NCBI GenBank assembly: GCA_937873495.1
Contig: CALMXZ010000010.1
Coordinates: forward strand, 186,001 to 250,000
Source of the DNA: an uncultured Trueperaceae bacterium
GTDB lineage: Bacteria > Deinococcota > Deinococci > Deinococcales > Trueperaceae
Length of the DNA: 64,000 nucleotides
Direction of reading: 5' to 3'
The notes under the pieces: model-generated
Databases searched by the model: none
Told to the model about the DNA's origin: nothing
Seen by the model: only the letters and a program-made list of their open reading frames with translations
Translations under genes and position numbers: made by a program
Shown here: one piece after another, positions 1 through 64,000 of the stretch
How the letters are laid out: every line of letters starts with the position of its first letter
Position numbering within the stretch: position 1 is the stretch's first letter

Positions 1-1
1 G

Positions 2-373
2 GACGCGAGCGGCAGGCGCCGCCCCGAGCCCATTCCCGGCAGCGAGTTCGTCATCCCGGCCGACCAGGTCATCAAGGCCATCGGCCAGGAGAAGCTCGTC
101 GCCCTCTACGACGCGGTGGGCGTCGAGCACGCCGCGGGCTACGTGCGCACGGACGACGAGCTGCGTACGAGCAACCCCAAGGTCTTCGCCGCCGGCGACT
201 GCGTGCGCGCCACCGGTCAGGCCCTCACCGTCACCGCCTCGGAGGACGGCAAGATCGCCGCGCGCGCCATCGCCAGGCAGCTCGGCGTGGCCGAGCCGAC
301 GCCCGCGAGGGACGGCACACGCGGGCGCTTCCTGCACGCCACGGTCAACGAGTTCGGGAGGATCCATGGCTGA
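2..373 (+). CDS. preT: NAD-dependent dihydropyrimidine dehydrogenase, PreT subunit (C-terminal part)
   Basis: This is the 3' end of a gene that begins before the window; the open frame runs from base 2. The visible 123 residues hold the last FAD-binding segment of a glutamate-synthase-like flavoprotein, with the typical motif VFAAGDCVRATGQALTVTA followed by a helix rich in Ala (EDGKIAARAIARQL). PreT takes electrons from NAD(P)H and passes them to PreA for reduction of uracil or thymine. Its last eight bases overlap the start of preA, which indicates translational coupling. Identity as PreT rather than a generic small glutamate synthase subunit rests mainly on that neighbour. Confidence 0.88.
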   Translation, partial: DASGRRRPEPIPGSEFVIPADQVIKAIGQEKLVALYDAVGVEHAAGYVRTDDELRTSNPKVFAAGDCVRATGQALTVTASEDGKIAARAIARQLGVAEPTPARDGTRGRFLHATVNEFGRIHG

Positions 374-1721
374 CCTGACCACCAACTTCGCCGGCGTCGT
401 TAGCCCGAACCCGTTCTGGCTCGCGTCCGCGCCACCCACGAACTCCGCCTATCAGATCAACAAGGCGTTCGAGTACGGTTGGGGCGGCGCCGTCTGGAAG
501 ACGATCGGCGACCCCGTGCTGAACGTGTGCAACCGCTACGGCCAGTTCGAGTACGGTCACCGCCGCCTCATCGCCATCAACAACGTCGAGCTCATCTCGG
601 ATCGGCCGATCGAGATCAACCTCAAGGAGATCCGCGAGGTCAAGAAGCTCTGGCCCGACCGGGCCGTGGTCGTGTCGGCGATGGTCTCGTCAAACGAGGC
701 GGCCTGGCGCAAGGTCGTGCAGCAGATCGAGGACACCGGCGCCGACGCCATCGAGCTCAACTACGGCTGCCCGCACGGGATGAGCGAGCGCGGCATGGGC
801 GCGGCGGTCGGGCAGGTGCCCGAGTACTGCGAGATGATCACGGGCTGGGTCACGGCCGCCGCCAGCATCCCGGTCATCGTGAAGCTGACGCCCAACGTCA
901 CCAACATCGTGCCGCCGGCCCACGCGGCCGTCAACGCCGGCGCGGACGGCATCTCGCTCATCAACACCATCAACTCCATCACCGGCGTCGACCTCGACAG
1001 CCTGGAGATCTTCCCGAACGTCGGCGGCAAGGGCAGCCACGGCGGCTACGCCGGCCCGGCCGCGCGGCCCATCGCGCTGCACATGCTCTCCCAGGTGGCC
1101 TCGGATCCGAAGGTCAAGGCGTCCGGCATCCCGATCTCCGGCATGGGCGGCATCGAGACCTGGCGCGACGCGGCGGAGTTCCTCGTCCTCGGCTCGACCA
1201 GCATGCAGGTCTGCACGGCGGTCATGCACTACGGCTTCCGCATCATCCACGAGCTGTGCGACGGCCTCTCCAACTGGCTCGACGAGAAGGGCGCGAGCTC
1301 GATCTCCGAGTTCGTAGGCAAGTCCGTCCCTCGCATCGGCCACTTCGGCGACTTCGACCTCTCGTTCAAGACGGTCGCGGTCATCGACGAGGAGAAGTGC
1401 ATCCAGTGCAACCTCTGCTACGTCGCCTGCGACGAGGGGGCGCACCAGTGCATCGACCTCACCAAGGACGGCGCGCGGGTCGACCCTGAGCACTACTCCG
1501 GCGCGGAGCTGCTGCAGCCGAAGGTGCGTGAGGAGGACTGCGTCGGCTGCGACCTCTGCAGCCTCGTGTGCCCGGTGGACGACTGCATCACCATGCAGGA
1601 GCGGCCCCGCGAGCGCGAGAGCTTCACCTGGAACGAGCTCGTGAGGACGCGGCCGGAAGTCACGACCGACTGGGACGCCATGGTGGCGTTCCGGCGGGAA
1701 GTGGGCATAGAGATCCACTGA
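366..1721 (+). CDS. preA: NAD-dependent dihydropyrimidine dehydrogenase, PreA subunit
   Basis: A 451-residue protein made of a dihydroorotate-dehydrogenase-like FMN barrel followed by a ferredoxin domain. The barrel shows NPFWLASAPPT near the N terminus, ELNYGCPHGMSERGMG near residue 135 and SGMGGIETWRDAAEF near 257. The C-terminal part carries two 4Fe-4S motifs, CIQCNLCYVAC and CVGCDLCSLVCPVDDC. It reduces uracil and thymine to the 5,6-dihydro forms in the cytoplasm, the first step of reductive pyrimidine degradation. The position of the mammalian active-site cysteine reads AVGQ rather than ACGQ; as far as I recall E. coli PreA also has valine there, so I do not treat it as inactivation. Confidence 0.95.
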   Translation: MADLTTNFAGVVSPNPFWLASAPPTNSAYQINKAFEYGWGGAVWKTIGDPVLNVCNRYGQFEYGHRRLIAINNVELISDRPIEINLKEIREVKKLWPDRAVVVSAMVSSNEAAWRKVVQQIEDTGADAIELNYGCPHGMSERGMGAAVGQVPEYCEMITGWVTAAASIPVIVKLTPNVTNIVPPAHAAVNAGADGISLINTINSITGVDLDSLEIFPNVGGKGSHGGYAGPAARPIALHMLSQVASDPKVKASGIPISGMGGIETWRDAAEFLVLGSTSMQVCTAVMHYGFRIIHELCDGLSNWLDEKGASSISEFVGKSVPRIGHFGDFDLSFKTVAVIDEEKCIQCNLCYVACDEGAHQCIDLTKDGARVDPEHYSGAELLQPKVREEDCVGCDLCSLVCPVDDCITMQERPRERESFTWNELVRTRPEVTTDWDAMVAFRREVGIEIH

Positions 1722-1799
1722 GCGGCGTGGCTCGAGCGCCTCGGCGCGCCGGAGCGCGCCTGTTCACCGGCGCCATGCGAACGCCGAGAAAGGACGAAC

Positions 1800-3179
1800 G
1801 TGAGCCTGCTCATCAAGAACGGCGAGATAGTGACGGCGGCCGAGCGCATGCACGCCGACATCTACTGCGAGGGCGAGACCATCACGCGCATCGGCAAGGG
1901 GCTGGACGCGCCGGAGGGCACGACGGTCGTCGACGCGGCCGGCAAGTACGTGTTCCCCGGCTTCATAGACCCGCACGTGCATATCCATCTGCCGTTCATG
2001 GGCACCCTCACCAAGGACACGCACCGCACGGGCAGCCAGGCCGCTCTCGTCGGTGGCACGACCACCTACATCGAGATGCTTGCGCCCAGCCGGCACGAGG
2101 ACCTCATGGCCGGCTACCGCCTCTGGAACGAGCTGGCGGAAGGCAACAGCGCCTGCGACTACACGTTCCACATCGGCGTGTCGAAGTACGACGCCGAGGC
2201 GGAGGCGCAGCTGCGCGAGATCGTCGCGGACGGCATGACGTCCTTCAAGGTCTTCCTCTCGTACAAGGGCTTCTTCGGCGTGAACGACGAGGAGCTCTTC
2301 CGCACGCTCACGCTGGCGAAGGAGCTCGGCGTCATCGTCACGGCCCACTGCGAGAACGACGAGCTCGTGGCGCAGCTGCAGGCGCAGCTCCTCGCCGCCG
2401 GCCGGACCGGGCCGGAGTGGCACGAGCCGTCGCGGCCGGAACGGGTCGAGGCCGACGGCACCAACCACTTCGCGACGTTCCTGGAGATCACGGGCGCCCG
2501 CGGCTACGTCGTGCATCTGAGCTGCGCCCCGGCGCTGGCGGCGGCGCTGGCCGCCAAGGAGCGCGGCGTCTCCCTCGCCATAGAGTGCGTGGTGCCGCAC
2601 CTGGTCCTCGACAAGACCTACGCCGAGCGCCCCGACTTCGAGGGCGCGAAGTACGTCATGTCGCCGCCCCTGCGAGACAAGCGCAACCAGAAGCCGCTGT
2701 GGGACGCGCTCGCCGCCGGTCTCGTCGACACGGTCGCCACCGACCACGCCCCCTTCGACTTCAAGGGCCAGAAGGCGATGGGCCGCGACGACTTCACGAA
2801 GATCCCCAACGGCATCCCGACCATCGAGGACCGCGTGAACCTCCTCTACACCTACGGCGTCAGCCGCGGCAACCTCTCGCTCGAGCGCTTCGTGAGCGCC
2901 GCCAGCACGCGGGCGGCCCAGCTCTTCGGCCTCTACCCGCGCAAGGGCACCGTCGCCGTCGGCGCGGACGCCGACCTCGTCGTCTACGACCCCAACTACC
3001 GGGGCCGCATCAGCGCCACGACCCACGCGATGAACGTCGACTACTCCGGGTTCGAGGGCGTCGAGATCGACGGGCGCCCGAGCGTGGTGACGGTGCGTGG
3101 CGAGGTCGCCGCCGTGGACGGCAAGTTCGTCGGCGACCCGGGGCGCGGCAAGCTCCTCAGGCGCACTCCAACCAGTTAG
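1800..3179 (+). CDS. hydA: dihydropyrimidinase (D-hydantoinase family)
   Basis: A 459-residue amidohydrolase that opens dihydrouracil or dihydrothymine to the N-carbamoyl beta-amino acid, the step after PreTA. Binuclear metal-site motifs are present in order: DPHVHIH near residue 58, the carbamylated-lysine region TSFKVFLSYKG near 147, TAHCEN near 180, HLSC near 237 and ATDHAPF near 313. The GTG start is chosen because AAAGGA lies eight bases upstream and the protein begins with the usual LLIKNGEIVTA strand. It follows preA after 78 bases on the same strand and precedes an importer, so uptake and degradation appear to be one unit. No beta-ureidopropionase is visible here. Confidence 0.93.
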   Translation: MSLLIKNGEIVTAAERMHADIYCEGETITRIGKGLDAPEGTTVVDAAGKYVFPGFIDPHVHIHLPFMGTLTKDTHRTGSQAALVGGTTTYIEMLAPSRHEDLMAGYRLWNELAEGNSACDYTFHIGVSKYDAEAEAQLREIVADGMTSFKVFLSYKGFFGVNDEELFRTLTLAKELGVIVTAHCENDELVAQLQAQLLAAGRTGPEWHEPSRPERVEADGTNHFATFLEITGARGYVVHLSCAPALAAALAAKERGVSLAIECVVPHLVLDKTYAERPDFEGAKYVMSPPLRDKRNQKPLWDALAAGLVDTVATDHAPFDFKGQKAMGRDDFTKIPNGIPTIEDRVNLLYTYGVSRGNLSLERFVSAASTRAAQLFGLYPRKGTVAVGADADLVVYDPNYRGRISATTHAMNVDYSGFEGVEIDGRPSVVTVRGEVAAVDGKFVGDPGRGKLLRRTPTS

Positions 3180-3191
3180 AGGCGGCTCACA

Positions 3192-4055
3192 GTGCCAGAG
3201 GCCCCCGTGATCATCGACGTCCAGGACGTCAGCAAGCTCTTCCGCGTCGGCAAGGTCGAGGCGGTGGCGTTGCAGGACGCCAACCTGCAGATCCGCGACG
3301 GTCAGTTCGTCAGCCTCATCGGCCCGTCCGGTTGCGGCAAGACGACGCTGATGCGCTTGGTAGCCGACCTCATCGAGCCGACGAGCGGCCGCATCACCGT
3401 GGCGGGCAGGTCGCCGAAGGAGGCGCGCGCCGCGCGCGAGTACGGTTACGTGTTCCAGGCGCCCGCCCTCTACGACTGGCGCAACGTGCTGACCAACGTC
3501 ATGCTCCCGCTCGAGATCATGGGGTGGCCCAAAGGCGAACGCAGGGAGCGGGCCGAGGAGATGCTGCGGCTCGTCGGCCTGGAGGGCTTCCACCGCTCGT
3601 ACCCATGGCAGCTGTCCGGCGGCATGCAACAGCGCGTCTCGATAGCTCGGGCCCTCGCCTTCGACCCGAAGCTCCTCCTGATGGACGAGCCGTTCGGCGC
3701 GCTCGACGAGATCACGCGCGAGGTCATGAACTTCGAGCTCCTGCGGCTCTGGCGGCAGACGAAGAAGACGGTCGTGTTCGTCACCCACTCCATCGCCGAG
3801 GCCGTGTTCCTCTCGTCTCACATCGTCGTCATGACGGCCAGGCCTGGCAGGATCCGGGAGGTCATCGAGGTCGACCTGCCTTACCCGCGCGACCATCAGA
3901 CGCGCGAATCCGAGCGGTTCTTCGAGCTCACCACGCGCGTGCGCGAGGCGTTGCGGCTCGGCAAGGAAGGCGAGGGCGCCTCTGATGGCGGTCATGCCTC
4001 CGGCGGCACGGCGGTCGGCGGGTCTGGCAGGACGCTGGCCAAGGTCGGTCACTGA
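3192..4055 (+). CDS. ABC transporter ATP-binding protein (nitrate/sulfonate/pyrimidine-type importer)
   Basis: A 287-residue nucleotide-binding subunit of the SsuB/TauB/ThiZ type. Walker A is GPSGCGKTT near residue 43, the signature is LSGGMQQR near 143, and Walker B is LLLMDEPFGALDE near 163, followed by the H-loop in FVTHSIAEA. It begins with GTG 12 bases after the dihydropyrimidinase stop, behind AGAGGCGG. With the two permeases and the binding protein that follow it forms a complete importer. The substrate is inferred from context to be a pyrimidine base or a derivative; the sequence alone does not prove this. Confidence 0.93.
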   Translation: MPEAPVIIDVQDVSKLFRVGKVEAVALQDANLQIRDGQFVSLIGPSGCGKTTLMRLVADLIEPTSGRITVAGRSPKEARAAREYGYVFQAPALYDWRNVLTNVMLPLEIMGWPKGERRERAEEMLRLVGLEGFHRSYPWQLSGGMQQRVSIARALAFDPKLLLMDEPFGALDEITREVMNFELLRLWRQTKKTVVFVTHSIAEAVFLSSHIVVMTARPGRIREVIEVDLPYPRDHQTRESERFFELTTRVREALRLGKEGEGASDGGHASGGTAVGGSGRTLAKVGH

Positions 4056-4056
4056 C

Positions 4057-6060
4057 GTGGCGCGCGCCGCGGCGGACGGTACCAGAGCGCCCGCCTGGCG
4101 CCGCGCCCTCTCCGGTTGGGTAGCCATCGCGGTGGTGCTCGCCGTGCTCGTCGCGCTCATGTACCCGGTCGCGCTCCTGCTCGGCCTCCCGCTGGCGCGC
4201 ACGCGCATGGACAACGTCGCGAACTGGGTGCGCGCCACCTCGACCCCCAAGCCGCTCGCGGCGGCGCCAGCGGACCCGGAGGCGGGCGCGCCGGCGGGCG
4301 CGGAGCTGCGCTTCGGTGGCGCCGAGAGCCTCTCCACGGGGCGCTCGGTGCTCGTCTACGGCGACCGGCCGGTCGACGCCACCTACGACCTCGAAGACGG
4401 CGCCGCGCGCCTGCGCGACGCGCTGGCTGGGCCGCTCCTCGAGTGGGGCGAGGCGTTGACGGGCCCCCTCGACACGCGCCCGTCAGGCGACGTCGACGCG
4501 AGCCCGCCCGGCTCCCCGGCGGCGGCCGGAGCCGCCGCCTCGAACGGCGCTGCCGGCCATGTGTTCGCCCTGCCCGCGAGCGCCTGGGAAGCCCTCTACC
4601 TTGGCGGTCGCCTGCTGGTTGCCGGTGCCGAGGAGGCCAGCGAGCGCGCCGACGGCGTGTTGACGGCGTTCACGTTCCCCGAGGCCGAGGCAGGCCCCGT
4701 CCTCGTGAACGGCCAGCTGCTCCTCGAGGGCGAGGGTTTCGAGGCGGACGGGCGACGGGTCGAGTTGCGCTCGCCCGCGCCCTTCAACGCGCGGGTGCGC
4801 CGCGTCAGCGGCGACTACGCCGTGCTCGACGCCGCGGCCGGCACCATCGCGTTGGCCGAGGCGAGCGCGGAGGCGCCGCGCGCCGCGACGGCGACGTTGG
4901 CGGCCGTCGAGCGCCTGGTGGGGGAGGTCGACGGCGTCAACCGCGTCTTCCACCTGCAGCACGCGCCCCTCGTCGAATCCGACCCCGACAGGCGCATCAT
5001 GCTCGAGGACGTCGAGCTCTCGCCCGCCGCCGAGAGGCCGGCCGAACGGGTCGACGGCGAGCGCAAGGCGTTCACGTTCACGGGCGACCGCGGGGTCGTC
5101 ACGGTGAACGGCGTCGAGGCGCTCGAGGGGCGGGACTTCGGCCGAGCTGGACCCGTCGTGACGTTCACGGTCGCCCCGCCAAGGAACGCCGCCCTCAGGC
5201 AGTACCCCGACTACGTCGTGAACGACCCGGCCATGGGCGTCATCACCTTGGCCAAGGCGCCGGCGCCCGGCAGCCGCGTGTGGGCCGCCGCCTACACCTA
5301 CTACGACCACCCGGCCTGCGGCTCGAGCGAGATCGAGTGCTTCCTCTCGATGCCGCAGCATCCCATGCCGTTCCCCCACTGGATCGCGAGGCGCATCCCC
5401 GCCTTCCTGACCAACTACCCGCTCTCCGACTCTCGCAACGTCGTGCGCGCCACCCTGTACACCGCCGGCGGCACCCTCACGGCGCTCGCGCTCGGGGGCC
5501 TGCTCGGCGTGCTCCTCGCGATCGTCTTCGTGGCCATCCGACCTCTCGAGCGCGCGCTCCTGCCCTGGGTCATCGCCTCGCAGACCGTCCCGATCATCGC
5601 CCTCGTCCCGGTGCTCCTGCTCCTGCTCGGCAACGCCGGTGTCACGGTGCAGACGAGCCTCGTGCCGGCCGCGCTCATCGGGGCGTACATAGCGTTCTTC
5701 CCCGTGACCGTCGGCACGGTGACGGGTCTGCGTTCCGTCGACCCGCTGTCGCTCGACCTGATGAAGAGCTACGCGTCGTCGCCGCTCCAGGTCTTCTGGA
5801 AGGTGCGTTTCCCCGCGGCGGTGCCCTACCTGTTCGTGAGCCTAAAGCTCGGCGCCGCCGCCGCCCTCGTCGGCGCGCTGGTCGCCGAGACGGAGTCGAA
5901 CAACCGCCTTGGCCTCGGCTACGCCATCGTCGGCCAGGTGCAAGCCGGCAACGTCTCCGACGTCTGGATCCTGCTGCTCATCTCCGCCGCGCTCGGCATC
6001 GGCCTCGTGGCCCTCGTCGGGCTCCTGCAACGCTTCACCGCGCCGTGGGAGCGCCGCTGA
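4057..6060 (+). CDS. ABC transporter permease with large repeat-containing extracytoplasmic insert
   Basis: The C-terminal ~200 residues are a normal BPD_transp_1 permease domain, with the EAA-type loop around SLDLMKSYASSPLQVF contacting the ATPase. Ahead of it lie one membrane helix (about residues 20-46) and some 415 residues of predicted extracytoplasmic sequence. Inside that insert two similar units can be aligned by eye, roughly residues 197-273 and 332-416. Each starts DG...AFTF, then V.VNG...LEG.(D)F, P..NA..R...DY.V.D and ends G.I.LA. A partial third copy starts VDGVNRVFHL. I chose the GTG two bases after the previous stop; an in-frame ATG at 3985 would add 24 residues overlapping the ATPase gene. 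Confidence 0.88.
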   Translation: MARAAADGTRAPAWRRALSGWVAIAVVLAVLVALMYPVALLLGLPLARTRMDNVANWVRATSTPKPLAAAPADPEAGAPAGAELRFGGAESLSTGRSVLVYGDRPVDATYDLEDGAARLRDALAGPLLEWGEALTGPLDTRPSGDVDASPPGSPAAAGAAASNGAAGHVFALPASAWEALYLGGRLLVAGAEEASERADGVLTAFTFPEAEAGPVLVNGQLLLEGEGFEADGRRVELRSPAPFNARVRRVSGDYAVLDAAAGTIALAEASAEAPRAATATLAAVERLVGEVDGVNRVFHLQHAPLVESDPDRRIMLEDVELSPAAERPAERVDGERKAFTFTGDRGVVTVNGVEALEGRDFGRAGPVVTFTVAPPRNAALRQYPDYVVNDPAMGVITLAKAPAPGSRVWAAAYTYYDHPACGSSEIECFLSMPQHPMPFPHWIARRIPAFLTNYPLSDSRNVVRATLYTAGGTLTALALGGLLGVLLAIVFVAIRPLERALLPWVIASQTVPIIALVPVLLLLLGNAGVTVQTSLVPAALIGAYIAFFPVTVGTVTGLRSVDPLSLDLMKSYASSPLQVFWKVRFPAAVPYLFVSLKLGAAAALVGALVAETESNNRLGLGYAIVGQVQAGNVSDVWILLLISAALGIGLVALVGLLQRFTAPWERR

Positions 6061-7229
6061 TGGCTGCGCGCGTCTCCGGGCGGCCCGCTGGCGCCGCGCG
6101 CGTTTGGAGCCCGCACGTGCCGACGGTGCTGATGCTCCTCGTCGCCATCGTCGGCCTCCTCGGACCGTTCTCGGTCGGCGGCGACGCTCTGCTGCTTGGC
6201 GGCAACGGCCTGGCCGTCGGCTGCCTTGCGCTCCTCGCGGTGGCGCTGGTGCCTACCGGCTGGGGCGGCCCGTGGGCCGTGCCGTTGGCAACGCCGCTCG
6301 CCGTGTCGGCCGCGTTCCTTGCCCTCCTCGCACAGCGCGCCCTCGCCGGTCCGGCCGGCTGGGGCTACTGGTTGACGCTCCTCGGGTCGTTGGCGGCCGC
6401 CGCCACCGCCGCCGGTCGGGTGAGCGTGATCGAGCTCGAGAGCGACGCGCCCCGCTGGCGGCACCAGGTGCAGCGGCTCGTGCCGGCCGCCACCGTCGCG
6501 TTCCTCGTCCTCCTGGCCTGGGAAGGCCTGGTCGTAGGCTCGCGCGTGCCCAAGGGGATCTTCCCACGCGTCTCCGACATCTGGCTGGCGTTCGTCGGCA
6601 CCTGGCGCGTGCTCATGGCCGACGCCTACCTGACGTTCGTCAAGGAGGTCATGTTCGGCTTCGCCGTCGGCCTCACGCTCGGCTTCCTGGTGGGCAGCGC
6701 CATCGCGTTCAGCCGCTTCATGCAGCGGGGCTTCCTGCCGCTCGCCACCGCGTTCGGAGCCGTGCCCATCGTCGGCCTGGCGCCCGTCCTGGGCCGGGCC
6801 CTCGGCGTCGACTGGGAGTCGAAGGCGGCCGTGGTCGTCATCGTCACGTTCTTCCCCGTGGTCCTCAACACGGTGCAAGGGTTGACGCTCGTCGACCCGC
6901 TCAAGCTCGAGCTCCTGCGCTCCTACGGCGCCGGGCCCCTCACCGTCTTCCTCAAACTGCGCGTCCCCAACGCCCTGCCATACGTCTTCAACGCCCTGAA
7001 GGTCGCGGTCGTCGTCGGCGTCGTGAGCGTCATCGTGGCCGAGTTCCTCATCCCTGGTCCGCCCAACGGCCTCGGCCAGCGCATCAGCCTCTCGGCGCAC
7101 CGCGGTGCGTTCGACATCGTGTTCGCGGCCATCCTCGTGTCGAGCCTCATCTCCATGGCCCTCTACTGGGCCGTCGGCTTGCTCGAGCGAGCCTTCACTT
7201 CATGGCACCCGTCGACGAGGGGGTCCTAG
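6060..7229 (+). CDS. ABC transporter permease (second membrane subunit of the pyrimidine-linked importer)
   Basis: A 389-residue integral membrane protein starting at an ATG that shares its A with the preceding TGA stop. The N-terminal ~130 residues form about four hydrophobic segments not usual in the minimal family. The C-terminal part is a BPD_transp_1 domain with the EAA-type loop LELLRSYGAGPLTVFLKLR near residue 282. Together with the preceding, much larger permease it would form the heterodimeric channel of the importer. Both subunits are longer than the roughly 250-residue SsuC/ThiX proteins they resemble. Confidence 0.92.
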   Translation: MAARVSGRPAGAARVWSPHVPTVLMLLVAIVGLLGPFSVGGDALLLGGNGLAVGCLALLAVALVPTGWGGPWAVPLATPLAVSAAFLALLAQRALAGPAGWGYWLTLLGSLAAAATAAGRVSVIELESDAPRWRHQVQRLVPAATVAFLVLLAWEGLVVGSRVPKGIFPRVSDIWLAFVGTWRVLMADAYLTFVKEVMFGFAVGLTLGFLVGSAIAFSRFMQRGFLPLATAFGAVPIVGLAPVLGRALGVDWESKAAVVVIVTFFPVVLNTVQGLTLVDPLKLELLRSYGAGPLTVFLKLRVPNALPYVFNALKVAVVVGVVSVIVAEFLIPGPPNGLGQRISLSAHRGAFDIVFAAILVSSLISMALYWAVGLLERAFTSWHPSTRGS

Positions 7230-7302
7230 AGTATGTGAACGCTCAAGGCCCTTCACGTCGGACAGGCTGTAACCTCGTGGGAAAGCTAATGGGAGGTAAC
7301 GA

Positions 7303-8352
7303 ATGAAACGGATGGTCCAAGCACTAGCCGCGCTCCTGCTCCTGCTCGCGCCGGTGGGGCTCGCACAGAACCTCATCCCCATCAACTTCCAGTCGAAGTG
7401 GTTCCCGCAGGCACAGTTCGCGGGCTACTTCGTGGCGCAGGACAAGGGCTTCTACGCGGAGGAAGGCCTCGACGTGACCGTGCTTGACGGCGGCAACGTC
7501 AACCCGACCGTCGCCGTGGCGTCCGGCAACGCCGACTTCGGCACCGACTGGGTCGCCAACATCCTCACGCAGCGCGACCAGGGCCTCGAGGTCGTCAACA
7601 TCGCCCAGATCTACCAGACCTCCGGCTACCGCCTCGTGGCGCTCAAGAGCTCCGGCATCGAGACGATCGCCGACATGGCCGGCCGCAAGGTCGGCGTGTG
7701 GGCGTTCGGCAACGAGTTCGCGGCCGAGGCCGTCTTCTCCGCCGCCGGGCTGTCCTCCAACCTCGACCCGACCGTGACCAGCCCCGACGTCGACGCCGTC
7801 GTCTACGCCTTCGACCCGTCGCTCGTGTTCCCCAACGAGGTGGACGTGGCGAGCGCCATGACCTACAACGAGCTCGATCAGATCGTCGGCCTCGGCTACG
7901 ACCTCGATACGCTCTCGATCCTCGACCCGGCGAGCATCGGGGCAGACCTCCTCGAGGACAGCCTCTTCGCCACCCCCGCCACGCTGGCGACCACGAACTT
8001 CAAGGGCTCCGGCCTCACGGGCGCCGAGGTGGCGCAGCGCTTCCTCCGTGCGAGCATCCGCGGCTGGGAGTACGCCGTCGAGCACCAGGACGAGGCCGTG
8101 CAGATCGTCCTCTCGCACTGCGGCGACACGTGCGCCGGCTCGGGCAGCCGCCAGAGCCCCCTCATCCACCAGACCTGGCAGATGGCCGAGGTCGCCAAGC
8201 TCGTCAAGCCGACCGCCGACACGCACGTCGGCGCCCTCGACCGCGCAGCGTTCGAGCGCTCCGTCAACCTGCTGGTCGACGTCGGCCTCATCAAGCAGGC
8301 CTACACGTGGGAACAGGCCGTCGACCCGAGCATTTACGACGCCGTCGACTGA
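7303..8352 (+). CDS. NMT1/THI5-like ABC substrate-binding protein
   Basis: A 349-residue secreted protein. A Sec signal peptide (MKRMVQALAALLLLLAPVGLAQ) ends near residue 22, with no lipobox cysteine. The mature part has the NMT1/THI5 opening KWFPQAQFAGYFVAQDKGFY and the strand GLDVTVLDGG. Proteins of this family bind thiamine-type pyrimidines, riboflavin, nitrate or sulfonates; here the company of PreTA and dihydropyrimidinase suggests a pyrimidine-like ligand. GGGAGGT stands 5 bases before the ATG. The gene ends the operon and is followed by a strong hairpin. Confidence 0.9.
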   Translation: MKRMVQALAALLLLLAPVGLAQNLIPINFQSKWFPQAQFAGYFVAQDKGFYAEEGLDVTVLDGGNVNPTVAVASGNADFGTDWVANILTQRDQGLEVVNIAQIYQTSGYRLVALKSSGIETIADMAGRKVGVWAFGNEFAAEAVFSAAGLSSNLDPTVTSPDVDAVVYAFDPSLVFPNEVDVASAMTYNELDQIVGLGYDLDTLSILDPASIGADLLEDSLFATPATLATTNFKGSGLTGAEVAQRFLRASIRGWEYAVEHQDEAVQIVLSHCGDTCAGSGSRQSPLIHQTWQMAEVAKLVKPTADTHVGALDRAAFERSVNLLVDVGLIKQAYTWEQAVDPSIYDAVD

Positions 8353-8384
8353 CCTGTAGGTAGGTCACCAAGTACGTAGGCCTT

Positions 8385-8411
8385 GCGCGCCGGCTTCAGT
8401 GGCCGGCGCGC
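8385..8411 (+). terminator. terminator-like hairpin after the pyrimidine operon
   Basis: GCGCGCCGGC and GCCGGCGCGC form a perfect 10-bp stem around the 7-base loop TTCAGTG, 32 bases after the binding-protein stop. No T-run follows, so it could also protect the mRNA 3' end. Confidence 0.6.
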
Positions 8412-8468
8412 TCGCTTGTGCGTCGGCTTATTGCTGCGGCCTCTTGCCGTGGCTGCGCGCCGTGGTCT

Positions 8469-8547
8469 GGTGGGTGGCGGGCCTCGCGCTAGCTGCTGGC
8501 CTGCGCTTCGCGCAGGAACGCACTACGCGCGAGGCCCGCCACCCACC
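8469..8547. repeat. long palindromic hairpin element A
   Basis: The arms at 8469-8489 and 8527-8547 are perfectly complementary over 21 bp. The 37-base loop contains a second hairpin, CCTGCGC-TTC-GCGCAGG. The outer flanks are CGTGGTCTGGTGG on the left and CCACCTCGAC on the right, shared with elements B, D and E. It lies in non-coding DNA after the pyrimidine operon. See also 8814-8896, 20092-20174, 23361-23447 and 23567-23650. Confidence 0.88.
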
Positions 8548-8646
8548 TCGACTTCGTCGGGTGGGGGCGCACGGCTTCGCGCGGGCGTCCAGTGGCCGGC
8601 ACCGCGCGTCTCCGTCTCGGGGCCGCGTAGCGACTACGGCCGGCAG

Positions 8647-8754
8647 CCCGACCGTGCATCCGACGGTGTGCCGTACTGTGCACCCGCCCGTACGCCCGGC
8701 CGTGTGCCGTACCGTGCACGCGACGGAGTGCCGTACCCCGCATCCGAGGAGACC
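8647..8754. repeat. degenerate 12-bp tandem repeat, about nine units
   Basis: The stretch can be cut into consecutive 12-mers resembling CCGTACCGTGCA. Examples are CCGTACTGTGCA at 8671, CCGTACCGTGCA at 8707 and CCGTACCCCGCA at 8731, alternating with units such as CCCGGCCGTGTG. The word GTGCCGTAC recurs at 8668, 8704 and 8728, spaced 36 and 24 bases, both multiples of 12. It looks non-coding. Confidence 0.75.
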
Positions 8755-8813
8755 TAGAGGCAAGTCGACGCGAGCGTTCCGCGGTCTGCCACGACCCGGC
8801 CAATGACGGTCGA

Positions 8814-8896
8814 GGTGGGTGGCGAGTGGCTCGCGCGTAGTGCAGCCTGCGCGCAGCGCAGGGCTGGCACCTAGCGCGAGCCACTCGTCGCCCACC
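8814..8896. repeat. long palindromic hairpin element B (inverted relative to A)
   Basis: Arms 8814-8836 and 8874-8896 pair over 23 positions; the only two departures from complementarity are G-T pairs, which remain pairable as G-U in the + strand transcript. The loop is 37 bases, and its reverse complement is close to the loop of element A, including CCTGCGC...GCGCAGG. Flanks are in inverted order: TCGAGG on the left and CCAGACCACG on the right. Confidence 0.86.
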
Positions 8897-8977
8897 AGAC
8901 CACGCCGCGTAGCCACAGCCGACGCCATGCCGTGACGAGCCCCGCGCCACCCACCAGACCACGCCGCGCAGCCACAG
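8891..8977. repeat. direct repeat of the hairpin family's outer flank
   Basis: A 28-base word beginning CCCACCAGACCACGCCGCG and ending AGCCACAG occurs at 8891-8918 and again at 8950-8977 with one mismatch. The first copy is the flank of element B. The second stands alone without its own palindrome, as if it were a remnant or solo end. Confidence 0.75.
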
Positions 8978-9100
8978 TGAGTCCGAAGCCCGTCACGCTG
9001 TGACGAAGACGCGCCCGTTCATAGGCAGCGCGCTATACTCCGGCCTTGCGCTTCGAGCCCGCCCCGTGTGCGGGGACCGCGGCTCGCGCTCTGGAGGACC

Positions 9101-11047
9101 GTGAGCGATTCCACCACCCCGATGGCCGGCATAGTCGCCGGAAGCAAGCCTAGCGTCAGGCAGGCTCCGAAACCCGACACGACCGCGGACGCACCTCCAG
9201 GTTCGCGGACGGCCGCGCCCCGCCGCAAGTTCACGAAACGCGAGCGCAACCTCACGTTCGCCGGGTTGCTCGTCGTCTTCCTGCTCGGCGCCCTTGACCA
9301 GACCATCGTCTCGACGGCCATGCCGCGGATCATCGAGCATCTCGGCGGCCTGAACCTGTACACCTGGGTGACCACCGCGTACTTGCTCGCCTCGACGGTC
9401 ATGGTGCCCATCTACGGCAAGCTCTCGGACGATTACGGACGCAAGCCCATCCTCATCATCGGCGTCGTGATCTTCCTGATCGGCTCGGCGCTCAGCGGCC
9501 TCGCCGGCGAGTTCGGCGACCTGCCGCTGTTCGGCGGCGGCATGACGCAGCTCATCGCCTTCCGCGCCCTCCAAGGCCTCGGTGGGGCGGCGCTCTTCTC
9601 GAGCGCGTTCGCCATCATCGCCGACATGATCCCGGCCGCCGAGCGCGGCAAGTACCAGGGCCTCTTCGGGGGCGTGTTCGGCTTGGCCGCCGTCCTCGGT
9701 CCCCTGGTCGGCGGCTTCTTCACCGACCTCGGCGACACGAACCTCCTCGGCATGACCGTCGCCGGCTGGCGCTGGGTCTTCTACGTCAACGTCCCGATCG
9801 GGCTCTTCGCGCTCTTCATGATCGCGCGCGTCATGCCGGCCTTGCCGCCTGCCGGACGGAAGGGCAGCCTCGACCTGCTCGGCGCCGTACTCATCGTCAC
9901 GACCTTCGTGCCGATGCTCCTGGCCCTCACCTGGGCAGGGACGACCTACCCGTGGGGCTCGCCTGTCATCCTCTCCATGCTCGCGTTCACCGTCCTGTCG
10001 CTCGCCGCGTTCGTCTACGTCGAGTCGCGGGTGAGCGACCCGATGTTGCCGCTCGAGCTCTTCCGCATCCGCGTCTTCACCACGGCCAACCTCGCGTCGT
10101 TCGTCATCAACGTGGCGTTCCTCGGCATCGTGATGTTCCTGCCGCTCTTCATGCAGCTCGTGCTCGGTGTCTCCGCCACTAACTCCGGCTTCACGCTCCT
10201 GCCCCTCATGAGCGGCATGATCGTGAGCTCGTTCGTGGCCGGCCTCGTGGTGACGCGCACGGGCAAGTACAAGCCGCTCATGATCGGGGGCTCGGTGATA
10301 CTCCTCATAGGGGTGTACCTCCTGACCAGGATCGACCTCGACACGACCCTCTTCTCGCTGGGGTGGCGGATGGTCCTGGTCGGCGTCGGGCTCGGTCCGG
10401 CCCAGAGCCAGTTCACCCTCGCCATCCAGAACGCCGTGCCGTTCTCCCGCATGGGGGTGGCCACCAGCGCCAGCCAGTTCTTCCGGCAGATCGGGTCGGT
10501 CATCGGCCTTGCCGTCTTCGGCACGCTCCTCACCTTGAGCGTCCAGCGCGAGATACCCAAGTACGTGCCTGCGCTACCCGGCGTCACTCAGGCGTTCGAC
10601 CTCAGCTCCCTGAGCGGCCTGAACAGTGAGGCGGGGGCGCCGGCCGACGCTGGTGGCGGCGCGCTGGGGGCCATCCAAGGCGTGGCCGCCGCGCTCTCGG
10701 ACAAGTTGGCCGCCGTGGCCGCAGGCGACGCCGCCGTGGCCGCCGCGGTGGCGGCGGACGAGACGTTGCCGGCGAGCCTCCGGGAGTTCGCGGCGCGCGC
10801 GCCCGACCTCACGCCGGAAGAGCGTGCCGCGCAGGCGCCGCAGGTGGCCGCCGGGGTGGAGCGGTACTTCGAGGGTCTCGCGACCGGCCTCGACCGCGGC
10901 ATCAAGCAAGGCTTCTCGGCGTCGATCAGGCTCCTGTTCATCGTCAGCTTCGCCATCTTGCTGCTCGGCTCGGCCATCATCCCGCTCATCCCGGGCCTGC
11001 CGCTTCGCAAGGTGGCGGCCATCGACGCCACCCGCATGGCGGAGTAG
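9101..11047 (+). CDS. MFS drug exporter, DHA2 family (EmrB/QacA type)
   Basis: A roughly 648-residue, 14-helix major facilitator. After a ~40-residue polar N terminus the first helix carries [16 protein letters not shown], the hallmark of DHA2 proteins, followed by the loop motif [11 protein letters not shown]. It is longer than typical EmrB because of a loop of about 125 residues before the last helix (roughly residues 490-615), rich in Ala. The GTG start is preferred because GGAGGA stands 4 bases upstream; an earlier in-frame GTG at 9068 has no such site. A possible -10 box TATACT lies at 9034-9039. It should export toxic organic compounds using the proton gradient; the substrate is unknown. 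Confidence 0.92.
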
Positions 11048-11243
11048 TCACGCGGCCTTCATGAATATAGAGTGATGCTGTTCACGGTTCTCACCCGCCA
11101 GGGAGTGGCGGCGCTCACGGTGTCACGCGAGTCGCCCCGCCCCGACCGTGATCGGAGGCATCCGTAAGGCCCCTTCGGCAGACGCCGGACGTCAACGGCC
11201 GACCACGGGCCTCCTTGGCGCCACACCTCAGGAGGTAAGCGGC

Positions 11244-11534
11244 ATGGAAACTTGGCTCCCAATCATCATCCAACTCGTCTCCGGTCTACTCGGCGGTAAC
11301 CTCGCGGCCTCCGCCGGCAAGAAGGGCGGCGGCCTGGGCGGCGCGCTCGGCAGCATCATCGGCGCGGTCGGCGGCCTGGGCGGCGGTCAACTCCTGTCCG
11401 CGCTCGGCGTCGGCGGTGGCGGCAGCTCGACGGACCTCATGAGCATCATCTCCAGCGTGGTCGGCGGCGGCGCCGGTGGCGCGATCCTCACGGCCGTCGC
11501 GGGCATGCTCAAGGGCGGCGCCAAGAAGAGCTGA
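11244..11534 (+). CDS. small glycine-rich membrane protein
   Basis: A 96-residue protein beginning METWLPIIIQLVSGLLGGN behind a strong AGGAGG site. It consists of hydrophobic stretches dense in Gly and Ala with GxxxG spacing (for instance GGLGGALGSIIGAVGGLGG), so glycine-zipper helices in the membrane are likely. No catalytic motif is visible and I cannot assign a function. A perfect hairpin follows the stop, so it is probably its own transcription unit. Confidence 0.75.
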   Translation: METWLPIIIQLVSGLLGGNLAASAGKKGGGLGGALGSIIGAVGGLGGGQLLSALGVGGGGSSTDLMSIISSVVGGGAGGAILTAVAGMLKGGAKKS

Positions 11535-11555
11535 GCCTCGCGGCTTCGCCTTCAC

Positions 11556-11592
11556 GGGCCTGCCCGACCCACTGCTCGGGTCGGGCAGGCCC
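11556..11592 (+). terminator. terminator-like hairpin
   Basis: GGGCCTGCCCGACCC and GGGTCGGGCAGGCCC make a perfect 15-bp stem with the 7-base loop ACTGCTC, 22 bases after the stop of the glycine-rich protein gene. It has no T-tract. Confidence 0.65.
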
Positions 11593-11768
11593 TCGTGGTT
11601 CCTGGTCGTGAAGCCCACCACTGGCCTTCTTCCGCCGGGGAGGGTAACGTATACGGCAGTAGCGCGCCGACCGGTGAGGCCGCGCTGCGCGCGGTCGATG
11701 AACCCTCATGCTGGTTCTCCGGTCGCGCGTGGGCGTGGCGCCAGCACCGCCGCGCAAGGAGGAGCGCC

Positions 11769-11999
11769 ATGGCTACCATCATGATGTTGTTCGGCGCCGG
11801 GATGTTGCTCGGTGGCGTTGCATCGCTCTACGTGTTCTTCGGCAAGAAGGAGAAGAACCTTCCCGCCGGGGTCAGTTCGTTCGACTTGGCCGACTTCCCG
11901 CGCATGGCGGGACTGCTAGAGGGCATGATGTTCATCTCGTTCGGCATGCTGATCTTCATCTTCGGCCTCGCTTGGATGCTCGTGAGCAACGGGGGCTGA
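11769..11999 (+). CDS. small two-helix membrane protein, function unknown
   Basis: A 76-residue protein with an N-terminal helix (MATIMMLFGAGMLLGGVASL), a polar middle containing GKKEKN and FDLADFPRM, and a second helix (about residues 50-72). The start is supported by AAGGAGGA 7 bases upstream. It is not recognisable to me by family. It lies between the glycine-rich protein and the thioredoxin-like gene, on the same strand. Confidence 0.72.
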   Translation: MATIMMLFGAGMLLGGVASLYVFFGKKEKNLPAGVSSFDLADFPRMAGLLEGMMFISFGMLIFIFGLAWMLVSNGG

Positions 12000-12083
12000 A
12001 GAGAACCGAGAGAACCGGACTGGCGATCGTCGCGGTGCCGCCTAGAGCCCCAGCGGGCAACCCAACTTCGGCGCGGGTCCAGC

Positions 12084-12089
12084 TAGACT
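12084..12089 (+). promoter_or_regulatory. -10 box of a probable leaderless transcript
   Basis: TAGACT ends 6 bases before the ATG of the thioredoxin-like gene, which has no Shine-Dalgarno sequence. This spacing is what leaderless mRNAs in Deinococcota-like bacteria show. Confidence 0.45.
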
Positions 12090-12095
12090 GACAGC

Positions 12096-12635
12096 ATGCC
12101 AGCGAGCGAAGGAACTGCAGCGCAGCGCCGCGGCCGGCCGCGGCTCGTGGTCCTCGCCCTCGTGCTCGTGGGCGCCGGCCTCGGCTGGTGGCTCCTCAAG
12201 CCGGCGCAGAGCGAAGCCAAGCACCTCCCTGCCCTTACCCTCGAGCGCTACGAGGGCGGCAGTGTGGCGCTCGCGGCTAGCGCCGACCGACCTACCATCA
12301 TCAACCTATGGGCGACCTGGTGCCCACCGTGCCGGCGCGAGCTCCCCATGCTCGCGGCCGCCGCCCGCGCCAACCCGGAAGTGCGCTTCTTCTTCGCGGA
12401 CCAGGGCGAGGCCCGCTCCGTCGTCGAGGCCTACCTCGCCGAGCGCGACGACCTCGTCATCGACGGCGTGCTGCTCGATCAGGGGAGCGCGCTGTCCAAC
12501 GAGTTCGAGGCCATCGGCCTCCCGGTCACGCTCTTCTTCGACGCCAAGGGCACCCACGTGCTCAGCCACATCGGCGAGGTGACCGAGGTGGAACTGCTCA
12601 ACTACCTGACCGACCTCAAGCGCGGGCGCTTGTGA
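12096..12635 (+). CDS. membrane-anchored thioredoxin-like protein (TlpA/ResA type)
   Basis: A 179-residue protein with one N-terminal membrane helix (about residues 16-34) and an exported thioredoxin domain. The redox site is WCPPC near residue 75, in the context NLWATWCPPCRRELP, and the cis-proline loop is IGLPVTLFF near 147. Such proteins reduce periplasmic disulphides, often in cytochrome c or copper-site assembly. It is convergent with nosY, 66 bases away, which makes a role in maturing NosZ or the cluster's cytochrome c reasonable but unproven. Confidence 0.85.
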   Translation: MPASEGTAAQRRGRPRLVVLALVLVGAGLGWWLLKPAQSEAKHLPALTLERYEGGSVALAASADRPTIINLWATWCPPCRRELPMLAAAARANPEVRFFFADQGEARSVVEAYLAERDDLVIDGVLLDQGSALSNEFEAIGLPVTLFFDAKGTHVLSHIGEVTEVELLNYLTDLKRGRL

Positions 12636-12701
12636 CGGCGCGCGCGAGCGGCGGCCCGATGCACGCCGCGAGAGCTTGAAGCGCGGCTCCCGCCGCCCGC
12701 C

Positions 12702-13493
12702 TCAGAAGTTCTTACGCCTGAACGCCAGTAGCCCGAACCCGACGGGCGTGACCACCCACACGACGAGGGCCGCCAGCGCGACGAGCGCGCCCGTCGTGCT
12801 GCCGAGGAACGTGCTGAAGAGCGCGCCCGTGTAGCCCATGAGGGCGGCGGCGTCCAACCGCATGAGCACGAGGATGCGCGAGAGGTCGATCGGGTTGAGC
12901 ACGCTCGCCGCCATGACCGCCCCCTCGATCGGGTAGGCCTGCGCGAGCACGATGAAGTAGAGCACGAGGCCGTCGTAGACGACGGTCAGGGCGAGCCAGA
13001 CGCCCAGCGCCAGACCGAGGGCGCGGGCGCGCTCCTCGTTGGCCAGACCGAGCCAGAACGCCAGCGCCGTGAAGACCAGGCTGATGAGGGCCCCGGCGCC
13101 GAGGAGGCTGAGCACGAGGCCGGCGTCTATGCGGTGGGTGAGCGAGTAGACGATGAACGGCACGCCCGTCCCCAGCACGAACGCGCCCGCCAACGGCAGG
13201 GCGACGCCGGCGTACTGGCCGAGGAACACGCTCGGCCGCGAGACGGGCTGCGTGAGGATCAACTGCACGAAGTCGCGCGTGTAGTAGTAGTGGTTCATGC
13301 CGAGCATGAGCGCGACGAGCGGGATGATCAGAAGCACGAGGTTCAACGAGCTGAGCACGGTCTGGGCAGCATCGTCGCCGAAGTAGAGGAGACCGCCGGT
13401 GGCGGCGAGGAAGAAGAGGGTGTAGATCAGGACCCAGCGGCTGCGCATCAGGTCGAAGAACGCGTACTTCATCACCTTCAAGCTCGTGCTCAT
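12702..13493 (-). CDS. nosY: NosY-like ABC transporter permease for N2O reductase maturation
   Basis: A 263-residue protein with about six membrane segments and the ABC-2 family pattern seen in NosY (SLKVMKYAFFDLMRSRW at the N terminus, LILTQPVSRPSVFLGQY near residue 78). Its start overlaps the nosF stop by 4 bases. NosFY with NosD is thought to deliver sulphur or copper-site components to NosZ outside the membrane. It is the last gene of the cluster. Confidence 0.9.
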   Translation of the reverse strand: MSTSLKVMKYAFFDLMRSRWVLIYTLFFLAATGGLLYFGDDAAQTVLSSLNLVLLIIPLVALMLGMNHYYYTRDFVQLILTQPVSRPSVFLGQYAGVALPLAGAFVLGTGVPFIVYSLTHRIDAGLVLSLLGAGALISLVFTALAFWLGLANEERARALGLALGVWLALTVVYDGLVLYFIVLAQAYPIEGAVMAASVLNPIDLSRILVLMRLDAAALMGYTGALFSTFLGSTTGALVALAALVVWVVTPVGFGLLAFRRKNF

Positions 13494-14251
13494 GCCACCT
13501 CACCCCTCGGTTCCGACATCAGGAGGCGGAAGCCGTCGTCGAGGCGCACCTCGCCCGTCATGAGCTTGGCGATCGCCCGCTCCAGGCGCCGTTCGCCGGT
13601 GCCGGCGCGGATCGCGTCGAGGGTCCCCGCGTAGCGCACGGTGCCCTCCAGCAGGAACAGGACCTCGTCGGTCAGCTCCTCGAGCTCGCTCATGACGTGC
13701 GAGGTGAGGATGACGGTCGCGCCAAGGTCGCGCTCCCTGAGGATGCGGTCCTTCAGGCGGCTGCTCGCGACCGGGTCGAGGCCGGCGCTAGGCTCGTCCA
13801 GGATGAGGACCTTGGGGCGGAAGAGGAACGTGAGCACCGCGCTCGTCTTCTGCTTCGTCCCGCCGGAGAGGACGCGCAGCGGCTTGGTGAGGTGGGGTCG
13901 CAGCTCGAAGTAGTCGATGAGCTCGTCGAGCCCGGCGGGCCGCTCGCCCCTGAGGTCCTGCACGAACTCGAAGAGCTCGCTCACCTTCAGGTTGTCCGGG
14001 AAGCGCGGCTCCTGCGGCATGTAGCCGACCGCCTTGCGCGAGGCCGGGTTGTCGCGCGCCGGCTCGCCGTCGATCGTCACGGTGCCGGTGTCGGGCACGA
14101 CGAGCCCGAGGATGGACTTCATCAAGGTCGTCTTGCCGGAAGCGTTCGGGCCGATGACGGCCGTCACCTTGCCAGGGGCGAACGTGGCGTTCACGCCCTT
14201 GAGGACCTCCAGCTTGCCGAACCGTTTGCTCAGGGCGTCGACGACGACCAT
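13490..14251 (-). CDS. nosF: NosF-like ABC transporter ATP-binding protein
   Basis: A 253-residue ATPase. Walker A is GPNASGKTT near residue 34, the signature is LSGGTKQK near 128 and Walker B is VLILDEPSAGLDP near 148; the H-loop is TSHVMSELEE. NosF characteristically has LSGGTKQK rather than LSGGQ, which supports the assignment. The gene overlaps the end of nosD by 22 bases and the start of nosY by 4. Confidence 0.93.
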   Translation of the reverse strand: MVVVDALSKRFGKLEVLKGVNATFAPGKVTAVIGPNASGKTTLMKSILGLVVPDTGTVTIDGEPARDNPASRKAVGYMPQEPRFPDNLKVSELFEFVQDLRGERPAGLDELIDYFELRPHLTKPLRVLSGGTKQKTSAVLTFLFRPKVLILDEPSAGLDPVASSRLKDRILRERDLGATVILTSHVMSELEELTDEVLFLLEGTVRYAGTLDAIRAGTGERRLERAIAKLMTGEVRLDDGFRLLMSEPRGEVA

Positions 14252-15504
14252 ACGATCCTTCCCATCAAAGGCCGATCGTCCTCGATGGCCTTCGGCGTGA
14301 TCACCGGCAGCACGCGCTCGGCGTAGTCGAGCACCTGCGAGAGCGGGCTGCGCAGCAGCACCATGGCTTGCGGGTAGCTTTGGACGGTCATGGCGAAGAG
14401 GCGCACGGGCCGGAAGGGCAGGTCGCCGACGCCGTCCCGGTCGAGGTCGTAGCCCTCGTACGCGTCCCAGTAGTTCTCGAGGAACGAGTTGTACGAGCGG
14501 TTGGCGTTCGTGACGACGTCGAACGTGTTGCCGATGAAGTTGTTGTACATGACCCGCATGCCCATCGAGTTGGAGAGCACGCGCAGAGCGTAGCCGTTGC
14601 GGAGGAAGTCGTTGCGGGTCAGGTCCGTGCGGTTGGAACCGTCGACGTACACGGCGGCGGAGTTGCCCTCGAAGGTGTTGCGCGAGACGACGGAGTCGTT
14701 GATCTCCTTGAGGAGCAGGCCGTAGGCGGCCGCGCCCCAGTTGTCGGCGAACGTGTTGCCGTGCATGTCGATCCTCTTCGAGTACATGATGGCCACGCCG
14801 GCGCCGTTGGCGCGCAGGACGTTGTCCTCGAAGACCGAATCTTCCGAGTACATGAAGTGGAGGCCGTAGCGCAGGTTCCCCTCGCTGACGTTGCGCCTGA
14901 CGGAGGCCCCGCGGGCGAACTCGAGGTAGATGCCGTCACGGTAGCCGGTGGCGTAGTTGTCCTCGACGGTCATGTAGTTGGTGCCCCAAAGATGGATGGC
15001 GTTGCCCGTATAAGCCTCGTTGGTGCCCTCGCCGGTGACGCGGTTCCCGCGCACGACGCACCCTGAGGACTTCGCGAAATAGATACCGAAGAACGCGTTC
15101 TCGACGCGGTTGTTCTCGATGAGGCAGTCGCTCACCTCGGCGACGCGCAGCGCGGCGATGTCGGTTATATGCGAGCGGCCGGCGTCGCGCAAGACGAAGC
15201 CGCGTACGACTACGTCGTCAGCCTCGACGGTGACGATCGCGTGCTGCAGCTCGCCGTCCAGCACCGGCCAGCCCTCGCCTTCCAAGGTGATGGCCTTGGC
15301 GATGACGAGCGCGCCCTCGCGGTACGTGCCGGCCTTCACGAGCACGGTGTCGCCGTCCGCGGCGGCTGCGATGGCGTCCCGCACGCTCCGGTGCTCGCAC
15401 CCGTCGCAGACCGTCAGCGTCCGCGCCAGCGCGGCGCTACACGCGAGCGCCGCGACCGCGCATAGCGCCGCGAGCATGGCGAGGCGGGCGAGAGGCCGGG
15501 TCAT
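14230..15504 (-). CDS. nosD: NosD, exported copper-site maturation protein
   Basis: A 424-residue protein with a Sec signal peptide (about residues 1-27). The rest is a right-handed beta-helix of the CASH type: repeated N-x-I/V-x-x-N turns such as LIENNRVENAFFGIYF, VEDNYATGYRDGIYLEF and DNVLRANGAGVAIMYS. The helix starts after VRDAIAAAADGDTVLVKAGTY. NosD works outside the membrane with NosF and NosY to build the CuZ centre. Its ATG shares a base with the stop of the upstream NosL fusion (TGATG), and its 3' end overlaps nosF. Confidence 0.95.
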   Translation of the reverse strand: MTRPLARLAMLAALCAVAALACSAALARTLTVCDGCEHRSVRDAIAAAADGDTVLVKAGTYREGALVIAKAITLEGEGWPVLDGELQHAIVTVEADDVVVRGFVLRDAGRSHITDIAALRVAEVSDCLIENNRVENAFFGIYFAKSSGCVVRGNRVTGEGTNEAYTGNAIHLWGTNYMTVEDNYATGYRDGIYLEFARGASVRRNVSEGNLRYGLHFMYSEDSVFEDNVLRANGAGVAIMYSKRIDMHGNTFADNWGAAAYGLLLKEINDSVVSRNTFEGNSAAVYVDGSNRTDLTRNDFLRNGYALRVLSNSMGMRVMYNNFIGNTFDVVTNANRSYNSFLENYWDAYEGYDLDRDGVGDLPFRPVRLFAMTVQSYPQAMVLLRSPLSQVLDYAERVLPVITPKAIEDDRPLMGRIVWSSSTP

Positions 15505-16601
15505 CAGTGATGGTCGCCGGCCGGCTCCATGCCGTGGCCGTGGCCGCCGAGCTTGTCGAGCATGCCGGACTCCATGACGAGGCCGGTCAGATCCGCCCAG
15601 CGCCGTTCCAGCCCGCTGGCTTCGGCGCGCACGTTCTCGAGGTCGGCGAGGGTCTTGAAGGCCGACAGGTTGAGGCCCATGGGGCTGCGCACGTTGGCGC
15701 TCTGCAGGTACCTGGCCTCCTCGGCGCGCAGCCACGTGCCGGGCGCCAGGTAGTCGGACACCCAGATGGAGTGGATCTGGTCCTTCGGGAGCTCGTCCCC
15801 CGCGAGGAAGGCGACCATGCACTCGATCGAGTCGAACTTGTAGGCCTTGCCCGTCTTGGACAGCACCTGCGTGGCGAAGCGCGCGTCCGAGATGACCATG
15901 CCGCACTCCATGCAGACGTCCTGGCCGAGGACGACCTTGACGGGTTGCGGCGCGCCGCACGCCGAGAGGGTGAACGCGAGCGCGAGGGCGGCGGCGCCGG
16001 CCGTTGCCAGCCGGCGCGCCTTGACCCGTCCACGCCACCAGAGGCACGCGGCGAGGAAGAGCGCGAGGACGAACCCTCCCGCGAGCGCCGCGGCTCCCCA
16101 GCCCGGCCAGGCGGTGATGTAGAAGTTCATGAAGATGCTGGTGCCGAGCATCGGGGGCGTGTAGCCCTCCATCGTTATGGCGGCCTTCGGGTCGACGGTG
16201 TGGCCGAACTGGTAGAGCCAGCGGTAGAAGTCGGACATGCCGAGGAGGGCGAAGAGGCCGTAGAACGCGAGCCAGGCGTGGAAGATTAGCTTGCGCCCGA
16301 GCGCGGCCGCGACGAGCCCGAGGGCCGAGACCGCGATGATGATGATGGGCAGGACCTGGAGCTCCCAGAAGTCCTTGGCGTCCAAGTGCATGAAGCCTAC
16401 GTAGTGGTTGAGGCCGTTGATGAGGTCGACGCGTCCGGTGAGCTTGCTCGACCAGATCTGCATCGCCAACCCTTCAGGGTACTGCGGCGCCTCGAAGTAG
16501 TAGTGCCATAGGGGCCACACGAACGTGAGGAGGGGCAGGAGGGCGGCCACTGCGATCACCACGCTTACCAGTATGGGTAGGTCGCGTCTGCGTGAGCGCA
16601 T
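15504..16601 (-). CDS. nosL: fusion: membrane protein of clade II nos clusters + NosL copper chaperone
   Basis: A 365-residue protein in two parts. Residues 1-190 have about five hydrophobic segments with the soluble motif YYFEAPQYPEG and LNHYVGF, resembling a membrane protein encoded beside nosL in many clade II nos clusters (sometimes called NosB; assignment from memory). Residues ~200-365 are NosL: a hydrophobic segment and LSACGAP that looks like a former lipobox, then the Cu(I)-binding CMECGM, the strand FDSIECMVAFL, and a histidine-rich tail GGHGHGMEPAGDHH. NosL normally is a separate lipoprotein of about 180 residues, so this is a fusion. It lies 150 bases after nosZ. Confidence 0.87.
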   Translation of the reverse strand: MRSRRRDLPILVSVVIAVAALLPLLTFVWPLWHYYFEAPQYPEGLAMQIWSSKLTGRVDLINGLNHYVGFMHLDAKDFWELQVLPIIIIAVSALGLVAAALGRKLIFHAWLAFYGLFALLGMSDFYRWLYQFGHTVDPKAAITMEGYTPPMLGTSIFMNFYITAWPGWGAAALAGGFVLALFLAACLWWRGRVKARRLATAGAAALALAFTLSACGAPQPVKVVLGQDVCMECGMVISDARFATQVLSKTGKAYKFDSIECMVAFLAGDELPKDQIHSIWVSDYLAPGTWLRAEEARYLQSANVRSPMGLNLSAFKTLADLENVRAEASGLERRWADLTGLVMESGMLDKLGGHGHGMEPAGDHH

Positions 16602-16709
16602 CGTCGGTTCCTTTCTTGAGAGTTCCGGGGCCCCGGGCTTGCGCCTAGCGAGGCCCCGGCTGGTGGTATCCGGCCGATCTGCCCAGGATGGCGGCCGGAC
16701 GGTCAGAGA

Positions 16710-16740
16710 CGGCCCGCGCGAAAGAGCGACGCGCGGGCCG
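16710..16740 (-). terminator. hairpin between nosZ and the NosL fusion gene
   Basis: CGGCCCGCGCG and CGCGCGGGCCG form a perfect 11-bp stem with a 9-base loop, beginning 11 bases after the nosZ stop. It could end most transcripts after nosZ and lower expression of the assembly genes. Confidence 0.6.
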
Positions 16741-16751
16741 TGAGGAAGGGT

Positions 16752-18707
16752 CTAGAGGCCTACGCTCCAGCTGAGCGCGATGTCGGCGTCGGCCGGCGAG
16801 ACGCGCACGTAGCCCTGCATCTCCTGGTGGAGGGCCGAGCAGAAGTCCGTGCAGTAGAAGGGGTAGACGCCTGGCTTGGTCGGCTTCCAGGTGACGGTCA
16901 GGGTCTGACCGGGCTTGATGAGGATGTTGGCGTCCTGCATGCCCTGCACGGCGAAGCCGTGCGGGACGTCCCAGTCCTGCTCGAGGTTGGTGACGTGCCA
17001 GTAGACGGTGTCGCCGACCTTGATGCCCTCGATGTTGTCAGGGGCGAAGTGCGAGCGGATGGAGCTCATGTACACGTGCACGTCGGTGCCGTCGCGCACG
17101 ACCTTGGTCTCGGCCTCGCTCTTGACGACGTACTCGTGCTCGTTGGCAGCCAGGTCGTAGATCAGCTTGCTGTTGGGCGCGACGAGGTCGGCGAGGATCG
17201 CCTGGGCGTAGTGCGGCTCACCGAGGGTCGGGAAGTCGAGCAGCATCTGCATGGTGTTGCCGCTGATGTCGATGAGCTGCGCGGACTGGGTGAGCTCCGG
17301 CCCGGTGGGCAGGTAGCGGTCCTTCGTGATCTTGTTGAGCGCGACGACGTACTTGTCCCATGGCTGCATGCTGTCGCCGCCAGGGATCATCAGGTGGCCG
17401 ATGGAGTAGTAGACGGGGATGCGGTCGCTGACCTCGAACTTCTTGGTGTCCCACTTGATGATCTCGGAGGTGATGAAGCAGCTCGTGTAGACGTTGCCCT
17501 TGCTGTCGAACTCGTTGTGCAGCGGCCCGAGGCAGGCGCGTTCGACCTGACCGGCGACGGTCGCGTCGAAGTCGAGGACGGGCACGCCGTAGGAGGTGCC
17601 ATCGAACTTCTGGTCGGCGATGGCCTGCATCATGTTGCTGTAGCCGTGGACGGCGATGGTGGCGGAGAGCTTGCCGCCCGTCACGATGAACTGACCGGTC
17701 GGGTCGACGTCGACGCCGTGCGGCGACTTGGGCGTCGGGAGGAAGTAGACGAGGCCTTCGCACTCTTCCGGCTGCAGGACGTTCACGGACTCGTGCCACG
17801 TCGTCTCGGCCGTATGGGTGGCCTCGTTCATGAGGTTGTGCGCGTAGTACGCGGGGAGCTGGCCGACCTTGCCCTCGGCGACGCACTGCTCGGCGCGGCG
17901 CCAGTTGACGGCCGCGACGAAGTCCTTGTCGTTCTGCGAGGCGTTGACCTCGAGCAGCGTGTGCGCCTGCTCGCTGTTGTAGGAGGTGAAGAAGCACCAG
18001 TCGGCGGACGGACCCTTGCCGCAGTGCGCGAGGTCGTAGTCGAAGCCGGGCATCATGATCTGGAAGGCGACGGCCATCTCGCCCGACGCCTTGTCGACCG
18101 ACACGAACGTCAGCATGCCCTTGAAGTTGTCCTTGTACTCGGAGATGGGCATGTCGCGCTGCGGGACGGGGACGCTGAAGCGCGTGCCCGCGACGACGTA
18201 CTCGCTGTTCATCGTCGTGAAGGGCGAGGGGTGGTTGCCCGCGACGTTGGGGATCTCGATGATCTCGACGGTCTCGAAGGTCGAGAGGTCGATGCGCGCG
18301 ATCCTCGGCGTGTTGTTGCCGTTGATGAAGATCCAGCGGCCGTCAGGCACACCGTTCGTCATGGAGAGCTCGGGGTGGTGGGAGTCGTCCCAGTAGACGG
18401 GCCCGTGCGAGGTGTTGAAGAGGGCCTTCGTCTCCTCCGAGTACCCGTAGCCGTTCTCGCCGTACTGCGAGAAGACGGGGATGTTCTTGATGGTGCGGCC
18501 GGACGGCAAGCCAACGACGCTCAGCTGGCCGTTGAAGCCGCCCGAGAAGAAGCCGTAGAACTCGTCGTGCTCGCCGGGCGGCACGAACGTACGGTTGGCG
18601 GCGTCGTTGGCCATGCGGGCCTGGTTACGCGCGCCTTGGGCGAGCACCAGGCCGGCGGCCAGCACCGCGAAGCCCAGCAAGACTAGGAACAGCTTCCGTT
18701 GCTTCAT
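16752..18707 (-). CDS. nosZ: nitrous oxide reductase, Sec-dependent (clade II type)
   Basis: A 651-residue exported copper enzyme that reduces N2O to N2. The N terminus (KLFLVLLGFAVLAAGLVLAQG) is a plain Sec signal without a twin-arginine motif, the mark of clade II. The seven-bladed propeller with the CuZ histidines covers residues ~60-540, including DDSHHPELSMTNG. The C-terminal cupredoxin domain has the CuA ligand cluster YPFYCTDFCSALHQEMQGY near residue 614. AAGGAGTG precedes the ATG by 6 bases. It follows a cytochrome c gene with a 46-base gap and precedes the assembly genes. Confidence 0.97.
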   Translation of the reverse strand: MKQRKLFLVLLGFAVLAAGLVLAQGARNQARMANDAANRTFVPPGEHDEFYGFFSGGFNGQLSVVGLPSGRTIKNIPVFSQYGENGYGYSEETKALFNTSHGPVYWDDSHHPELSMTNGVPDGRWIFINGNNTPRIARIDLSTFETVEIIEIPNVAGNHPSPFTTMNSEYVVAGTRFSVPVPQRDMPISEYKDNFKGMLTFVSVDKASGEMAVAFQIMMPGFDYDLAHCGKGPSADWCFFTSYNSEQAHTLLEVNASQNDKDFVAAVNWRRAEQCVAEGKVGQLPAYYAHNLMNEATHTAETTWHESVNVLQPEECEGLVYFLPTPKSPHGVDVDPTGQFIVTGGKLSATIAVHGYSNMMQAIADQKFDGTSYGVPVLDFDATVAGQVERACLGPLHNEFDSKGNVYTSCFITSEIIKWDTKKFEVSDRIPVYYSIGHLMIPGGDSMQPWDKYVVALNKITKDRYLPTGPELTQSAQLIDISGNTMQMLLDFPTLGEPHYAQAILADLVAPNSKLIYDLAANEHEYVVKSEAETKVVRDGTDVHVYMSSIRSHFAPDNIEGIKVGDTVYWHVTNLEQDWDVPHGFAVQGMQDANILIKPGQTLTVTWKPTKPGVYPFYCTDFCSALHQEMQGYVRVSPADADIALSWSVGL

Positions 18708-18753
18708 GCTTTCACTCCTTTTGCTTGCTTGCGCCGGTCGCCAAGCCTCGAGT

Positions 18754-19203
18754 TCACTGCCCCAGGCCGGCGTCGACCTGGCGGAAGTACTCGAGGATCC
18801 CGCGTACCTGCTCTTCGGTGAGGGGGAGCTGTGCCATCGGCGTCATGTACTCGGCCAGGAGGCCGTACGCCGTGTCGTCGTTGAAGATCATCTCGTTGGT
18901 GTTGAGGATCATGTTCATGATCCATTCGGGCGCGCGGCGCTGCGTGACGCCGGCCAGGTCGGGGCCCACGTACCGCTCGCCGAACTTGTGGCAGGCCGAG
19001 CAGAAGCCGGTGAAGGTCGCCTGACCTTCCGCGGCCAGCGCGTCGTCGATGGTCTCCGGGAGCGCGAGCTCCTGGATGGGGCCGATCCCCTTGGGCAGTT
19101 CTTCGCCCTGCTGGGCGAACGCCGCGGCGGCAAGCAACGCGACCGCCGCCGCCACCACGAGCAGTGTCCTTGCGCCGGCGGCGCGAGGCTCCTTCACGAG
19201 CAT
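18754..19203 (-). CDS. exported monohaem cytochrome c, probable electron donor to NosZ
   Basis: A 149-residue protein starting MLVKEPRAAGARTLL, chosen because GGAGGT lies 6 bases upstream of that ATG; longer in-frame starts have no such site. A signal or anchor helix covers residues ~13-33. The haem motif is CSACH near residue 71, and a methionine ligand is probably in MTPMAQLP near 122. It is the first gene of the nos transcript, and clade II clusters often include such cytochromes to feed electrons to NosZ. Confidence 0.87.
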   Translation of the reverse strand: MLVKEPRAAGARTLLVVAAAVALLAAAAFAQQGEELPKGIGPIQELALPETIDDALAAEGQATFTGFCSACHKFGERYVGPDLAGVTQRRAPEWIMNMILNTNEMIFNDDTAYGLLAEYMTPMAQLPLTEEQVRGILEYFRQVDAGLGQ

Positions 19204-19231
19204 CTGAGTACCTCCATGGGAGCGAATCATC

Positions 19232-19249
19232 CTGGACATCTGCGTCCAG
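19232..19249. promoter_or_regulatory. dyad upstream of the nos operon
   Basis: CTGGAC-ATCTGC-GTCCAG is a perfect 6-6-6 inverted repeat, 28 bases upstream of the cytochrome c start and 150 bases upstream of the divergent metallopeptidase gene. It does not match an FNR/DNR box (TTGAT-N4-ATCAA). A regulator site is possible. Confidence 0.35.
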
Positions 19250-19399
19250 ATTAGAGAGCGGTGAGGTGGTCGCCCTAGGGACTTTAGCCCCCGTTCAAGC
19301 GGCGAGCGGGAGTCGCCTCTGCGTCGTTCGGACTGGCCTCGAGCGTGTAACTTTGGTAGCGAGCGTCGGCAAGGCCGGCGCCCGAAGGAGACTAATAGA

Positions 19400-20065
19400 A
19401 TGTGGCTGATCTTCATCGCGACGCTCGGCGCCTCGATCCTGGTTCAGTTGTACTTGCGCAACACGTACGGCCGCTGGCAGGCGGTGCAGGCGGCCTCGGG
19501 CCTGACGGGAGCGCAGACCGCTCGCGTCATCCTCGACGCCAACGGTCTGTCTGACGTGCGCATCGAGGAAGTCCCCGGTCAACTGACCGACCATTACGAC
19601 CCTGCTCAGAAGGTCGTGCGGCTCTCGGCCGTCAACTACCGCGGCGCCAGCGTCGCCTCGCACGCCGTGTCGGCGCACGAGGTCGGGCACGCCATCCAGC
19701 ACGCCAAGGCCTACGCGCCCCTGCGGGTGCGCACCGCCCTCGTCCCGGCCGCCAACATCGGCGCGCGCTTCGCGCCGTGGGTCATCATCCTCGGCGCCAT
19801 GCTGGGCGCCCTCGGCCTGGTCCAGCTCGGCATCGTCCTGTTCGGCCTGGCGGTGCTGTTCCAGCTCGTCACCCTGCCCGTTGAGTACGACGCGAGCCGC
19901 CGCGCCGGCCAACAGCTCGAGAGCCTCGGCATCGCCACCAGCGGCGAGGTCGCGGGTACGAGGCAGGTTCTCAACGCGGCCGCGCTCACGTACGTCGCCG
20001 CGGCCGCCGGCTCGGTGATGTACTTGCTGTACTACATCTCCATGTTCATGGGGAACCGGGACTGA
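19400..20065 (+). CDS. membrane zinc metallopeptidase, YugP family
   Basis: A 221-residue protein with a membrane helix at the N terminus, the zinc motif HEVGHAIQHA near residue 94, and two to three membrane segments after it. The pair of arginine/lysine-poor helices around residues 110-160 and the motif LPVEYDASRRA are typical of the YugP family (neutral zinc metallopeptidase, DUF-type PF04298). AAGGAGA precedes the ATG. Its substrates are not known. It is divergent from the nos operon and followed by palindrome C. Confidence 0.88.
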   Translation: MWLIFIATLGASILVQLYLRNTYGRWQAVQAASGLTGAQTARVILDANGLSDVRIEEVPGQLTDHYDPAQKVVRLSAVNYRGASVASHAVSAHEVGHAIQHAKAYAPLRVRTALVPAANIGARFAPWVIILGAMLGALGLVQLGIVLFGLAVLFQLVTLPVEYDASRRAGQQLESLGIATSGEVAGTRQVLNAAALTYVAAAAGSVMYLLYYISMFMGNRD

Positions 20066-20091
20066 GCGGGCGCTAGCGCCTCGCTTGGAGG

Positions 20092-20174
20092 GGGTGGGCT
20101 GGGGGAGCGTGCCCTGCGTACCTGCCTACGCTTTCGCTATGGCAGTACTTCGGGCACACTCCCCCAGCCCACCC
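20092..20174. repeat. long palindromic hairpin element C
   Basis: Arms 20092-20114 and 20152-20174 are complementary over 23 bp with one mismatch (C-A on this strand, G-T on the other). The 37-base loop is, read on the minus strand, nearly identical to the loop of element D (35 of 37). The outer CGTGGTCTGG and CTCGAC flanks of A, B, D and E are missing here. It lies 26 bases after the metallopeptidase stop and could also act as a terminator. Confidence 0.85.
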
Positions 20175-20304
20175 GTCCGGGGTCACGCCGTTCGTCGCCT
20201 CTTGCTTCGAGGTCGGGACCCGTGCGTCATGCTGCCCGGCTACGTGCCCGCTTCACACCATCCACGTACCATAAGTTGTATCCTTCCCCTCACGTCCTAC
20301 CGAG

Positions 20305-20460
20305 CGTAGTACGTGACCGCGTAACCCTCTCACGCTCGAGAGGGCGCCCCAGACGGGGCGGCGGGGGAAGCTGGTGCGAGTCCAGCGCTGTCCCGCAACG
20401 GTAACGCGCCTCCAGGAGTCATCCGAGGCGCGGAGTCCGGATACCCGCTGCACGGTCCAT
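20305..20460 (+). ncRNA. cobalamin riboswitch aptamer
   Basis: The core GGGGGAAGCTGGTGCGAG, then TCCAGCGCTGTCCCGCAACG and GTAACGC, matches the conserved B12-box region (GGGAA..GGTG.GA.TCC..GCTG.CCCGC.AC.GT.A). The 3' conserved part GGAGTCCGGATACCCGC follows after a variable GCGCCTCC...GGAGGCGC-like stem region. Upstream stems CCCTCT...AGAGGG and CGCCCC...GGGGCG fit the 5' half. The exact 5' limit is estimated. It stands directly before the ribonucleotide reductase genes and should switch them off when adenosylcobalamin is abundant. Confidence 0.9.
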
Positions 20461-20500
20461 TTCCCTTGGCCCTCGACGGAAGGGCGGAGAGTGGTGCAGC
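20447..20500 (+). promoter_or_regulatory. possible expression platform pairing the aptamer end with the nrdA start
   Basis: GCTGCAC at 20447-20453, at the very 3' end of the aptamer, is exactly complementary to GTGCAGC at 20494-20500, which abuts the GTG start codon. Forming this stem would enclose the GGAGAG ribosome site, so the aptamer and the start region may compete. This is read from base pairing only. Confidence 0.45.
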
Positions 20501-22276
20501 GTGTTCCAGCCTCCCGATAAGGTCATCGATACCCCCAACACGGTGCTCCTGCCGCGGCGTGCGCCGCGTGGCGGTCGCGACGCAACGCAAGCCGGCTTCC
20601 GCATGCCGCGCCCCGCCCGACCGGCGCGCGAGCCGTTCGCCTGGCTGAACGACGAGAGCCGGGCCTTCCTCGCGAGCGGCTACCTGCTCCCCGGCACGAC
20701 GCCGGAAGCGCGGTTGCGCCAGATCGCGGAGCGCGCCGAGCAGCTCCTGCCCGGCATGCATGGCTTCGCCGAGAAGTTCCTCGACTACATGGGCCGCGGC
20801 TGGTACTCGCTCGCCTCGCCCGTGTGGGCCAACTTCGGCCTGAACCGCGGCCTGCCCATCTCCTGCTTCGGGAGCTACGTGCCGGACAGCATGGACGGCA
20901 TCCTGAGCGCGGCGGCCGAGGTCGGGATGATGAGCAAGTACGGCGGCGGCACGAGCGCCTACTTCGGCGACCTCCGCGGCCGCGGCAGCCCCATCCGCGA
21001 CAACGGCCAGTCCGAGGGGGCGGTCAACTTCATGCGCCTCTTCGACACCCTCATCGACGTGACCAAGCAGGGCGCCACGCGCCGCGGCTCGTTCGCCGCC
21101 TACCTCCCCATCGAGCACCCCGACGCGCGCGAGTTCCTCGAGATCCGCGGCGACGGCAACCCCATCCAGAACCTGTTCTTCTCCGTGACCGTGGGCGACG
21201 GGTGGTTGAACGCCATGATCGCGGGCGACCGCGACAAGCGCGAGCTGTGGGCGCGCGTGCTGCAGCAGCGCTCGGAGGTCGGGCTGCCGTACGTGCTCTT
21301 CACCGGCAACGCCGACCGCGGCGCCGCCGACGTCTACCGCGACCGCGGCATGCCCATCCGCTCCAGCAACCTCTGCAGCGAGATCAGCCTGCCGGTGAGC
21401 GAAGACGAGTCGTTCGTCTGCTGCCTCTCGAGCATGAACCTGCTCCACTTCGACGAATGGGCAGGCACCGACGCCGTCGAGACCCTCGTCTACTTCCTCG
21501 ACGCCGTCATGAGCGACTTCATCGAGAAGTCAGAAGGCGTGCCGTACCTCGGCAGGGCGCGACGCTTCGCCGCGCGTCACAGGGCGCTCGGCCTCGGGGT
21601 GCTCGGCTGGCACAGCTACTTACAGTCGCGCCTCGTGTCGCTCGGCAGCCTCGTGGCCGCCGGACTGAACCGGCGCGTGTTCAAGAACGTCCGCGAGGCG
21701 GCCGACGTGGCGTCGGCCGAGCTGGCCCGCCGCTACGGTGAGCCCGAGCTGCTCGAAGGCTACGGGCGGCGCAACACCACCCTCATGGCTATCGCCCCGA
21801 CCACGTCCAGCTCCTTCATCCTCGGGCAGGTCTCGCAGTCGATCGAACCGCTCAAGTCGAACTACTACGTGCGCGACCTCGCCAAGGCTGTAACCACCTT
21901 CCGCAACCCGGCGCTCGCCGAGCTGCTGGCGGAAGCCGACCGCGACACGCCAGAAGTCTGGCGCAGCATCCTCGAGCACGACGGCAGCGTTCAGCACCTC
22001 GACTTCCTCTCGAACGAGGAGAAGAGCGTGTTCGCCACGTTCTCCGAGGTCAGTCAGCTCGACCTCGTCGTGCAAGCGGGGCAGCGGCAGGAGTTCATCG
22101 ACCAGGGGCAGTCGCTCAACCTGATGGTGCACCCGGCTACGCCGACCAAGGACCTGAACGCCTTGCACCTCGAGGCGTGGCAGCGCGGCCTCAAGAGCCT
22201 GTACTACCAGCACAGCATGAACGCGGCGCAGGAGTTCAACCGCGAGCTGCTGACCTGCTCCGTGTGCGAAGCCTGA
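20501..22276 (+). CDS. nrdA: class I ribonucleoside-diphosphate reductase, alpha subunit
   Basis: A 591-residue catalytic subunit that makes deoxyribonucleotides. Active-site residues are in place: C122 in ISCFG, N290/C292/E294 in SNLCSEI, C307-C308 in FVCCLSSMNL, the radical-transfer tyrosines in LKSLYYQHSMN, and the C-terminal shuttle cysteines in TCSVCEA. It lacks an N-terminal ATP-cone, so it is a short form without that allosteric site. The GTG start abuts the riboswitch platform. Because nrdB follows directly, this is class I and not the B12-dependent NrdJ. Confidence 0.93.
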   Translation: MFQPPDKVIDTPNTVLLPRRAPRGGRDATQAGFRMPRPARPAREPFAWLNDESRAFLASGYLLPGTTPEARLRQIAERAEQLLPGMHGFAEKFLDYMGRGWYSLASPVWANFGLNRGLPISCFGSYVPDSMDGILSAAAEVGMMSKYGGGTSAYFGDLRGRGSPIRDNGQSEGAVNFMRLFDTLIDVTKQGATRRGSFAAYLPIEHPDAREFLEIRGDGNPIQNLFFSVTVGDGWLNAMIAGDRDKRELWARVLQQRSEVGLPYVLFTGNADRGAADVYRDRGMPIRSSNLCSEISLPVSEDESFVCCLSSMNLLHFDEWAGTDAVETLVYFLDAVMSDFIEKSEGVPYLGRARRFAARHRALGLGVLGWHSYLQSRLVSLGSLVAAGLNRRVFKNVREAADVASAELARRYGEPELLEGYGRRNTTLMAIAPTTSSSFILGQVSQSIEPLKSNYYVRDLAKAVTTFRNPALAELLAEADRDTPEVWRSILEHDGSVQHLDFLSNEEKSVFATFSEVSQLDLVVQAGQRQEFIDQGQSLNLMVHPATPTKDLNALHLEAWQRGLKSLYYQHSMNAAQEFNRELLTCSVCEA

Positions 22277-23307
22277 TGGCCGGCGACCAGGCGTCCGTCG
22301 AAGCCGCGCCCGCTGTCGCGACCCGCCGCCTGACGACGCCGCGCCTCAACCTCCGCCCCGCCGAGTACCCGGAGCTCCTCGCCTACCGCGACGCCATCCG
22401 GCACTCGTACTGGCTCCACACGGAGTACAACCTCACTGACGACGTGCACGACTTCCGCGCGCGCGTCAGCGACGCCGAGCGCAGCGCCATCAAGAACGCC
22501 ATGCTGGCCATCGCGCAGGTCGAGGTCGCCGTCAAGACGTTCTGGGGCGACCTCTACAAGCGCTACCCCAAGCCCGAGGTGGGCGCCGTCGGGTACACGT
22601 TCGCGGAGAGCGAGGTGCGCCACCAGGACGCCTACGCGCACCTGCTCGAGGTCCTGGGGCTCAACCAGGAGTTCGAGCGCATCCGCGAGATCCCGGCAAT
22701 CTACCAGCGGGTGCTGTTCCTCAACGAGCACCTGGGCCCGCGGCCCGCGGCCAGGACGGCGACGGACCGCGAGGACGCCCTCACCCTCCTGCTGTTCAGT
22801 GCGTTCGTTGAGCACGTCAGCCTCTTCGGGCAGTTCCTGATCATGAAGAGCTTCAACCGCCGGCGGAACCTCTTCAAGGGGATCGCGAACATCGTCGAGG
22901 CCACGAGCAAGGAGGAGCAGATCCACGGCCTCTTCGGCTACCAGGTCGTGCGGACGCTCCGCGAGGAGAACCCCGGCTGGTTCGACGCCGCGTTCTCGGA
23001 GCGCGTGCGCTCCGCCTGTCTGGCGGCGCGCGAGGCCGAGCGCGGCATCCTCGACTGGATCTTCGAGGCGGGCGAGCTCGACTTCCTCCCGCGCGCCGTG
23101 GTCGACGCGTACATCGAGCAGCGTTTCGACGACGCCCTCGCCGCCATCGACATGCCGCCCCTGTTCGAGCCGGACGAGGCGCTGGTGGCCGAGACGCGTT
23201 GGTTCGACGAGGAGGTCGTGGCGGGCAAGCATTACGACTTCTTCCACAAGCGGCCGACGACCTACACGAAGAAGGCCAAGTCGATCACCAGCGACGACCT
23301 CTTCTAG
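22276..23307 (+). CDS. nrdB: class I ribonucleoside-diphosphate reductase, beta subunit
   Basis: A 343-residue ferritin-like subunit that generates the radical for NrdA. The E-x-x-H-x-x-x-Y pattern of the radical site is present as EVRHQDAY, giving E113, H116 and a candidate tyrosyl radical at Y120. Further metal ligands are expected in FVEHVSLFGQF near residue 179 and KEEQIHGLFGYQ near 216. The ATG shares its A with the nrdA stop. A palindrome pair follows the gene. Confidence 0.93.
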   Translation: MAGDQASVEAAPAVATRRLTTPRLNLRPAEYPELLAYRDAIRHSYWLHTEYNLTDDVHDFRARVSDAERSAIKNAMLAIAQVEVAVKTFWGDLYKRYPKPEVGAVGYTFAESEVRHQDAYAHLLEVLGLNQEFERIREIPAIYQRVLFLNEHLGPRPAARTATDREDALTLLLFSAFVEHVSLFGQFLIMKSFNRRRNLFKGIANIVEATSKEEQIHGLFGYQVVRTLREENPGWFDAAFSERVRSACLAAREAERGILDWIFEAGELDFLPRAVVDAYIEQRFDDALAAIDMPPLFEPDEALVAETRWFDEEVVAGKHYDFFHKRPTTYTKKAKSITSDDLF

Positions 23308-23360
23308 GGGGCGTGCCGGGTCGTTACGTGGCCTGATCGCGTGGTCTGGCCGCGTGGTCT

Positions 23361-23447
23361 GGTGGGTGGGCTGGGGAGCGCGCCCGAAGTACTGCCGTAG
23401 CGAAAGCGCAGGCAGGTACGCAGGGCGCGCTCCCCAGCCCACCCACC
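23361..23447. repeat. long palindromic hairpin element D
   Basis: Arms 23361-23385 and 23423-23447 are perfectly complementary over 25 bp. The 37-base loop starts GAAGTACTGCC, contains GCGAAAGC (a GNRA-type tetraloop on a GC stem) and ends GGCAGGTACGCA, so GTAC-TGCC and GGCA-GTAC extend the hairpin. Outer flanks are CGTGGTCTGG and CTCGACC. It lies 53 bases after nrdB. Confidence 0.9.
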
Positions 23448-23566
23448 TCGACCGTCATTCGCCGAGCCGAGGGCATGGGCGCTGTCCGCCGTTGCCTGCC
23501 CCTAGGGCGTTGCCTTGGTGCGGTCGCAGGGCGGTGCCTGCTAGCGTCTCTACCATTGCGTGTCGA

Positions 23567-23650
23567 GGTGGACGGTTCGGCGGCGTTCCCGAAGTACTGC
23601 CGTAGCGCAGCGCAGGCAGGTACGCAGGGAACGCCGCCGAACCGTCCACC
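23567..23650. repeat. long palindromic hairpin element E
   Basis: Arms 23567-23590 and 23627-23650 are perfectly complementary over 24 bp but differ strongly from those of D, only 120 bases away. The 36-base loop matches that of D except that GCGAAAGC is GCGCAGC. The loop has the same orientation as in D, whereas the outer flanks are inverted (TCGAGG left, CCAGACCACG right). The right flank continues to about 23686 and contains the stop codon of livF. Confidence 0.9.
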
Positions 23651-23678
23651 AGACCACGTGGCGGACCACGCGGCGCAG

Positions 23679-24488
23679 CTACAGCCCGAGGTAGGCCCGC
23701 CTGATCATCGGATCGCCGCGCAACTGCGCGGATGGCCCCTCGAGCACCAGTCGGCCGTTCTCCAGCACGTAGGCCCGCTCGCTGATCCTCAAGACCTGCG
23801 TGACGTTCTGCTCGACGAGCAGGATGGGCATGCCCGTGTCGGCCACGCCGCGGATGACGTGCATGACCTCGCGCACGAGGAGCGGCGCCAGGCCGAGGCT
23901 TGGCTCGTCCATGATCAGCACCTTCGGGTGGAGCATGAGGGCGCGGCCGATGGCGACCATCTGCTGCTGTCCGCCGGAGAGCGAACCGGCGGCGGCGCGG
24001 CGCTTCGTGTGGAGGTCGGGGAAGAGCCGGTAGACGCGCTCGAACCCCTCGGCGCGCCGCGCGCGGGCGGGGGGCAGGTAGGCGCCGAGCGAGAGGTTCT
24101 CCTCGACGGTCATGTCGCCGAAGAGCTGGCGGCCCATGGGAACATGCGCGAGCCCGCGCAGCGCCAGGTCGTGCGGCTTGAGGCCGGTGACGTCCTCGCC
24201 GGCCAGGAGGACCTTCCCGCCGCGCGGCTTGATCATGCCGGAGACGGCGCGGAGGATGGTCGACTTGCCGCTGCCGTTGCCGCCCACCAACCCGACCAGC
24301 TCACCGGCGTTCACATGGAGCGAGACGCCGAAGACGACCTGCAGCTCGCCGTAGCCAAGGTCGGCGTCCAGGACGTCGAGCACGCGCTGCGGTAGCGGTT
24401 CGGCGGCCGGCGTCGCGAGCCGGCTCGTGGCGCTCGCGTCACTCGTCGGAGCCGCCGGGCCGGCAGCCGGTCTCTCGGAAGGGCTCAC
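23679..24488 (-). CDS. livF: LIV-type ABC transporter ATP-binding protein (LivF), cluster 1
   Basis: A 269-residue ATPase. After a 30-residue Ala/Pro-rich leader come Walker A GGNGSGKST near residue 69, the signature LSGGQQQM near 168 and Walker B VLIMDEPSLGLAP. LivF proteins end with the Y-LGL motif seen here. The GTG start overlaps the livG stop (GTGA). Last gene of the minus-strand importer that runs from the binding protein at 28287. The stop codon lies inside the outer flank of palindrome E. Confidence 0.93.
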   Translation of the reverse strand: MSPSERPAAGPAAPTSDASATSRLATPAAEPLPQRVLDVLDADLGYGELQVVFGVSLHVNAGELVGLVGGNGSGKSTILRAVSGMIKPRGGKVLLAGEDVTGLKPHDLALRGLAHVPMGRQLFGDMTVEENLSLGAYLPPARARRAEGFERVYRLFPDLHTKRRAAAGSLSGGQQQMVAIGRALMLHPKVLIMDEPSLGLAPLLVREVMHVIRGVADTGMPILLVEQNVTQVLRISERAYVLENGRLVLEGPSAQLRGDPMIRRAYLGL

Positions 24489-25207
24489 TCGTCCGCTCCC
24501 CCCAGGTACGCCTCGACGACGCGCGGGTCGTTCATGACCTGCTCGGGCGCCCCGTGCGCGATCTTCTCGCCGAACGCCAGCACGATGACTTCCTCGCACA
24601 GCTCGGTTACCGCCTGCATGATGTGCTCCACCATGACGATGGCGATGCCGGAGTCGGCGAGCGAGCGCACGAAGCCGATCATCTCCTTGAGCGCCGGCGG
24701 GTTGAGACCGGCCATCAGTTCGTCGAGGAACAGGACGCGCGGCTGCACGGCCAACGCCTTGGCGAGCTCGAGGCGCCGCCGTCTGGCCAGGTTGAGGTCG
24801 CTCGACGGTTGAACGGCCCGGTCGCTCAGGCCCACGAGCTCGAGGGCGTGCATGGCGGCGGCCTCGGCCTCAGAGCGAGTGGCGTGGCGGAGGAAGGCCG
24901 GGATGAGCACGTTCTCCAACACTGTGAGGCCCTCGAAGGGGCGCTCGATCTGGAACGTGCGGCCCATGCCGCGGCGCGCCCGCGCGTAGGGCGGCAGGCG
25001 CTCGACGTTCACGTCGAAGAGCTTCACCGTCCCCCGCTTGGTCCTGGCGTAGCCGGTCAGCGCGTTGAACAGCGTCGACTTGCCTGCCCCGTTCGGACCG
25101 ATGAGGCCGACGATCTGCCCGGTGTCGAGCGCGAGCGACACGTCGTTGACGGCGACGAGGCCGCCGAACTGGACCGTGATGCGCTCAGCTTCCAGCGCTC
25201 TTGGCAT
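24485..25207 (-). CDS. livG: LIV-type ABC transporter ATP-binding protein (LivG), cluster 1
   Basis: A 240-residue ATPase with Walker A GPNGAGKST near residue 37 and Walker B VLFLDELMAGLNP near 157. The LivG-specific segment GRTFQIERPFEGLTVLENV is present. The usual LSGG signature region reads NLARRRRLELAKAL, as is common in this subfamily where it is weakly kept. It overlaps the upstream permease gene by 23 bases and livF by 4. Confidence 0.93.
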   Translation of the reverse strand: MPRALEAERITVQFGGLVAVNDVSLALDTGQIVGLIGPNGAGKSTLFNALTGYARTKRGTVKLFDVNVERLPPYARARRGMGRTFQIERPFEGLTVLENVLIPAFLRHATRSEAEAAAMHALELVGLSDRAVQPSSDLNLARRRRLELAKALAVQPRVLFLDELMAGLNPPALKEMIGFVRSLADSGIAIVMVEHIMQAVTELCEEVIVLAFGEKIAHGAPEQVMNDPRVVEAYLGGADE

Positions 25208-26165
25208 ACCGCCTCCTCACCGCGCGCCTGCGCTGCTCGCCCATGAGGCCGCGCGGTACGAAGAGCACGACGACCACGATGAGCAGGCCGTAGATGAGCA
25301 GGTTGGCCTCCGCGAACGCGTTGCGGAACAGCTCGCCGGCCAGCGTGAGCATGGCGGCGCCGATGAGCGGGCCGAAGAGCGTGCCGCGCCCACCGATGAT
25401 GGCGACCAACGCGATGCGCACGCTCAAGTGCAGCTCGAACAGCGGCTGCGGTTGCAAGGCGGAGAGGAAGATGCCGTAGATGCAGCCGCCGAGGGCCGTC
25501 AGCGCCGCCGATAGCATGAAGGCGAGCGACTTCACCGAGACGGGGTTGATGCCCGCCGCTTGGGCGGAGGCCTCGTCCTCGCGCACCGCCCGCATCTGGT
25601 AGCCGAGTTTGCCGCGCGTGACGAGGAGCGTGACGGCGAGGACGAGCAGCAGGTAGCCGAGGGCCAGCCAGAACTCGGTGCGGCGGCTGAACAGGTCGAG
25701 GCCGAACGGCTTGTCGAGGTCGAAGATGAAGAGGCCGATGGCGCCGCCGGTCAGCTTGCGCTCGTTGATAGCGACCAACCGCAGGATCTCTGCGACGGCG
25801 ATGCTCGATAGGACGAAGTACGACCCGCGCAGGCCGAACGTGATGCGCCCCCACAGGAACGCGAGGACGGCCGCCAGCGCCATGGCGAGGAGCATGCTCC
25901 ACCACGGCGCCAGGCCGTACTTCGTGGCCGTGACGCCGACGACGTAGGCGCCCAAGCCGACGAACGCGGCGTGGCCGAGGCTCGTCTGGCCGGTCCAGCC
26001 GCCGAGCAGGTCCCAGGCGCTCGCCCAGCCGGCGAGCAGGAGGAGGCCGATGCCGAGGGAGAGGGAGGAGGGGAAGGCGACGTACCAGGCGGCGCCTGCC
26101 GCGGCCACGCCGGCCAACCCAAGCCACGGCGCCACGCCGCGCTCGAGCCACGGCTTCGCGGTCAT
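25185..26165 (-). CDS. livM: LIV-type ABC transporter permease (LivM), cluster 1
   Basis: A 326-residue permease with about nine membrane segments. The LivM motif GQTSLGHAAFVGLGAY is near residue 58 and the ATPase-contact loop GYQMRAVREDEASAQAAGIN near 189. The ATG overlaps the livH stop (ATGA). The protein ends with a basic stretch RRRAVRRRY. Confidence 0.93.
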   Translation of the reverse strand: MTAKPWLERGVAPWLGLAGVAAAGAAWYVAFPSSLSLGIGLLLLAGWASAWDLLGGWTGQTSLGHAAFVGLGAYVVGVTATKYGLAPWWSMLLAMALAAVLAFLWGRITFGLRGSYFVLSSIAVAEILRLVAINERKLTGGAIGLFIFDLDKPFGLDLFSRRTEFWLALGYLLLVLAVTLLVTRGKLGYQMRAVREDEASAQAAGINPVSVKSLAFMLSAALTALGGCIYGIFLSALQPQPLFELHLSVRIALVAIIGGRGTLFGPLIGAAMLTLAGELFRNAFAEANLLIYGLLIVVVVLFVPRGLMGEQRRRAVRRRYAKSAGS

Positions 26166-27049
26166 ACGCGCCTCACCGTGCGCCCGAAGAGCCCTTCGGG
26201 CCTGAGCAGCAGGATGAGGAGGAAGGCGAAGAGGCCGTAGGCGTCGCGATAGCCGGAGGACAGGTACGACGCGCCGAGGAACTCGACGACCCCGAGCAGC
26301 AGCCCGCCCCCGATGGCGCCCGGTACGCTGCCGAGGCCGCCGAGCACGGTGACGACGAACGCCTTGAGCGTGTAGCTGGAGCCGACGGTCGGCACGGCGA
26401 AGAGGAGCGGCGCGAGGATGACGCCCGCGCACATGGCGAGGGCCATGCCGAGCCCGAAGACGAGGGCGTGGATGCGCGGCGTGTTGATGCCGACGAGCTC
26501 GGCGCCGAGGCGGTTCTGCGCCGTCGCCCGCACCGCCCGCCCGATCTCGGTGCGCGTCAGGATGAGCCACAGGCCGACGATCACGACGAGTGTGATGGCG
26601 CCGGCTATCAGCTGCGCCACCGGCAGCCGCACTCCGGCCACCGTCATGGTGGCGGTGGCATATGGCAGGTAGATCGACTTCGGCTCGGCGCCGAAGACGA
26701 GGAACAGGACGTTGGAGATGACGAGCGCCAGGCCGAGCGTCGCCAGCAGCGTGCTGTCGGCCGGCGCGTCGATCAAGCGGTGCAAGACGACGCGTTGCAA
26801 CGCGGCGCCTAGGACGAAGCCCACCGGCGCCGCCACGAGCAACGCGACGTACGGATCCATGCCGAGGCGCTGGAAGAGCACGATGGCCGTGTACATCCCG
26901 ACGGCGACGAACTCGCCGTGCGCGAAGTTGATGATGCGCATGACCCCGAAGATGAGCGACAACCCGACGCCGATGAGGGCGTAGATGCCGCCTATCAGGA
27001 GGCCGCCGCTGAGGTTCTGAAGGAGCGGAGCCAGCCACTCCATGGTCAC
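26162..27049 (-). CDS. livH: LIV-type ABC transporter permease (LivH), cluster 1
   Basis: A 295-residue permease with the LivH motifs MRIINFAHGEFVAVGMY near residue 36 and RAVRATAQNRLGAELVGIN near 180, and the terminal RPEGLFGR. The start is taken at GTG 27049; an ATG two codons later is equally possible. It lies 38 bases after the binding-protein gene. Confidence 0.92.
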   Translation of the reverse strand: MTMEWLAPLLQNLSGGLLIGGIYALIGVGLSLIFGVMRIINFAHGEFVAVGMYTAIVLFQRLGMDPYVALLVAAPVGFVLGAALQRVVLHRLIDAPADSTLLATLGLALVISNVLFLVFGAEPKSIYLPYATATMTVAGVRLPVAQLIAGAITLVVIVGLWLILTRTEIGRAVRATAQNRLGAELVGINTPRIHALVFGLGMALAMCAGVILAPLLFAVPTVGSSYTLKAFVVTVLGGLGSVPGAIGGGLLLGVVEFLGASYLSSGYRDAYGLFAFLLILLLRPEGLFGRTVRRV

Positions 27050-27087
27050 CGGCTCCGCTCTAGGGCGACGTGAGGCAAGCTAGCGCG

Positions 27088-28287
27088 TCAGCGCGCGTTC
27101 CATGCCGGGGTCTCGAGCAGGTCCCCCACGACCTGGCCGTTGACGTACACCGTGACGAAGTCGCCGTTGACGACCTGTTCGGCCACGGCGGGCAGAGGCG
27201 CCTGGTTCTGGTAGCCCTGGTAGTCCTCGAACCGGATGGGGCCGTAGACCGTGTCGGGCATGTTCGTGGCGAGGAGCGCGGCGCGCACGTCGGCTGGCGA
27301 GAAGGAGGCGGCGCGCTTCAGCACGTCGACGGCCGTGATGACCGCGGCGTACGCCTGGGCGGCGTGGTACGAGGGCGTGCGGCCGAGGATGGCGCTCAAG
27401 CGGGCGTTGAGGTCCTGCGCGCCCGGGTACGGCACGTCCTTGGTCCACATCGTGGCCGTGAACACGTAGTCGGCGGACGGGCCGGAGCCCTCGATGAAGC
27501 CGGGGAGCGCGAAGCCGGCCGCGCCGCCAGCGAACACCTTGGCATCGAGGCCGACCTCCTGCACCTGGCGCATGAGGGCGACGGAGTCCGCTGCGTACGA
27601 CACCATGAACAGGATGTCCGGGTTCAAGGTCTTGAAGCGGTTGAGGATGGGCCTGAAGTCGGCGCCGGCCTGGTCGTAGTCCTGCCGCTGGAGCACCGTG
27701 TAGCCGCGTTCGGCGGCGATCAGGTCGACCGCGTCGGCCACCGCGCTCTCGAACGCGCCGTTGCCGTGCACCGTGACGACGGTCTTGAGGGTCCCGGCGC
27801 CGCGCTCGGCGTTGATGGCGTCGAAGACGTCGAACAACACCTGGGCGTAGGCGTAGGACGGCTGGTTGATGCGGAAGATCCATTCGGAGCCTGGCCGCGT
27901 GATGGCGTCGTCAGAGGAGGTGAACACGAGGAACGGTCGCTGCTGGCGCGTGAAGTACTGGGCCAGCGGGTTGGTGATGCCGGAGGAGTAGGCTCCCATC
28001 ACGAGCGGCAGGCCCTGGTTGACGAGCTTCTCGCCGGCCGTGAGCGCGGCGTTAACTTCCGAGATGTCGTCCTCGAACACGACCTCGACGGCGGCGCCGT
28101 TGACCCCGCCGGCGGCGTTCACGTCCTCCAGGGCGGCCTGGATGCCGGCCTTGTGCTGCTCGCCGAACTCGGCGAACCGGCCCGTGAGGCTCGTTATGAC
28201 GCCGATCTTGACGGTGTCCTGGGCGCTCGCCATGGCGGTCACCAACGCCAGGCAGGCTACGGATAGAGCAACGAGGACTCGCTTCAT
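27088..28287 (-). CDS. LIV-type ABC substrate-binding protein, cluster 1
   Basis: A 399-residue type I periplasmic binding protein with a signal peptide (MKRVLVALSVACLALVTAMASAQ region, cleavage near residue 23) and the family opening VKIGVITSLTGRFAEFGEQ. GGAGGA just before the ATG supports this start over a longer frame. It has no lipobox, in keeping with the other binding proteins here. First gene of the cluster; the ligand is an amino acid, amide or aromatic acid, not resolvable from sequence alone. Confidence 0.92.
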   Translation of the reverse strand: MKRVLVALSVACLALVTAMASAQDTVKIGVITSLTGRFAEFGEQHKAGIQAALEDVNAAGGVNGAAVEVVFEDDISEVNAALTAGEKLVNQGLPLVMGAYSSGITNPLAQYFTRQQRPFLVFTSSDDAITRPGSEWIFRINQPSYAYAQVLFDVFDAINAERGAGTLKTVVTVHGNGAFESAVADAVDLIAAERGYTVLQRQDYDQAGADFRPILNRFKTLNPDILFMVSYAADSVALMRQVQEVGLDAKVFAGGAAGFALPGFIEGSGPSADYVFTATMWTKDVPYPGAQDLNARLSAILGRTPSYHAAQAYAAVITAVDVLKRAASFSPADVRAALLATNMPDTVYGPIRFEDYQGYQNQAPLPAVAEQVVNGDFVTVYVNGQVVGDLLETPAWNAR

Positions 28288-28582
28288 GCTTCCTCCAGTG
28301 GTGCGGCAGATTGTTTGTCGTCCTAAGTTAGCAGCCGAGCGCGTCCCTGATAAGGGCCAGGGTGACGGAGGGCCGTACACACGTCGTGGCGCACGGGCGC
28401 GGTGGACCGCCCACGCCCGGGTGTAGACTGCTCATCCATCTCCGGGACGGGATGTAACGCGCATTGTCGATAGTCATCTGTTCGCCGAAGCCCATGACCC
28501 GCTCGACCGAGCCGTCGGGTGAGCTCCGAAGAGCGCCGCGCCGCGCGCTGAGCGGGCCGGGCGTCGCGCCGGGGAGGTCGGC
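28288..28582. other. intergenic region between divergent genes
   Basis: It must hold the promoters of the binding-protein gene (minus) and of the phosphate symporter-like gene (plus). I see a short GGGCG...CGCCC hairpin near 28410 but no convincing promoter boxes and no gene. Confidence 0.5.
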
Positions 28583-30166
28583 GTGCTGCTGACGATGCTC
28601 GGCGGCCTCGCGCTGCTGCTTACCGGCACCTACCGGATCTCCTCCGCTCTGCAGGAGGCCATCGGGCCGGCGTCGCGCCGCTGGCTGGCGTTGGCGACCA
28701 AGTCGCCGGTGCTGGCGCTGCTGACCGGCACGGCCGTTGCCGCGGCCACCCAGAGCGGCACGTCCATCTCCGTCACCATCCTCAGCCTGCTCGGCAACGG
28801 CTTCGTGGCGGTGCGCGAGGGCATCGTGATGCTCCTAGGCGCCAAGCTCGGCGCCACGCTCGCCATGCAGCTGGCCGCGTTCCACCTCTCCGACTACGCC
28901 CTGCCCATGATCGGCGTCGGCTACGTCCTCTCCCTGTGGCGCAGGGGCAAGCCCCTCGGCGAGTTCGTGCTCGGGGCCGGCCTGCTCTTCTTCGGCCTCG
29001 AACTCACGGTCCAGTCCGTCTCCGGCTTGAGTTCGAGCGAGGTCTTCAACGTCCTGATCCAGGCCGCCGAACAGCAGCCGTTGGCGGTGCTCACCATCGG
29101 CGGCGCGCTCGGCACCATGCTCTCCAGCTCCAACGCGGCCACGGCCGTGGCGCTTGGCCTGCACGTCGCCGGGGCGGTGTCGCTCGAGACGGCGCTCGTC
29201 CTCGTGGTCGGCGGGAACGCCGGCGCGGGCGTGCTGCCGCTCATGGTCTCGCGCAGCTTCGACTCGAACGCCCAACGCGCGGGCCTCATGCAGATGCTCG
29301 TGCTCGTGTTCGGCGCCATGACGATCGTGCTGTTCCGTGAACCGGCCACGCAGCTCCTCCAGTCCATCGGCGGCGGCGGCGCCCGCGAGGTCGCCAACGC
29401 CCACACCTTCTTCAACCTGGCGGTGGCGATCTTCGGCACGCTCTTCTGCCGCCTGCTCGCCCCCTTGAGCGCCAAGCTCGTCCCGATGACGGAAGACGAC
29501 TCGGCGCCGAAGTACTTGCGCGCCGCCGCCGTCTCCGACCCTCAGCTCGGCCTCGCCCTGGCCAAGCGCGAGACCGTGCGCATCAGCGATCAGGTCGCCG
29601 TCATGACGGAGCGGGCCATGGAGTACTTGGCCACCGGCAGGTGGGACCCGGGCCCGATCGCCGCCAGGGAGTTGAAGGTCGACCGCCTCACCTTCAGGGT
29701 CGTCGACTACGTGGCGCGCATTCGCAGAGCCAACGGCGAGGACCCCATCTCCGAGCGCCTGCTCCTCACGGCCACCGAGTTGGAGCACATGGGCGATCAG
29801 ATCAGGCGCCTTGCCAGGCGCGAGGAGAAGTTGAAGAGCGAGGGCGTCGAGTTCAGCAAGGAGGGCCGGTCCGAGCTGACGGCCACCGGCGAGCGCGTCC
29901 TCCAGCGCATGCGCAACGCTTTCACCGCCCTGGCGACGGGCGACGAACTGATGGCGCGCGACGTCATCGCTGGGCGGCACGCTCTCGAAGAGCACATCGG
30001 GAGCATGCGCGTCGCTCACCTGGCCAGGTTGCAGGCGCAGCTCCCGGAATCGCGCGCGTCCAGTTCGCACCACCTGGAGGTCCTCACGCTGTTGCGCGAC
30101 CTCGACGCCAGCGTCACGCGCGTCGCCGGCTGGGCCGAGGAGATGGAGGAGCACGGTGGCCGTTGA
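28583..30166 (+). CDS. Na+/phosphate cotransporter family protein with PhoU-like domain
   Basis: A 527-residue protein. The N-terminal half has two inverted Na_Pi_cotrans repeats, each with its signature: AATQSGTSISVTILS near residue 54 and LSSSNAATAVAL near 180. About eight membrane segments follow this pattern. Residues ~330-520 are helical and PhoU-like (RISDQVAVMTERAMEYL, ELEHMGDQIRRLARREEKL). The GTG start has GGGGAGGT 4 bases upstream. It probably imports phosphate with Na+; family members with a PhoU tail may instead take part in phosphate homeostasis. It overlaps the next gene by 11 bases. Confidence 0.9.
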   Translation: MLLTMLGGLALLLTGTYRISSALQEAIGPASRRWLALATKSPVLALLTGTAVAAATQSGTSISVTILSLLGNGFVAVREGIVMLLGAKLGATLAMQLAAFHLSDYALPMIGVGYVLSLWRRGKPLGEFVLGAGLLFFGLELTVQSVSGLSSSEVFNVLIQAAEQQPLAVLTIGGALGTMLSSSNAATAVALGLHVAGAVSLETALVLVVGGNAGAGVLPLMVSRSFDSNAQRAGLMQMLVLVFGAMTIVLFREPATQLLQSIGGGGAREVANAHTFFNLAVAIFGTLFCRLLAPLSAKLVPMTEDDSAPKYLRAAAVSDPQLGLALAKRETVRISDQVAVMTERAMEYLATGRWDPGPIAARELKVDRLTFRVVDYVARIRRANGEDPISERLLLTATELEHMGDQIRRLARREEKLKSEGVEFSKEGRSELTATGERVLQRMRNAFTALATGDELMARDVIAGRHALEEHIGSMRVAHLARLQAQLPESRASSSHHLEVLTLLRDLDASVTRVAGWAEEMEEHGGR

Positions 30167-31406
30167 CGATGGCAGCTCGCCGCACGACCTCGAGTCCGGG
30201 CCGGTGACCTCGCGCCCCCGGCACGCTTTCTCGCTCGACCTCGGCGACGGTCTGGCGCTGAGGTTGCGCGAGCCGCACCACGCGCCCGAGTACCGGACCA
30301 TGCTCGAGGCCAACCGGGCGCACCTCGAGCGGTGGTTGCCGGTCTTCGCGCCGCTGCGCCCGGAGGACGCGGACGCGCTCACGGCCCGGTCGCTCGAGCT
30401 GTTCGCTTCAGGCGCCGGCTGGGAGGCGGACCTTTGCGAGCACGGCGAGCCCGTCGGCGTCGTGCGCCTGCATAGCCGCTCCGCTCCTGGTGGGAGCAGC
30501 GAGCTCGGTTACTGGGTCGCCGCCGCGCACGAGGGTCGCGGGCTCGTGACGCGCGCCGTCAGCGGCGTGCTGCGCTACCTCCTCGACGGCTTCGGGGTCG
30601 GCCACGTGAGCCTCGTGACGGCGACGGACAACGAGCGCTCGCGCCGGGTGGCGGAGCGGCTCGGCTTCGAGCTCGAGGCGCTCATGCGCCGGTCGTCCGT
30701 CTCGGTGGCGGGCGAGCCCGTCGACCAGGCCTGCTACGGGCTGGTGCTCGGTGAACGCGGTGGCCCCGACGGCCGTGGCGCCGGCCCGGCTGACCCGCCG
30801 GACGGAGCCCCACTCGGCCTGGCGCGGACGCGCTTCACGCTGCCGGTCGACTACGAGCTGGAGTTGGTCGTGCTGGAGCGCGAGGACGTGGCCAGGCTTA
30901 GCGACCTGGCTCAGCGCAACGCTCGGCAGTTGCAGCAGTGGATGCCTTGGGCCGCTGACCTCTCGCACGAGGCGCTCCTTGGCTTCGTCACGGGCCGCGC
31001 GTTGCCGGCCATCGCAGCCGGCAACGGCTTCGAGGTCGGCATGCTCGAGCGCGGGGGGCTCGTCGGCATGGTGGGCGTGCACCACGTCGCCAAGGACCTG
31101 CGCCGCGGAGAGATCGGCTACTGGTTGGACGCGGAGCGCTACGGCAACGGCATCGTGACCAGGTGCGTGACCGCCGTCCTGGCGCGGTGCTTCGAGTCAC
31201 CCGCCTGCGGCGGCCGGCCGTTCGAGCGCATCGAGATCAGGGCCGACGTCGACAACCTACGCAGCCGCGCCGTCGCCGAACGGCTTGGCTTCGAGTTCGA
31301 GGGGGTGCTGCGCCGCTTCATCCTCAACGGGGGCGCCCACCGCGACGCCGCGGTCTACAGCCTGCTGCGCGACGAATGGGTCGCGAAGCACCCGCCCGAC
31401 GCGTAG
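30156..31406 (+). CDS. double GNAT-domain (RimJ/RimL-like) acetyltransferase
   Basis: A 416-residue protein holding two complete GNAT domains, about residues 24-205 and 225-412, joined by a Pro/Gly-rich linker. Each has the RimJ/RimL pattern: SELGYWVAAAHEGRGLVTRAV in the first and GEIGYWLDAERYGNGIVTRCV in the second, then a copy of N.RSR.VAERLGFE. The usual Q/RxxGxG/A acyl-CoA loop is EGRGLV and YGNGIV. GTG start behind GGAGATGGAGGAG, overlapping the previous gene. The acceptor is unknown; the convergent racemase suggests an amino acid substrate as one possibility. Confidence 0.88.
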   Translation: MAVDDGSSPHDLESGPVTSRPRHAFSLDLGDGLALRLREPHHAPEYRTMLEANRAHLERWLPVFAPLRPEDADALTARSLELFASGAGWEADLCEHGEPVGVVRLHSRSAPGGSSELGYWVAAAHEGRGLVTRAVSGVLRYLLDGFGVGHVSLVTATDNERSRRVAERLGFELEALMRRSSVSVAGEPVDQACYGLVLGERGGPDGRGAGPADPPDGAPLGLARTRFTLPVDYELELVVLEREDVARLSDLAQRNARQLQQWMPWAADLSHEALLGFVTGRALPAIAAGNGFEVGMLERGGLVGMVGVHHVAKDLRRGEIGYWLDAERYGNGIVTRCVTAVLARCFESPACGGRPFERIEIRADVDNLRSRAVAERLGFEFEGVLRRFILNGGAHRDAAVYSLLRDEWVAKHPPDA

Positions 31407-31424
31407 GCCGGGTCGCGAGCCCGC

Positions 31425-32531
31425 TCAGCCCTGCAACGTCTGGCGGCGCGTCGTGATGCGCTCCACGAGGTCGCGCTTCAGCGTCACGCCGGTGCCGGGT
31501 CCGGTCGGCAGGGTTTGGACGCCGTTCTCGGCCTCCAGCGGCTCCTGCACGATGTCCTCGTTCCAGTAGCGGCTCGCGCTCGAGGTGTCGCCGGGTAGGG
31601 TGAAGTTGTCGAGCGTGCTGATGTGCAGGCAGTGCGCCCTGCCCACGCCGCTCTCCAACATGCCGCCGCACCAGACGGGCGCGCCGAACGACTTGGCGAC
31701 GTCGTGCACCATGCGCGCCGCCAAGTGGCCGCGCACGCGGCCGGTCTTGATGTTGATGACGCGGCCGGCCCCGATGGCCAGCCCCTTGCGCGCGTCGTCG
31801 GGCGAGTGGACGCTCTCGTCGAGGCAGATGGCCGTGTCGAGTTGCGACTGCAGCTCGGCGTGGTCGATCAGGTCGTCGAAGGCGAGGGGTTGTTCGATGT
31901 AGGTCAGGTCGAACTCGTCGAGTTCCCGGAGGCGCGGCGCGTCGTTCAGGCGGTAGGCGCTGTTGGCGTCGACGGTGAGCTCGATGGCGGGCAGCGCGGC
32001 GCGCACGGCGGCGACCGGTTGGACGTCCCAGCCCGGCTGGATCTTGAGCTTGATCCGTCGGTAGCCGAGGGCGGCGTTATGCGTCGCCAGCTCGACCGTC
32101 TCCTCGACGCTGTCCTGGATGCCGAGCGAGATGCCGACGGGGATGGGGCGCGCCCTCCCGCCGATGAGCTGCCAGAGCGGCACGCCGAGGGCGCGCGCCT
32201 GCAGGTCCCAGAACGCCATCTCGACGGCCGCGACCGCCATGTTGTGCCCGCGGATGTAGCGGAGCTCGTGCAGGAGCTCGGCGGCCGAGGCGAAGCTCTT
32301 GCCGACCACGTTGGGCGCGACGAACTGCTCGATCACGTGCCAGGCGGTGTCCACCGTCTCGTACGAGTAACCGGGGAACTCACCCGCCGTGCACTCCGAC
32401 ATGCCCTCGAGGCCGCCGGAGAAGACGGACACCAGCAGCACGCGCCTGTCCTGCTCCACGCCGAACGACGTGCGGAAAGGGAACTTGAGGCGCATGGCGA
32501 CCTCGCGGAGTTCGATGCGGTCGATCTTCAT
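31425..32531 (-). CDS. N-acylamino-acid racemase / o-succinylbenzoate synthase family (enolase superfamily)
   Basis: A 368-residue enolase-superfamily enzyme. Catalytic residues are all visible: K-x-K in YRRIKLKI near residue 163, metal ligands D in LTVDANSAY near 190, E in TYIEQPLAF near 215, D in ICLDESVHS near 240, and the second lysine in INIKTGRVRG near 264. MRLKFPFRTSFG opens the capping domain. In Deinococcus and Geobacillus such enzymes racemise N-acyl (N-succinyl) amino acids and many also have OSBS activity. No menaquinone gene is near, so racemisation is favoured, but OSBS activity cannot be excluded. Confidence 0.88.
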   Translation of the reverse strand: MKIDRIELREVAMRLKFPFRTSFGVEQDRRVLLVSVFSGGLEGMSECTAGEFPGYSYETVDTAWHVIEQFVAPNVVGKSFASAAELLHELRYIRGHNMAVAAVEMAFWDLQARALGVPLWQLIGGRARPIPVGISLGIQDSVEETVELATHNAALGYRRIKLKIQPGWDVQPVAAVRAALPAIELTVDANSAYRLNDAPRLRELDEFDLTYIEQPLAFDDLIDHAELQSQLDTAICLDESVHSPDDARKGLAIGAGRVINIKTGRVRGHLAARMVHDVAKSFGAPVWCGGMLESGVGRAHCLHISTLDNFTLPGDTSSASRYWNEDIVQEPLEAENGVQTLPTGPGTGVTLKRDLVERITTRRQTLQG

Positions 32532-32855
32532 GGGTGGTCAACCTTCCTTATCTACTACCGGGAATAATGCCACGTACCGGCGAGCTTCTCATCCGCCTGC
32601 CGCTTAATGCATGAGGGCGAGTCGGCCGTCGTCTCCCGGCGTCTTAGACGCGCATCGTCGAGGACACCGTGGCGCGTAGACCCGCTTCGGCCCTGGCGTT
32701 GCCCCTCGTATGGGGGCGATCGGCGCCGGCCCGGGGAGCCGGCTACGATGACGGCATAGGCGGAGCGGTCCGCGCGTGTCCCATGCGATTCGAGTCAACG
32801 AGGCCGCATCGAACGTCGGCGCCGCGGCGAGACCCCTCCAGCCAGGAGGATAGCG
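32532..32855. other. intergenic region, no gene seen
   Basis: This stretch separates divergent genes. TACGAT near 32746 could be a -10 box for the DUF302 gene. GC-rich short inverted words occur (GCGCCGGCCC, GAGCCGGC), but nothing I can name. Confidence 0.45.
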
Positions 32856-33260
32856 ATGACGCAGGAAATGGGTTTCAAGGCCACCCTCCCGGGCTCCCTC
32901 GACGACGTCAGGGACCATGTCACCGGTGCGCTTGCCGCCGAGGGCTTTGGGGTGCTCACGCGCATCGACGTGGCGGCCACACTGCAGGCCAAGCTCGGCA
33001 AGGCGATGGAGCCTTACGAGATCCTCGGTGCGTGCAACCCGACTCTCGCCCATGCGGCCCTCGAAGTCGACAGGAACGTCGGCCTTCTCCTGCCATGCAA
33101 CGTGGTGCTGCGGGGCGTTGACGGCGCCGTGGAGGTCTCCATCGTCGACCCGGTGGTCATGTTCTCGGCCCTGCCGGAGAGCGCCAAGGCCCGGCTCGAG
33201 GGGGTGGCGGCGGACGCGCGCGGGCGCCTCGGCAGGGTGGCCGCCGCGCTGCGGGGTTAA
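32856..33260 (+). CDS. DUF302 domain protein
   Basis: A 134-residue protein that fits DUF302 over its whole length: the YAFKV-like opening MGFKATLPGSLDDVRDHVTGAL, the strand FGVLTRIDVAATLQAKLG, then YEILGACNPTLAHAALEVDRNVGLLLPCNVVLR. The conserved CNP motif and the PCNVVL strand are family marks. AGGAGG precedes the ATG. Its role is not established; some relatives are linked to sulphur or stress metabolism. It stands alone between intergenic regions. Confidence 0.88.
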   Translation: MTQEMGFKATLPGSLDDVRDHVTGALAAEGFGVLTRIDVAATLQAKLGKAMEPYEILGACNPTLAHAALEVDRNVGLLLPCNVVLRGVDGAVEVSIVDPVVMFSALPESAKARLEGVAADARGRLGRVAAALRG

Positions 33261-33342
33261 GCCCCGTCACCTCGGCTCCTGGATCCACATCTCGCGTCCA
33301 TGACGGCAGATGACGAGGTCAGGGTCCGCTGTGATACGGGCG

Positions 33343-33373
33343 TTGACACCTCTCCCACGACCCTGTGTATAGT
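33343..33373 (+). promoter_or_regulatory. sigma-70-like promoter of the second LIV cluster
   Basis: TTGACA at 33343-33348 and TATAGT at 33368-33373 stand 107 bases upstream of the binding-protein ATG. The spacer is 19 bases, two longer than ideal. Confidence 0.5.
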
Positions 33374-33479
33374 GCGGCGACGTACAAAGCAACGTGTGAT
33401 GGCGGCGCCTGACCGCGCGATTGGCTTGGTGGCGCGCGCCTCACGCCCACGGTCAACGCCGTGAGAGAGGACTTCAAGT

Positions 33480-34619
33480 ATGAGGCGCATAGCCGTAACG
33501 CTCGCGTTTGCGGTCGTCCTCGGCGGGCTCGCGCTCGCCCAGGGCACCATCAAGATCGGGGTGTTCCTCGAGCTTTCAGGCCGCATGGCGGTCACGGGCA
33601 ACGACACGCTCTACGGCGTGAACGTGGCCCACGAGCAGCAGCCGACGGTCAACGGGCTGAACGTGGAACTGTCGGTCTGCGACAACGCTTCTACCCCCGA
33701 AGGCGCCATCGCCTGCGCCAACCGCTTCGTGGATGAAGGGGTGGTCGCCGTCATCGGCTCGTACTCCTCCAGCCATTCGATCCCCGCCGCGGGCGTGCTC
33801 CAGCCGGCCGGTATCGTCATGGTCTCCACGGGCTCGACCAACCCGGCCACCACGCAGATCGGCGACTACATCTTCCGCATCCCCTACACCGACCAGTTCC
33901 AGGGCGCGGTAGCCGCGCAGTACGCGTACGAAGACGCCGGCGCCTCGAGCGTCGCCATCTTCCGCCAGCAAGACGACGACTACTCCGTCGGCCTCTCCGG
34001 CTTCTTCAAGGATGCTTTCGAGGCCATGGGCGGCAGGACCACCGTCCTCGATTACACGGCCAATACCGTCGACTTCTCCGCGCAGCTCAACAACCTGCGC
34101 TCCTTCAATCCCGACTTCATCTACTTCACCGGCTTCTGTGCGGAGGCCGCCTCGCTCGTCCCGCAGCTGCGCCAGCAGGGCTTCACGCAGGCCATCCTGG
34201 GCGGCGACGCCTCGGACGACACGCAGTGCCCGGACGGCGGCGGCACGGCGTTCGAAGGCTTCACCTTCACGTCCTTTGGTGAGCCGGAAGTCCTCAGCGG
34301 CGCGGCCGCCGAGCGCGCGGCCGAGTTCCGCGAAGCTTTCGTGAAGAGCTACACGCTCGAGCACTTCACGGGCTTCACCCTCTCCGGGGCCGACGCCTAC
34401 AAGGTGCTCGTCCAGGCCATCACCGACGCCGGCAGCACCGACCACGCCGCCGTTCGCGACGCCCTCGCCAACCTCAAGGACTTCCCGGGCGTCTCCGGCG
34501 ACATCACCTACGTCGGCACCGACGGTACGCCCGCGAACCGCGTCATGGGCCTCTATGCCTACCAGTTCTCGGGCAACTCCTGGACCAAGGCCGTCCTGAA
34601 GGGCATCTCGCTCAACTGA
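33480..34619 (+). CDS. LIV-type ABC substrate-binding protein, cluster 2
   Basis: A 379-residue type I periplasmic binding protein with a signal peptide (MRRIAVTLAFAVVLGGLALAQ, cleavage near residue 21) and the family start IKIGVFLELSGRMAVTGND. The motif VIGSYSSSHSIPAAGVLQ is the ligand-loop region and DGTPANRVMGLYAYQF closes it. It shares only family-level likeness with the binding protein of cluster 1, so a different ligand is likely. First gene of the second importer, followed by a strong hairpin. Confidence 0.92.
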   Translation: MRRIAVTLAFAVVLGGLALAQGTIKIGVFLELSGRMAVTGNDTLYGVNVAHEQQPTVNGLNVELSVCDNASTPEGAIACANRFVDEGVVAVIGSYSSSHSIPAAGVLQPAGIVMVSTGSTNPATTQIGDYIFRIPYTDQFQGAVAAQYAYEDAGASSVAIFRQQDDDYSVGLSGFFKDAFEAMGGRTTVLDYTANTVDFSAQLNNLRSFNPDFIYFTGFCAEAASLVPQLRQQGFTQAILGGDASDDTQCPDGGGTAFEGFTFTSFGEPEVLSGAAAERAAEFREAFVKSYTLEHFTGFTLSGADAYKVLVQAITDAGSTDHAAVRDALANLKDFPGVSGDITYVGTDGTPANRVMGLYAYQFSGNSWTKAVLKGISLN

Positions 34620-34643
34620 CGCCTGCTTGACCGCTCGAACGAC

Positions 34644-34682
34644 CGGTTTCGGTGGGAGGCGCGCGGCCCCCCACCGAAACCG
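34644..34682 (+). terminator. hairpin between binding-protein and permease genes, cluster 2
   Basis: CGGTTTCGGTGGG and CCCACCGAAACCG form a perfect 13-bp stem 24 bases after the binding-protein stop. It probably causes partial termination so that the binding protein is made in excess of the membrane subunits. Confidence 0.7.
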
Positions 34683-34735
34683 CGTACTGCGCGGGTATCG
34701 GCACGAGCAGCCTCAGCGCGAGGACGGAGGGCAGT

Positions 34736-35938
34736 TTGGCCGCAAGCGCACTCGTACCCAAGCGCCGCCTGTGGATCCCGTGGCTCGTCGTGCTCGGCGG
34801 GCTGGGGCTCGTCACCTGGCGCATGTTCTATCTTCACGGGGTGAACGAGGCCTTCAACGCGGCCTTCTTCACCGGCGCCGTCGTCCGTTCACTGCAACTC
34901 GGTAGCCTCTACGCGCTCATCGCGCTCGGCTACACGATGGTGTACGGCATCATCCGACTGATCAACTTCGCCCACGGCGAGGTCTTCATGGTCGGAGCGT
35001 TCGCCGCCTATTTCCTGTTCAGCCGCACGCCGTTCCCCTGGCCGGTCGCCTTGCTCGTGGCGGCCGCCATCGCGTTCGGCGTCCTGCAGTTCCTCAACTT
35101 CTGGCGCGCCGACCGCCGCGACCCCGTGGTGCTCGCCGGCGCGCTCGTCGTGTTCGCCGCGACCGCGTTCGCGTTGGCCTCGACGCAACTGGGGTGGTTC
35201 TGGGCCATGGTCGCGTCCATGTTCGTCACGGGCGTGCTCGGCATGACCATCGACCGCGTCGCTTACCGGCCTCTGCGGGGCGCGCCGCGCAACTCCATGC
35301 TGATCACGGCCATCGCCGTGTCGTTCTTCCTCCAGAACTTCGGCATCCTGGCGTTCTCCAACCGCCAAACGCCGTTCAGGCCCCCGTCGTTCTTCACGGG
35401 TCTGCTGCAGTTCGAGGTGTTCGGGGAGCCCCTCTTCACCTCCTGGATGATCGTGCTCGTGCCGGCCGTCACGGCCGTGCTGGTGGTCGCACTCACGCTG
35501 TTCGTGACGCGCACGCGCCTCGGCAAGGCCATGCGCGCCACCGCGCAGGACGCCGAGACGGCCAGGATGATGGGCGTAAACGTCGACCGGGTGATAGCCA
35601 CGACCTTCCTCCTCGGCTCCATGCTCGCGGCGGCGGCCGGCGTGATGTGGGGCATGACGTTCGGGAGCATCAACCAGCCGGCCATCTTCGGCATCCTGCC
35701 CGGCATCAAGGCGTTCGCCGCCGCCGTCATCGGCGGCATCGGCAGCCTGCCCGGCGCCGTCGTGGGCGGCGTGCTCCTCGGGTTCCTCGAGAACTTCCTG
35801 ACGGCGCTCTTCCCGCGCACCGAGTACTTCGCCGGCATCACGGAGTACAAGGACACGTTCGCGTTCCTCGCCATGATCGTCATCCTCCTCGTCCGACCGA
35901 GCGGCATCGTCGGCGAGGACCTGTCGGAGAAGGTATGA
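34736..35938 (+). CDS. livH: LIV-type ABC transporter permease (LivH), cluster 2
   Basis: A 400-residue permease when started at TTG 34736, which has GGAGG 5 bases upstream; an in-frame GTG at 34652 lies inside the preceding hairpin and is unlikely. LivH motifs are IRLINFAHGEVFMVGAFAAY near residue 74 and GKAMRATAQDAETARMMGVN near 264. The family is usually ~300 residues; the extra length is an N-terminal helix and an extra pair of segments after the first motif. The end overlaps livM (ATGA). Confidence 0.9.
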   Translation: MAASALVPKRRLWIPWLVVLGGLGLVTWRMFYLHGVNEAFNAAFFTGAVVRSLQLGSLYALIALGYTMVYGIIRLINFAHGEVFMVGAFAAYFLFSRTPFPWPVALLVAAAIAFGVLQFLNFWRADRRDPVVLAGALVVFAATAFALASTQLGWFWAMVASMFVTGVLGMTIDRVAYRPLRGAPRNSMLITAIAVSFFLQNFGILAFSNRQTPFRPPSFFTGLLQFEVFGEPLFTSWMIVLVPAVTAVLVVALTLFVTRTRLGKAMRATAQDAETARMMGVNVDRVIATTFLLGSMLAAAAGVMWGMTFGSINQPAIFGILPGIKAFAAAVIGGIGSLPGAVVGGVLLGFLENFLTALFPRTEYFAGITEYKDTFAFLAMIVILLVRPSGIVGEDLSEKV

Positions 35939-37452
35939 GCGCGCGACCTGGCGCCGGGAGCGGCGACCGCAGTGACGCCGGTGCCGGAAGCGGCGTCGGC
36001 GCTGAGGGCGCGGGCGCCGTCCGCGGCACGTTCGACCCGGGCGCCGCCGTCCGCGCCTACCGCCCCCACTACCTGTCGCACCGCGTGCGCGACTCGCTCC
36101 TGACGCTCGCCGCGCTCGCCGCCCTGATCCTCGTCCTGTTCCTCGTCGACGGCGGCGCCAGCGTGAAGCTCAAGCAGGTGTTCGCACTCTTCGCGATCTG
36201 GGGCATCGCGACCGTGAGCCTCAACCTCGTCAATGGCGTCACCGGCATCCTGTCCCTCGGCCACCACGGCTTCATGCTCATCGGCGGCTACGTGACCGGC
36301 CTGCTGATCCTCCCGACGGCCACGCGCGACAACCTCGCGCGCAGCGCCCGCAGCGAGCTCTCGGACTTCGCCATGGGCCTGTCGGTCGAGAACTGGTTCA
36401 ACGCCCTCGGTCTCGACTCGCTCACGACCCCCGAGACGCTCTGGGTGCGCTTCCTCGTGGCCGTCCTGATCGGCGGTATCGTCGCCGCGCTGTTCGGCGT
36501 CGTCGTCGGCTTCCCGTCGTTGCGGCTGCGGGGCGACTACCTGGCCATCGTCACGTTCGCCTTCGGCGAGGCCGTGAGGCTCCTCGCCTCGACGCCCATG
36601 CTCTCGTCGTTCACCAACGGCGCGCTCGGCTTCGCGGGCGTGCCGTCCGACATCGGCAAGAGCGTGTGGTGGACGTTCGGTTTCCTCGCCATCACCGTCT
36701 TCGTCATGGCGCGCCTCAAGTTCTCGTCTTACGGGCGGGTGCTGCAGGGCATCAGGGAGGACGAGATCGCGAGCGAGGCGATGGGGGTGAACACCGCTTA
36801 CCACAAGGTGCTCGCCTTCGCCATCTCGGCGTTCTTCGCGGGCGTGGCGGGCGGCCTGTGGGTCAGTTGGGTCGGCACCGCGCGCCTCGACCTCTTCCTC
36901 TTCTTCCTCACGTTCTACTTCCTCGTCGCCATCAGCGTCGGCGGCACGGGCTCGATCACGGGCGTGCTCCTCGGCACGGCGCTGGTCGTGTGGGTGAGGC
37001 AGTACGGCGACCCGCTCGAGCAGACGTACCCGCTCTCGACCTGGGTCGTCGCGGCCGGGGTCGTCCTCGTCGCGGTCGCGCTCGTCGCGCTCCTGTTGCG
37101 GCGCGTCAGACGCCTCACGCCGCGGCTGGCACCCGTCGTCTACGTGCCGGCCGCCCTCGGCCTCGTCGCGGTCCTCGTCGGGCTCCTCGGCAAGGGCATG
37201 CCGGCCTTGCAGGTGACGTGGCAGGGCTTCGGCATGCGGGCGATCACCCTGTCGCTGCTGCTGATGGCGATCATGATCCTGCGGCCGGTCGGCATCATGG
37301 GCAGACGCGAGTTCACTTGGGCCTGGGTCTTCCGGCAGCGCCTCGACGAGCCGACGGAGGACGAGCGCGCCCAGGACGCCTGGCTCTCCAACCCCGCCCT
37401 GGGCGGGCGCGCCGGCACCGCGGACGGCGGCGGCGACGAGGTGGACCCATGA
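35935..37452 (+). CDS. livM: LIV-type ABC transporter permease (LivM), cluster 2, with long termini
   Basis: A 505-residue permease. The central part has the LivM motifs GILSLGHHGFMLIGGYV near residue 100, PSLRLRGDYLAIVTFAFGEA near 194 and GRVLQGIREDEIASEAMGVN near 265. It is well above the usual 320-420 residues: there is a Gly/Ala-rich N-terminal leader (~40 residues), an insertion of ~40 residues after the third segment, and extra helices plus an acidic tail at the C terminus (DEPTEDERAQDAW). ATG overlaps the livH stop. Confidence 0.9.
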   Translation: MSARPGAGSGDRSDAGAGSGVGAEGAGAVRGTFDPGAAVRAYRPHYLSHRVRDSLLTLAALAALILVLFLVDGGASVKLKQVFALFAIWGIATVSLNLVNGVTGILSLGHHGFMLIGGYVTGLLILPTATRDNLARSARSELSDFAMGLSVENWFNALGLDSLTTPETLWVRFLVAVLIGGIVAALFGVVVGFPSLRLRGDYLAIVTFAFGEAVRLLASTPMLSSFTNGALGFAGVPSDIGKSVWWTFGFLAITVFVMARLKFSSYGRVLQGIREDEIASEAMGVNTAYHKVLAFAISAFFAGVAGGLWVSWVGTARLDLFLFFLTFYFLVAISVGGTGSITGVLLGTALVVWVRQYGDPLEQTYPLSTWVVAAGVVLVAVALVALLLRRVRRLTPRLAPVVYVPAALGLVAVLVGLLGKGMPALQVTWQGFGMRAITLSLLLMAIMILRPVGIMGRREFTWAWVFRQRLDEPTEDERAQDAWLSNPALGGRAGTADGGGDEVDP

Positions 37453-38302
37453 GCATGCTCGAGCTCGCCGGGGTCAACAGATCGTTCGGCGGTCTGCAGG
37501 CCATCACGGACCTGTCGTTCAAGCTGGGCGAGGGCGAGATCGTCAGCGTGATAGGCCCCAACGGGGCGGGGAAGACGACCGTCTTCAACCTCATAACGGG
37601 CGTGTACAAGCCCGACTCCGGCGACATCCTCTTCGAGGGCAAGAGTCTCACGGGTCTGCGCCCCAACGCGATCGTCGACCGCGGCGTGGCTAGGACGTTC
37701 CAGAACCTCCGGCTCTTCACCAACCTGACGGTGCTGGAGAACGTGCTCATCCCCCAGCACCACAAACTGCGCTCGACGTGGCTCTCGTCCGTGTTCCGCA
37801 CGCCCGGCTACCTGGCGCAGGAGCGGCGCATGCACGAGGCGGCCCTCGAGAAGCTCTCCTTCTTCGGCCCGCGCCTGATGGGCTTCCGCCTGCACCAGCC
37901 CGTCCAGGTCCTCTCCTACGCCAACCGCCGCCGCACCGAGATGGCGCGCGCCATGGCTACGGGCGCCAAGCTCCTGCTGCTTGACGAGCCGAGCGCGGGC
38001 ATGAACCCGAAGGAGACGCGCGAGATCACGGAGATCATCCGCCGCATGCGCGACGAGGGCGGTTACACGATCCTGCTCGTGGAGCACAAGATGAACCTCG
38101 TCAAGGACATCAGCGACCGCGTGATCGTCCTCGACTACGGCCGCAAGCTCGCCGAAGGGGCTTACGCGGACGTCGTCAACGACCCCGCCGTCATCGAGGC
38201 CTACCTTGGCAAGCGCTCCGACAAGACGAGCGCGGTGGCGCGGGCGCGGGCGGCCGACGGGCTCGTCGCCGACGAGCCGGGCGCCGCCGGCGAGGCGCGG
38301 TC

Positions 38303-38306
<4 letters not shown>
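37449..38306 (+). CDS. livG: LIV-type ABC transporter ATP-binding protein (LivG), cluster 2
   Basis: A 285-residue ATPase with Walker A GPNGAGKTT near residue 36, the LivG segment ARTFQNLRLFTNLTVLENV, the signature region LSYANRRRTEMARAM and Walker B LLLLDEPSAGMNP near 177. It starts at an ATG overlapping the livM stop and ends overlapping livF. A ~30-residue Ala-rich tail follows the usual YLGKRSD end. Confidence 0.94.
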
Positions 38307-40931
<2,625 letters not shown>

Positions 40932-40973
40932 CGGCGCCGCGCCGCTGGGGTTGGCGCCGCGCCGCCGCCTAGC

Positions 40974-41921
40974 TCAACCGGCGAACCCGTGCGCGGTGAG
41001 GAGCGCGTCGACGGCAGCGCGCTCCTCGGGGGAGAGCCGCCACGCCGCCGTCCTGGCGTTGCGCGCTACCTGCGCCGCGCTCGTTGCGCCCGCTATGACG
41101 CTCGCGACGCTTCCGTGCGCCAGCAGCCAGGCGAACGCCAGGTCGACGAGCTCCTTGCCGCGCTCCGCCGAGAACGCCACCAGTTCCTCGATGAGGTCGT
41201 AGAGCTCGGGGGTCAGGTGCTGCTCCCAGCGCTGGGTGCCCGTGACGCGCGTGCCTTGCGGCATGGGCTGGCCCTTGCGGTACTTGCCCGTCAGGATGCC
41301 ACTGAAGAGGGGGAAGAACGGCAGGAAGGCGACACCCAGCCGCTCGCAGGCGGGAAGGACCTCCGCCTCCGGCTCGCGGTGCAGCATGGAGTACTCGTTC
41401 TGTACGCTGACGAAGCGCGGCCAACCATGCTGCGCCGAGGCCGCCTCCGCCTCGTCGAGCTGGGCCTCCGAGAAGTTGGAGCAGCCGATCTCGCGTACGA
41501 GCCCATCCTCGACGGCCTGCGCGAGGGCACCGAGCGTGTCGGCGATCGGCACCGCGGCGTCCGGGCGGTGGAGCTGGTAGAGGTCGATGTGGTCCGTGCG
41601 CAGCCGCCTGAGGCTGGCCTCCAACGCCGCTCTCACGTACTCAGGGCGCGCCCCACCGGTGATGCCGGTGCCCGCTGCGGCCACCATGCCGAACTTGGTG
41701 GCGAGCACGAACTCGTCGCGCCTGCCCTGCAGGGCGCTGCCTAGGAAGGTCTCGCTGAGGCCGTCGCCGTAGACGTCGGCCGTGTCGAGGAACGTGACGC
41801 CCGCGCCGAGCGCGCCGTCGATGACGCTCCTGGTGGCGGCCTCGTCCAGCCGGCGTCCGAAGTTGTTGCAACCGAGTCCTACGACCGAGGCGTCGAGCGA
41901 GCCGATCTTACGAGTGTCCAT
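40974..41921 (-). CDS. aldo/keto reductase
   Basis: A 315-residue NAD(P)H-dependent oxidoreductase. Visible family marks are FLDTADVYGDGLSE near residue 42 (catalytic Asp and Tyr), the lysine in VLATKFGM near 74, DHIDLYQLHRPD near 113 and IGCSNFSEAQLDEA near 147. I started it at ATG 41921 because the protein then opens with the usual MDTRKIGSLDASVVGLGCNNFG. It converges with gdhA and follows the hydroxyproline genes on the same strand; its substrate is unknown. Confidence 0.92.
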   Translation of the reverse strand: MDTRKIGSLDASVVGLGCNNFGRRLDEAATRSVIDGALGAGVTFLDTADVYGDGLSETFLGSALQGRRDEFVLATKFGMVAAAGTGITGGARPEYVRAALEASLRRLRTDHIDLYQLHRPDAAVPIADTLGALAQAVEDGLVREIGCSNFSEAQLDEAEAASAQHGWPRFVSVQNEYSMLHREPEAEVLPACERLGVAFLPFFPLFSGILTGKYRKGQPMPQGTRVTGTQRWEQHLTPELYDLIEELVAFSAERGKELVDLAFAWLLAHGSVASVIAGATSAAQVARNARTAAWRLSPEERAAVDALLTAHGFAG

Positions 41922-41934
41922 GGGGGCGAGTGTT

Positions 41935-41998
41935 GCATGCCGACGCGGCACCGGGCGTCGGTCGGCATGCTCGGGCTGGGCGCGGGCGGCCCGGTGCC
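41935..41998. repeat. two interleaved perfect 10-bp inverted repeats
   Basis: GCATGCCGAC at 41935-41944 pairs with GTCGGCATGC at 41961-41970. GGCACCGGGC at 41947-41956 pairs with GCCCGGTGCC at 41989-41998. The pairs overlap, so the two stems would compete or form a pseudoknot. They lie between the dehydrogenase stop and the aldo/keto reductase start, so they may act as a terminator or as an operator for the latter. Confidence 0.6.
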
Positions 41999-42041
41999 GG
42001 TCGTGCTCCGCGCCGCGCCCGCCCAAGCGCCGCGCCCGCCC

Positions 42042-43529
42042 CTACCGCAGCGGCGCGGGCAGCAGCTCCGGCGGGAAGTTCTGGTAGGCGACGAGGCGCG
42101 TGAAGCGGTCGATGGCGTGCGTGCCGACGGACGTGCTGCGTCCGTCCGACGTGGCCGGGTAGGGGCCGCCGTGGACCATGGCGTGGCCGACCTCGACGCC
42201 TGTCGGGTACTGGTTGAGGATCACGCGCCCGGCGCGCTCGGCCAGGGTGTCGAGCAGCGCCGTGTGCTCGGCCACTTCGGCCGGCTCGGCTTGCAGCGTC
42301 GCCGTGAGCTGCCCCTCCATGCCTGCGGCGAACTCGACGAGCTCCGCCGGCGTCCGGTAGCGCAGCAGGAGCGTGCTCGGCCCGAAGACCTCGCTCACGA
42401 GGCGCTCGTTCGCCAGGGCGGCGCGGATGTCGGCCTCCCACAAGGTCGGCGTGCCGGCCGCCGCCCAGTCGCGCTCGGCGCCGCGCGCCACCTGGCGCCC
42501 GCCCGCGGCGGCCAGCTCCGTGAGGCCGGAGCCGTAACGCTCGCACACGGCGCGGTTGAGCATGACGCCGGCCTCGGAGGAGAGCGTCAGCTCGGCGAGG
42601 CGATCGCGCAGGGCGTCGCCCGCGGCGCCCTCCGGCACCAGCGTCACGCCAGGGTTCGTGCAGAACTGTCCGACGCCGAGGGTGAACGACGCGAAGAGCC
42701 CGCGCGCGATCTCCTCGCCGCGGGTCGCGAGCGCGCCGGCCAGGACGAACACGGGGTTCACGCTGCCCATCTCCGCGTACACGGGGATCGGCTCCGGCCG
42801 CGAGGCGGCCAACCGCATGAGGGCCTCGCCCCCGGCGCGCGAGCCGGTGAAGCCGACGGCCTTGATCTCCGGGCGCAGCACGAGCGCCTGACCCATCTCG
42901 AACCCGGGTTCCTGAACGAGCCCGAAGACGCCCTCCGGCATGCCGGAGGCGCGCGCGGCCTCGATGACCAGGTCGGCGACGAGGCGTGACGTGCCGGGGT
43001 GCGACGGGTGCGCCTTGGCTATCACTGGGCAGCCGGCCGCGAGGGCCGAGGCCGTGTCGCCACCCGCCACCGAGAAAGCGAGCGGGAAGTTGCTGGCGCC
43101 GAACACGGCGACGGGGCCGAGTGGGCGCTTGAACGAGCGCACTTCCGGCTTTGGCGCGGGCTGCCGCGCCGGGTCGCCGACGTCGAAGCGCGCGTCGAGC
43201 CAGGCGTCGTCCGCTATCAGCCGCGCGAACATGCGGAGCTGGCCGCACGTGCGGCCTACCTCGCCCTGGAGCCGCGCCTCGGGCAGCCCGGACTCGGCCA
43301 TGGCGCGCTCGACGACGGCCGCGGCGTGGGCTTCCAGGTTGGCGGCGCTGCGCTCGAGGAACTCGGCGCGCCGCGCGCCGCCGAGCTTGGAGTACGGCAG
43401 GAAGGCCGCCTTGGCGGCTCTCGCCATGGCTTCTAGCTCGGCCGCCGTCGTGACTGTGAAGGCGCCGGGCAGTTCGGTGCCCGTGCGGGGGTCGAGGGCG
43501 CGGAAGGCGGCGGCCTGTGCAGGGCTCAC
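42042..43529 (-). CDS. 2-oxoglutarate semialdehyde dehydrogenase (aldehyde dehydrogenase family)
   Basis: A 495-residue NAD(P)-dependent aldehyde dehydrogenase. The nucleotide-binding part has GPVAVFGASNFPLAFSVAGG near residue 145 and KAVGFTGSRAGGEAL near 235; the catalytic glutamate is in YAEMGSVNPVF and the nucleophile in GQFCTNPGV. These motifs are those of 2,5-dioxovalerate dehydrogenases. It oxidises 2-oxoglutarate semialdehyde to 2-oxoglutarate, the last step of hydroxyproline degradation. GTG start overlaps the stop of the upstream lyase (GTGA), which supports that role. Confidence 0.9.
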   Translation of the reverse strand: MSPAQAAAFRALDPRTGTELPGAFTVTTAAELEAMARAAKAAFLPYSKLGGARRAEFLERSAANLEAHAAAVVERAMAESGLPEARLQGEVGRTCGQLRMFARLIADDAWLDARFDVGDPARQPAPKPEVRSFKRPLGPVAVFGASNFPLAFSVAGGDTASALAAGCPVIAKAHPSHPGTSRLVADLVIEAARASGMPEGVFGLVQEPGFEMGQALVLRPEIKAVGFTGSRAGGEALMRLAASRPEPIPVYAEMGSVNPVFVLAGALATRGEEIARGLFASFTLGVGQFCTNPGVTLVPEGAAGDALRDRLAELTLSSEAGVMLNRAVCERYGSGLTELAAAGGRQVARGAERDWAAAGTPTLWEADIRAALANERLVSEVFGPSTLLLRYRTPAELVEFAAGMEGQLTATLQAEPAEVAEHTALLDTLAERAGRVILNQYPTGVEVGHAMVHGGPYPATSDGRSTSVGTHAIDRFTRLVAYQNFPPELLPAPLR

Positions 43530-44437
43530 GCGACGCCCGCCGGCGCGGGGCGGTTGGCGAACCCCTCCTCGATGGTGCGCATCACGCTCGCGAGCTCTTC
43601 GCCCTCGAGCTGATAGCGGGGGGCGCGAGTGCGCGCGCTGCCCCAGCCGGCGTACTCGACGGCCAGCTTGATCATCTGGACGAACTTCGTGCCGATGTCG
43701 AGGCGCAGGAGCGGCAGGAACCAGCTGTAGAGCTCGAACGCCTCCGCGTGGCGGCCTGCGCGCGCCAGCTCGAAGAGGCGCACGGACTCGGCAGGCATGG
43801 CGTTGACGAGGCCGGCGATCCAACCAACGGCCCCGACGGAGACGGCCTCGACGGCGAGGTCGTCGACGCCGATCAGGATCTTGAACTCGCTCGGCATGAG
43901 CGTGCGCAGCCACGTGACGCGCCTCAGGTCGGCGCTCGACTCCTTGATGGCCTCGAGGTTGGGGAACGCGGCGGCCAACTCGGCGACCTGCGGGGGCAGG
44001 AAGTCCGTCTTGTACGCCAGCGGGTTGTTGTAGAGCATGCAGGGCAGGTCCGTCGCCTTCAGCACCTCGCGGACGTGGCCGCTCATCTCACGCCAGTCAC
44101 TGGAGTACACGTAAGGGGGCAGGATCATGAAGCCGCTCGCGCCGGCCGCTTGCAGGTCGCGCGTCAGGCGGACTGCCTCCGCGGTGCTCAGTGACGAGAT
44201 CATCGGGATGACGGGCGCCTCGCCGTCCAGCGCGTGCACGAGGTTCTCGATCGTCGCGAGCTTCTCTTCGTACGTGAGGGTGGCGCCCTCGCCGAGGGAA
44301 CCGAACGGCACGATGCCGGTGCAGCCGGCGGCGACCATCCACTTGGCGTGCTCGGCCTGCAGGGCGTAGTCGATGCTGAAGTCGGCGTTGAAGGGGGTGG
44401 TGATGGCGGGTATGACGCCTTCCCAGTTGACGCGCAT
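43526..44437 (-). CDS. pyrroline-4-hydroxy-2-carboxylate deaminase (DHDPS family)
   Basis: A 303-residue aldolase-barrel enzyme of the dihydrodipicolinate synthase family. The Schiff-base lysine is K165 in LEAIKESSAD and the active-site tyrosine Y136 in CMLYNNPLAY; the GSLGEG loop near residue 46 replaces the usual GTTGE. By context it converts pyrroline-4-hydroxy-2-carboxylate to 2-oxoglutarate semialdehyde, the step between the D-hydroxyproline dehydrogenase and the aldehyde dehydrogenase. The same family also includes 4-deoxy-glucarate dehydratases, which I consider less likely here. Confidence 0.88.
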   Translation of the reverse strand: MRVNWEGVIPAITTPFNADFSIDYALQAEHAKWMVAAGCTGIVPFGSLGEGATLTYEEKLATIENLVHALDGEAPVIPMISSLSTAEAVRLTRDLQAAGASGFMILPPYVYSSDWREMSGHVREVLKATDLPCMLYNNPLAYKTDFLPPQVAELAAAFPNLEAIKESSADLRRVTWLRTLMPSEFKILIGVDDLAVEAVSVGAVGWIAGLVNAMPAESVRLFELARAGRHAEAFELYSWFLPLLRLDIGTKFVQMIKLAVEYAGWGSARTRAPRYQLEGEELASVMRTIEEGFANRPAPAGVA

Positions 44438-44460
44438 GTTCGTCTCCTCTCGTCCGTTCC

Positions 44461-45135
44461 CTAGCGTGGCGCCGGGACGCGGTCCGTTGCCTTGGCGAGG
44501 CGGTCCTTCACGATGCCTAGGTTGGTGCGGATGTGCTCCGCCATCGCGGCGCCGGCCGCGCTGGGGTCGCCGGATGCTATCGCCGCCACGATGCGAGCGT
44601 GCTGCGCGCGCGCCATGGCGCTGGTGTTGACGTCGCGCGTCAGGACCTTCACGCGCATGACGCGAAGGCTCAGACGCTCGGCGACCTCCTCGAGCACCGG
44701 GTTGCGGGCGATGCGCGCCACGAGGGCGTGGAAGGCGTCGTCGGTGCGGATGTGCTCGGCGAAGTCCTCGGGCGCGACGCCGTTCATGATCTCCAGGTCG
44801 CGGTTCAGCTCCTCGAGGTCGGACTCGGTGGCGTTCACGGCGGCCAACTCGGCCGCCATCGCTTCCAGGCGCTCGCGCACGGCGTAGGTGGCCGCCGCCT
44901 CCTCAAGGCCGAGTTCCGGCACGCGCACCCCGCGGTTGGGTTCGATGACGACGAGCCCTTCCTGAGCGAGCTGCCTGACGGCCTCGCGGATGGGCGTGCG
45001 CGAGACGCTGAGCGCCTCGGCCAGCTCCTGCTCGCGCAGCCAGCTGCCCGGCTCTAGCGTGCCCGCCAGCAGCTCGTGGCGCAGGTGGAGGTACACGCCG
45101 GCGGCCACGGTCTGAGGGCGTTGAAAAGCTGCCAT
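44461..45135 (-). CDS. GntR/FadR-family (FCD) regulator of hydroxyproline degradation
   Basis: A 224-residue transcription factor. The winged helix-turn-helix is ELAEALSVSRTPIREAVRQL near residue 40. The FCD effector domain carries metal-ligand positions typical of the subfamily (DDAFHALVARIARNP, AQHARIVAAI, AEHIRTNL). It starts at ATG 45135, only 5 bases from a 7-5-7 palindrome, without a Shine-Dalgarno site; TATACA 7 bases upstream suggests a leaderless, self-controlled transcript. It lies between the two halves of the hydroxyproline gene set and most likely controls both. Confidence 0.9.
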   Translation of the reverse strand: MAAFQRPQTVAAGVYLHLRHELLAGTLEPGSWLREQELAEALSVSRTPIREAVRQLAQEGLVVIEPNRGVRVPELGLEEAAATYAVRERLEAMAAELAAVNATESDLEELNRDLEIMNGVAPEDFAEHIRTDDAFHALVARIARNPVLEEVAERLSLRVMRVKVLTRDVNTSAMARAQHARIVAAIASGDPSAAGAAMAEHIRTNLGIVKDRLAKATDRVPAPR

Positions 45136-45140
45136 GGCAG

Positions 45141-45159
45141 ATTGTATATTGCATACAAT
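45141..45159. promoter_or_regulatory. operator palindrome for the GntR regulator
   Basis: ATTGTAT-ATTGC-ATACAAT is a perfect 7-bp inverted repeat of the FadR/FCD type. It overlaps -10-like boxes for both directions (TATACA towards the regulator, TACAAT towards the right). It is the only AT-rich spot in this neighbourhood. Confidence 0.75.
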
Positions 45160-45226
45160 CTCTTGGCAAGGGTCGCCGCCGTGCTTCGAGCGCACTCGAC
45201 GAAAGAGGCCACGAGGAGGGCCAGCC

Positions 45227-45322
45227 ATGGAGTTCTTCGTTACCTACACGACGGTCGACGCCCACACGGACGGTGAGCCGCTGCGGATCGTCACGGGCGG
45301 CGCGGGCTTCCTTGTGCGCTGA
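45227..45322 (+). pseudogene. 5' remnant of a proline racemase / hydroxyproline dehydratase-like gene
   Basis: The 31-codon frame keeps a good ribosome site (GAGGAGGG) and ATG, then encodes YTTVDAHTDGEPLRIVTGG, the conserved N terminus of the proline racemase superfamily, before stopping after FLVR. The normal proteins have about 330 residues with the first catalytic cysteine near 90, so no activity is possible. It differs clearly from the N terminus of the intact family member at 46691 ([18 protein letters not shown]), so it is the rest of a distinct paralogue. It lies directly behind the operator. Confidence 0.8.
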
Positions 45323-45326
45323 CGCC

Positions 45327-46643
45327 CTACCCCCTGTCCACGTGCGGCAGCATGGCGAAGAGCTTGTCGAGGATGCGCTCGCCGCTGGTGCGCAGGCCGT
45401 TGTGCTCGTACTCGCTCGTGACCCACACCTCCACGTTGGGCACGCGCGCGACCGTCTCCATGGCCAGGCCGAGGTCGACGTACATGTCGTGGTAGTAGAG
45501 CGCGGCGGCCACGGGCACGCGGTTCTTGGCGAGCACCTCGAGGTCGTAGAGCGCGGGCCAGTCGGACTTGGCGGCGAGGAGTTCGGCCGCGCCCTTGAGG
45601 GGCCGCAGCGTCTCGAACTCGTCGAGCATCCAGGGGTAGATCATCTCGCCCGTGAACAGGAACTCCTTGCCCGGCGCGTAGTCGAACTGCGGGAAGTCGG
45701 CCTGCACCCGCTCCGCCGCCCAGTTCGAGGCGGTTCCCTGGCAGTAGATGGCTTCCTGAAGCACGGTGAAGATGGGGTTCGTGTGGAAGCTCGTGGCGCC
45801 GAAGACGCCGTGCAGGAAGGCGTAGGAGAGCTCGTCGCGCCCTGCGACCGACACGAAGGCGCGCTCGATGAGGTCCATCACGCTCTCGAAGCCGCCGGCG
45901 CCGCCGAAGGCCAGACCCAACTGCTGGAACTGCCGCGCCGTGAGCCTCTGACCGTTCGGCAGGCTCACGTCGTTCTTCAGGAGGTGGTCGGCGATGCGCC
46001 TGCACGTCAGCTGGGCATGCGGGTAGCGCGCGAAGAACGCGCGGTTCTTGGCCTCGACGCGCGGGAAGGTAGCGCGGTACACGTCCTCGGCAGGGCGCGT
46101 GAGGGACGGGATACCGCCCGTGATGAGGACCCCGGCGAGGCCCTCCGGTGCGGCCGAGAGGTAGCGCAGCGCGCAGAAGCCGCCGAAGCTCTGGCCGAGG
46201 ATCGTCCACCGCCCGTTACCGATGAGCTCGCGGCGGATGAGCTCCGCGTCCGCCACGATGGCGTCTGCCCTGAAGTGGGCGAGGTAAGCGGCCTGCTCCT
46301 CGGCGCCGCCGCGCTCGGCGACGGTCTGGTAGCTGACCGGCGAAGAGAGGCCCGTGCCGCGCTGGTCGAGGAGGAGCACGCGGTGGTCCCGCAACGCCCT
46401 GTCGAGCCAGCCGCTGCGCGACTCCGGCCGCGGCGAGGGCGATCCCGGTCCGCCCTGGAGGAACACGAGGTAGGGCAGGTCGGCGCCGGCGTGCTCGATG
46501 GGCGCCAGTTCGCGCGCGAACACGCTGAGGCGCTCCCCGGTTGGCTTGGCGTGGTCGAGCGGCACGCTGAAGCGGCGGTTCGTGACGAGCATCCCGGGGA
46601 GGGTGTAAGACTCTCTGGCGGACGAGGAGCTGATCGTCGACAT
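45327..46643 (-). CDS. alpha/beta hydrolase, prolyl aminopeptidase-like (S33 family)
   Basis: A 438-residue hydrolase. The oxyanion motif is FLQGGPGSPSPRP near residue 61, the strand DQRGTGLSSP near 93 and the nucleophile S152 in ILGQSFGGFCALR; a C-terminal HNGLRTSGER supplies the likely histidine. This matches the larger type of proline iminopeptidases, which cut N-terminal proline or hydroxyproline from peptides. Its place within the hydroxyproline gene set supports that. It runs opposite to its neighbours and sits between the racemase-like remnant and the epimerase gene. Confidence 0.87.
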   Translation of the reverse strand: MSTISSSSARESYTLPGMLVTNRRFSVPLDHAKPTGERLSVFARELAPIEHAGADLPYLVFLQGGPGSPSPRPESRSGWLDRALRDHRVLLLDQRGTGLSSPVSYQTVAERGGAEEQAAYLAHFRADAIVADAELIRRELIGNGRWTILGQSFGGFCALRYLSAAPEGLAGVLITGGIPSLTRPAEDVYRATFPRVEAKNRAFFARYPHAQLTCRRIADHLLKNDVSLPNGQRLTARQFQQLGLAFGGAGGFESVMDLIERAFVSVAGRDELSYAFLHGVFGATSFHTNPIFTVLQEAIYCQGTASNWAAERVQADFPQFDYAPGKEFLFTGEMIYPWMLDEFETLRPLKGAAELLAAKSDWPALYDLEVLAKNRVPVAAALYYHDMYVDLGLAMETVARVPNVEVWVTSEYEHNGLRTSGERILDKLFAMLPHVDRG

Positions 46644-46690
46644 GGTGATGGAATGGTAACTGCCCTCACGGGGCAGCCGGAGGTAGCGGC

Positions 46691-47671
46691 GTGAACGAAG
46701 AGCGAACGGGAGAGGGCCAGAGGCGGCTGCGGTTCGTCGACTCGCACACGGGCGGAGAGCCGACGCGACTCGTGGTGGAGGGGGGACCCGACCTCGGCAC
46801 GGGGCCGTTGGCCGAGCGCTTGCGGCGTCTCCGCGCCGAGCACGACGCTTTCCGCTCGGCCATCGTCAACGAGCCGCGCGGCTCCGACGTGCTCGTCGGC
46901 GCCCTCCTGTGCGAACCGCACGACCCCGCGGCGGCGGCCGGCGTCATCTTCTTCAACAACGTAGGCTACCTCGGCATGTGCGGGCACGGCACCATCGGCT
47001 TGGTCGCCACCCTCGCGTACCTGGGGCGGTTGGGGCCTGGCAGGCACCTTATCGAGACGCCCGTTGGGAACGTGACCGCCGAGCTGCACGCGGACGGCCG
47101 CGTGAGCGTGCACAACGTGCGCGCCCACCGCCGCCTGGCCGGCGCGCGGGTGAGCGTCGAGTGGCGCGGCGAGCGCGTTGACGTGACGGGCGACGTGGCC
47201 TGGGGCGGCAACTGGTTCTTCCTCGTGACCGACCCGGTCGAGCGCTTCGGCGTGTCGGTGTCGACCTCCGACCTCGAGGGCCTGACCGAGCTCGCCTGGC
47301 GCATCAAGCAGGCGCTCGCCGCGGCGGGCATAACGGGCGACGGCGGCGCCGAGGTCGACCACGTGGAGCTGTTCGTGCCGGGCGAGCACGGCGCAGACTC
47401 GCGCTCGTTCGTGCTCTGCCCCGGCAAGGCCTACGACCGCTCGCCGTGCGGCACGGGCACGAGCGCCAAGCTCGCGTGCCTGGCAGCCGACGGCATGCTG
47501 GCGCCGGGGGAGACCTGGGTGCAGGAGAGCGTGATCGGGAGCCGGTTCGAGGGGCGCTACTCGCCGGCCGAGGGCGGCGTCCTCCCCGTGATAACGGGCC
47601 GCGCGCACGTGATGGCTGAAGGGACGCTGATCGTCGACCCGGCGGACGAGTTCGCCTGGGGGATCGCGTGA
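46691..47671 (+). CDS. 4-hydroxyproline epimerase (proline racemase superfamily)
   Basis: A 326-residue enzyme with both catalytic cysteines: C97 in [11 protein letters not shown] and C253 in [16 protein letters not shown]. Two cysteines mean epimerase or racemase; trans-3-hydroxyproline dehydratases have Thr or Ser in place of the second. It converts trans-4-hydroxy-L-proline to cis-4-hydroxy-D-proline. Start GTG 46691 has GGAGGT 6 bases upstream. It overlaps the following dehydrogenase gene by 4 bases. Confidence 0.92.
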
Positions 47672-48933
47672 GCCGGCGCGTCGTCGTCATCGGCGCCGGC
47701 GTCATCGGCCTGATGAGCGCCTACCACCTGCGCAGGCGCGGCTTCGATGTGACCGTGCTCGAGCGCGAGGGCCCGGAGCGCGCCACCGCGTCCTACGGCA
47801 ACGCCGGCATGATCGTGCCGAGCCACTTCGTGCCGTTGGCGGCGCCGGGGGTGGTGGCGCAGGGCCTGCGCTGGATGACCGACCCGAAGAGCCCGTTCTA
47901 CGTGAAGCCCCGCCTGTCACCCGATCTGCTCACGTGGGGTTGGCGCTTCTGGCGCTCCGGCACGGCCGCGCACGTCGCGGCGAGCGCGCCCCTGCTCCTG
48001 CGGCTCAACCTCGCCAGCCGCGACGAGTACGTGAAGCTGAACGACGAGCTGGGCGGCGGCATCGGCTTCGAGCGGCTCGGCCTCACGATGCTGTGCGCTA
48101 CGGAGCACGGCCTGGAGGAGGAAGCGAAGGTCGCCGAGCTGGCGCACCGGCTCGGTGGCAGGGCCGAGGTGCTCGACGCAGCGGCCGTGAGGGCGCTCGA
48201 GCCCGGCATCGAGCTGAACGTCGTGGGCGGCGTGCACTTCCCGGAGGACGCGCACCTGGACCCCGGCGCCCTCATGCGCGCCATGCAGGCGCGCCTGCAG
48301 GCCGACGGCGTGGAGTTCCGCTTCGGCACGCGCGTCACCGGCTTCGACGTTGGCCCCGGGGGCGTGCGTGGCGTCAAGGTCGGCTCGGCCACCGGCGCGG
48401 ACGAGACGGTCGCGGGCGACGAGGTGGTGCTCGCCGCCGGCGCGTGGACGGGGCGCACCGCGCGTCTCCTCGGCCTCGACCTGCCCATGCAGCCCGGCAA
48501 GGGTTACACCATCACGCTCGAGAGCCCGTCGCAGCGCCTGCGCGTGCCGTCCATCCTCACCGAGGCGCGCGTGGCCGTGACGCGCATGGGCGAGAGGCTG
48601 CGCATCGGCGGCACCATGGAGCTGGGCGGCTTCGACGATGGTGCCAACGCCCTGCGCGTGCAAGGGATCGTCGAGGCCGCGCGGCGTTACTTCCCACGCC
48701 TGACCGCCGCCGAGCTGGCCGAGCCGCCGCGCTGGCACGGCTTCCGACCCCTGTCGCCGGACGGGCTGCCCTACCTAGGCCGCTCCCGGCGCGTGCCCAA
48801 CCTGACCGTGGCGTCTGGACACGGGATGATGGGCCTGAGCCTGGCGCCCATCACGGGAAAGCTCGTCGGGGAGATCGTGGCGGGCGAGCAGACTTCCATG
48901 CCTATCGAAGTGTTGGCGGTGGAACGCTTCTGA
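47668..48933 (+). CDS. D-hydroxyproline dehydrogenase (DadA-like FAD oxidoreductase)
   Basis: A 421-residue flavoprotein of the DAO family. The FAD-binding motif is [21 protein letters not shown] at the N terminus (GxGxxG near residues 9-14), and [20 protein letters not shown] is the DadA-type segment. The C-terminal FAD contact is [18 protein letters not shown]. It oxidises cis-4-hydroxy-D-proline to pyrroline-4-hydroxy-2-carboxylate, the link between the epimerase and the deaminase. GTG start overlaps the epimerase stop. Confidence 0.92.
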
Positions 48934-49027
48934 TGACGTCACAGCATCCAGCGCCTGTGCAGCGCGCAGACGCGTACGCCATGACGGTATGCCCAAACGC
49001 TTCCTGGTGGGAGCACACGCGTGTTGA

Positions 49028-49102
49028 TTGAAGTGTCGCCTGCTCACCTTCGACCAGGGTAAGTACCGAGCGGCCTTCCCTGAACTCGAGCTGGTTCCCT
49101 GA
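49028..49102 (+). pseudogene. C-terminal remnant of a PIN-domain toxin
   Basis: The + strand reads CRLLTFDQGKYRAAFPELEL then VP and a stop. This resembles the last strand and helix of VapC-type PIN proteins (LLTFD plus a basic helix), including the last acidic residue. There is a stop in frame at 49025 and no start, so only a fragment remains. It lies opposite the end of another PIN remnant. Confidence 0.45.
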
Positions 49103-49214
49103 AGGCGCCGACCGGCTGGTCGCATGAATCCGAGTCTCGCTGCGCAGCTACGGTGTGCGCTCCCGGTTCGCGGTTGAGGAGCGCGAGGACGGCGGACGCA
49201 TCCAGTACGGTCAC
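49044..49214 (-). pseudogene. N-terminal remnant of a VapC (PIN-domain) toxin
   Basis: The frame starts at a GTG overlapping the stop of the AbrB-like antitoxin gene (GTGA), as in intact vapBC operons. It reads VTVLDASAVLALLNREPGAH, the typical PIN N terminus with the first catalytic Asp, and then loses all likeness to the family after about 24 residues and stops after 56. Full VapC proteins have about 130 residues, so it is inactive. Confidence 0.75.
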
Positions 49215-49462
49215 GGTTCTTCCCGTGCTGACTCTCGGCGTTCACGCAGGAAGTCTTCCACTACTGGCGTGCCCTCTGGAACGTACGTGCGGAACAGGTG
49301 CTGAGCTCGGTGCACGGTCGACCCGGTCATGGCTATGCGCAACTCGCCATCGACGAGCCTCACCAGAACCTCTCCGCCGCTCTCGATCCCGAGGGATCTG
49401 CGGTACTCCAGCGGGATGACGAAGCGACCGTTTGCTCTGACCCGAACCCTCGTCGCAGCCAT
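49211..49462 (-). CDS. AbrB/MazE/SpoVT-type antitoxin
   Basis: An 83-residue protein. Residues 1-45 form a swapped-hairpin AbrB domain: VRVRANGRFVIPLEYRRSLG then a strand VLVRLVDGELRIAM. The tail (VPEGTPVVEDFLRERR) would bind the toxin. The toxin gene that overlaps its stop codon is truncated, so this is an orphan antitoxin and may still bind its own promoter. Confidence 0.82.
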   Translation of the reverse strand: MAATRVRVRANGRFVIPLEYRRSLGIESGGEVLVRLVDGELRIAMTGSTVHRAQHLFRTYVPEGTPVVEDFLRERRESAREEP

Positions 49463-49623
49463 GTCGCCATGATGGTAAGCGAAAGGCGATCACGCCCTCG
49501 CTACCTCACGAAGTCGTCCGCTAGGTCAGTGGCTGAAGGCAACGGTCGAGAATCGATTCCAAAAGACCGGGATCGGCCGTAACTCCATGGATCAGGGTAG
49601 AGCTGTTCGGGTAGCAGTAGCGA

Positions 49624-49821
49624 CTATCTTGGCTTGTGTACACGCCTCGGGGAGGTGGGTCGGAACTCGCGAATGGCGGCCTCCGCGTCAAGGTGGCCGT
49701 CTATCACGGCAGCGATAAGACGCGTCTGCTGGGCATCAAGACGCCGGCCCTCGATCAGTGCGCTCGCGGCTATCGATCGAGCTGTAGCCTTCGCTCGCGT
49801 CGTAGGTTCCTTCAGCTTCAC
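49624..49821 (-). CDS. small helical protein resembling VbhA-type antitoxins
   Basis: A 65-residue protein with the segment SIAASALIEGRRLDAQQTRL and then IDGHLDAEAAIREF, the pattern of VbhA-like antitoxins that block Fic proteins with an inhibitory helix. It starts at GTG behind GGGAAG. No Fic motif (HPFxxGNGR) is found downstream, where a 40-codon frame (LYPDPWSYGRSRSFGIDS region) ends at once, so any partner has been lost or lies elsewhere. The assignment is tentative. Confidence 0.45.
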   Translation of the reverse strand: MKLKEPTTRAKATARSIAASALIEGRRLDAQQTRLIAAVIDGHLDAEAAIREFRPTSPRRVHKPR

Positions 49822-50015
49822 CTTCCCAATGTACTTCGTCCACGAGGCACGAATCGGTCACTTGCATCGAGAACCGATGGAAGCGGTGGCCAGCGTCGAA
49901 CTGGTCCTTCGAACGGGGTCGTGTGTCACGGCGCCGATGCGCACGAGGCGGGTTCAGGCGAGCCCGTCTTCAACCCATCTCCCGGTGCTAACCTCGTCGC
50001 ATGGAGGTCCGAGCC

Positions 50016-50477
50016 ATGGAACGACTCAGCGACAGAAGCCGCTTGACCAGAGCAGCTGCCCTGCTGGCGGTCTTGCTGCTCCTCACGAGTTGTGGCCTCG
50101 GCAAGAAGTCCCCGACCGGCTCGTTCGACTACACGGGCACCTGGCGCGGCAGCCTCACCGACGACACGAGCGGCGCCGGTACCTTCCTGACCACGCTGCA
50201 GCAGGTCGACTTCGCCGTCACCGGCACGTGGCACAGCGTCATGGGGAGTGACGCGGCTCGGCAGAACGGCGGCGCCCTCAGCGGCCAGCTGTTCGTAGGC
50301 AAGGACAGCGACCTGCTCGAGGTCACGCTCAGCCCGGCCGTGGCCGGCCAGTGCTCGTACAGGCTGACGCTCTCGCGCGCGCAAGAGACGATCACCGGCA
50401 GCTATGCGCCCGTCGGGACGGTCACCGAGTGCGGCGATCTCACGCGCGGCACGGTGCAGGTCGGCAAGCAGAAGTAG
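50016..50477 (+). CDS. small lipoprotein, function unknown
   Basis: A 153-residue protein with a lipoprotein signal (AAALLAVLLLLTSC, lipid cysteine near residue 25) followed by a short linker and a beta-rich domain starting TGTWRGSLTDDTSGAG. Alternating strands with Gly-Ser turns and two cysteines (QCSYRL, TECGDL) suggest a lipocalin-like or barrel fold, but I do not recognise the family. GGAGGT lies 7 bases before the chosen ATG; an ATG at 50001 is also in frame. Confidence 0.72.
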   Translation: MERLSDRSRLTRAAALLAVLLLLTSCGLGKKSPTGSFDYTGTWRGSLTDDTSGAGTFLTTLQQVDFAVTGTWHSVMGSDAARQNGGALSGQLFVGKDSDLLEVTLSPAVAGQCSYRLTLSRAQETITGSYAPVGTVTECGDLTRGTVQVGKQK

Positions 50478-50683
50478 CCGCCTCGGCGACGCGACCAACG
50501 AACGTGATGGACCGAGCAAGTGGCCTAGGGCTTCTGGTCCGAGGACCCGAGCGAGAGTGCTGAGCCAGGCTAGCCGGTCTATCCTTAGGCCATTGATCTG
50601 TGCTTCGGGAAACCGCCTGGGAGTTCGGCCCGGTGGTCGTCCGGAGTCGGGAAGCAGTAGCGCTTGGTAAGGAGCGTGTCTCG

Positions 50684-51049
50684 ATGAGAGCCAAGCAAGC
50701 ACGGGCGCTCGGCACTTGGGAACCTGCCGACGCGGATGGGGTACCTAAACCCCTGACTGTACGTAGGAAACTGCTCGCGAGCGACTCGATCCTCCTCGGC
50801 GAGAGGAGGCTGACTCTCACGAGCCCTCTTCAGATGGTTATCGAGGACTTCGGTCCTTATGGAACAGTAGCGGCGTTGGTCGAGGACAGCACGTTCTCCG
50901 GCTTCGGTAACTCAGAGCAGGAGGCTGAAAGGGAACTGCTGAGCCTCATCCACGAGGACGTGCTCTTCTACGAGGCCACTGAGGATGCGAACCTGACATC
51001 CGACGCGCGGCGTGTCAAGGCGTGGCTCCGAGAGCGGTACCGGGAATAA
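50684..51049 (+). CDS. hypothetical protein paired with a HicA-like protein
   Basis: A 121-residue protein with no transmembrane segment. The middle (TSPLQMVIEDFGPYGTVAALVEDSTFSGFGNSEQEAERELLSLIHED) looks like a small alpha/beta domain of the kind found in HicB-like or similar partners, and the C terminus is helical and basic (VKAWLRERYRE). AAGGAG precedes the ATG. It is separated by 2 bases from the HicA-like gene, so a toxin-antitoxin pair is plausible. G+C is lower than in the neighbours, which fits acquisition. Confidence 0.65.
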   Translation: MRAKQARALGTWEPADADGVPKPLTVRRKLLASDSILLGERRLTLTSPLQMVIEDFGPYGTVAALVEDSTFSGFGNSEQEAERELLSLIHEDVLFYEATEDANLTSDARRVKAWLRERYRE

Positions 51050-51051
51050 GC

Positions 51052-51348
51052 ATGGCAGCTTGGAAGTGGCGCCAAGTCAGGGAGGCGCTCTTGGCTAAGG
51101 GATTTCGACATGAACGGAGTACGGATCATGAGTACTACAGGTTCTACCTGGACGATAGGGCAACGTCGATCAGGACGAAGGTAAGCCACGGCAACAAGGG
51201 CGAACTCAACGGCTCCTCACCATTGATGCGTGAGTTTCAGCGGCAACTCCACCTGAAGCGCGAAGCACTGGTGGAACTCCTCGATTGCCCCTTATCTGGA
51301 GATGCTTACGCGGCCCTGCTTCATGACCAGGGGCTGCTGGGAAAGTAG
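51052..51348 (+). CDS. HicA/YcfA-like protein, possible toxin
   Basis: A 98-residue protein. The opening WKWRQVREALLAKGFRHERS, then DHEYYRFYLDD and TSIRTKVSHG-N-KGELNGS resembles the double-stranded-RNA-binding-like fold of the HicA family, with the histidine placed in DHEYY rather than the classical GSH. The second half (LKREALVELLDCPLSGDAY) is an extension seen in a related group. It starts directly after its partner gene and ends convergent with an aminopeptidase gene. Confidence 0.62.
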   Translation: MAAWKWRQVREALLAKGFRHERSTDHEYYRFYLDDRATSIRTKVSHGNKGELNGSSPLMREFQRQLHLKREALVELLDCPLSGDAYAALLHDQGLLGK

Positions 51349-51368
51349 GTTTCCCATGGCCTTACCAG

Positions 51369-53144
51369 TCATTGCCGCAACGCCGCCGCCCGCTCCGCCA
51401 ACCAGCCCCGCACGTCCTCCGGCAGGTGTGGGCTGAGCGTCTCCACCACCCGGCGGTGGTACGCGTCGAGCCACTCCACCTCATGGCTCGTCAGCAGGTC
51501 GACGTCGACGAGGTCCCGGTCGAACGGGCACAGGGTGAGCGTGTCGAAGCGGAGGAACTCGCCGAAGACGCCCGTGCCCGCCGGCGCAACGGCGATCACG
51601 TTCTCGAGGCGCACGCCGAACACGCCCTCGAAGTAGACGCCCGGCTCGTTGGAGTTGACGTGACCGACCTCGAACACGACGTCGTTCGTCTTGTTGATCC
51701 GCTGCGGTCCCTCGTGCACGTGCAGGTAGCTGCCCACGCCGTGGCCGATGCCGTGGCGGCACTCCCAGTCGTTCGCCCAGATGTGGAAGCGGCCTAGGGC
51801 GTCCAGCTTCTGGCCCGTGGTGCCCTTGGGGAAGCGCGCGGAGCTGAGCATGATGAGGCTCTTGAGGACCGTGGTGTAGGTGCGCTTGTGCTCCGCGGTC
51901 GGCGTGCCGAGGGCGACGGTGCGCGTTGTGTCGGTGGTGCCGGTCAGGAACTGGGCGCCGCAGTCGATCAGGAGGAGCGACTCCGGTGCCAGCGGCTGCG
52001 GGTTCTCGCGGTTCAGCTTGTAGTGACCGACGGACGAGTTGGGTCCGAAGCCGACGATGGTGTCGAAGCTGGCGCCCCGGCAGTCCGGCAGGCCCTCGCG
52101 GAAGTACTGGAGCTTCTCGGAGACGGAGAGCTCCGTCTCAGCGGTCAGGTCGGTGGTGCTCAACCAGTGCAGGAGCCGCGTGACCGCCACGCCGTCGTAA
52201 GTGTGGGCGAGCAGGGCGCAGCGCAGCTCCGTCTCGTTCTTCCTGGCCTTCAGTGCGTCGAGCGGACTGGCGCCCTCGACGCGCCGCAGGTGGTCGGTGG
52301 CCTCGTACAGGAGCACGTTCGTCTTGGCCGGGTCCAGCAGCAGCGCCGTGTCGGCGGGCAGCTCGTGGAGGCTCGCCGCGACCGCGGCGTATGGGCGGAT
52401 GCCGACCTCGTCCGGCAAGGCCGCGCGCAGCCCGGGGGAGACCTGCTCCTCGTGCACGAAGAGCTGTACGCCGTCCGGCCCGACGATGCAGTAGGCCAAC
52501 GCCACCGGGTTCATCGGCACGTCGTTGCCGCGCAGGTTGAGGAGCCACGCGACCTCGTCCAAGGCCGTGACCAGCATGCTCGCCGCGCCGGCTTCCGTCA
52601 GGCGGGCCCGCAGGCGGCCCAACTTGTCGGCTGCCGCTTCGCCCGCGAACTCGAGCGGATGGTCGACGATCGGCGTGGGCACGTCGGCCGGCCTGTCGAG
52701 CCATACCTCGTCGATGAGGCCGAGGCACGGTCTCACCGTGATGCGAGCAGGCGCCAGGCGCCGTTCCAACTCGTGTAGCGCCTCCGCGCTCACGGACTCG
52801 GGATCGATGCCGACGACGCTGCCGGCGGGGAGCGTCTCGCTCAGCCAAGTGGTGAGTTCCGGGGTCTCGGGCTTGCCTTCCTTGAAGACCGTGATGGCCG
52901 TGCCCGCCGTCTCCGTGTCTGCCCGCATGTGGTAGCGCGGGTCGACCCAGAGCCCGGCCTGGTCGGCGGTGACGACGAATCGCCCCGCGGAGCCGTTGAA
53001 GCCGCTCAGCCAGGCGCGCGTGCGCCAGCGCTCGGAGAGGTACTCGCTCAGATGGGCGTCGCCGGTCGTGGCCAGCCAGGCGTCCACTCCGTTGGCTTGC
53101 ATGCGCTTCCTCAAGCGGTCGATCCTAGCCGTTGCGTTCGGCAT
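51369..53144 (-). CDS. aminopeptidase P family protein (Xaa-Pro aminopeptidase, M24B), copy 1
   Basis: A 591-residue peptidase of the long, three-domain type: two creatinase-like N domains (residues ~1-310) and a pita-bread catalytic domain. The metal ligands are visible in LLIDCGAQFLTGTTDTTRT (two Asp), HGIGHGVGSYLHVHEGP (His) and NEPGVYFEGVFGVRLEN (Glu), with the second Glu near the C terminus. It removes N-terminal residues before proline. I chose ATG 53144 because GGAG lies 5 bases upstream and the length then equals that of its paralogue at 58013-59788. Confidence 0.93.
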   Translation of the reverse strand: MPNATARIDRLRKRMQANGVDAWLATTGDAHLSEYLSERWRTRAWLSGFNGSAGRFVVTADQAGLWVDPRYHMRADTETAGTAITVFKEGKPETPELTTWLSETLPAGSVVGIDPESVSAEALHELERRLAPARITVRPCLGLIDEVWLDRPADVPTPIVDHPLEFAGEAAADKLGRLRARLTEAGAASMLVTALDEVAWLLNLRGNDVPMNPVALAYCIVGPDGVQLFVHEEQVSPGLRAALPDEVGIRPYAAVAASLHELPADTALLLDPAKTNVLLYEATDHLRRVEGASPLDALKARKNETELRCALLAHTYDGVAVTRLLHWLSTTDLTAETELSVSEKLQYFREGLPDCRGASFDTIVGFGPNSSVGHYKLNRENPQPLAPESLLLIDCGAQFLTGTTDTTRTVALGTPTAEHKRTYTTVLKSLIMLSSARFPKGTTGQKLDALGRFHIWANDWECRHGIGHGVGSYLHVHEGPQRINKTNDVVFEVGHVNSNEPGVYFEGVFGVRLENVIAVAPAGTGVFGEFLRFDTLTLCPFDRDLVDVDLLTSHEVEWLDAYHRRVVETLSPHLPEDVRGWLAERAAALRQ

Positions 53145-53203
53145 GGTGGCTCCAATCATGGCCTCTGCGGCGACGGGCTGAGCGCCCGTCACCCCTTCAG
53201 CTC

Positions 53204-53231
53204 TTTCTCATACTGTTGACAATCTAGCATG
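53204..53231. promoter_or_regulatory. 28-bp element shared with 59781-59808, divergent promoter 1
   Basis: All 28 bases are identical to the second copy. On the plus strand it contains TTGACA (53216-53221), and TACGCT follows 18 bases later at 53240-53245. On the minus strand TAGATT acts as a -10 box 9 bases before ATG 53211, which here opens only a four-codon frame (MRKS stop). The element controls the aminopeptidase gene and the divergent binding-protein gene. Confidence 0.65.
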
Positions 53232-53339
53232 CTCAAGGCTACGCTTCGACCATTCAGTTCTCGTGAGCGGGGTCCGGCCATGCCTGCGCAAGTTCGCTCA
53301 GCAGCCTCCGCCGCAAGGTTCGAAGGGAGAAGCGCAACG

Positions 53340-54905
53340 GTGAAAAGAGTTCTGTTGTCCCTCTTGGTAGCGTTTGGGCTGCTCGGCAGCGCACTCGCGC
53401 AACAGCCCGGCTCGACTCTCGTGGTCGGCATGGCCATCCTGCCGAACACGATCGATTCAGGCGACGCGAACGACTCCAACGCCATCGCCGTTACCCGCCA
53501 GATCGTCGAGCGCCTCGTCGAGTTGGCGCCGGGTAACGAGGGTCTCGTCCCGGGCCTGGCCACCAGCTGGGAAGCGAACGCCGACTCCACGGAGTGGACG
53601 TTCCACCTGCGCGAGGGCGTCAAGTTCCACGACGGCACGCCGTTCGACGCCCAGGCCGTGAAGTTCAGCCTCGACCGCTGGAACGATCCGGCCAACCCGT
53701 ACCACTTCGGGGCCGAGGGCAAGGCCTACGTCGGCTGGCGCAACCTGTTCGGCGGCTTCCTCGGCGACGGCTCGGCCGTGAGCGAGGTCGTCGTGGACGA
53801 CGAGTACACGGTGACGCTCAAGCTCACGCGCTCCATCTCGTTCGTTCCGTCGCTGCTGGCCGGCGGCTACTTCGGCTTCGATAGCCCCACGGCCGTCATG
53901 GCGGCAGGCGCCAACTACGGCACGCCGTCCGTCGGCTCCGTCGGCACGGGCCCGTACCGCTTCGAGCGCTGGGAAGAGGGCAGCCGCGTGGTGCTCAAGG
54001 CCAACCCCGAGTACCGCGACGGCCCGCCGCCCACCGAGACGGTCGTCTTCGTCGGCGTGAGCGACCCGACGGCGCGCCTGGCGCAGCTCAAGGCCGGCGC
54101 CCTCGACATCGCGGCGGCCATCTCGCCGTCCGACCTGGACAGCGTGCTGAGCGACCCGAACCTCGAACTGGTCCGCGGCGAGGGCGGCTTGAACACGAGC
54201 TACCTGGCCATGCACCAGAACCAGAAGCCGATGGACGACGTGCGCGTTCGTCAGGCCGTCGCCTACGCCATCGACCGGGTCGCCATCGTCGACGCGTTCT
54301 ACGCGGGTCAGGCCGTCGCGGCCGAGGACATCATCCCCGACTCGCTGTGGGGCCACGCCGACGCGGGGGCCTACCCGTACGACCCGGCCAAGGCGAGCGA
54401 ATTGCTTGCCGAGGCGGGTTACCCGAACGGGTTTGATACTGAATTGTGGTACCGGAACTCCGGCCTCGAGCCCGTGATCGCGGAGGCCATCGCCTCCTAC
54501 CTGGCCGACGTCGGCATCCGCGCCGCCCTCAAGACCGAAGACTGGGCCGCGTTCCTCGCGGACTACATGGCGGGCAACTTCCCGCTCTACACGCTCGGCT
54601 GGAACGCCGACTTCGCGGACCCCGACACGTTCATCTACACCTTCTACGGCCCGCAGGCCGTGCGGCGCTTCGGCTGGAACGCTCCCGAGGTCGTCACCCT
54701 CACCCAGGAGGCCAGGCAGGTCCCCGGCCAGGCCGAGCGCGCCGCGCTCTACGCGCAGGTCGTCACCGCGGCCCACGACGCCATGCCGATGCTCCCCCTC
54801 GCGCACCAGTCGCAGTTCTTCGTCGTGCGCAAGGGCGTGACCGGCCTCGTCCTCAACCCGCTCGGCGCCTTCCCGGTGCTCACGGGCACGAGCAAGGCCC
54901 AGTAA
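53340..54905 (+). CDS. family 5 (peptide/opine-type) ABC substrate-binding protein, copy 1
   Basis: A 521-residue exported binding protein. The signal peptide is VKRVLLSLLVAFGLLGSALAQ, cleaved near residue 21. The family-5 pattern LREGVKFHDGTPFDAQAVKFS is near residue 95 and YPNGFDTELWYRNSG near 365. It has no lipobox. The chosen GTG has GGGAGA 9 bases upstream, and the mature part matches the paralogue at 59915 from the first strand on. It is followed by a hairpin and the permease genes. Confidence 0.93.
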   Translation: MKRVLLSLLVAFGLLGSALAQQPGSTLVVGMAILPNTIDSGDANDSNAIAVTRQIVERLVELAPGNEGLVPGLATSWEANADSTEWTFHLREGVKFHDGTPFDAQAVKFSLDRWNDPANPYHFGAEGKAYVGWRNLFGGFLGDGSAVSEVVVDDEYTVTLKLTRSISFVPSLLAGGYFGFDSPTAVMAAGANYGTPSVGSVGTGPYRFERWEEGSRVVLKANPEYRDGPPPTETVVFVGVSDPTARLAQLKAGALDIAAAISPSDLDSVLSDPNLELVRGEGGLNTSYLAMHQNQKPMDDVRVRQAVAYAIDRVAIVDAFYAGQAVAAEDIIPDSLWGHADAGAYPYDPAKASELLAEAGYPNGFDTELWYRNSGLEPVIAEAIASYLADVGIRAALKTEDWAAFLADYMAGNFPLYTLGWNADFADPDTFIYTFYGPQAVRRFGWNAPEVVTLTQEARQVPGQAERAALYAQVVTAAHDAMPMLPLAHQSQFFVVRKGVTGLVLNPLGAFPVLTGTSKAQ

Positions 54906-54950
54906 CGGTCCGCGGGAGTCCGGCTGCCGGCCGGCCCCGCGATCACGACG

Positions 54951-54988
54951 TACGGCCGCACGCGCTGCGACAGGCGCGTGCGGCCGTA
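54951..54988 (+). terminator. hairpin between binding-protein and permease genes (peptide module)
   Basis: TACGGCCGCACGCG and CGCGTGCGGCCGTA make a perfect 14-bp stem, and CTG/CAG inside the 10-base loop can add three pairs. It lies 45 bases after the binding-protein stop and 36 before the permease start, so it probably dampens permease expression. Confidence 0.72.
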
Positions 54989-55024
54989 AGGACGCAGCCA
55001 CCTCTCGCTAGGGGAACCTGACCA

Positions 55025-56077
55025 GTGACGACATACCTGATCCGGCGCGTGCTAGGCATCATCCCGGTACTGCTCGGGGTCACGTTCATGGTGTTCGCCA
55101 TCAACCGGATCGTGCCGAGCAACCCGGCCGTCGCCATCCTCGGCGACAAGGGCACGGTGGAGTCGCAGCGCCAGTTGGCGGAGGAGCTGGGGCTCAACAA
55201 GCCCGTGTTCTTCGACGTGGAGGGCTACCGCAGCAGCGGCAGGTTCGGGCGGCTCTTCGACAGCCAGTACTTCACGTACATGGGCGAGCTCCTCACGGGC
55301 AACCTCGGCAAGTCGTTCATGACGCGCGCCCCGGTAACGGACAGCCTCAAGGTGCGGTTCCCCGCCACCATGGAGCTGGCTATCTTCTCGATCATCATCG
55401 GCAGCGTGCTCGGCATCGTGCTCGGGGTCGTCGCCGCGCTGCGGCGCGGCACCTGGGTGGACACGGGCATGCTGTTCATCGCCGTGTCCGGGGTGTCGTT
55501 CCCGGTGTTCTGGACGGCCATCGTCCTCATCTATCTCTTCTCCGTGCAGCTCGGCTGGTTCCCGCCTGCCGGCCGCTTGAACGTGACCAGCACGCTCCAG
55601 CCCGTGACAGGTCTCTTCGTGATCGACACGCTCCTGCGCGGCCAGTACAAGATGTTCCTCGACTCGCTGCACCACCTGGTGCTGCCGGCGTTCGCGCTCG
55701 GCACGCACGCCATGGCGCTGATCATGCGCATGACCAGGTCGTCCATGCTCGACGTGCTGCGGCGCGACTACGTGCGCACGGCGTCCTCCAAGGGTGTGCC
55801 GCCGCTGGTCGTCGTCATGAAGCACGCGTTCCGCAACGCGCTGGTGCCGGTGATCACCGTAATGGGCCTGTCGTTCGGCTCGCTGCTCTCGGGTGCCATC
55901 CTGGTCGAGGCCATCTTCAACTGGCCGGGCGTTGGCAGCTGGATATTCAACGCCATCACGCAGCGCGACTACCCCGTGATCCAGGGCGGGGTCCTGTTCG
56001 TGGCGGCCGTGTTCATCGTGCTCAACATGCTCGTAGACCTCTCTTACGTGCTCATCGACCCGAGGATCAGGTACTGA
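55025..56077 (+). CDS. peptide-type ABC transporter permease (DppB-like)
   Basis: A 350-residue permease with six membrane segments. The family start MTTYLIRRVLGIIPVLLGVTF and the ATPase loop RRDYVRTASSKGVPPLVVVM near residue 242 are clear. The region between the first two helices (residues ~30-115) is extended as usual for DppB. Its ATG-adjacent stop overlaps the next gene. No ATPase genes of this type are in the window, so this importer must share ATPases encoded elsewhere. Confidence 0.94.
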   Translation: MTTYLIRRVLGIIPVLLGVTFMVFAINRIVPSNPAVAILGDKGTVESQRQLAEELGLNKPVFFDVEGYRSSGRFGRLFDSQYFTYMGELLTGNLGKSFMTRAPVTDSLKVRFPATMELAIFSIIIGSVLGIVLGVVAALRRGTWVDTGMLFIAVSGVSFPVFWTAIVLIYLFSVQLGWFPPAGRLNVTSTLQPVTGLFVIDTLLRGQYKMFLDSLHHLVLPAFALGTHAMALIMRMTRSSMLDVLRRDYVRTASSKGVPPLVVVMKHAFRNALVPVITVMGLSFGSLLSGAILVEAIFNWPGVGSWIFNAITQRDYPVIQGGVLFVAAVFIVLNMLVDLSYVLIDPRIRY

Positions 56078-56898
56078 TGCGCCGCTTCTTGCGGAACCGC
56101 TCCGGCGTCATCGGCCTGGCGATCGTCCTGTTCTTCACCGTGACCACGCTCCTGGCCCCCGTGCTCAGGCCGTACAACGCCGGCACCGACAGGAACCTCG
56201 CCAAGCGCCTCAAGCCGCCAAGCGCCGAGCACGTCCTCGGAACGGACGAGCTGGGCCGGGACGTGCTCACGCGCGTGTGGCACGGCGGCCGGGTGAGCCT
56301 CAGCGTGTCGTTGCTCGTCGTGGGGTTCTCGGCCCTGCTCGGCACCGCCCTCGGAGTGCTCGCCGCGATCATGCGCGGCTGGCTCGACCTCTCGCTGTCG
56401 TGGTTCATCGACATCCTGCTCGCGTTCCCCGGCATCCTGCTGGCCATCGCGATAGTCGCGGCGCTAGGCGCGAGCCTGACGAACGCGTTGGTCGCCATCT
56501 CCATCATGGGCATCCCCGGTTACTACCGCGTCATGCGCTCCGCGATCATCGGTCTGCGCGACCTGGAGTTCGTGCAGGCTGCCGAGGCCCTCGGGTCATC
56601 GAAGCTCCGCGTGGCACTCAAGCACCTGCTCCCGAACGCGCTCTCGCCGCTGATCGTTCAGGTGACGCTGGCCATCGGCCGCACGGTGCTGGCGATCGCG
56701 TCCCTCGGCTTCCTCGGCCTGGGGGCCCAACCGCCGACGCCGGAGTGGGGGCTGATGATCAAAGCCGGTTACAGTCAGTTCCTCACCGCGCCGTGGCTCT
56801 CCATCGCTCCCGGTTTCGCTATCTACCTGGCCGTGCTCGGCTTCAACATGCTCGGCGACGCCATCCGCGACCACTTCGACCCGCAACTGAGGACGTAG
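56077..56898 (+). CDS. peptide-type ABC transporter permease (DppC-like)
   Basis: A 273-residue permease. The family marks are HVLGTDELGRDVLTRVWHGG near residue 50 and the ATPase loop EFVQAAEALGSSKLRVALK near 165, and the C terminus LGDAIRDHFDPQLRT. The ATG shares its A with the dppB stop, so the pair is translated together. Confidence 0.94.
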   Translation: MRRFLRNRSGVIGLAIVLFFTVTTLLAPVLRPYNAGTDRNLAKRLKPPSAEHVLGTDELGRDVLTRVWHGGRVSLSVSLLVVGFSALLGTALGVLAAIMRGWLDLSLSWFIDILLAFPGILLAIAIVAALGASLTNALVAISIMGIPGYYRVMRSAIIGLRDLEFVQAAEALGSSKLRVALKHLLPNALSPLIVQVTLAIGRTVLAIASLGFLGLGAQPPTPEWGLMIKAGYSQFLTAPWLSIAPGFAIYLAVLGFNMLGDAIRDHFDPQLRT

Positions 56899-56952
56899 GC
56901 CTTGGTCCGGAAACGCATCTCGCCCGACCCACACCTTCAGGGGAGGAACATC

Positions 56953-57918
56953 ATGACCACCGCGAGCAACTCCAGCTGGGGTACCCACGACGCCCTGCCT
57001 GACGAGCGCAACAAGGACGTGCTCATCTACGTGAACGGCGAGTTGGCCCCGCGCGCGGAGGCCAAAGTGTCGGTCTTCGACAGCGGCTTCCTCGTCGGCG
57101 ACGGCGTTTGGGAGGGCCTGCGGCTCCAGGACGGCGTGCTCCTGTTCCTCGAACAACACCTCAAGCGCCTGTTCGAAGGCGCCAAGGCCATCGCGCTAGA
57201 CATCGGCCTGACACCCGCGCAGCTCACGGCCGAGCTGTGGAAGGTCCTGGATGCGAACGGCATGAGGGACGGCGTGCACGTGCGGCTCATGGTCACGCGC
57301 GGCAGCAAGCGCACGCCGTCGCAGGACCCGCGCTTCGTCGTCTCCGGGCCGACCATCGTGATCATCGCCGAGTACAAGTCGAGCAACCCGGATGTGCGCG
57401 TCACCGGCGTCAAGCTGTTCACGTCGAGCGTCAGGCGGCCGTCGCCGGACGTCCTCGACCCCAAGCTCAACTGCCACAGCAAGCTCCACGAGGTCATCGC
57501 CCTGCACCAGGCGCTCCTGGCCGGCGCCGACGAGGCCCTCATGCTCGACCCGCACGGCGCCGTGAGCACCTGCAACGCCACCAACTTCTTCTGCGTGCGC
57601 GGCGGCGAGATCTGGACCTCGACCGGGCAGTACTGCATGAACGGCATCACTCGGGGCACCGTCGTCAGGCTCTGCAAGGAGAACGGCATCCCCGTCTTCG
57701 AGCGCGACTTCTCGCTCACGGACGTGTACGGCGCCGACGAGGCGTTCGTGACTGGCACCTTCGGCGGTCTCACGCCAGTGACCGTGGTGGACGGGCGGGG
57801 CATCGGGAGCGGCGGCGTCCCTGGGCCCGTCACGGCCAGGCTGACCGAGCTCTACGTCGCCGAGAAGGCGCGCTACGTGCGCGAGCGGCAGGCGGTCGGC
57901 AGCGCCGGAGCCGACTGA
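56953..57918 (+). CDS. class IV aminotransferase (D-amino acid / branched-chain type)
   Basis: A 321-residue fold-type IV PLP enzyme. It has the usual opening VYVNGE-type strand (IYVNGELAPRAEAKVSVFD) and the PLP lysine at K177 in LNCHSKLHEV. The loop that in most relatives reads TEG (Glu holding the PLP ring nitrogen) is VSTCNATNFF here, so that Glu is missing. GGGAGG precedes ATG 56953. It follows the permease genes at 55 bases and so probably works on amino acids set free from imported peptides. Confidence 0.88.
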   Translation: MTTASNSSWGTHDALPDERNKDVLIYVNGELAPRAEAKVSVFDSGFLVGDGVWEGLRLQDGVLLFLEQHLKRLFEGAKAIALDIGLTPAQLTAELWKVLDANGMRDGVHVRLMVTRGSKRTPSQDPRFVVSGPTIVIIAEYKSSNPDVRVTGVKLFTSSVRRPSPDVLDPKLNCHSKLHEVIALHQALLAGADEALMLDPHGAVSTCNATNFFCVRGGEIWTSTGQYCMNGITRGTVVRLCKENGIPVFERDFSLTDVYGADEAFVTGTFGGLTPVTVVDGRGIGSGGVPGPVTARLTELYVAEKARYVRERQAVGSAGAD

Positions 57919-58012
57919 GCGCCCGTCTCGCCTACCGTGAGCGCGAAGGCCGGCGCGTGGTGCGGGGCGGGCCGGCTGTGGTGGGGCAGGCGGCCGGGGG
58001 CCGGCCACGCCC

Positions 58013-59788
58013 TCACAACGGCGCCGTGAGCCGCCGCAGCCACTCGCGTTCCCGGTTGGTCAGGTGCTGGCTGAGCGCCCGCTCGACGCGCGCGTGGTAC
58101 TCGTTCAGCCACTCCTTCTCGTCGCCGGTGAGCATGCCGGTGTCGATGACGGTCGGGTCGAACGGGCACAGCGTTAGCGTCTGGAAGCGGTAGAACTCGC
58201 CGAACGCGGTCACCTCGTCGGGGCTCGTCACGATGACGTTCTCCAGCCGCACGCCGAAGCGCCCCTCGAAGTAGACCGCCGGCTCGCAGGAGTTCACCAT
58301 GCCGGGCCCGAAGGGCTCCTCGTTGCGCGGGTGGATGCGCTGCGGCCCCTCGTGCACGTGCAGGTAGCTGCCCACCCCGTGGCCTATCCCGTGCGGGCAG
58401 TCGAGCCCGGCGCGCCACAACTGCGCCCGTGCCAGCGCGTTGAGCTGCCTGCCGACGGTGCCCTTCGGGAACCGCGCCGAGCTGAGCGCGATCACGCTCT
58501 TGAGGACGAGCGTGTAGACCCGGCGCTGCTCGGCCGTCGGTGCGCCGATGGCGACGGTGCGCGTCGTGTCGGTCGTGCCGTAGGGGAAGTGGCTGCCGCA
58601 GTCGATGAGGAGCAGTCCGCCCGTGCCGAGAGGCTGCCGGTCCTCGGGGTCGGTGCGGTAATGACCTTCCGAGGAGTGCGGTCCGTAAGCCGCGATGGTC
58701 TGGAAGCTCGGTCCGCGGTACCCGGGTAGCCCCGCCCGGAACTCCTCGAGCTTGCGCGCCACGCTCGCCTCCGTTTCGGCTGCCGCGTCGCACTCGCTCA
58801 GCCAGTGCAGGAGCCTGGTGAGGGCTACGCCGTCCTGCAGGTGGGCGGCGGCGGCTCCGGCCAGCTCGGTGGGGTTCTTGACCGCCTTCAGGTGGGCAAC
58901 GGGGCTCGCGTGCGGCACGAGCCGGACGCGCCCGGCGACTTGCCCCAGGGCGATGCTCGTCCTGGCGGGGTCGAGGAGCAGCGCCGTGCCGGCCGGGAGA
59001 CCGGCGAGCCCCTCGGCTACCACTCCGTAGTCGCACACCTCGACCTCCTCGGGCAGCGCGGCCCTGAGCGCGTCGTCGACGCGGTCAAGGCGAACGTACA
59101 GCCGGACCGAGCCCATGTCGACCAGGCAGAACGCCAGGGCCACCGGGTTGAGCGGGACGTCGTTGCCGCGGATGTTGAGCAACCACGCGACCTCGTCGAG
59201 CGCCGTGAGGAGGACGGCGTTCGCGCCGGCCTCCGCTACGCGAGCCCGCAGCCGCGCGAGCTTGCTCTCAGCCGGCTCCCCCGCGTACTCGAGTGGGTGG
59301 ACGACGATCGGCGAGAACGTCTCTGCCGGCCGGTCGAGCCAGACTTCGTCGATGAGGCCGTGCACGGGGCGCAGGTCGAGCCCGACCGGGGAGAGGCGGG
59401 CCTGGTACTCGGCGAACGCGTCGATGCTCAGCGTCTCGGGATCGAAGCCGACGACGGTGCCCTTGGTCAGGGTCTCCGCGAGCCAGGCGAGCAGGTCCGG
59501 GGTTCCCGGCTTGCCCTCCTTGAACACCGCGATCGGGGCGTCCCTGGTCTCCTCGTCCGCGCGCTGGTGGTAGCGGGGATCCACCCAGAGGCCGGCGAAG
59601 TCGGGCGTGACGACGAGCCTGCCCGCCGAGCCGCGGAAGCCGCTCAGCCACGCCCTGGTCTGCCACCGCTCGCCGAGGTACTCGCTCAGGTGCGCGTCTC
59701 CCGTGGTCGCCACCCACGCGTGGATGCCGCGCTTCGCCATGGCGGCGCGCAGGCGGCCTAGCCGGTCGCTGACCTCGGTGTTTCTCAT
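58013..59788 (-). CDS. aminopeptidase P family protein (Xaa-Pro aminopeptidase, M24B), copy 2
   Basis: A 591-residue paralogue of the protein at 51369-53144, with the same three domains and ligands (LLIDCGSHFPYGTTDTTRT, HGIGHGVGSYLHVHEGP, CEPAVYFEGRFGVRLEN). The start ATG lies inside the shared 28-bp promoter element and TAGATT stands 9 bases before it, with no Shine-Dalgarno site, so the mRNA is probably leaderless. It is divergent from a second binding-protein gene, as copy 1 is. Confidence 0.94.
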   Translation of the reverse strand: MRNTEVSDRLGRLRAAMAKRGIHAWVATTGDAHLSEYLGERWQTRAWLSGFRGSAGRLVVTPDFAGLWVDPRYHQRADEETRDAPIAVFKEGKPGTPDLLAWLAETLTKGTVVGFDPETLSIDAFAEYQARLSPVGLDLRPVHGLIDEVWLDRPAETFSPIVVHPLEYAGEPAESKLARLRARVAEAGANAVLLTALDEVAWLLNIRGNDVPLNPVALAFCLVDMGSVRLYVRLDRVDDALRAALPEEVEVCDYGVVAEGLAGLPAGTALLLDPARTSIALGQVAGRVRLVPHASPVAHLKAVKNPTELAGAAAAHLQDGVALTRLLHWLSECDAAAETEASVARKLEEFRAGLPGYRGPSFQTIAAYGPHSSEGHYRTDPEDRQPLGTGGLLLIDCGSHFPYGTTDTTRTVAIGAPTAEQRRVYTLVLKSVIALSSARFPKGTVGRQLNALARAQLWRAGLDCPHGIGHGVGSYLHVHEGPQRIHPRNEEPFGPGMVNSCEPAVYFEGRFGVRLENVIVTSPDEVTAFGEFYRFQTLTLCPFDPTVIDTGMLTGDEKEWLNEYHARVERALSQHLTNREREWLRRLTAPL

Positions 59789-59808
59789 ACTGTTGACAAT
59801 CTAGCATG
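59781..59808. promoter_or_regulatory. 28-bp element shared with 53204-53231, divergent promoter 2
   Basis: Identical to the first copy over 28 bases, including TTGACAATCTAGCATG. Plus strand: TTGACA at 59793-59798 and TACCCT 18 bases later at 59817-59822. Minus strand: TAGATT at 59798-59803, 9 bases before ATG 59788. The pseudo-dyad TGTTGACA inside it could be bound by the nearby GntR regulator. Confidence 0.65.
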
Positions 59809-59914
59809 GCCGCTGCTACCCTCACTCTGGAAAGCCATCCAACTGACCAGCCACGGTGCCGCCACGTCCACCCCGGACGGGCAGAAGCTCACCGAGCGGC
59901 GCGTTAGGAGCGCA

Positions 59915-61486
59915 ATGAACATCGCCAAGAAGCTCATCGCAACGTTGTTGGTGCTCGTGCTGGCCGGCTTGGGGCTGGCGCAGCAGTCGGGGCCGGCCAT
60001 CATCATCGGCACGGGCAACCTGCCGACGACGCTCGACTCGGGCGACGCGAACGACGGCAACTCGATCGCCGTCACCAGCCAGATCGTCGAGAAGCTCATA
60101 ACGCACGCGCCAGGGACGACGACCCTCATGCCCGCGTTGGCCAAGAGCTGGACCGGCAACGATGACTCGACCGTGTGGGTCTTCGAACTCGAACAGGGCG
60201 TGCGCTTCCACGACGGCACACCGTTCAACGCCGAGGCCGTCAAGTTCAGCCTCGACCGCTGGAACGACCCCGAGAACCCGTACCGCTTCTCCGCGTCCGG
60301 CAAGGCCTACCCCGGTTGGGGCGCCCTCTTCGGCGGCTTCCTCGGCAGCGGCAGCGCGCTCGAGAAGGTTACGGTGCTGGACGACTACACCGTTCAGCTC
60401 GAGCTGAACCGCTCCGTGTCGTTCCTCCCGGCCATCCTGGCCTCCGGCTACTTCGGGTTCGACAGCCCCACGGCCGTCATGGCCGCCGGCGCCGATTACG
60501 GCACGCCGAGGGTCGGTTCCGTCGGCACGGGGCCGTTCGTGTTCGGCCTCTGGGAAGAGGGCACCCGCATCGTCCTGAACGCCAACCCCGACTACCGCCA
60601 AGGCCCACCGGCGGCGGCGCAGCTCGTCTTCGTCGGCGTCGGCGACGCCACCGCGCGCATCGCCCAGCTCAAGGCGGGTGCGCTCGACGTCGTGTACGGG
60701 CTCTCGCAAGGCGACCTGCCGTCCTTGGAGAGCGACCCGAACATCGAGATCGTTCGCAGCAGCACGGGCGGCCTGAACACGAGCATGCTCTCGATGCACC
60801 AGAGCCAGCCGCCGTTCGACGACGTGCGCGTGAGGCAGGCCGTCTCCTACGCCATCGACAGGCAGGCCCTCGTCGACGCGTTCGACAACGGCGAGGTACC
60901 GGCCGCAAAGGACATCCTGCCGCCCAACCTCTGGGGCCACGCCGGCGTCGAGCCGTACTCCTACGATCCCGACAAGGCGCGGGCCCTGCTGGCCGAGGCC
61001 GGCTACCCGAACGGATTCGACACGGAGCTGTGGTACCGCGAGACGGCCAGGTTCCGGTTGGGCATGGTCGAGGCGATGGCGTCCTACCTCGCCGAGGTCG
61101 GCATCCGCGCTTCGCTCAAGACGGAGGACGCGGCGGCGTTCCTGCAAGACCAACTGACCGGCAAGTTCCCCCTCTACACCGCGGGCTGGAACGCCGATTT
61201 CGCCGACCCCGACACGTTCATCTACACCTTCTACGGCCCCACCGCCATGCAGCGCTTCGGTTGGGATGCCCCGGCCATCGTCGCCCTCACGGAGGAGGCC
61301 CGCAAGGCGCCGACCCAGGCGGAGCGCGCCGTGCTGTACGCGGAGGTCATGGCCGTCGCCCACGAGGCCGCGCCGTCACTCCCCCTCGCGCACGGCACCC
61401 CGTTCATGGCGATCCGGAAGGGCGTCAAGGGCGTCGTCATCAACCCGCTCGGCGGCCTGCCCTCGATGGCGGGGGTAAGCAAGTAA
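59915..61486 (+). CDS. family 5 (peptide/opine-type) ABC substrate-binding protein, copy 2
   Basis: A 523-residue paralogue of the binding protein at 53340, with a signal peptide (residues ~1-24, ending GLGLAQ) and the same landmarks: LEQGVRFHDGTPFNAEAVKFS, YPNGFDTELWYRETA and GWNADFADPDTFIYTFYGP. TAGGAG precedes the ATG. No permease genes follow it, so it probably shares the DppB/C pair at 55025-56898. Confidence 0.94.
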   Translation: MNIAKKLIATLLVLVLAGLGLAQQSGPAIIIGTGNLPTTLDSGDANDGNSIAVTSQIVEKLITHAPGTTTLMPALAKSWTGNDDSTVWVFELEQGVRFHDGTPFNAEAVKFSLDRWNDPENPYRFSASGKAYPGWGALFGGFLGSGSALEKVTVLDDYTVQLELNRSVSFLPAILASGYFGFDSPTAVMAAGADYGTPRVGSVGTGPFVFGLWEEGTRIVLNANPDYRQGPPAAAQLVFVGVGDATARIAQLKAGALDVVYGLSQGDLPSLESDPNIEIVRSSTGGLNTSMLSMHQSQPPFDDVRVRQAVSYAIDRQALVDAFDNGEVPAAKDILPPNLWGHAGVEPYSYDPDKARALLAEAGYPNGFDTELWYRETARFRLGMVEAMASYLAEVGIRASLKTEDAAAFLQDQLTGKFPLYTAGWNADFADPDTFIYTFYGPTAMQRFGWDAPAIVALTEEARKAPTQAERAVLYAEVMAVAHEAAPSLPLAHGTPFMAIRKGVKGVVINPLGGLPSMAGVSK

Positions 61487-61619
61487 GAGAGCATCCCGCC
61501 GCCGCCGGGGCGGTATCGTACGGCCGGAGCGACGTGCGGCACCGAGTGTGAGTTCGGTTTGGAGAACGGTATCCCGGTCTTCGAGCGCGGGTGCGTGAGG
61601 CGGCACCGGGAGGTTGTCA

Positions 61620-62354
61620 GTGCTAGGGCGGCTGGAGCCGATCGATAGAGAGCAGGGCGCCGGTAGGACCCTGCGCGAGCAGCTGGTCATCGTGCTGCGC
61701 AAGGCGATCCTGGAGGCGGCCCTGCCGCCCGGCGAGCGCCTCGTCGAGACGAGCCTGGCCGAGCAGCTGGGCGTGAGCCGCGGTCCGCTGCGCGAAGCCA
61801 TCCGGCAGCTGGTGGAGGAGGGTCTGGTCGACCAGACCCCCTTCACCGGTACCGTGGTCAGGTCGTTGTCGGTGGAGGACATCCAGGAGATGTACTCCTT
61901 CCGCATCCTGCTCGAATCGTTCGCGTTCAAGATCGTGTGGGACAAGCGGACCCCCGAGTTCTACCGGATGCTCGATTCGCGCCACCGGGCGCTGGCCTAC
62001 GCCATCTACTCCGGCGACCAGCAGCAGGCCATCACGCGCGAGATGGACCTCCACGGCCTCGTGTACGAGTTCTCCAAGCACCGCAGCCTCATCGATTCGT
62101 GGAACCTGCTGCGGCGTAGGCTCCACTTCTACTTCACGCTCCACCATGAGGCCCACCACCGCAAGGGCGCCCTACCGGACGCGCACGACACTTACGTGGC
62201 GCTGGCCAAGGGCGACGACCTCAACGCCATGCTGCGCGAGGTCGAGGAGCACATGCGGCGCGGCCTCGGTACGCTCGAGGCGTTCGTGGTGGCGAGGAGC
62301 GCCAGGTCGCAGGAGGCGGCGGGGTCGGTCGAAGCCGTCGGGGCGCCGACCTAG
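61620..62354 (+). CDS. GntR-family regulator with FCD domain
   Basis: A 244-residue transcription factor. The DNA-binding helices are in SLAEQLGVSRGPLREAIRQL near residue 43, and the wing follows with VDQTPFTGTVVRSL. The C-terminal FCD domain shows MDLHGLVYEFSKH, a His-rich helix (FTLHHEAHHRKGA) and VEEHMRRGL. The GTG start is preferred because GGGAGG is 6 bases upstream. It probably controls the peptide modules next to it. Its 3' end overlaps the convergent gene by 4 bases. Confidence 0.9.
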   Translation: MLGRLEPIDREQGAGRTLREQLVIVLRKAILEAALPPGERLVETSLAEQLGVSRGPLREAIRQLVEEGLVDQTPFTGTVVRSLSVEDIQEMYSFRILLESFAFKIVWDKRTPEFYRMLDSRHRALAYAIYSGDQQQAITREMDLHGLVYEFSKHRSLIDSWNLLRRRLHFYFTLHHEAHHRKGALPDAHDTYVALAKGDDLNAMLREVEEHMRRGLGTLEAFVVARSARSQEAAGSVEAVGAPT

Positions 62355-63010
62355 AGGTGCCGCACCGGGCACCCGGTGGCTTCCAGCATGTCCGCCATCA
62401 TGTCGCTTACCTCGGCGTGGCCGCCGCCCCGTGCCAGCAGGCCCGCTGCCGTGCCCTGCTGATCGGCCACGCTGCGGTTCTGGCTCAGCTTCCACTTGCC
62501 GCGCAGCTCGGTCACCTCGATGCTCAAGCCCACGATGCCCTTCATCTGGGCGGCGAGGTACTCCTCGGGCGCGTCGGTCATGCGCCACGGCTCGTCGAAC
62601 GGCTCCTCGTTGTGGTCGACGAGCTCCTCCAGGTGGCGCCGCAGCCAGACGCGGTCCTCGATGATGGTCGGACGCCCGCGCGCCTGCACGATCACGTAGT
62701 TCCACGTCGGCACGACCTTGCCGTGCTCGCGCTTGGTGGGGTACCACGACGGCGTGACGTACGCCTGCGGACCTTGGAAGACGACGAGGCAGTCGCCGGC
62801 GCTCTGCAGGTCGCGCCACTGCGGGTTGGCGCGCGCCAGGTGGCACTCGAGCGTGCCGCGCTCGGCGCCTTCCGCGTGCAGGACGAACGGGATCTGGTTC
62901 GCCACGGGCCCGTCGCTGCCGGCGCTGATGAGCAGCCCGAGCGGCCGCGCGCGGATGAGCTGGTGCATGACCTCGGGGCGCTCTTCGCGGTTGTGCGGCG
63001 GCACGTACAT
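62351..63010 (-). CDS. paiB: PaiB-like FMN-binding protein
   Basis: A 219-residue protein matching PaiB: the start MYVPPHNREERPEVMHQLI, the flavin-fold segment PVANQIPFVLHAEG, the strand VVFQGPQAYVTPSWYPTKREHG and PTWNYVIVQARG. PaiB was described as a negative regulator of sporulation and protease genes; biochemically these are split-barrel FMN proteins. No Shine-Dalgarno; TACACT 6 bases before the ATG suggests a leaderless mRNA. Confidence 0.92.
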   Translation of the reverse strand: MYVPPHNREERPEVMHQLIRARPLGLLISAGSDGPVANQIPFVLHAEGAERGTLECHLARANPQWRDLQSAGDCLVVFQGPQAYVTPSWYPTKREHGKVVPTWNYVIVQARGRPTIIEDRVWLRRHLEELVDHNEEPFDEPWRMTDAPEEYLAAQMKGIVGLSIEVTELRGKWKLSQNRSVADQQGTAAGLLARGGGHAEVSDMMADMLEATGCPVRHL

Positions 63011-63101
63011 GTGCGGAGTGTACGGCCTGGGCGGGTCCGGCCCTTAGCGGTGCCGGGCTTCCTGGCCTAGTGGTAGTGTGGCGCCGCAGACGGAGGCGCA
63101 C

Positions 63102-63719
63102 ATGTTCGACCTGACGACGTTCTGGGTGTTCCTGACCGCGGCGTTCACGCTGGCCATCATCCCCGGTCCGGGGATGTTCTACGTACTAACCCGCACCCTG
63201 CGCGGCGGCCGGCGCGAGGGGCTGCTCTCGACCGTCGGGACGGGCATAGCCGGCCTGGTGCACACGTTCGCGGCCGCGCTCGGGGTATCTGCGATCCTCG
63301 CGACGTCGGCCGTCGCCTTCGGCGTCGTGAAGTGGTTGGGCGCGGCCTACCTCGTTTACCTTGGCATCAAGACGCTGCTTGGCGGGGCGGGGTTCTCGGC
63401 GGCCGATGCGGCTCCGGCGCCGTCCGGTGGCGCGCTGCGGCAAGGCATCATCGCCGAGGTCCTCAACCCCAAGACGGCGCTGTTCTTCCTCGCGTTCATC
63501 CCGCAGTTCGTACATCCCGGTGGCGGGGTGTTCTGGCAGTTCGTGCTGCTGGGGGCCATCACGACGCTGCTCACCAGCGGCGTGGACCTGCTGGTGGTGC
63601 TCGGCGCCAGCCCGTTGAGCGTGTTGATGAGGCGCAACCGGGCCGTGCGGATCGCGCAGCGGTACGGGACCGGGTCGGCGCTCGTTGGGCTTGGGGTCTA
63701 TGTGGCCGTCGAGAGGTGA
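63102..63719 (+). CDS. LysE/RhtB-family amino acid exporter
   Basis: A 205-residue membrane protein with six hydrophobic segments. The family marks are IPGPGMFYVLTRTLRGGRREG near residue 22 and NPKTALFFLAFIPQFVHPG near 125. CGGAGG precedes ATG 63102; a GTG at 63078 would only add eight residues. It may relieve amino acid excess when peptides are used. Confidence 0.93.
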   Translation: MFDLTTFWVFLTAAFTLAIIPGPGMFYVLTRTLRGGRREGLLSTVGTGIAGLVHTFAAALGVSAILATSAVAFGVVKWLGAAYLVYLGIKTLLGGAGFSAADAAPAPSGGALRQGIIAEVLNPKTALFFLAFIPQFVHPGGGVFWQFVLLGAITTLLTSGVDLLVVLGASPLSVLMRRNRAVRIAQRYGTGSALVGLGVYVAVER

Positions 63720-63798
63720 AAGGCCAAACTGCGGTGTTCGCTACGCGCTGGCGAGGCTTTCGGGGCCGTCGTCGAATAGACCCGGCGGGTTGTCGGCC

Positions 63799-64000
63799 TT
63801 AAGCGTCTGCGGTGAGGCGCGTGTCCAGTACGTCCCTGATCCAGTCGCCGACGATGTTCACGGAGAGCACGGTCAACGCGATCGCCAACCCCGGGAAGGT
63901 GATGACCCACCACGCGAAGATGATGTAGTCGCGCCCTTCCGACACCATCCCACCCCAGGAGGGTGTCGAGGGTGGAACGCCAAGACCGAGGAAGGAGAGG
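63799..64000 (-). CDS. peptide-type ABC transporter permease (DppC-like), C-terminal part
   Basis: The gene continues past the end of the window. The minus strand reads [20 protein letters not shown], then [19 protein letters not shown] and [18 protein letters not shown] before the stop at 63799. This is the last part of a DppC-type permease, with the conserved S-LGLG and GDWIRD motifs. It belongs to a further peptide-type importer to the right. Confidence 0.88.

Follow-up and report, generated by a model that had tools for sequence, protein, structure and literature searches.

The nrdAB operon and its leader

Two genes of a ribonucleotide reductase lie next to each other on the forward strand of the window, by which we mean the whole 64-kb stretch of Trueperaceae DNA that was analysed. 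The first one, nrdA (20501..22276), encodes a class Id-type catalytic subunit of 591 amino acids and scored 807.6 bits against TIGR02510, the cut-off of which is 602 bits. The second one, nrdB (22276..23307), encodes a class Id-type radical-generating subunit of 343 amino acids and matched PF00268 with an E-value of 1.2e-52. Translation of nrdB probably starts from the ATG at 22276, in overlap with the stop codon of nrdA (TGATG); the GTG at 22177, given as the start in the mechanically made list of open reading frames, was set aside for it. The Pfam scan of NrdA returned the all-alpha and barrel domains only and no ATP-cone, and NrdB has no ATP-cone either. NrdA is 74-94% identical to its named Truepera and Trueperaceae neighbours in the sequence collection, which places the host in this family of the Deinococcota.

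Directly upstream of nrdA lies the single Rfam match of the window, a cobalamin riboswitch aptamer (RF00174) at 20328..20466 on the same strand, with 53.2 bits (E 2e-10) against a curated gathering score of 31.5 bits. The first-pass annotation had claimed a B12 aptamer immediately before nrdA and nrdB and a reductase of the B12-independent class I; the former is confirmed by this match, and the latter is supported as well. The fold of 20310-20506 is 3.5 standard deviations more stable than its dinucleotide shuffles, and none of the 200 shuffles reached it.

The P1 helix of the window is paired poorly in the Rfam alignment because P1 and P2 are separated by an extra, inserted hairpin (CCCTCT...AGAGGG, 20325..20344, forward strand), which was recognized in the sequence, in the loci L018 and L019 and in the predicted fold. 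Comparison of relatives gave a slightly different position from that of the Rfam alignment, with the 5' strand at 20315..20323 of the forward strand and its partner at 20449-20457, outside the inserted hairpin; from the alignment P1 had seemed to be absent. This helix is weak in the window, with one C-A mismatch. A search of the flanks located it in the corresponding position in each of the nine family leaders, over 8 to 11 positions and with at most one mismatch; there is none in L019, L022 and L026, the last of which has a perfect helix of 10 bp. When compared with 300 shuffles, P1 beat at least 282 of them in four of the six distinct leaders, and the helices of the window itself and of L020 were not significant against these shuffled controls. 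The nine leaders align well in the core (GGGGAAG...GGTG...GTCCCGCAACGGTAACGC...GNAGYCCG..ACC), which is nearly invariant, the B12 box is conserved, and the helices vary with pairing kept: as judged by eye, P5 changes from GCTGG/CCAGC to GCCGG/CCGGC across the family, and P3 and P6 also change in this manner.

The aptamer is followed by a P13-like hairpin (GCCCT-CGACGGA-AGGGC, 20469..20485, forward strand), the likely expression platform. It is conserved in the Trueperaceae, in Thermus and in an armatimonadete (L093), and L026 carries a compensatory change in it (GCCTC/GAGGC). The probable ribosome-binding site, GGAGAG (20486..20491, forward strand), stands directly 3' of this hairpin, at a distance of 9 nt from the start codon, a placement found in the other Trueperaceae as well. 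Since a transcription terminator was looked for in the nrdAB leader and none was found, and since the ribosome-binding site directly follows P13, the most likely mode of the predicted switch would be translational. In cobalamin riboswitches an L5-L13 kissing loop links the aptamer and the platform (PMC9600662); such a loop would be expected here, but a simple covariation test gave it no support, since native loops (2.56) had no advantage in pairing over swapped loops (2.46).

Further upstream, two NrdR-like boxes were recognized on the forward strand, TACCATAAGTTGTA at 20267..20280 and, exactly 31 bp after it, TACCGAGCGTAGTA at 20298..20311, which together outscore every other tandem 31-bp pair of the window. 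The same spacing recurs in relatives and upstream of nrdJ, and NrdR itself is encoded in the host genome; the tandem boxes may well be bound by NrdR. The sites of nrdJ are the better evidence for these boxes, because the nrdA sites were already known when the pattern was drawn up: seven of the eight regions upstream of nrdJ attain that box score, and the 0.88 million positions as a whole contain roughly 100 hits, a part of which are these very sites. In the window's genus (L047-L049) a second tandem NrdR-like pair, with a perfect palindrome in it (TACAACATGTTGTA), is located about 400 bases upstream of nrdJ.

Some other features of the window were recorded. REP-like intergenic inverted repeats with arms of about 30 nt occur at 8469-8547, 8814-8896, 20088-20174, 23361-23447 and 23567-23650; one of them closely precedes the nrdAB leader, and another closely follows nrdB. 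A Sec-dependent (clade II) nitrous-oxide reductase, NosZ, is encoded on the reverse strand at 16752-18707 (TIGR04246, 902.6 bits). The regions 51593-54782 and 58231-61369, about 6.6 kb apart, are 69-78% identical over long blocks and are probably duplicated operons.

NrdJ and corrinoid supply in the genome and its relatives

A B12-dependent reductase elsewhere in the genome, predicted earlier from the window, does exist: the assembly (3.44 Mb in 17 contigs, 96.7% complete) contains an uninterrupted NrdJ of 931 amino acids on contig C11, with 520.5 bits against TIGR02504 (cut-off 400). The class III proteins NrdD and NrdG are encoded just upstream of a metE riboswitch, hence all three reductase classes are present, and there is only one R2 gene. 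The genome has three cobalamin riboswitches, in front of nrdAB, of metE and of a BtuFCD-type ABC importer, and two further sites encode B12-binding domains. CbiC is needed in both corrin-ring pathways. A check for genes of B12 synthesis and uptake revealed the BtuFCD-type importer and a PduO-type adenosyltransferase; the CobA/BtuR adenosyltransferase was not found in the host genome, nor was CbiC, a single marker searched in an assembly about 97% complete. Due to the presence of the importer and the lack of CbiC the corrinoid is probably imported, and the organism is probably an importer rather than a maker of corrinoids.

Among the 61 related genomes searched, class Id nrdA was found in ten of the same family, that of the window included. 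A cobalamin riboswitch precedes it in nine of these ten operons, counting L026, where the score falls just below the gathering score (31.2 bits, E 4e-4). The tenth genome, G028 (L024 and L074 denote one and the same record), keeps the operon and the tandem NrdR-like boxes and has no aptamer; the search of this 95% complete genome with NrdJ queries matched only NrdA itself. Elsewhere in the family, G035 has a fragment of NrdJ at the end of a contig, and in G017 NrdJ is interrupted by long insertions. Reading frames of NrdJ interrupted in frame, of 1385-2491 codons, were noticed in G001 (L069 and L053) and also in G005, G009 and G017; the insert in the nrdJ of G001 begins with Cys and ends with HN before Thr, in an intein-like manner.

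Outside the family, a scan of 80 named class Id loci against RNA families revealed a cobalamin riboswitch before the class Id operon in six genomes of Thermus (RF00174, once RF01482), in two Rhodothermota (RF01689), in one armatimonadete (RF00174) and in one Atopococcus MAG of the Bacillota (RF01482). The gene order is riboswitch, hotdog thioesterase, nrdB and nrdA in Thermus, and riboswitch, a glutaredoxin-ATP-cone-NrdB fusion and nrdA in Atopococcus. Thermus operons had at one point been taken to be devoid of the riboswitch, wrongly, as loci extending 1.5 kb upstream of nrdA missed the riboswitch lying before the thioesterase gene and nrdB.

NrdJ is encoded in all 19 genomes that have a riboswitch on the class Id operon, when the fragment of G035 and the interrupted gene of G017 are counted. 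By hand count, the genomes in which no riboswitch was detected comprise 13 with NrdJ, haloarchaea and two Thermus species among them, and 18 with no candidate other than NrdA. The association gives a Fisher p of 1e-5, which should be taken as an indication only, the genomes being related, not phylogenetically independent, and several of them with a class II-like score below the cut-off having been left out.

Direction of the switch and class of the reductase

Taken together, the nrdAB operon is very probably that of a class Id (dimanganese) reductase which is switched off by cobalamin through its leader, serves as a B12-free backup to NrdJ and shares an NrdR layer with it. According to this model, imported corrinoid, when available, would be bound by the leader RNA and the aptamer would close; in the closed state the P13 hairpin beside the ribosome-binding site would limit the translation of nrdA, and nrdB would be limited too, through its start codon overlapping the nrdA stop. 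Deoxyribonucleotides would then be made by the B12-dependent, class II NrdJ. When corrinoid is scarce, NrdAB would be made as a B12-free backup for aerobic growth, and NrdR might add a transcriptional layer common to nrdAB and nrdJ.

The proposed OFF direction is drawn from the biology of the system: the enzyme is B12-independent, it has a counterpart in NrdJ, and one relative lacks both the riboswitch and NrdJ. This joint loss fits an OFF switch because repression by B12 would be harmful without NrdJ. The comparison of relatives supports repression by B12. On its own, the predicted ligand-free fold of the window would point the other way: the sequence GUGCAG, immediately ahead of the start codon, is paired there with the 3' strand of P1 (CUGCAC); formation of P1 upon corrinoid binding would then free the start codon and turn nrdAB on. 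This pairing was seen in the window's genus only, and it is not obvious what a cell with NrdJ would gain from inducing a B12-independent enzyme by B12. Such an ON switch would also leave unexplained why the riboswitch is missing from the genome without nrdJ, and the riboswitch-controlled B12-independent reductases described so far are read as repressed (PMC3848588, PMC545781). We consider the ON direction highly improbable.

The class of the enzyme under the OFF switch was assessed from both subunits. The best solved relatives of NrdA are the chains 6dqx (E 1e-234) and 6dqw, and those of NrdB are LbNrdB (6sf4, 5olk), 8dq3 and FjNrdB (6cwo), all with E-values of 1e-86 or better; the next R2 group follows these class Id matches only from 1.9e-20 (9dws) and then 2e-11. 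The residues of interest in NrdB are Glu83, Lys87, Trp90, Glu113, His116, Tyr120, Glu179, Thr210, Glu214 and His217. In the literature, class Id is recognized by Glu in place of Asp as the first metal ligand, by a Trp and, in a subgroup, by a Lys three residues before this Trp (PMC6754362), as well as by a Tyr/Glu pairing and a Thr partner that keeps the Tyr away from the metals (PMC8463856). When aligned to LbNrdB, the subunit has Glu83 as its first ligand, Lys87 at +4 and Trp90 at +7, and the second-sphere Tyr120 is accompanied by its Thr210 partner. The reductase is class Id by this signature and by the best structural matches of both subunits, from which a superoxide-activated Mn2(IV,III) cofactor of NrdB would be expected.

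That a tyrosyl-radical motif had been read in NrdB earlier is understandable, as a tyrosine is indeed present at the radical position (Tyr120), and this is the point in favour of a canonical class Ia reductase with a diferric-tyrosyl radical under the same riboswitch. The tyrosine stood and the tyrosyl-radical type did not: Tyr120 sits in a class Id context, where the Tyr is not known to carry a radical, that of the Flavobacterium johnsoniae enzyme not being oxidised to a stable radical (PMC8463856). The Asp that class Ia has as first metal ligand is replaced by Glu83, and Lys87, Trp90 and Thr210 are all present (PMC6754362, PMC8463856); among PDB entries class Id proteins match best, and iron-type R2s trail them by many orders of magnitude. 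These residues and matches led to the rejection of the canonical tyrosyl-radical reading, and a class Ia enzyme is highly improbable here.

Least probable of all is that the aptamer has decayed, has lost its binding of corrinoid and leaves the regulation to NrdR alone. The imperfect P1 might speak for this, as might the score of about 53 bits, well under the 128.8 bits that the metE riboswitch of this genome reaches; against it, the low score comes mainly from the short P6 accessory region and the inserted hairpin, and the core has stayed nearly invariant over the family while the helices vary with pairing kept.

Related systems and class Id operons of other lineages

Control of a B12-free reductase by a B12 switch is already known for class Ia and class III enzymes. 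In Streptomyces coelicolor the class I nrdABS operon, studied by Borovok and colleagues, reportedly carries a B12 riboswitch, with NrdJ as the alternative enzyme; that reductase is said to be class Ia, whereas the Trueperaceae one is class Id. Propionibacterium (Cutibacterium) acnes has cobalamin riboswitches on the nrdAB and nrdDG leaders and NrdR boxes on nrdAB and nrdRJ, which was read as B12 lowering nrdAB so that NrdJ dominates (PMC3848588). The arrangement described here is similar in its cobalamin riboswitch before a B12-independent reductase operon, in the nrdJ of the genome and in its NrdR boxes; it belongs to another phylum, and RNA-seq of P. acnes suggests early termination of nrdAB (PMC3848588), in contrast to our leader, where no terminator was found. 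In delta-proteobacteria B12-elements precede nrdDG in genomes with NrdJ, and the general rule is described as well (PMC545781); the likeness extends to a B12 riboswitch before a B12-independent reductase with NrdJ in the genome, and the difference is that the target there is the anaerobic class III enzyme (PMC545781). With the class Id reductases of F. johnsoniae, Leeuwenhoekiella blandensis and Facklamia ignava our enzyme shares the NrdA/NrdB signature and the best structural matches, and it differs from the latter two in that their NrdB has an ATP-cone; the excerpts describing these three species make no mention of riboswitch control (PMC6754362, PMC8463856). No report of a class Id reductase, or of Truepera, together with a cobalamin riboswitch was found in the open-licence literature, which is not proof of novelty; class Id as a riboswitch target appears to be unreported.

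The known rule that the vitamin switches off the vitamin-free isozyme would hereby be extended to a reductase subclass of poorly understood role. Surviving B12 shortage offers a testable reason why many bacteria have a manganese-based class Id enzyme beside NrdJ; the relative lacking both riboswitch and nrdJ is a natural control for this, and the culturable Thermus strains, which share the arrangement, make it accessible to experiments. A wider proposal, which in our judgement could equally hold or fail, is that class Id has repeatedly become the B12-shortage backup of the cobalt-based NrdJ, RF00174, RF01482 and RF01689 having been recruited, across at least four phyla, to operons that differ in gene order, and that this reflects a general exchange of cobalt for manganese in DNA-precursor synthesis.

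The gene between the riboswitch and nrdB in Thermus encodes a hotdog-type acyl-CoA thioesterase (L097:1062-1496; also in L105, L107, L108, L112 and L124), and a similar thioesterase-like gene stands between the riboswitch and nrdA in L026. In the Thermus loci L097, L105, L107, L108 and L112 the P13 hairpin is followed by a possible conserved frame of five codons with its own ribosome-binding site, which reads ATG CCT GTG GGA CCY stop in four of the five.
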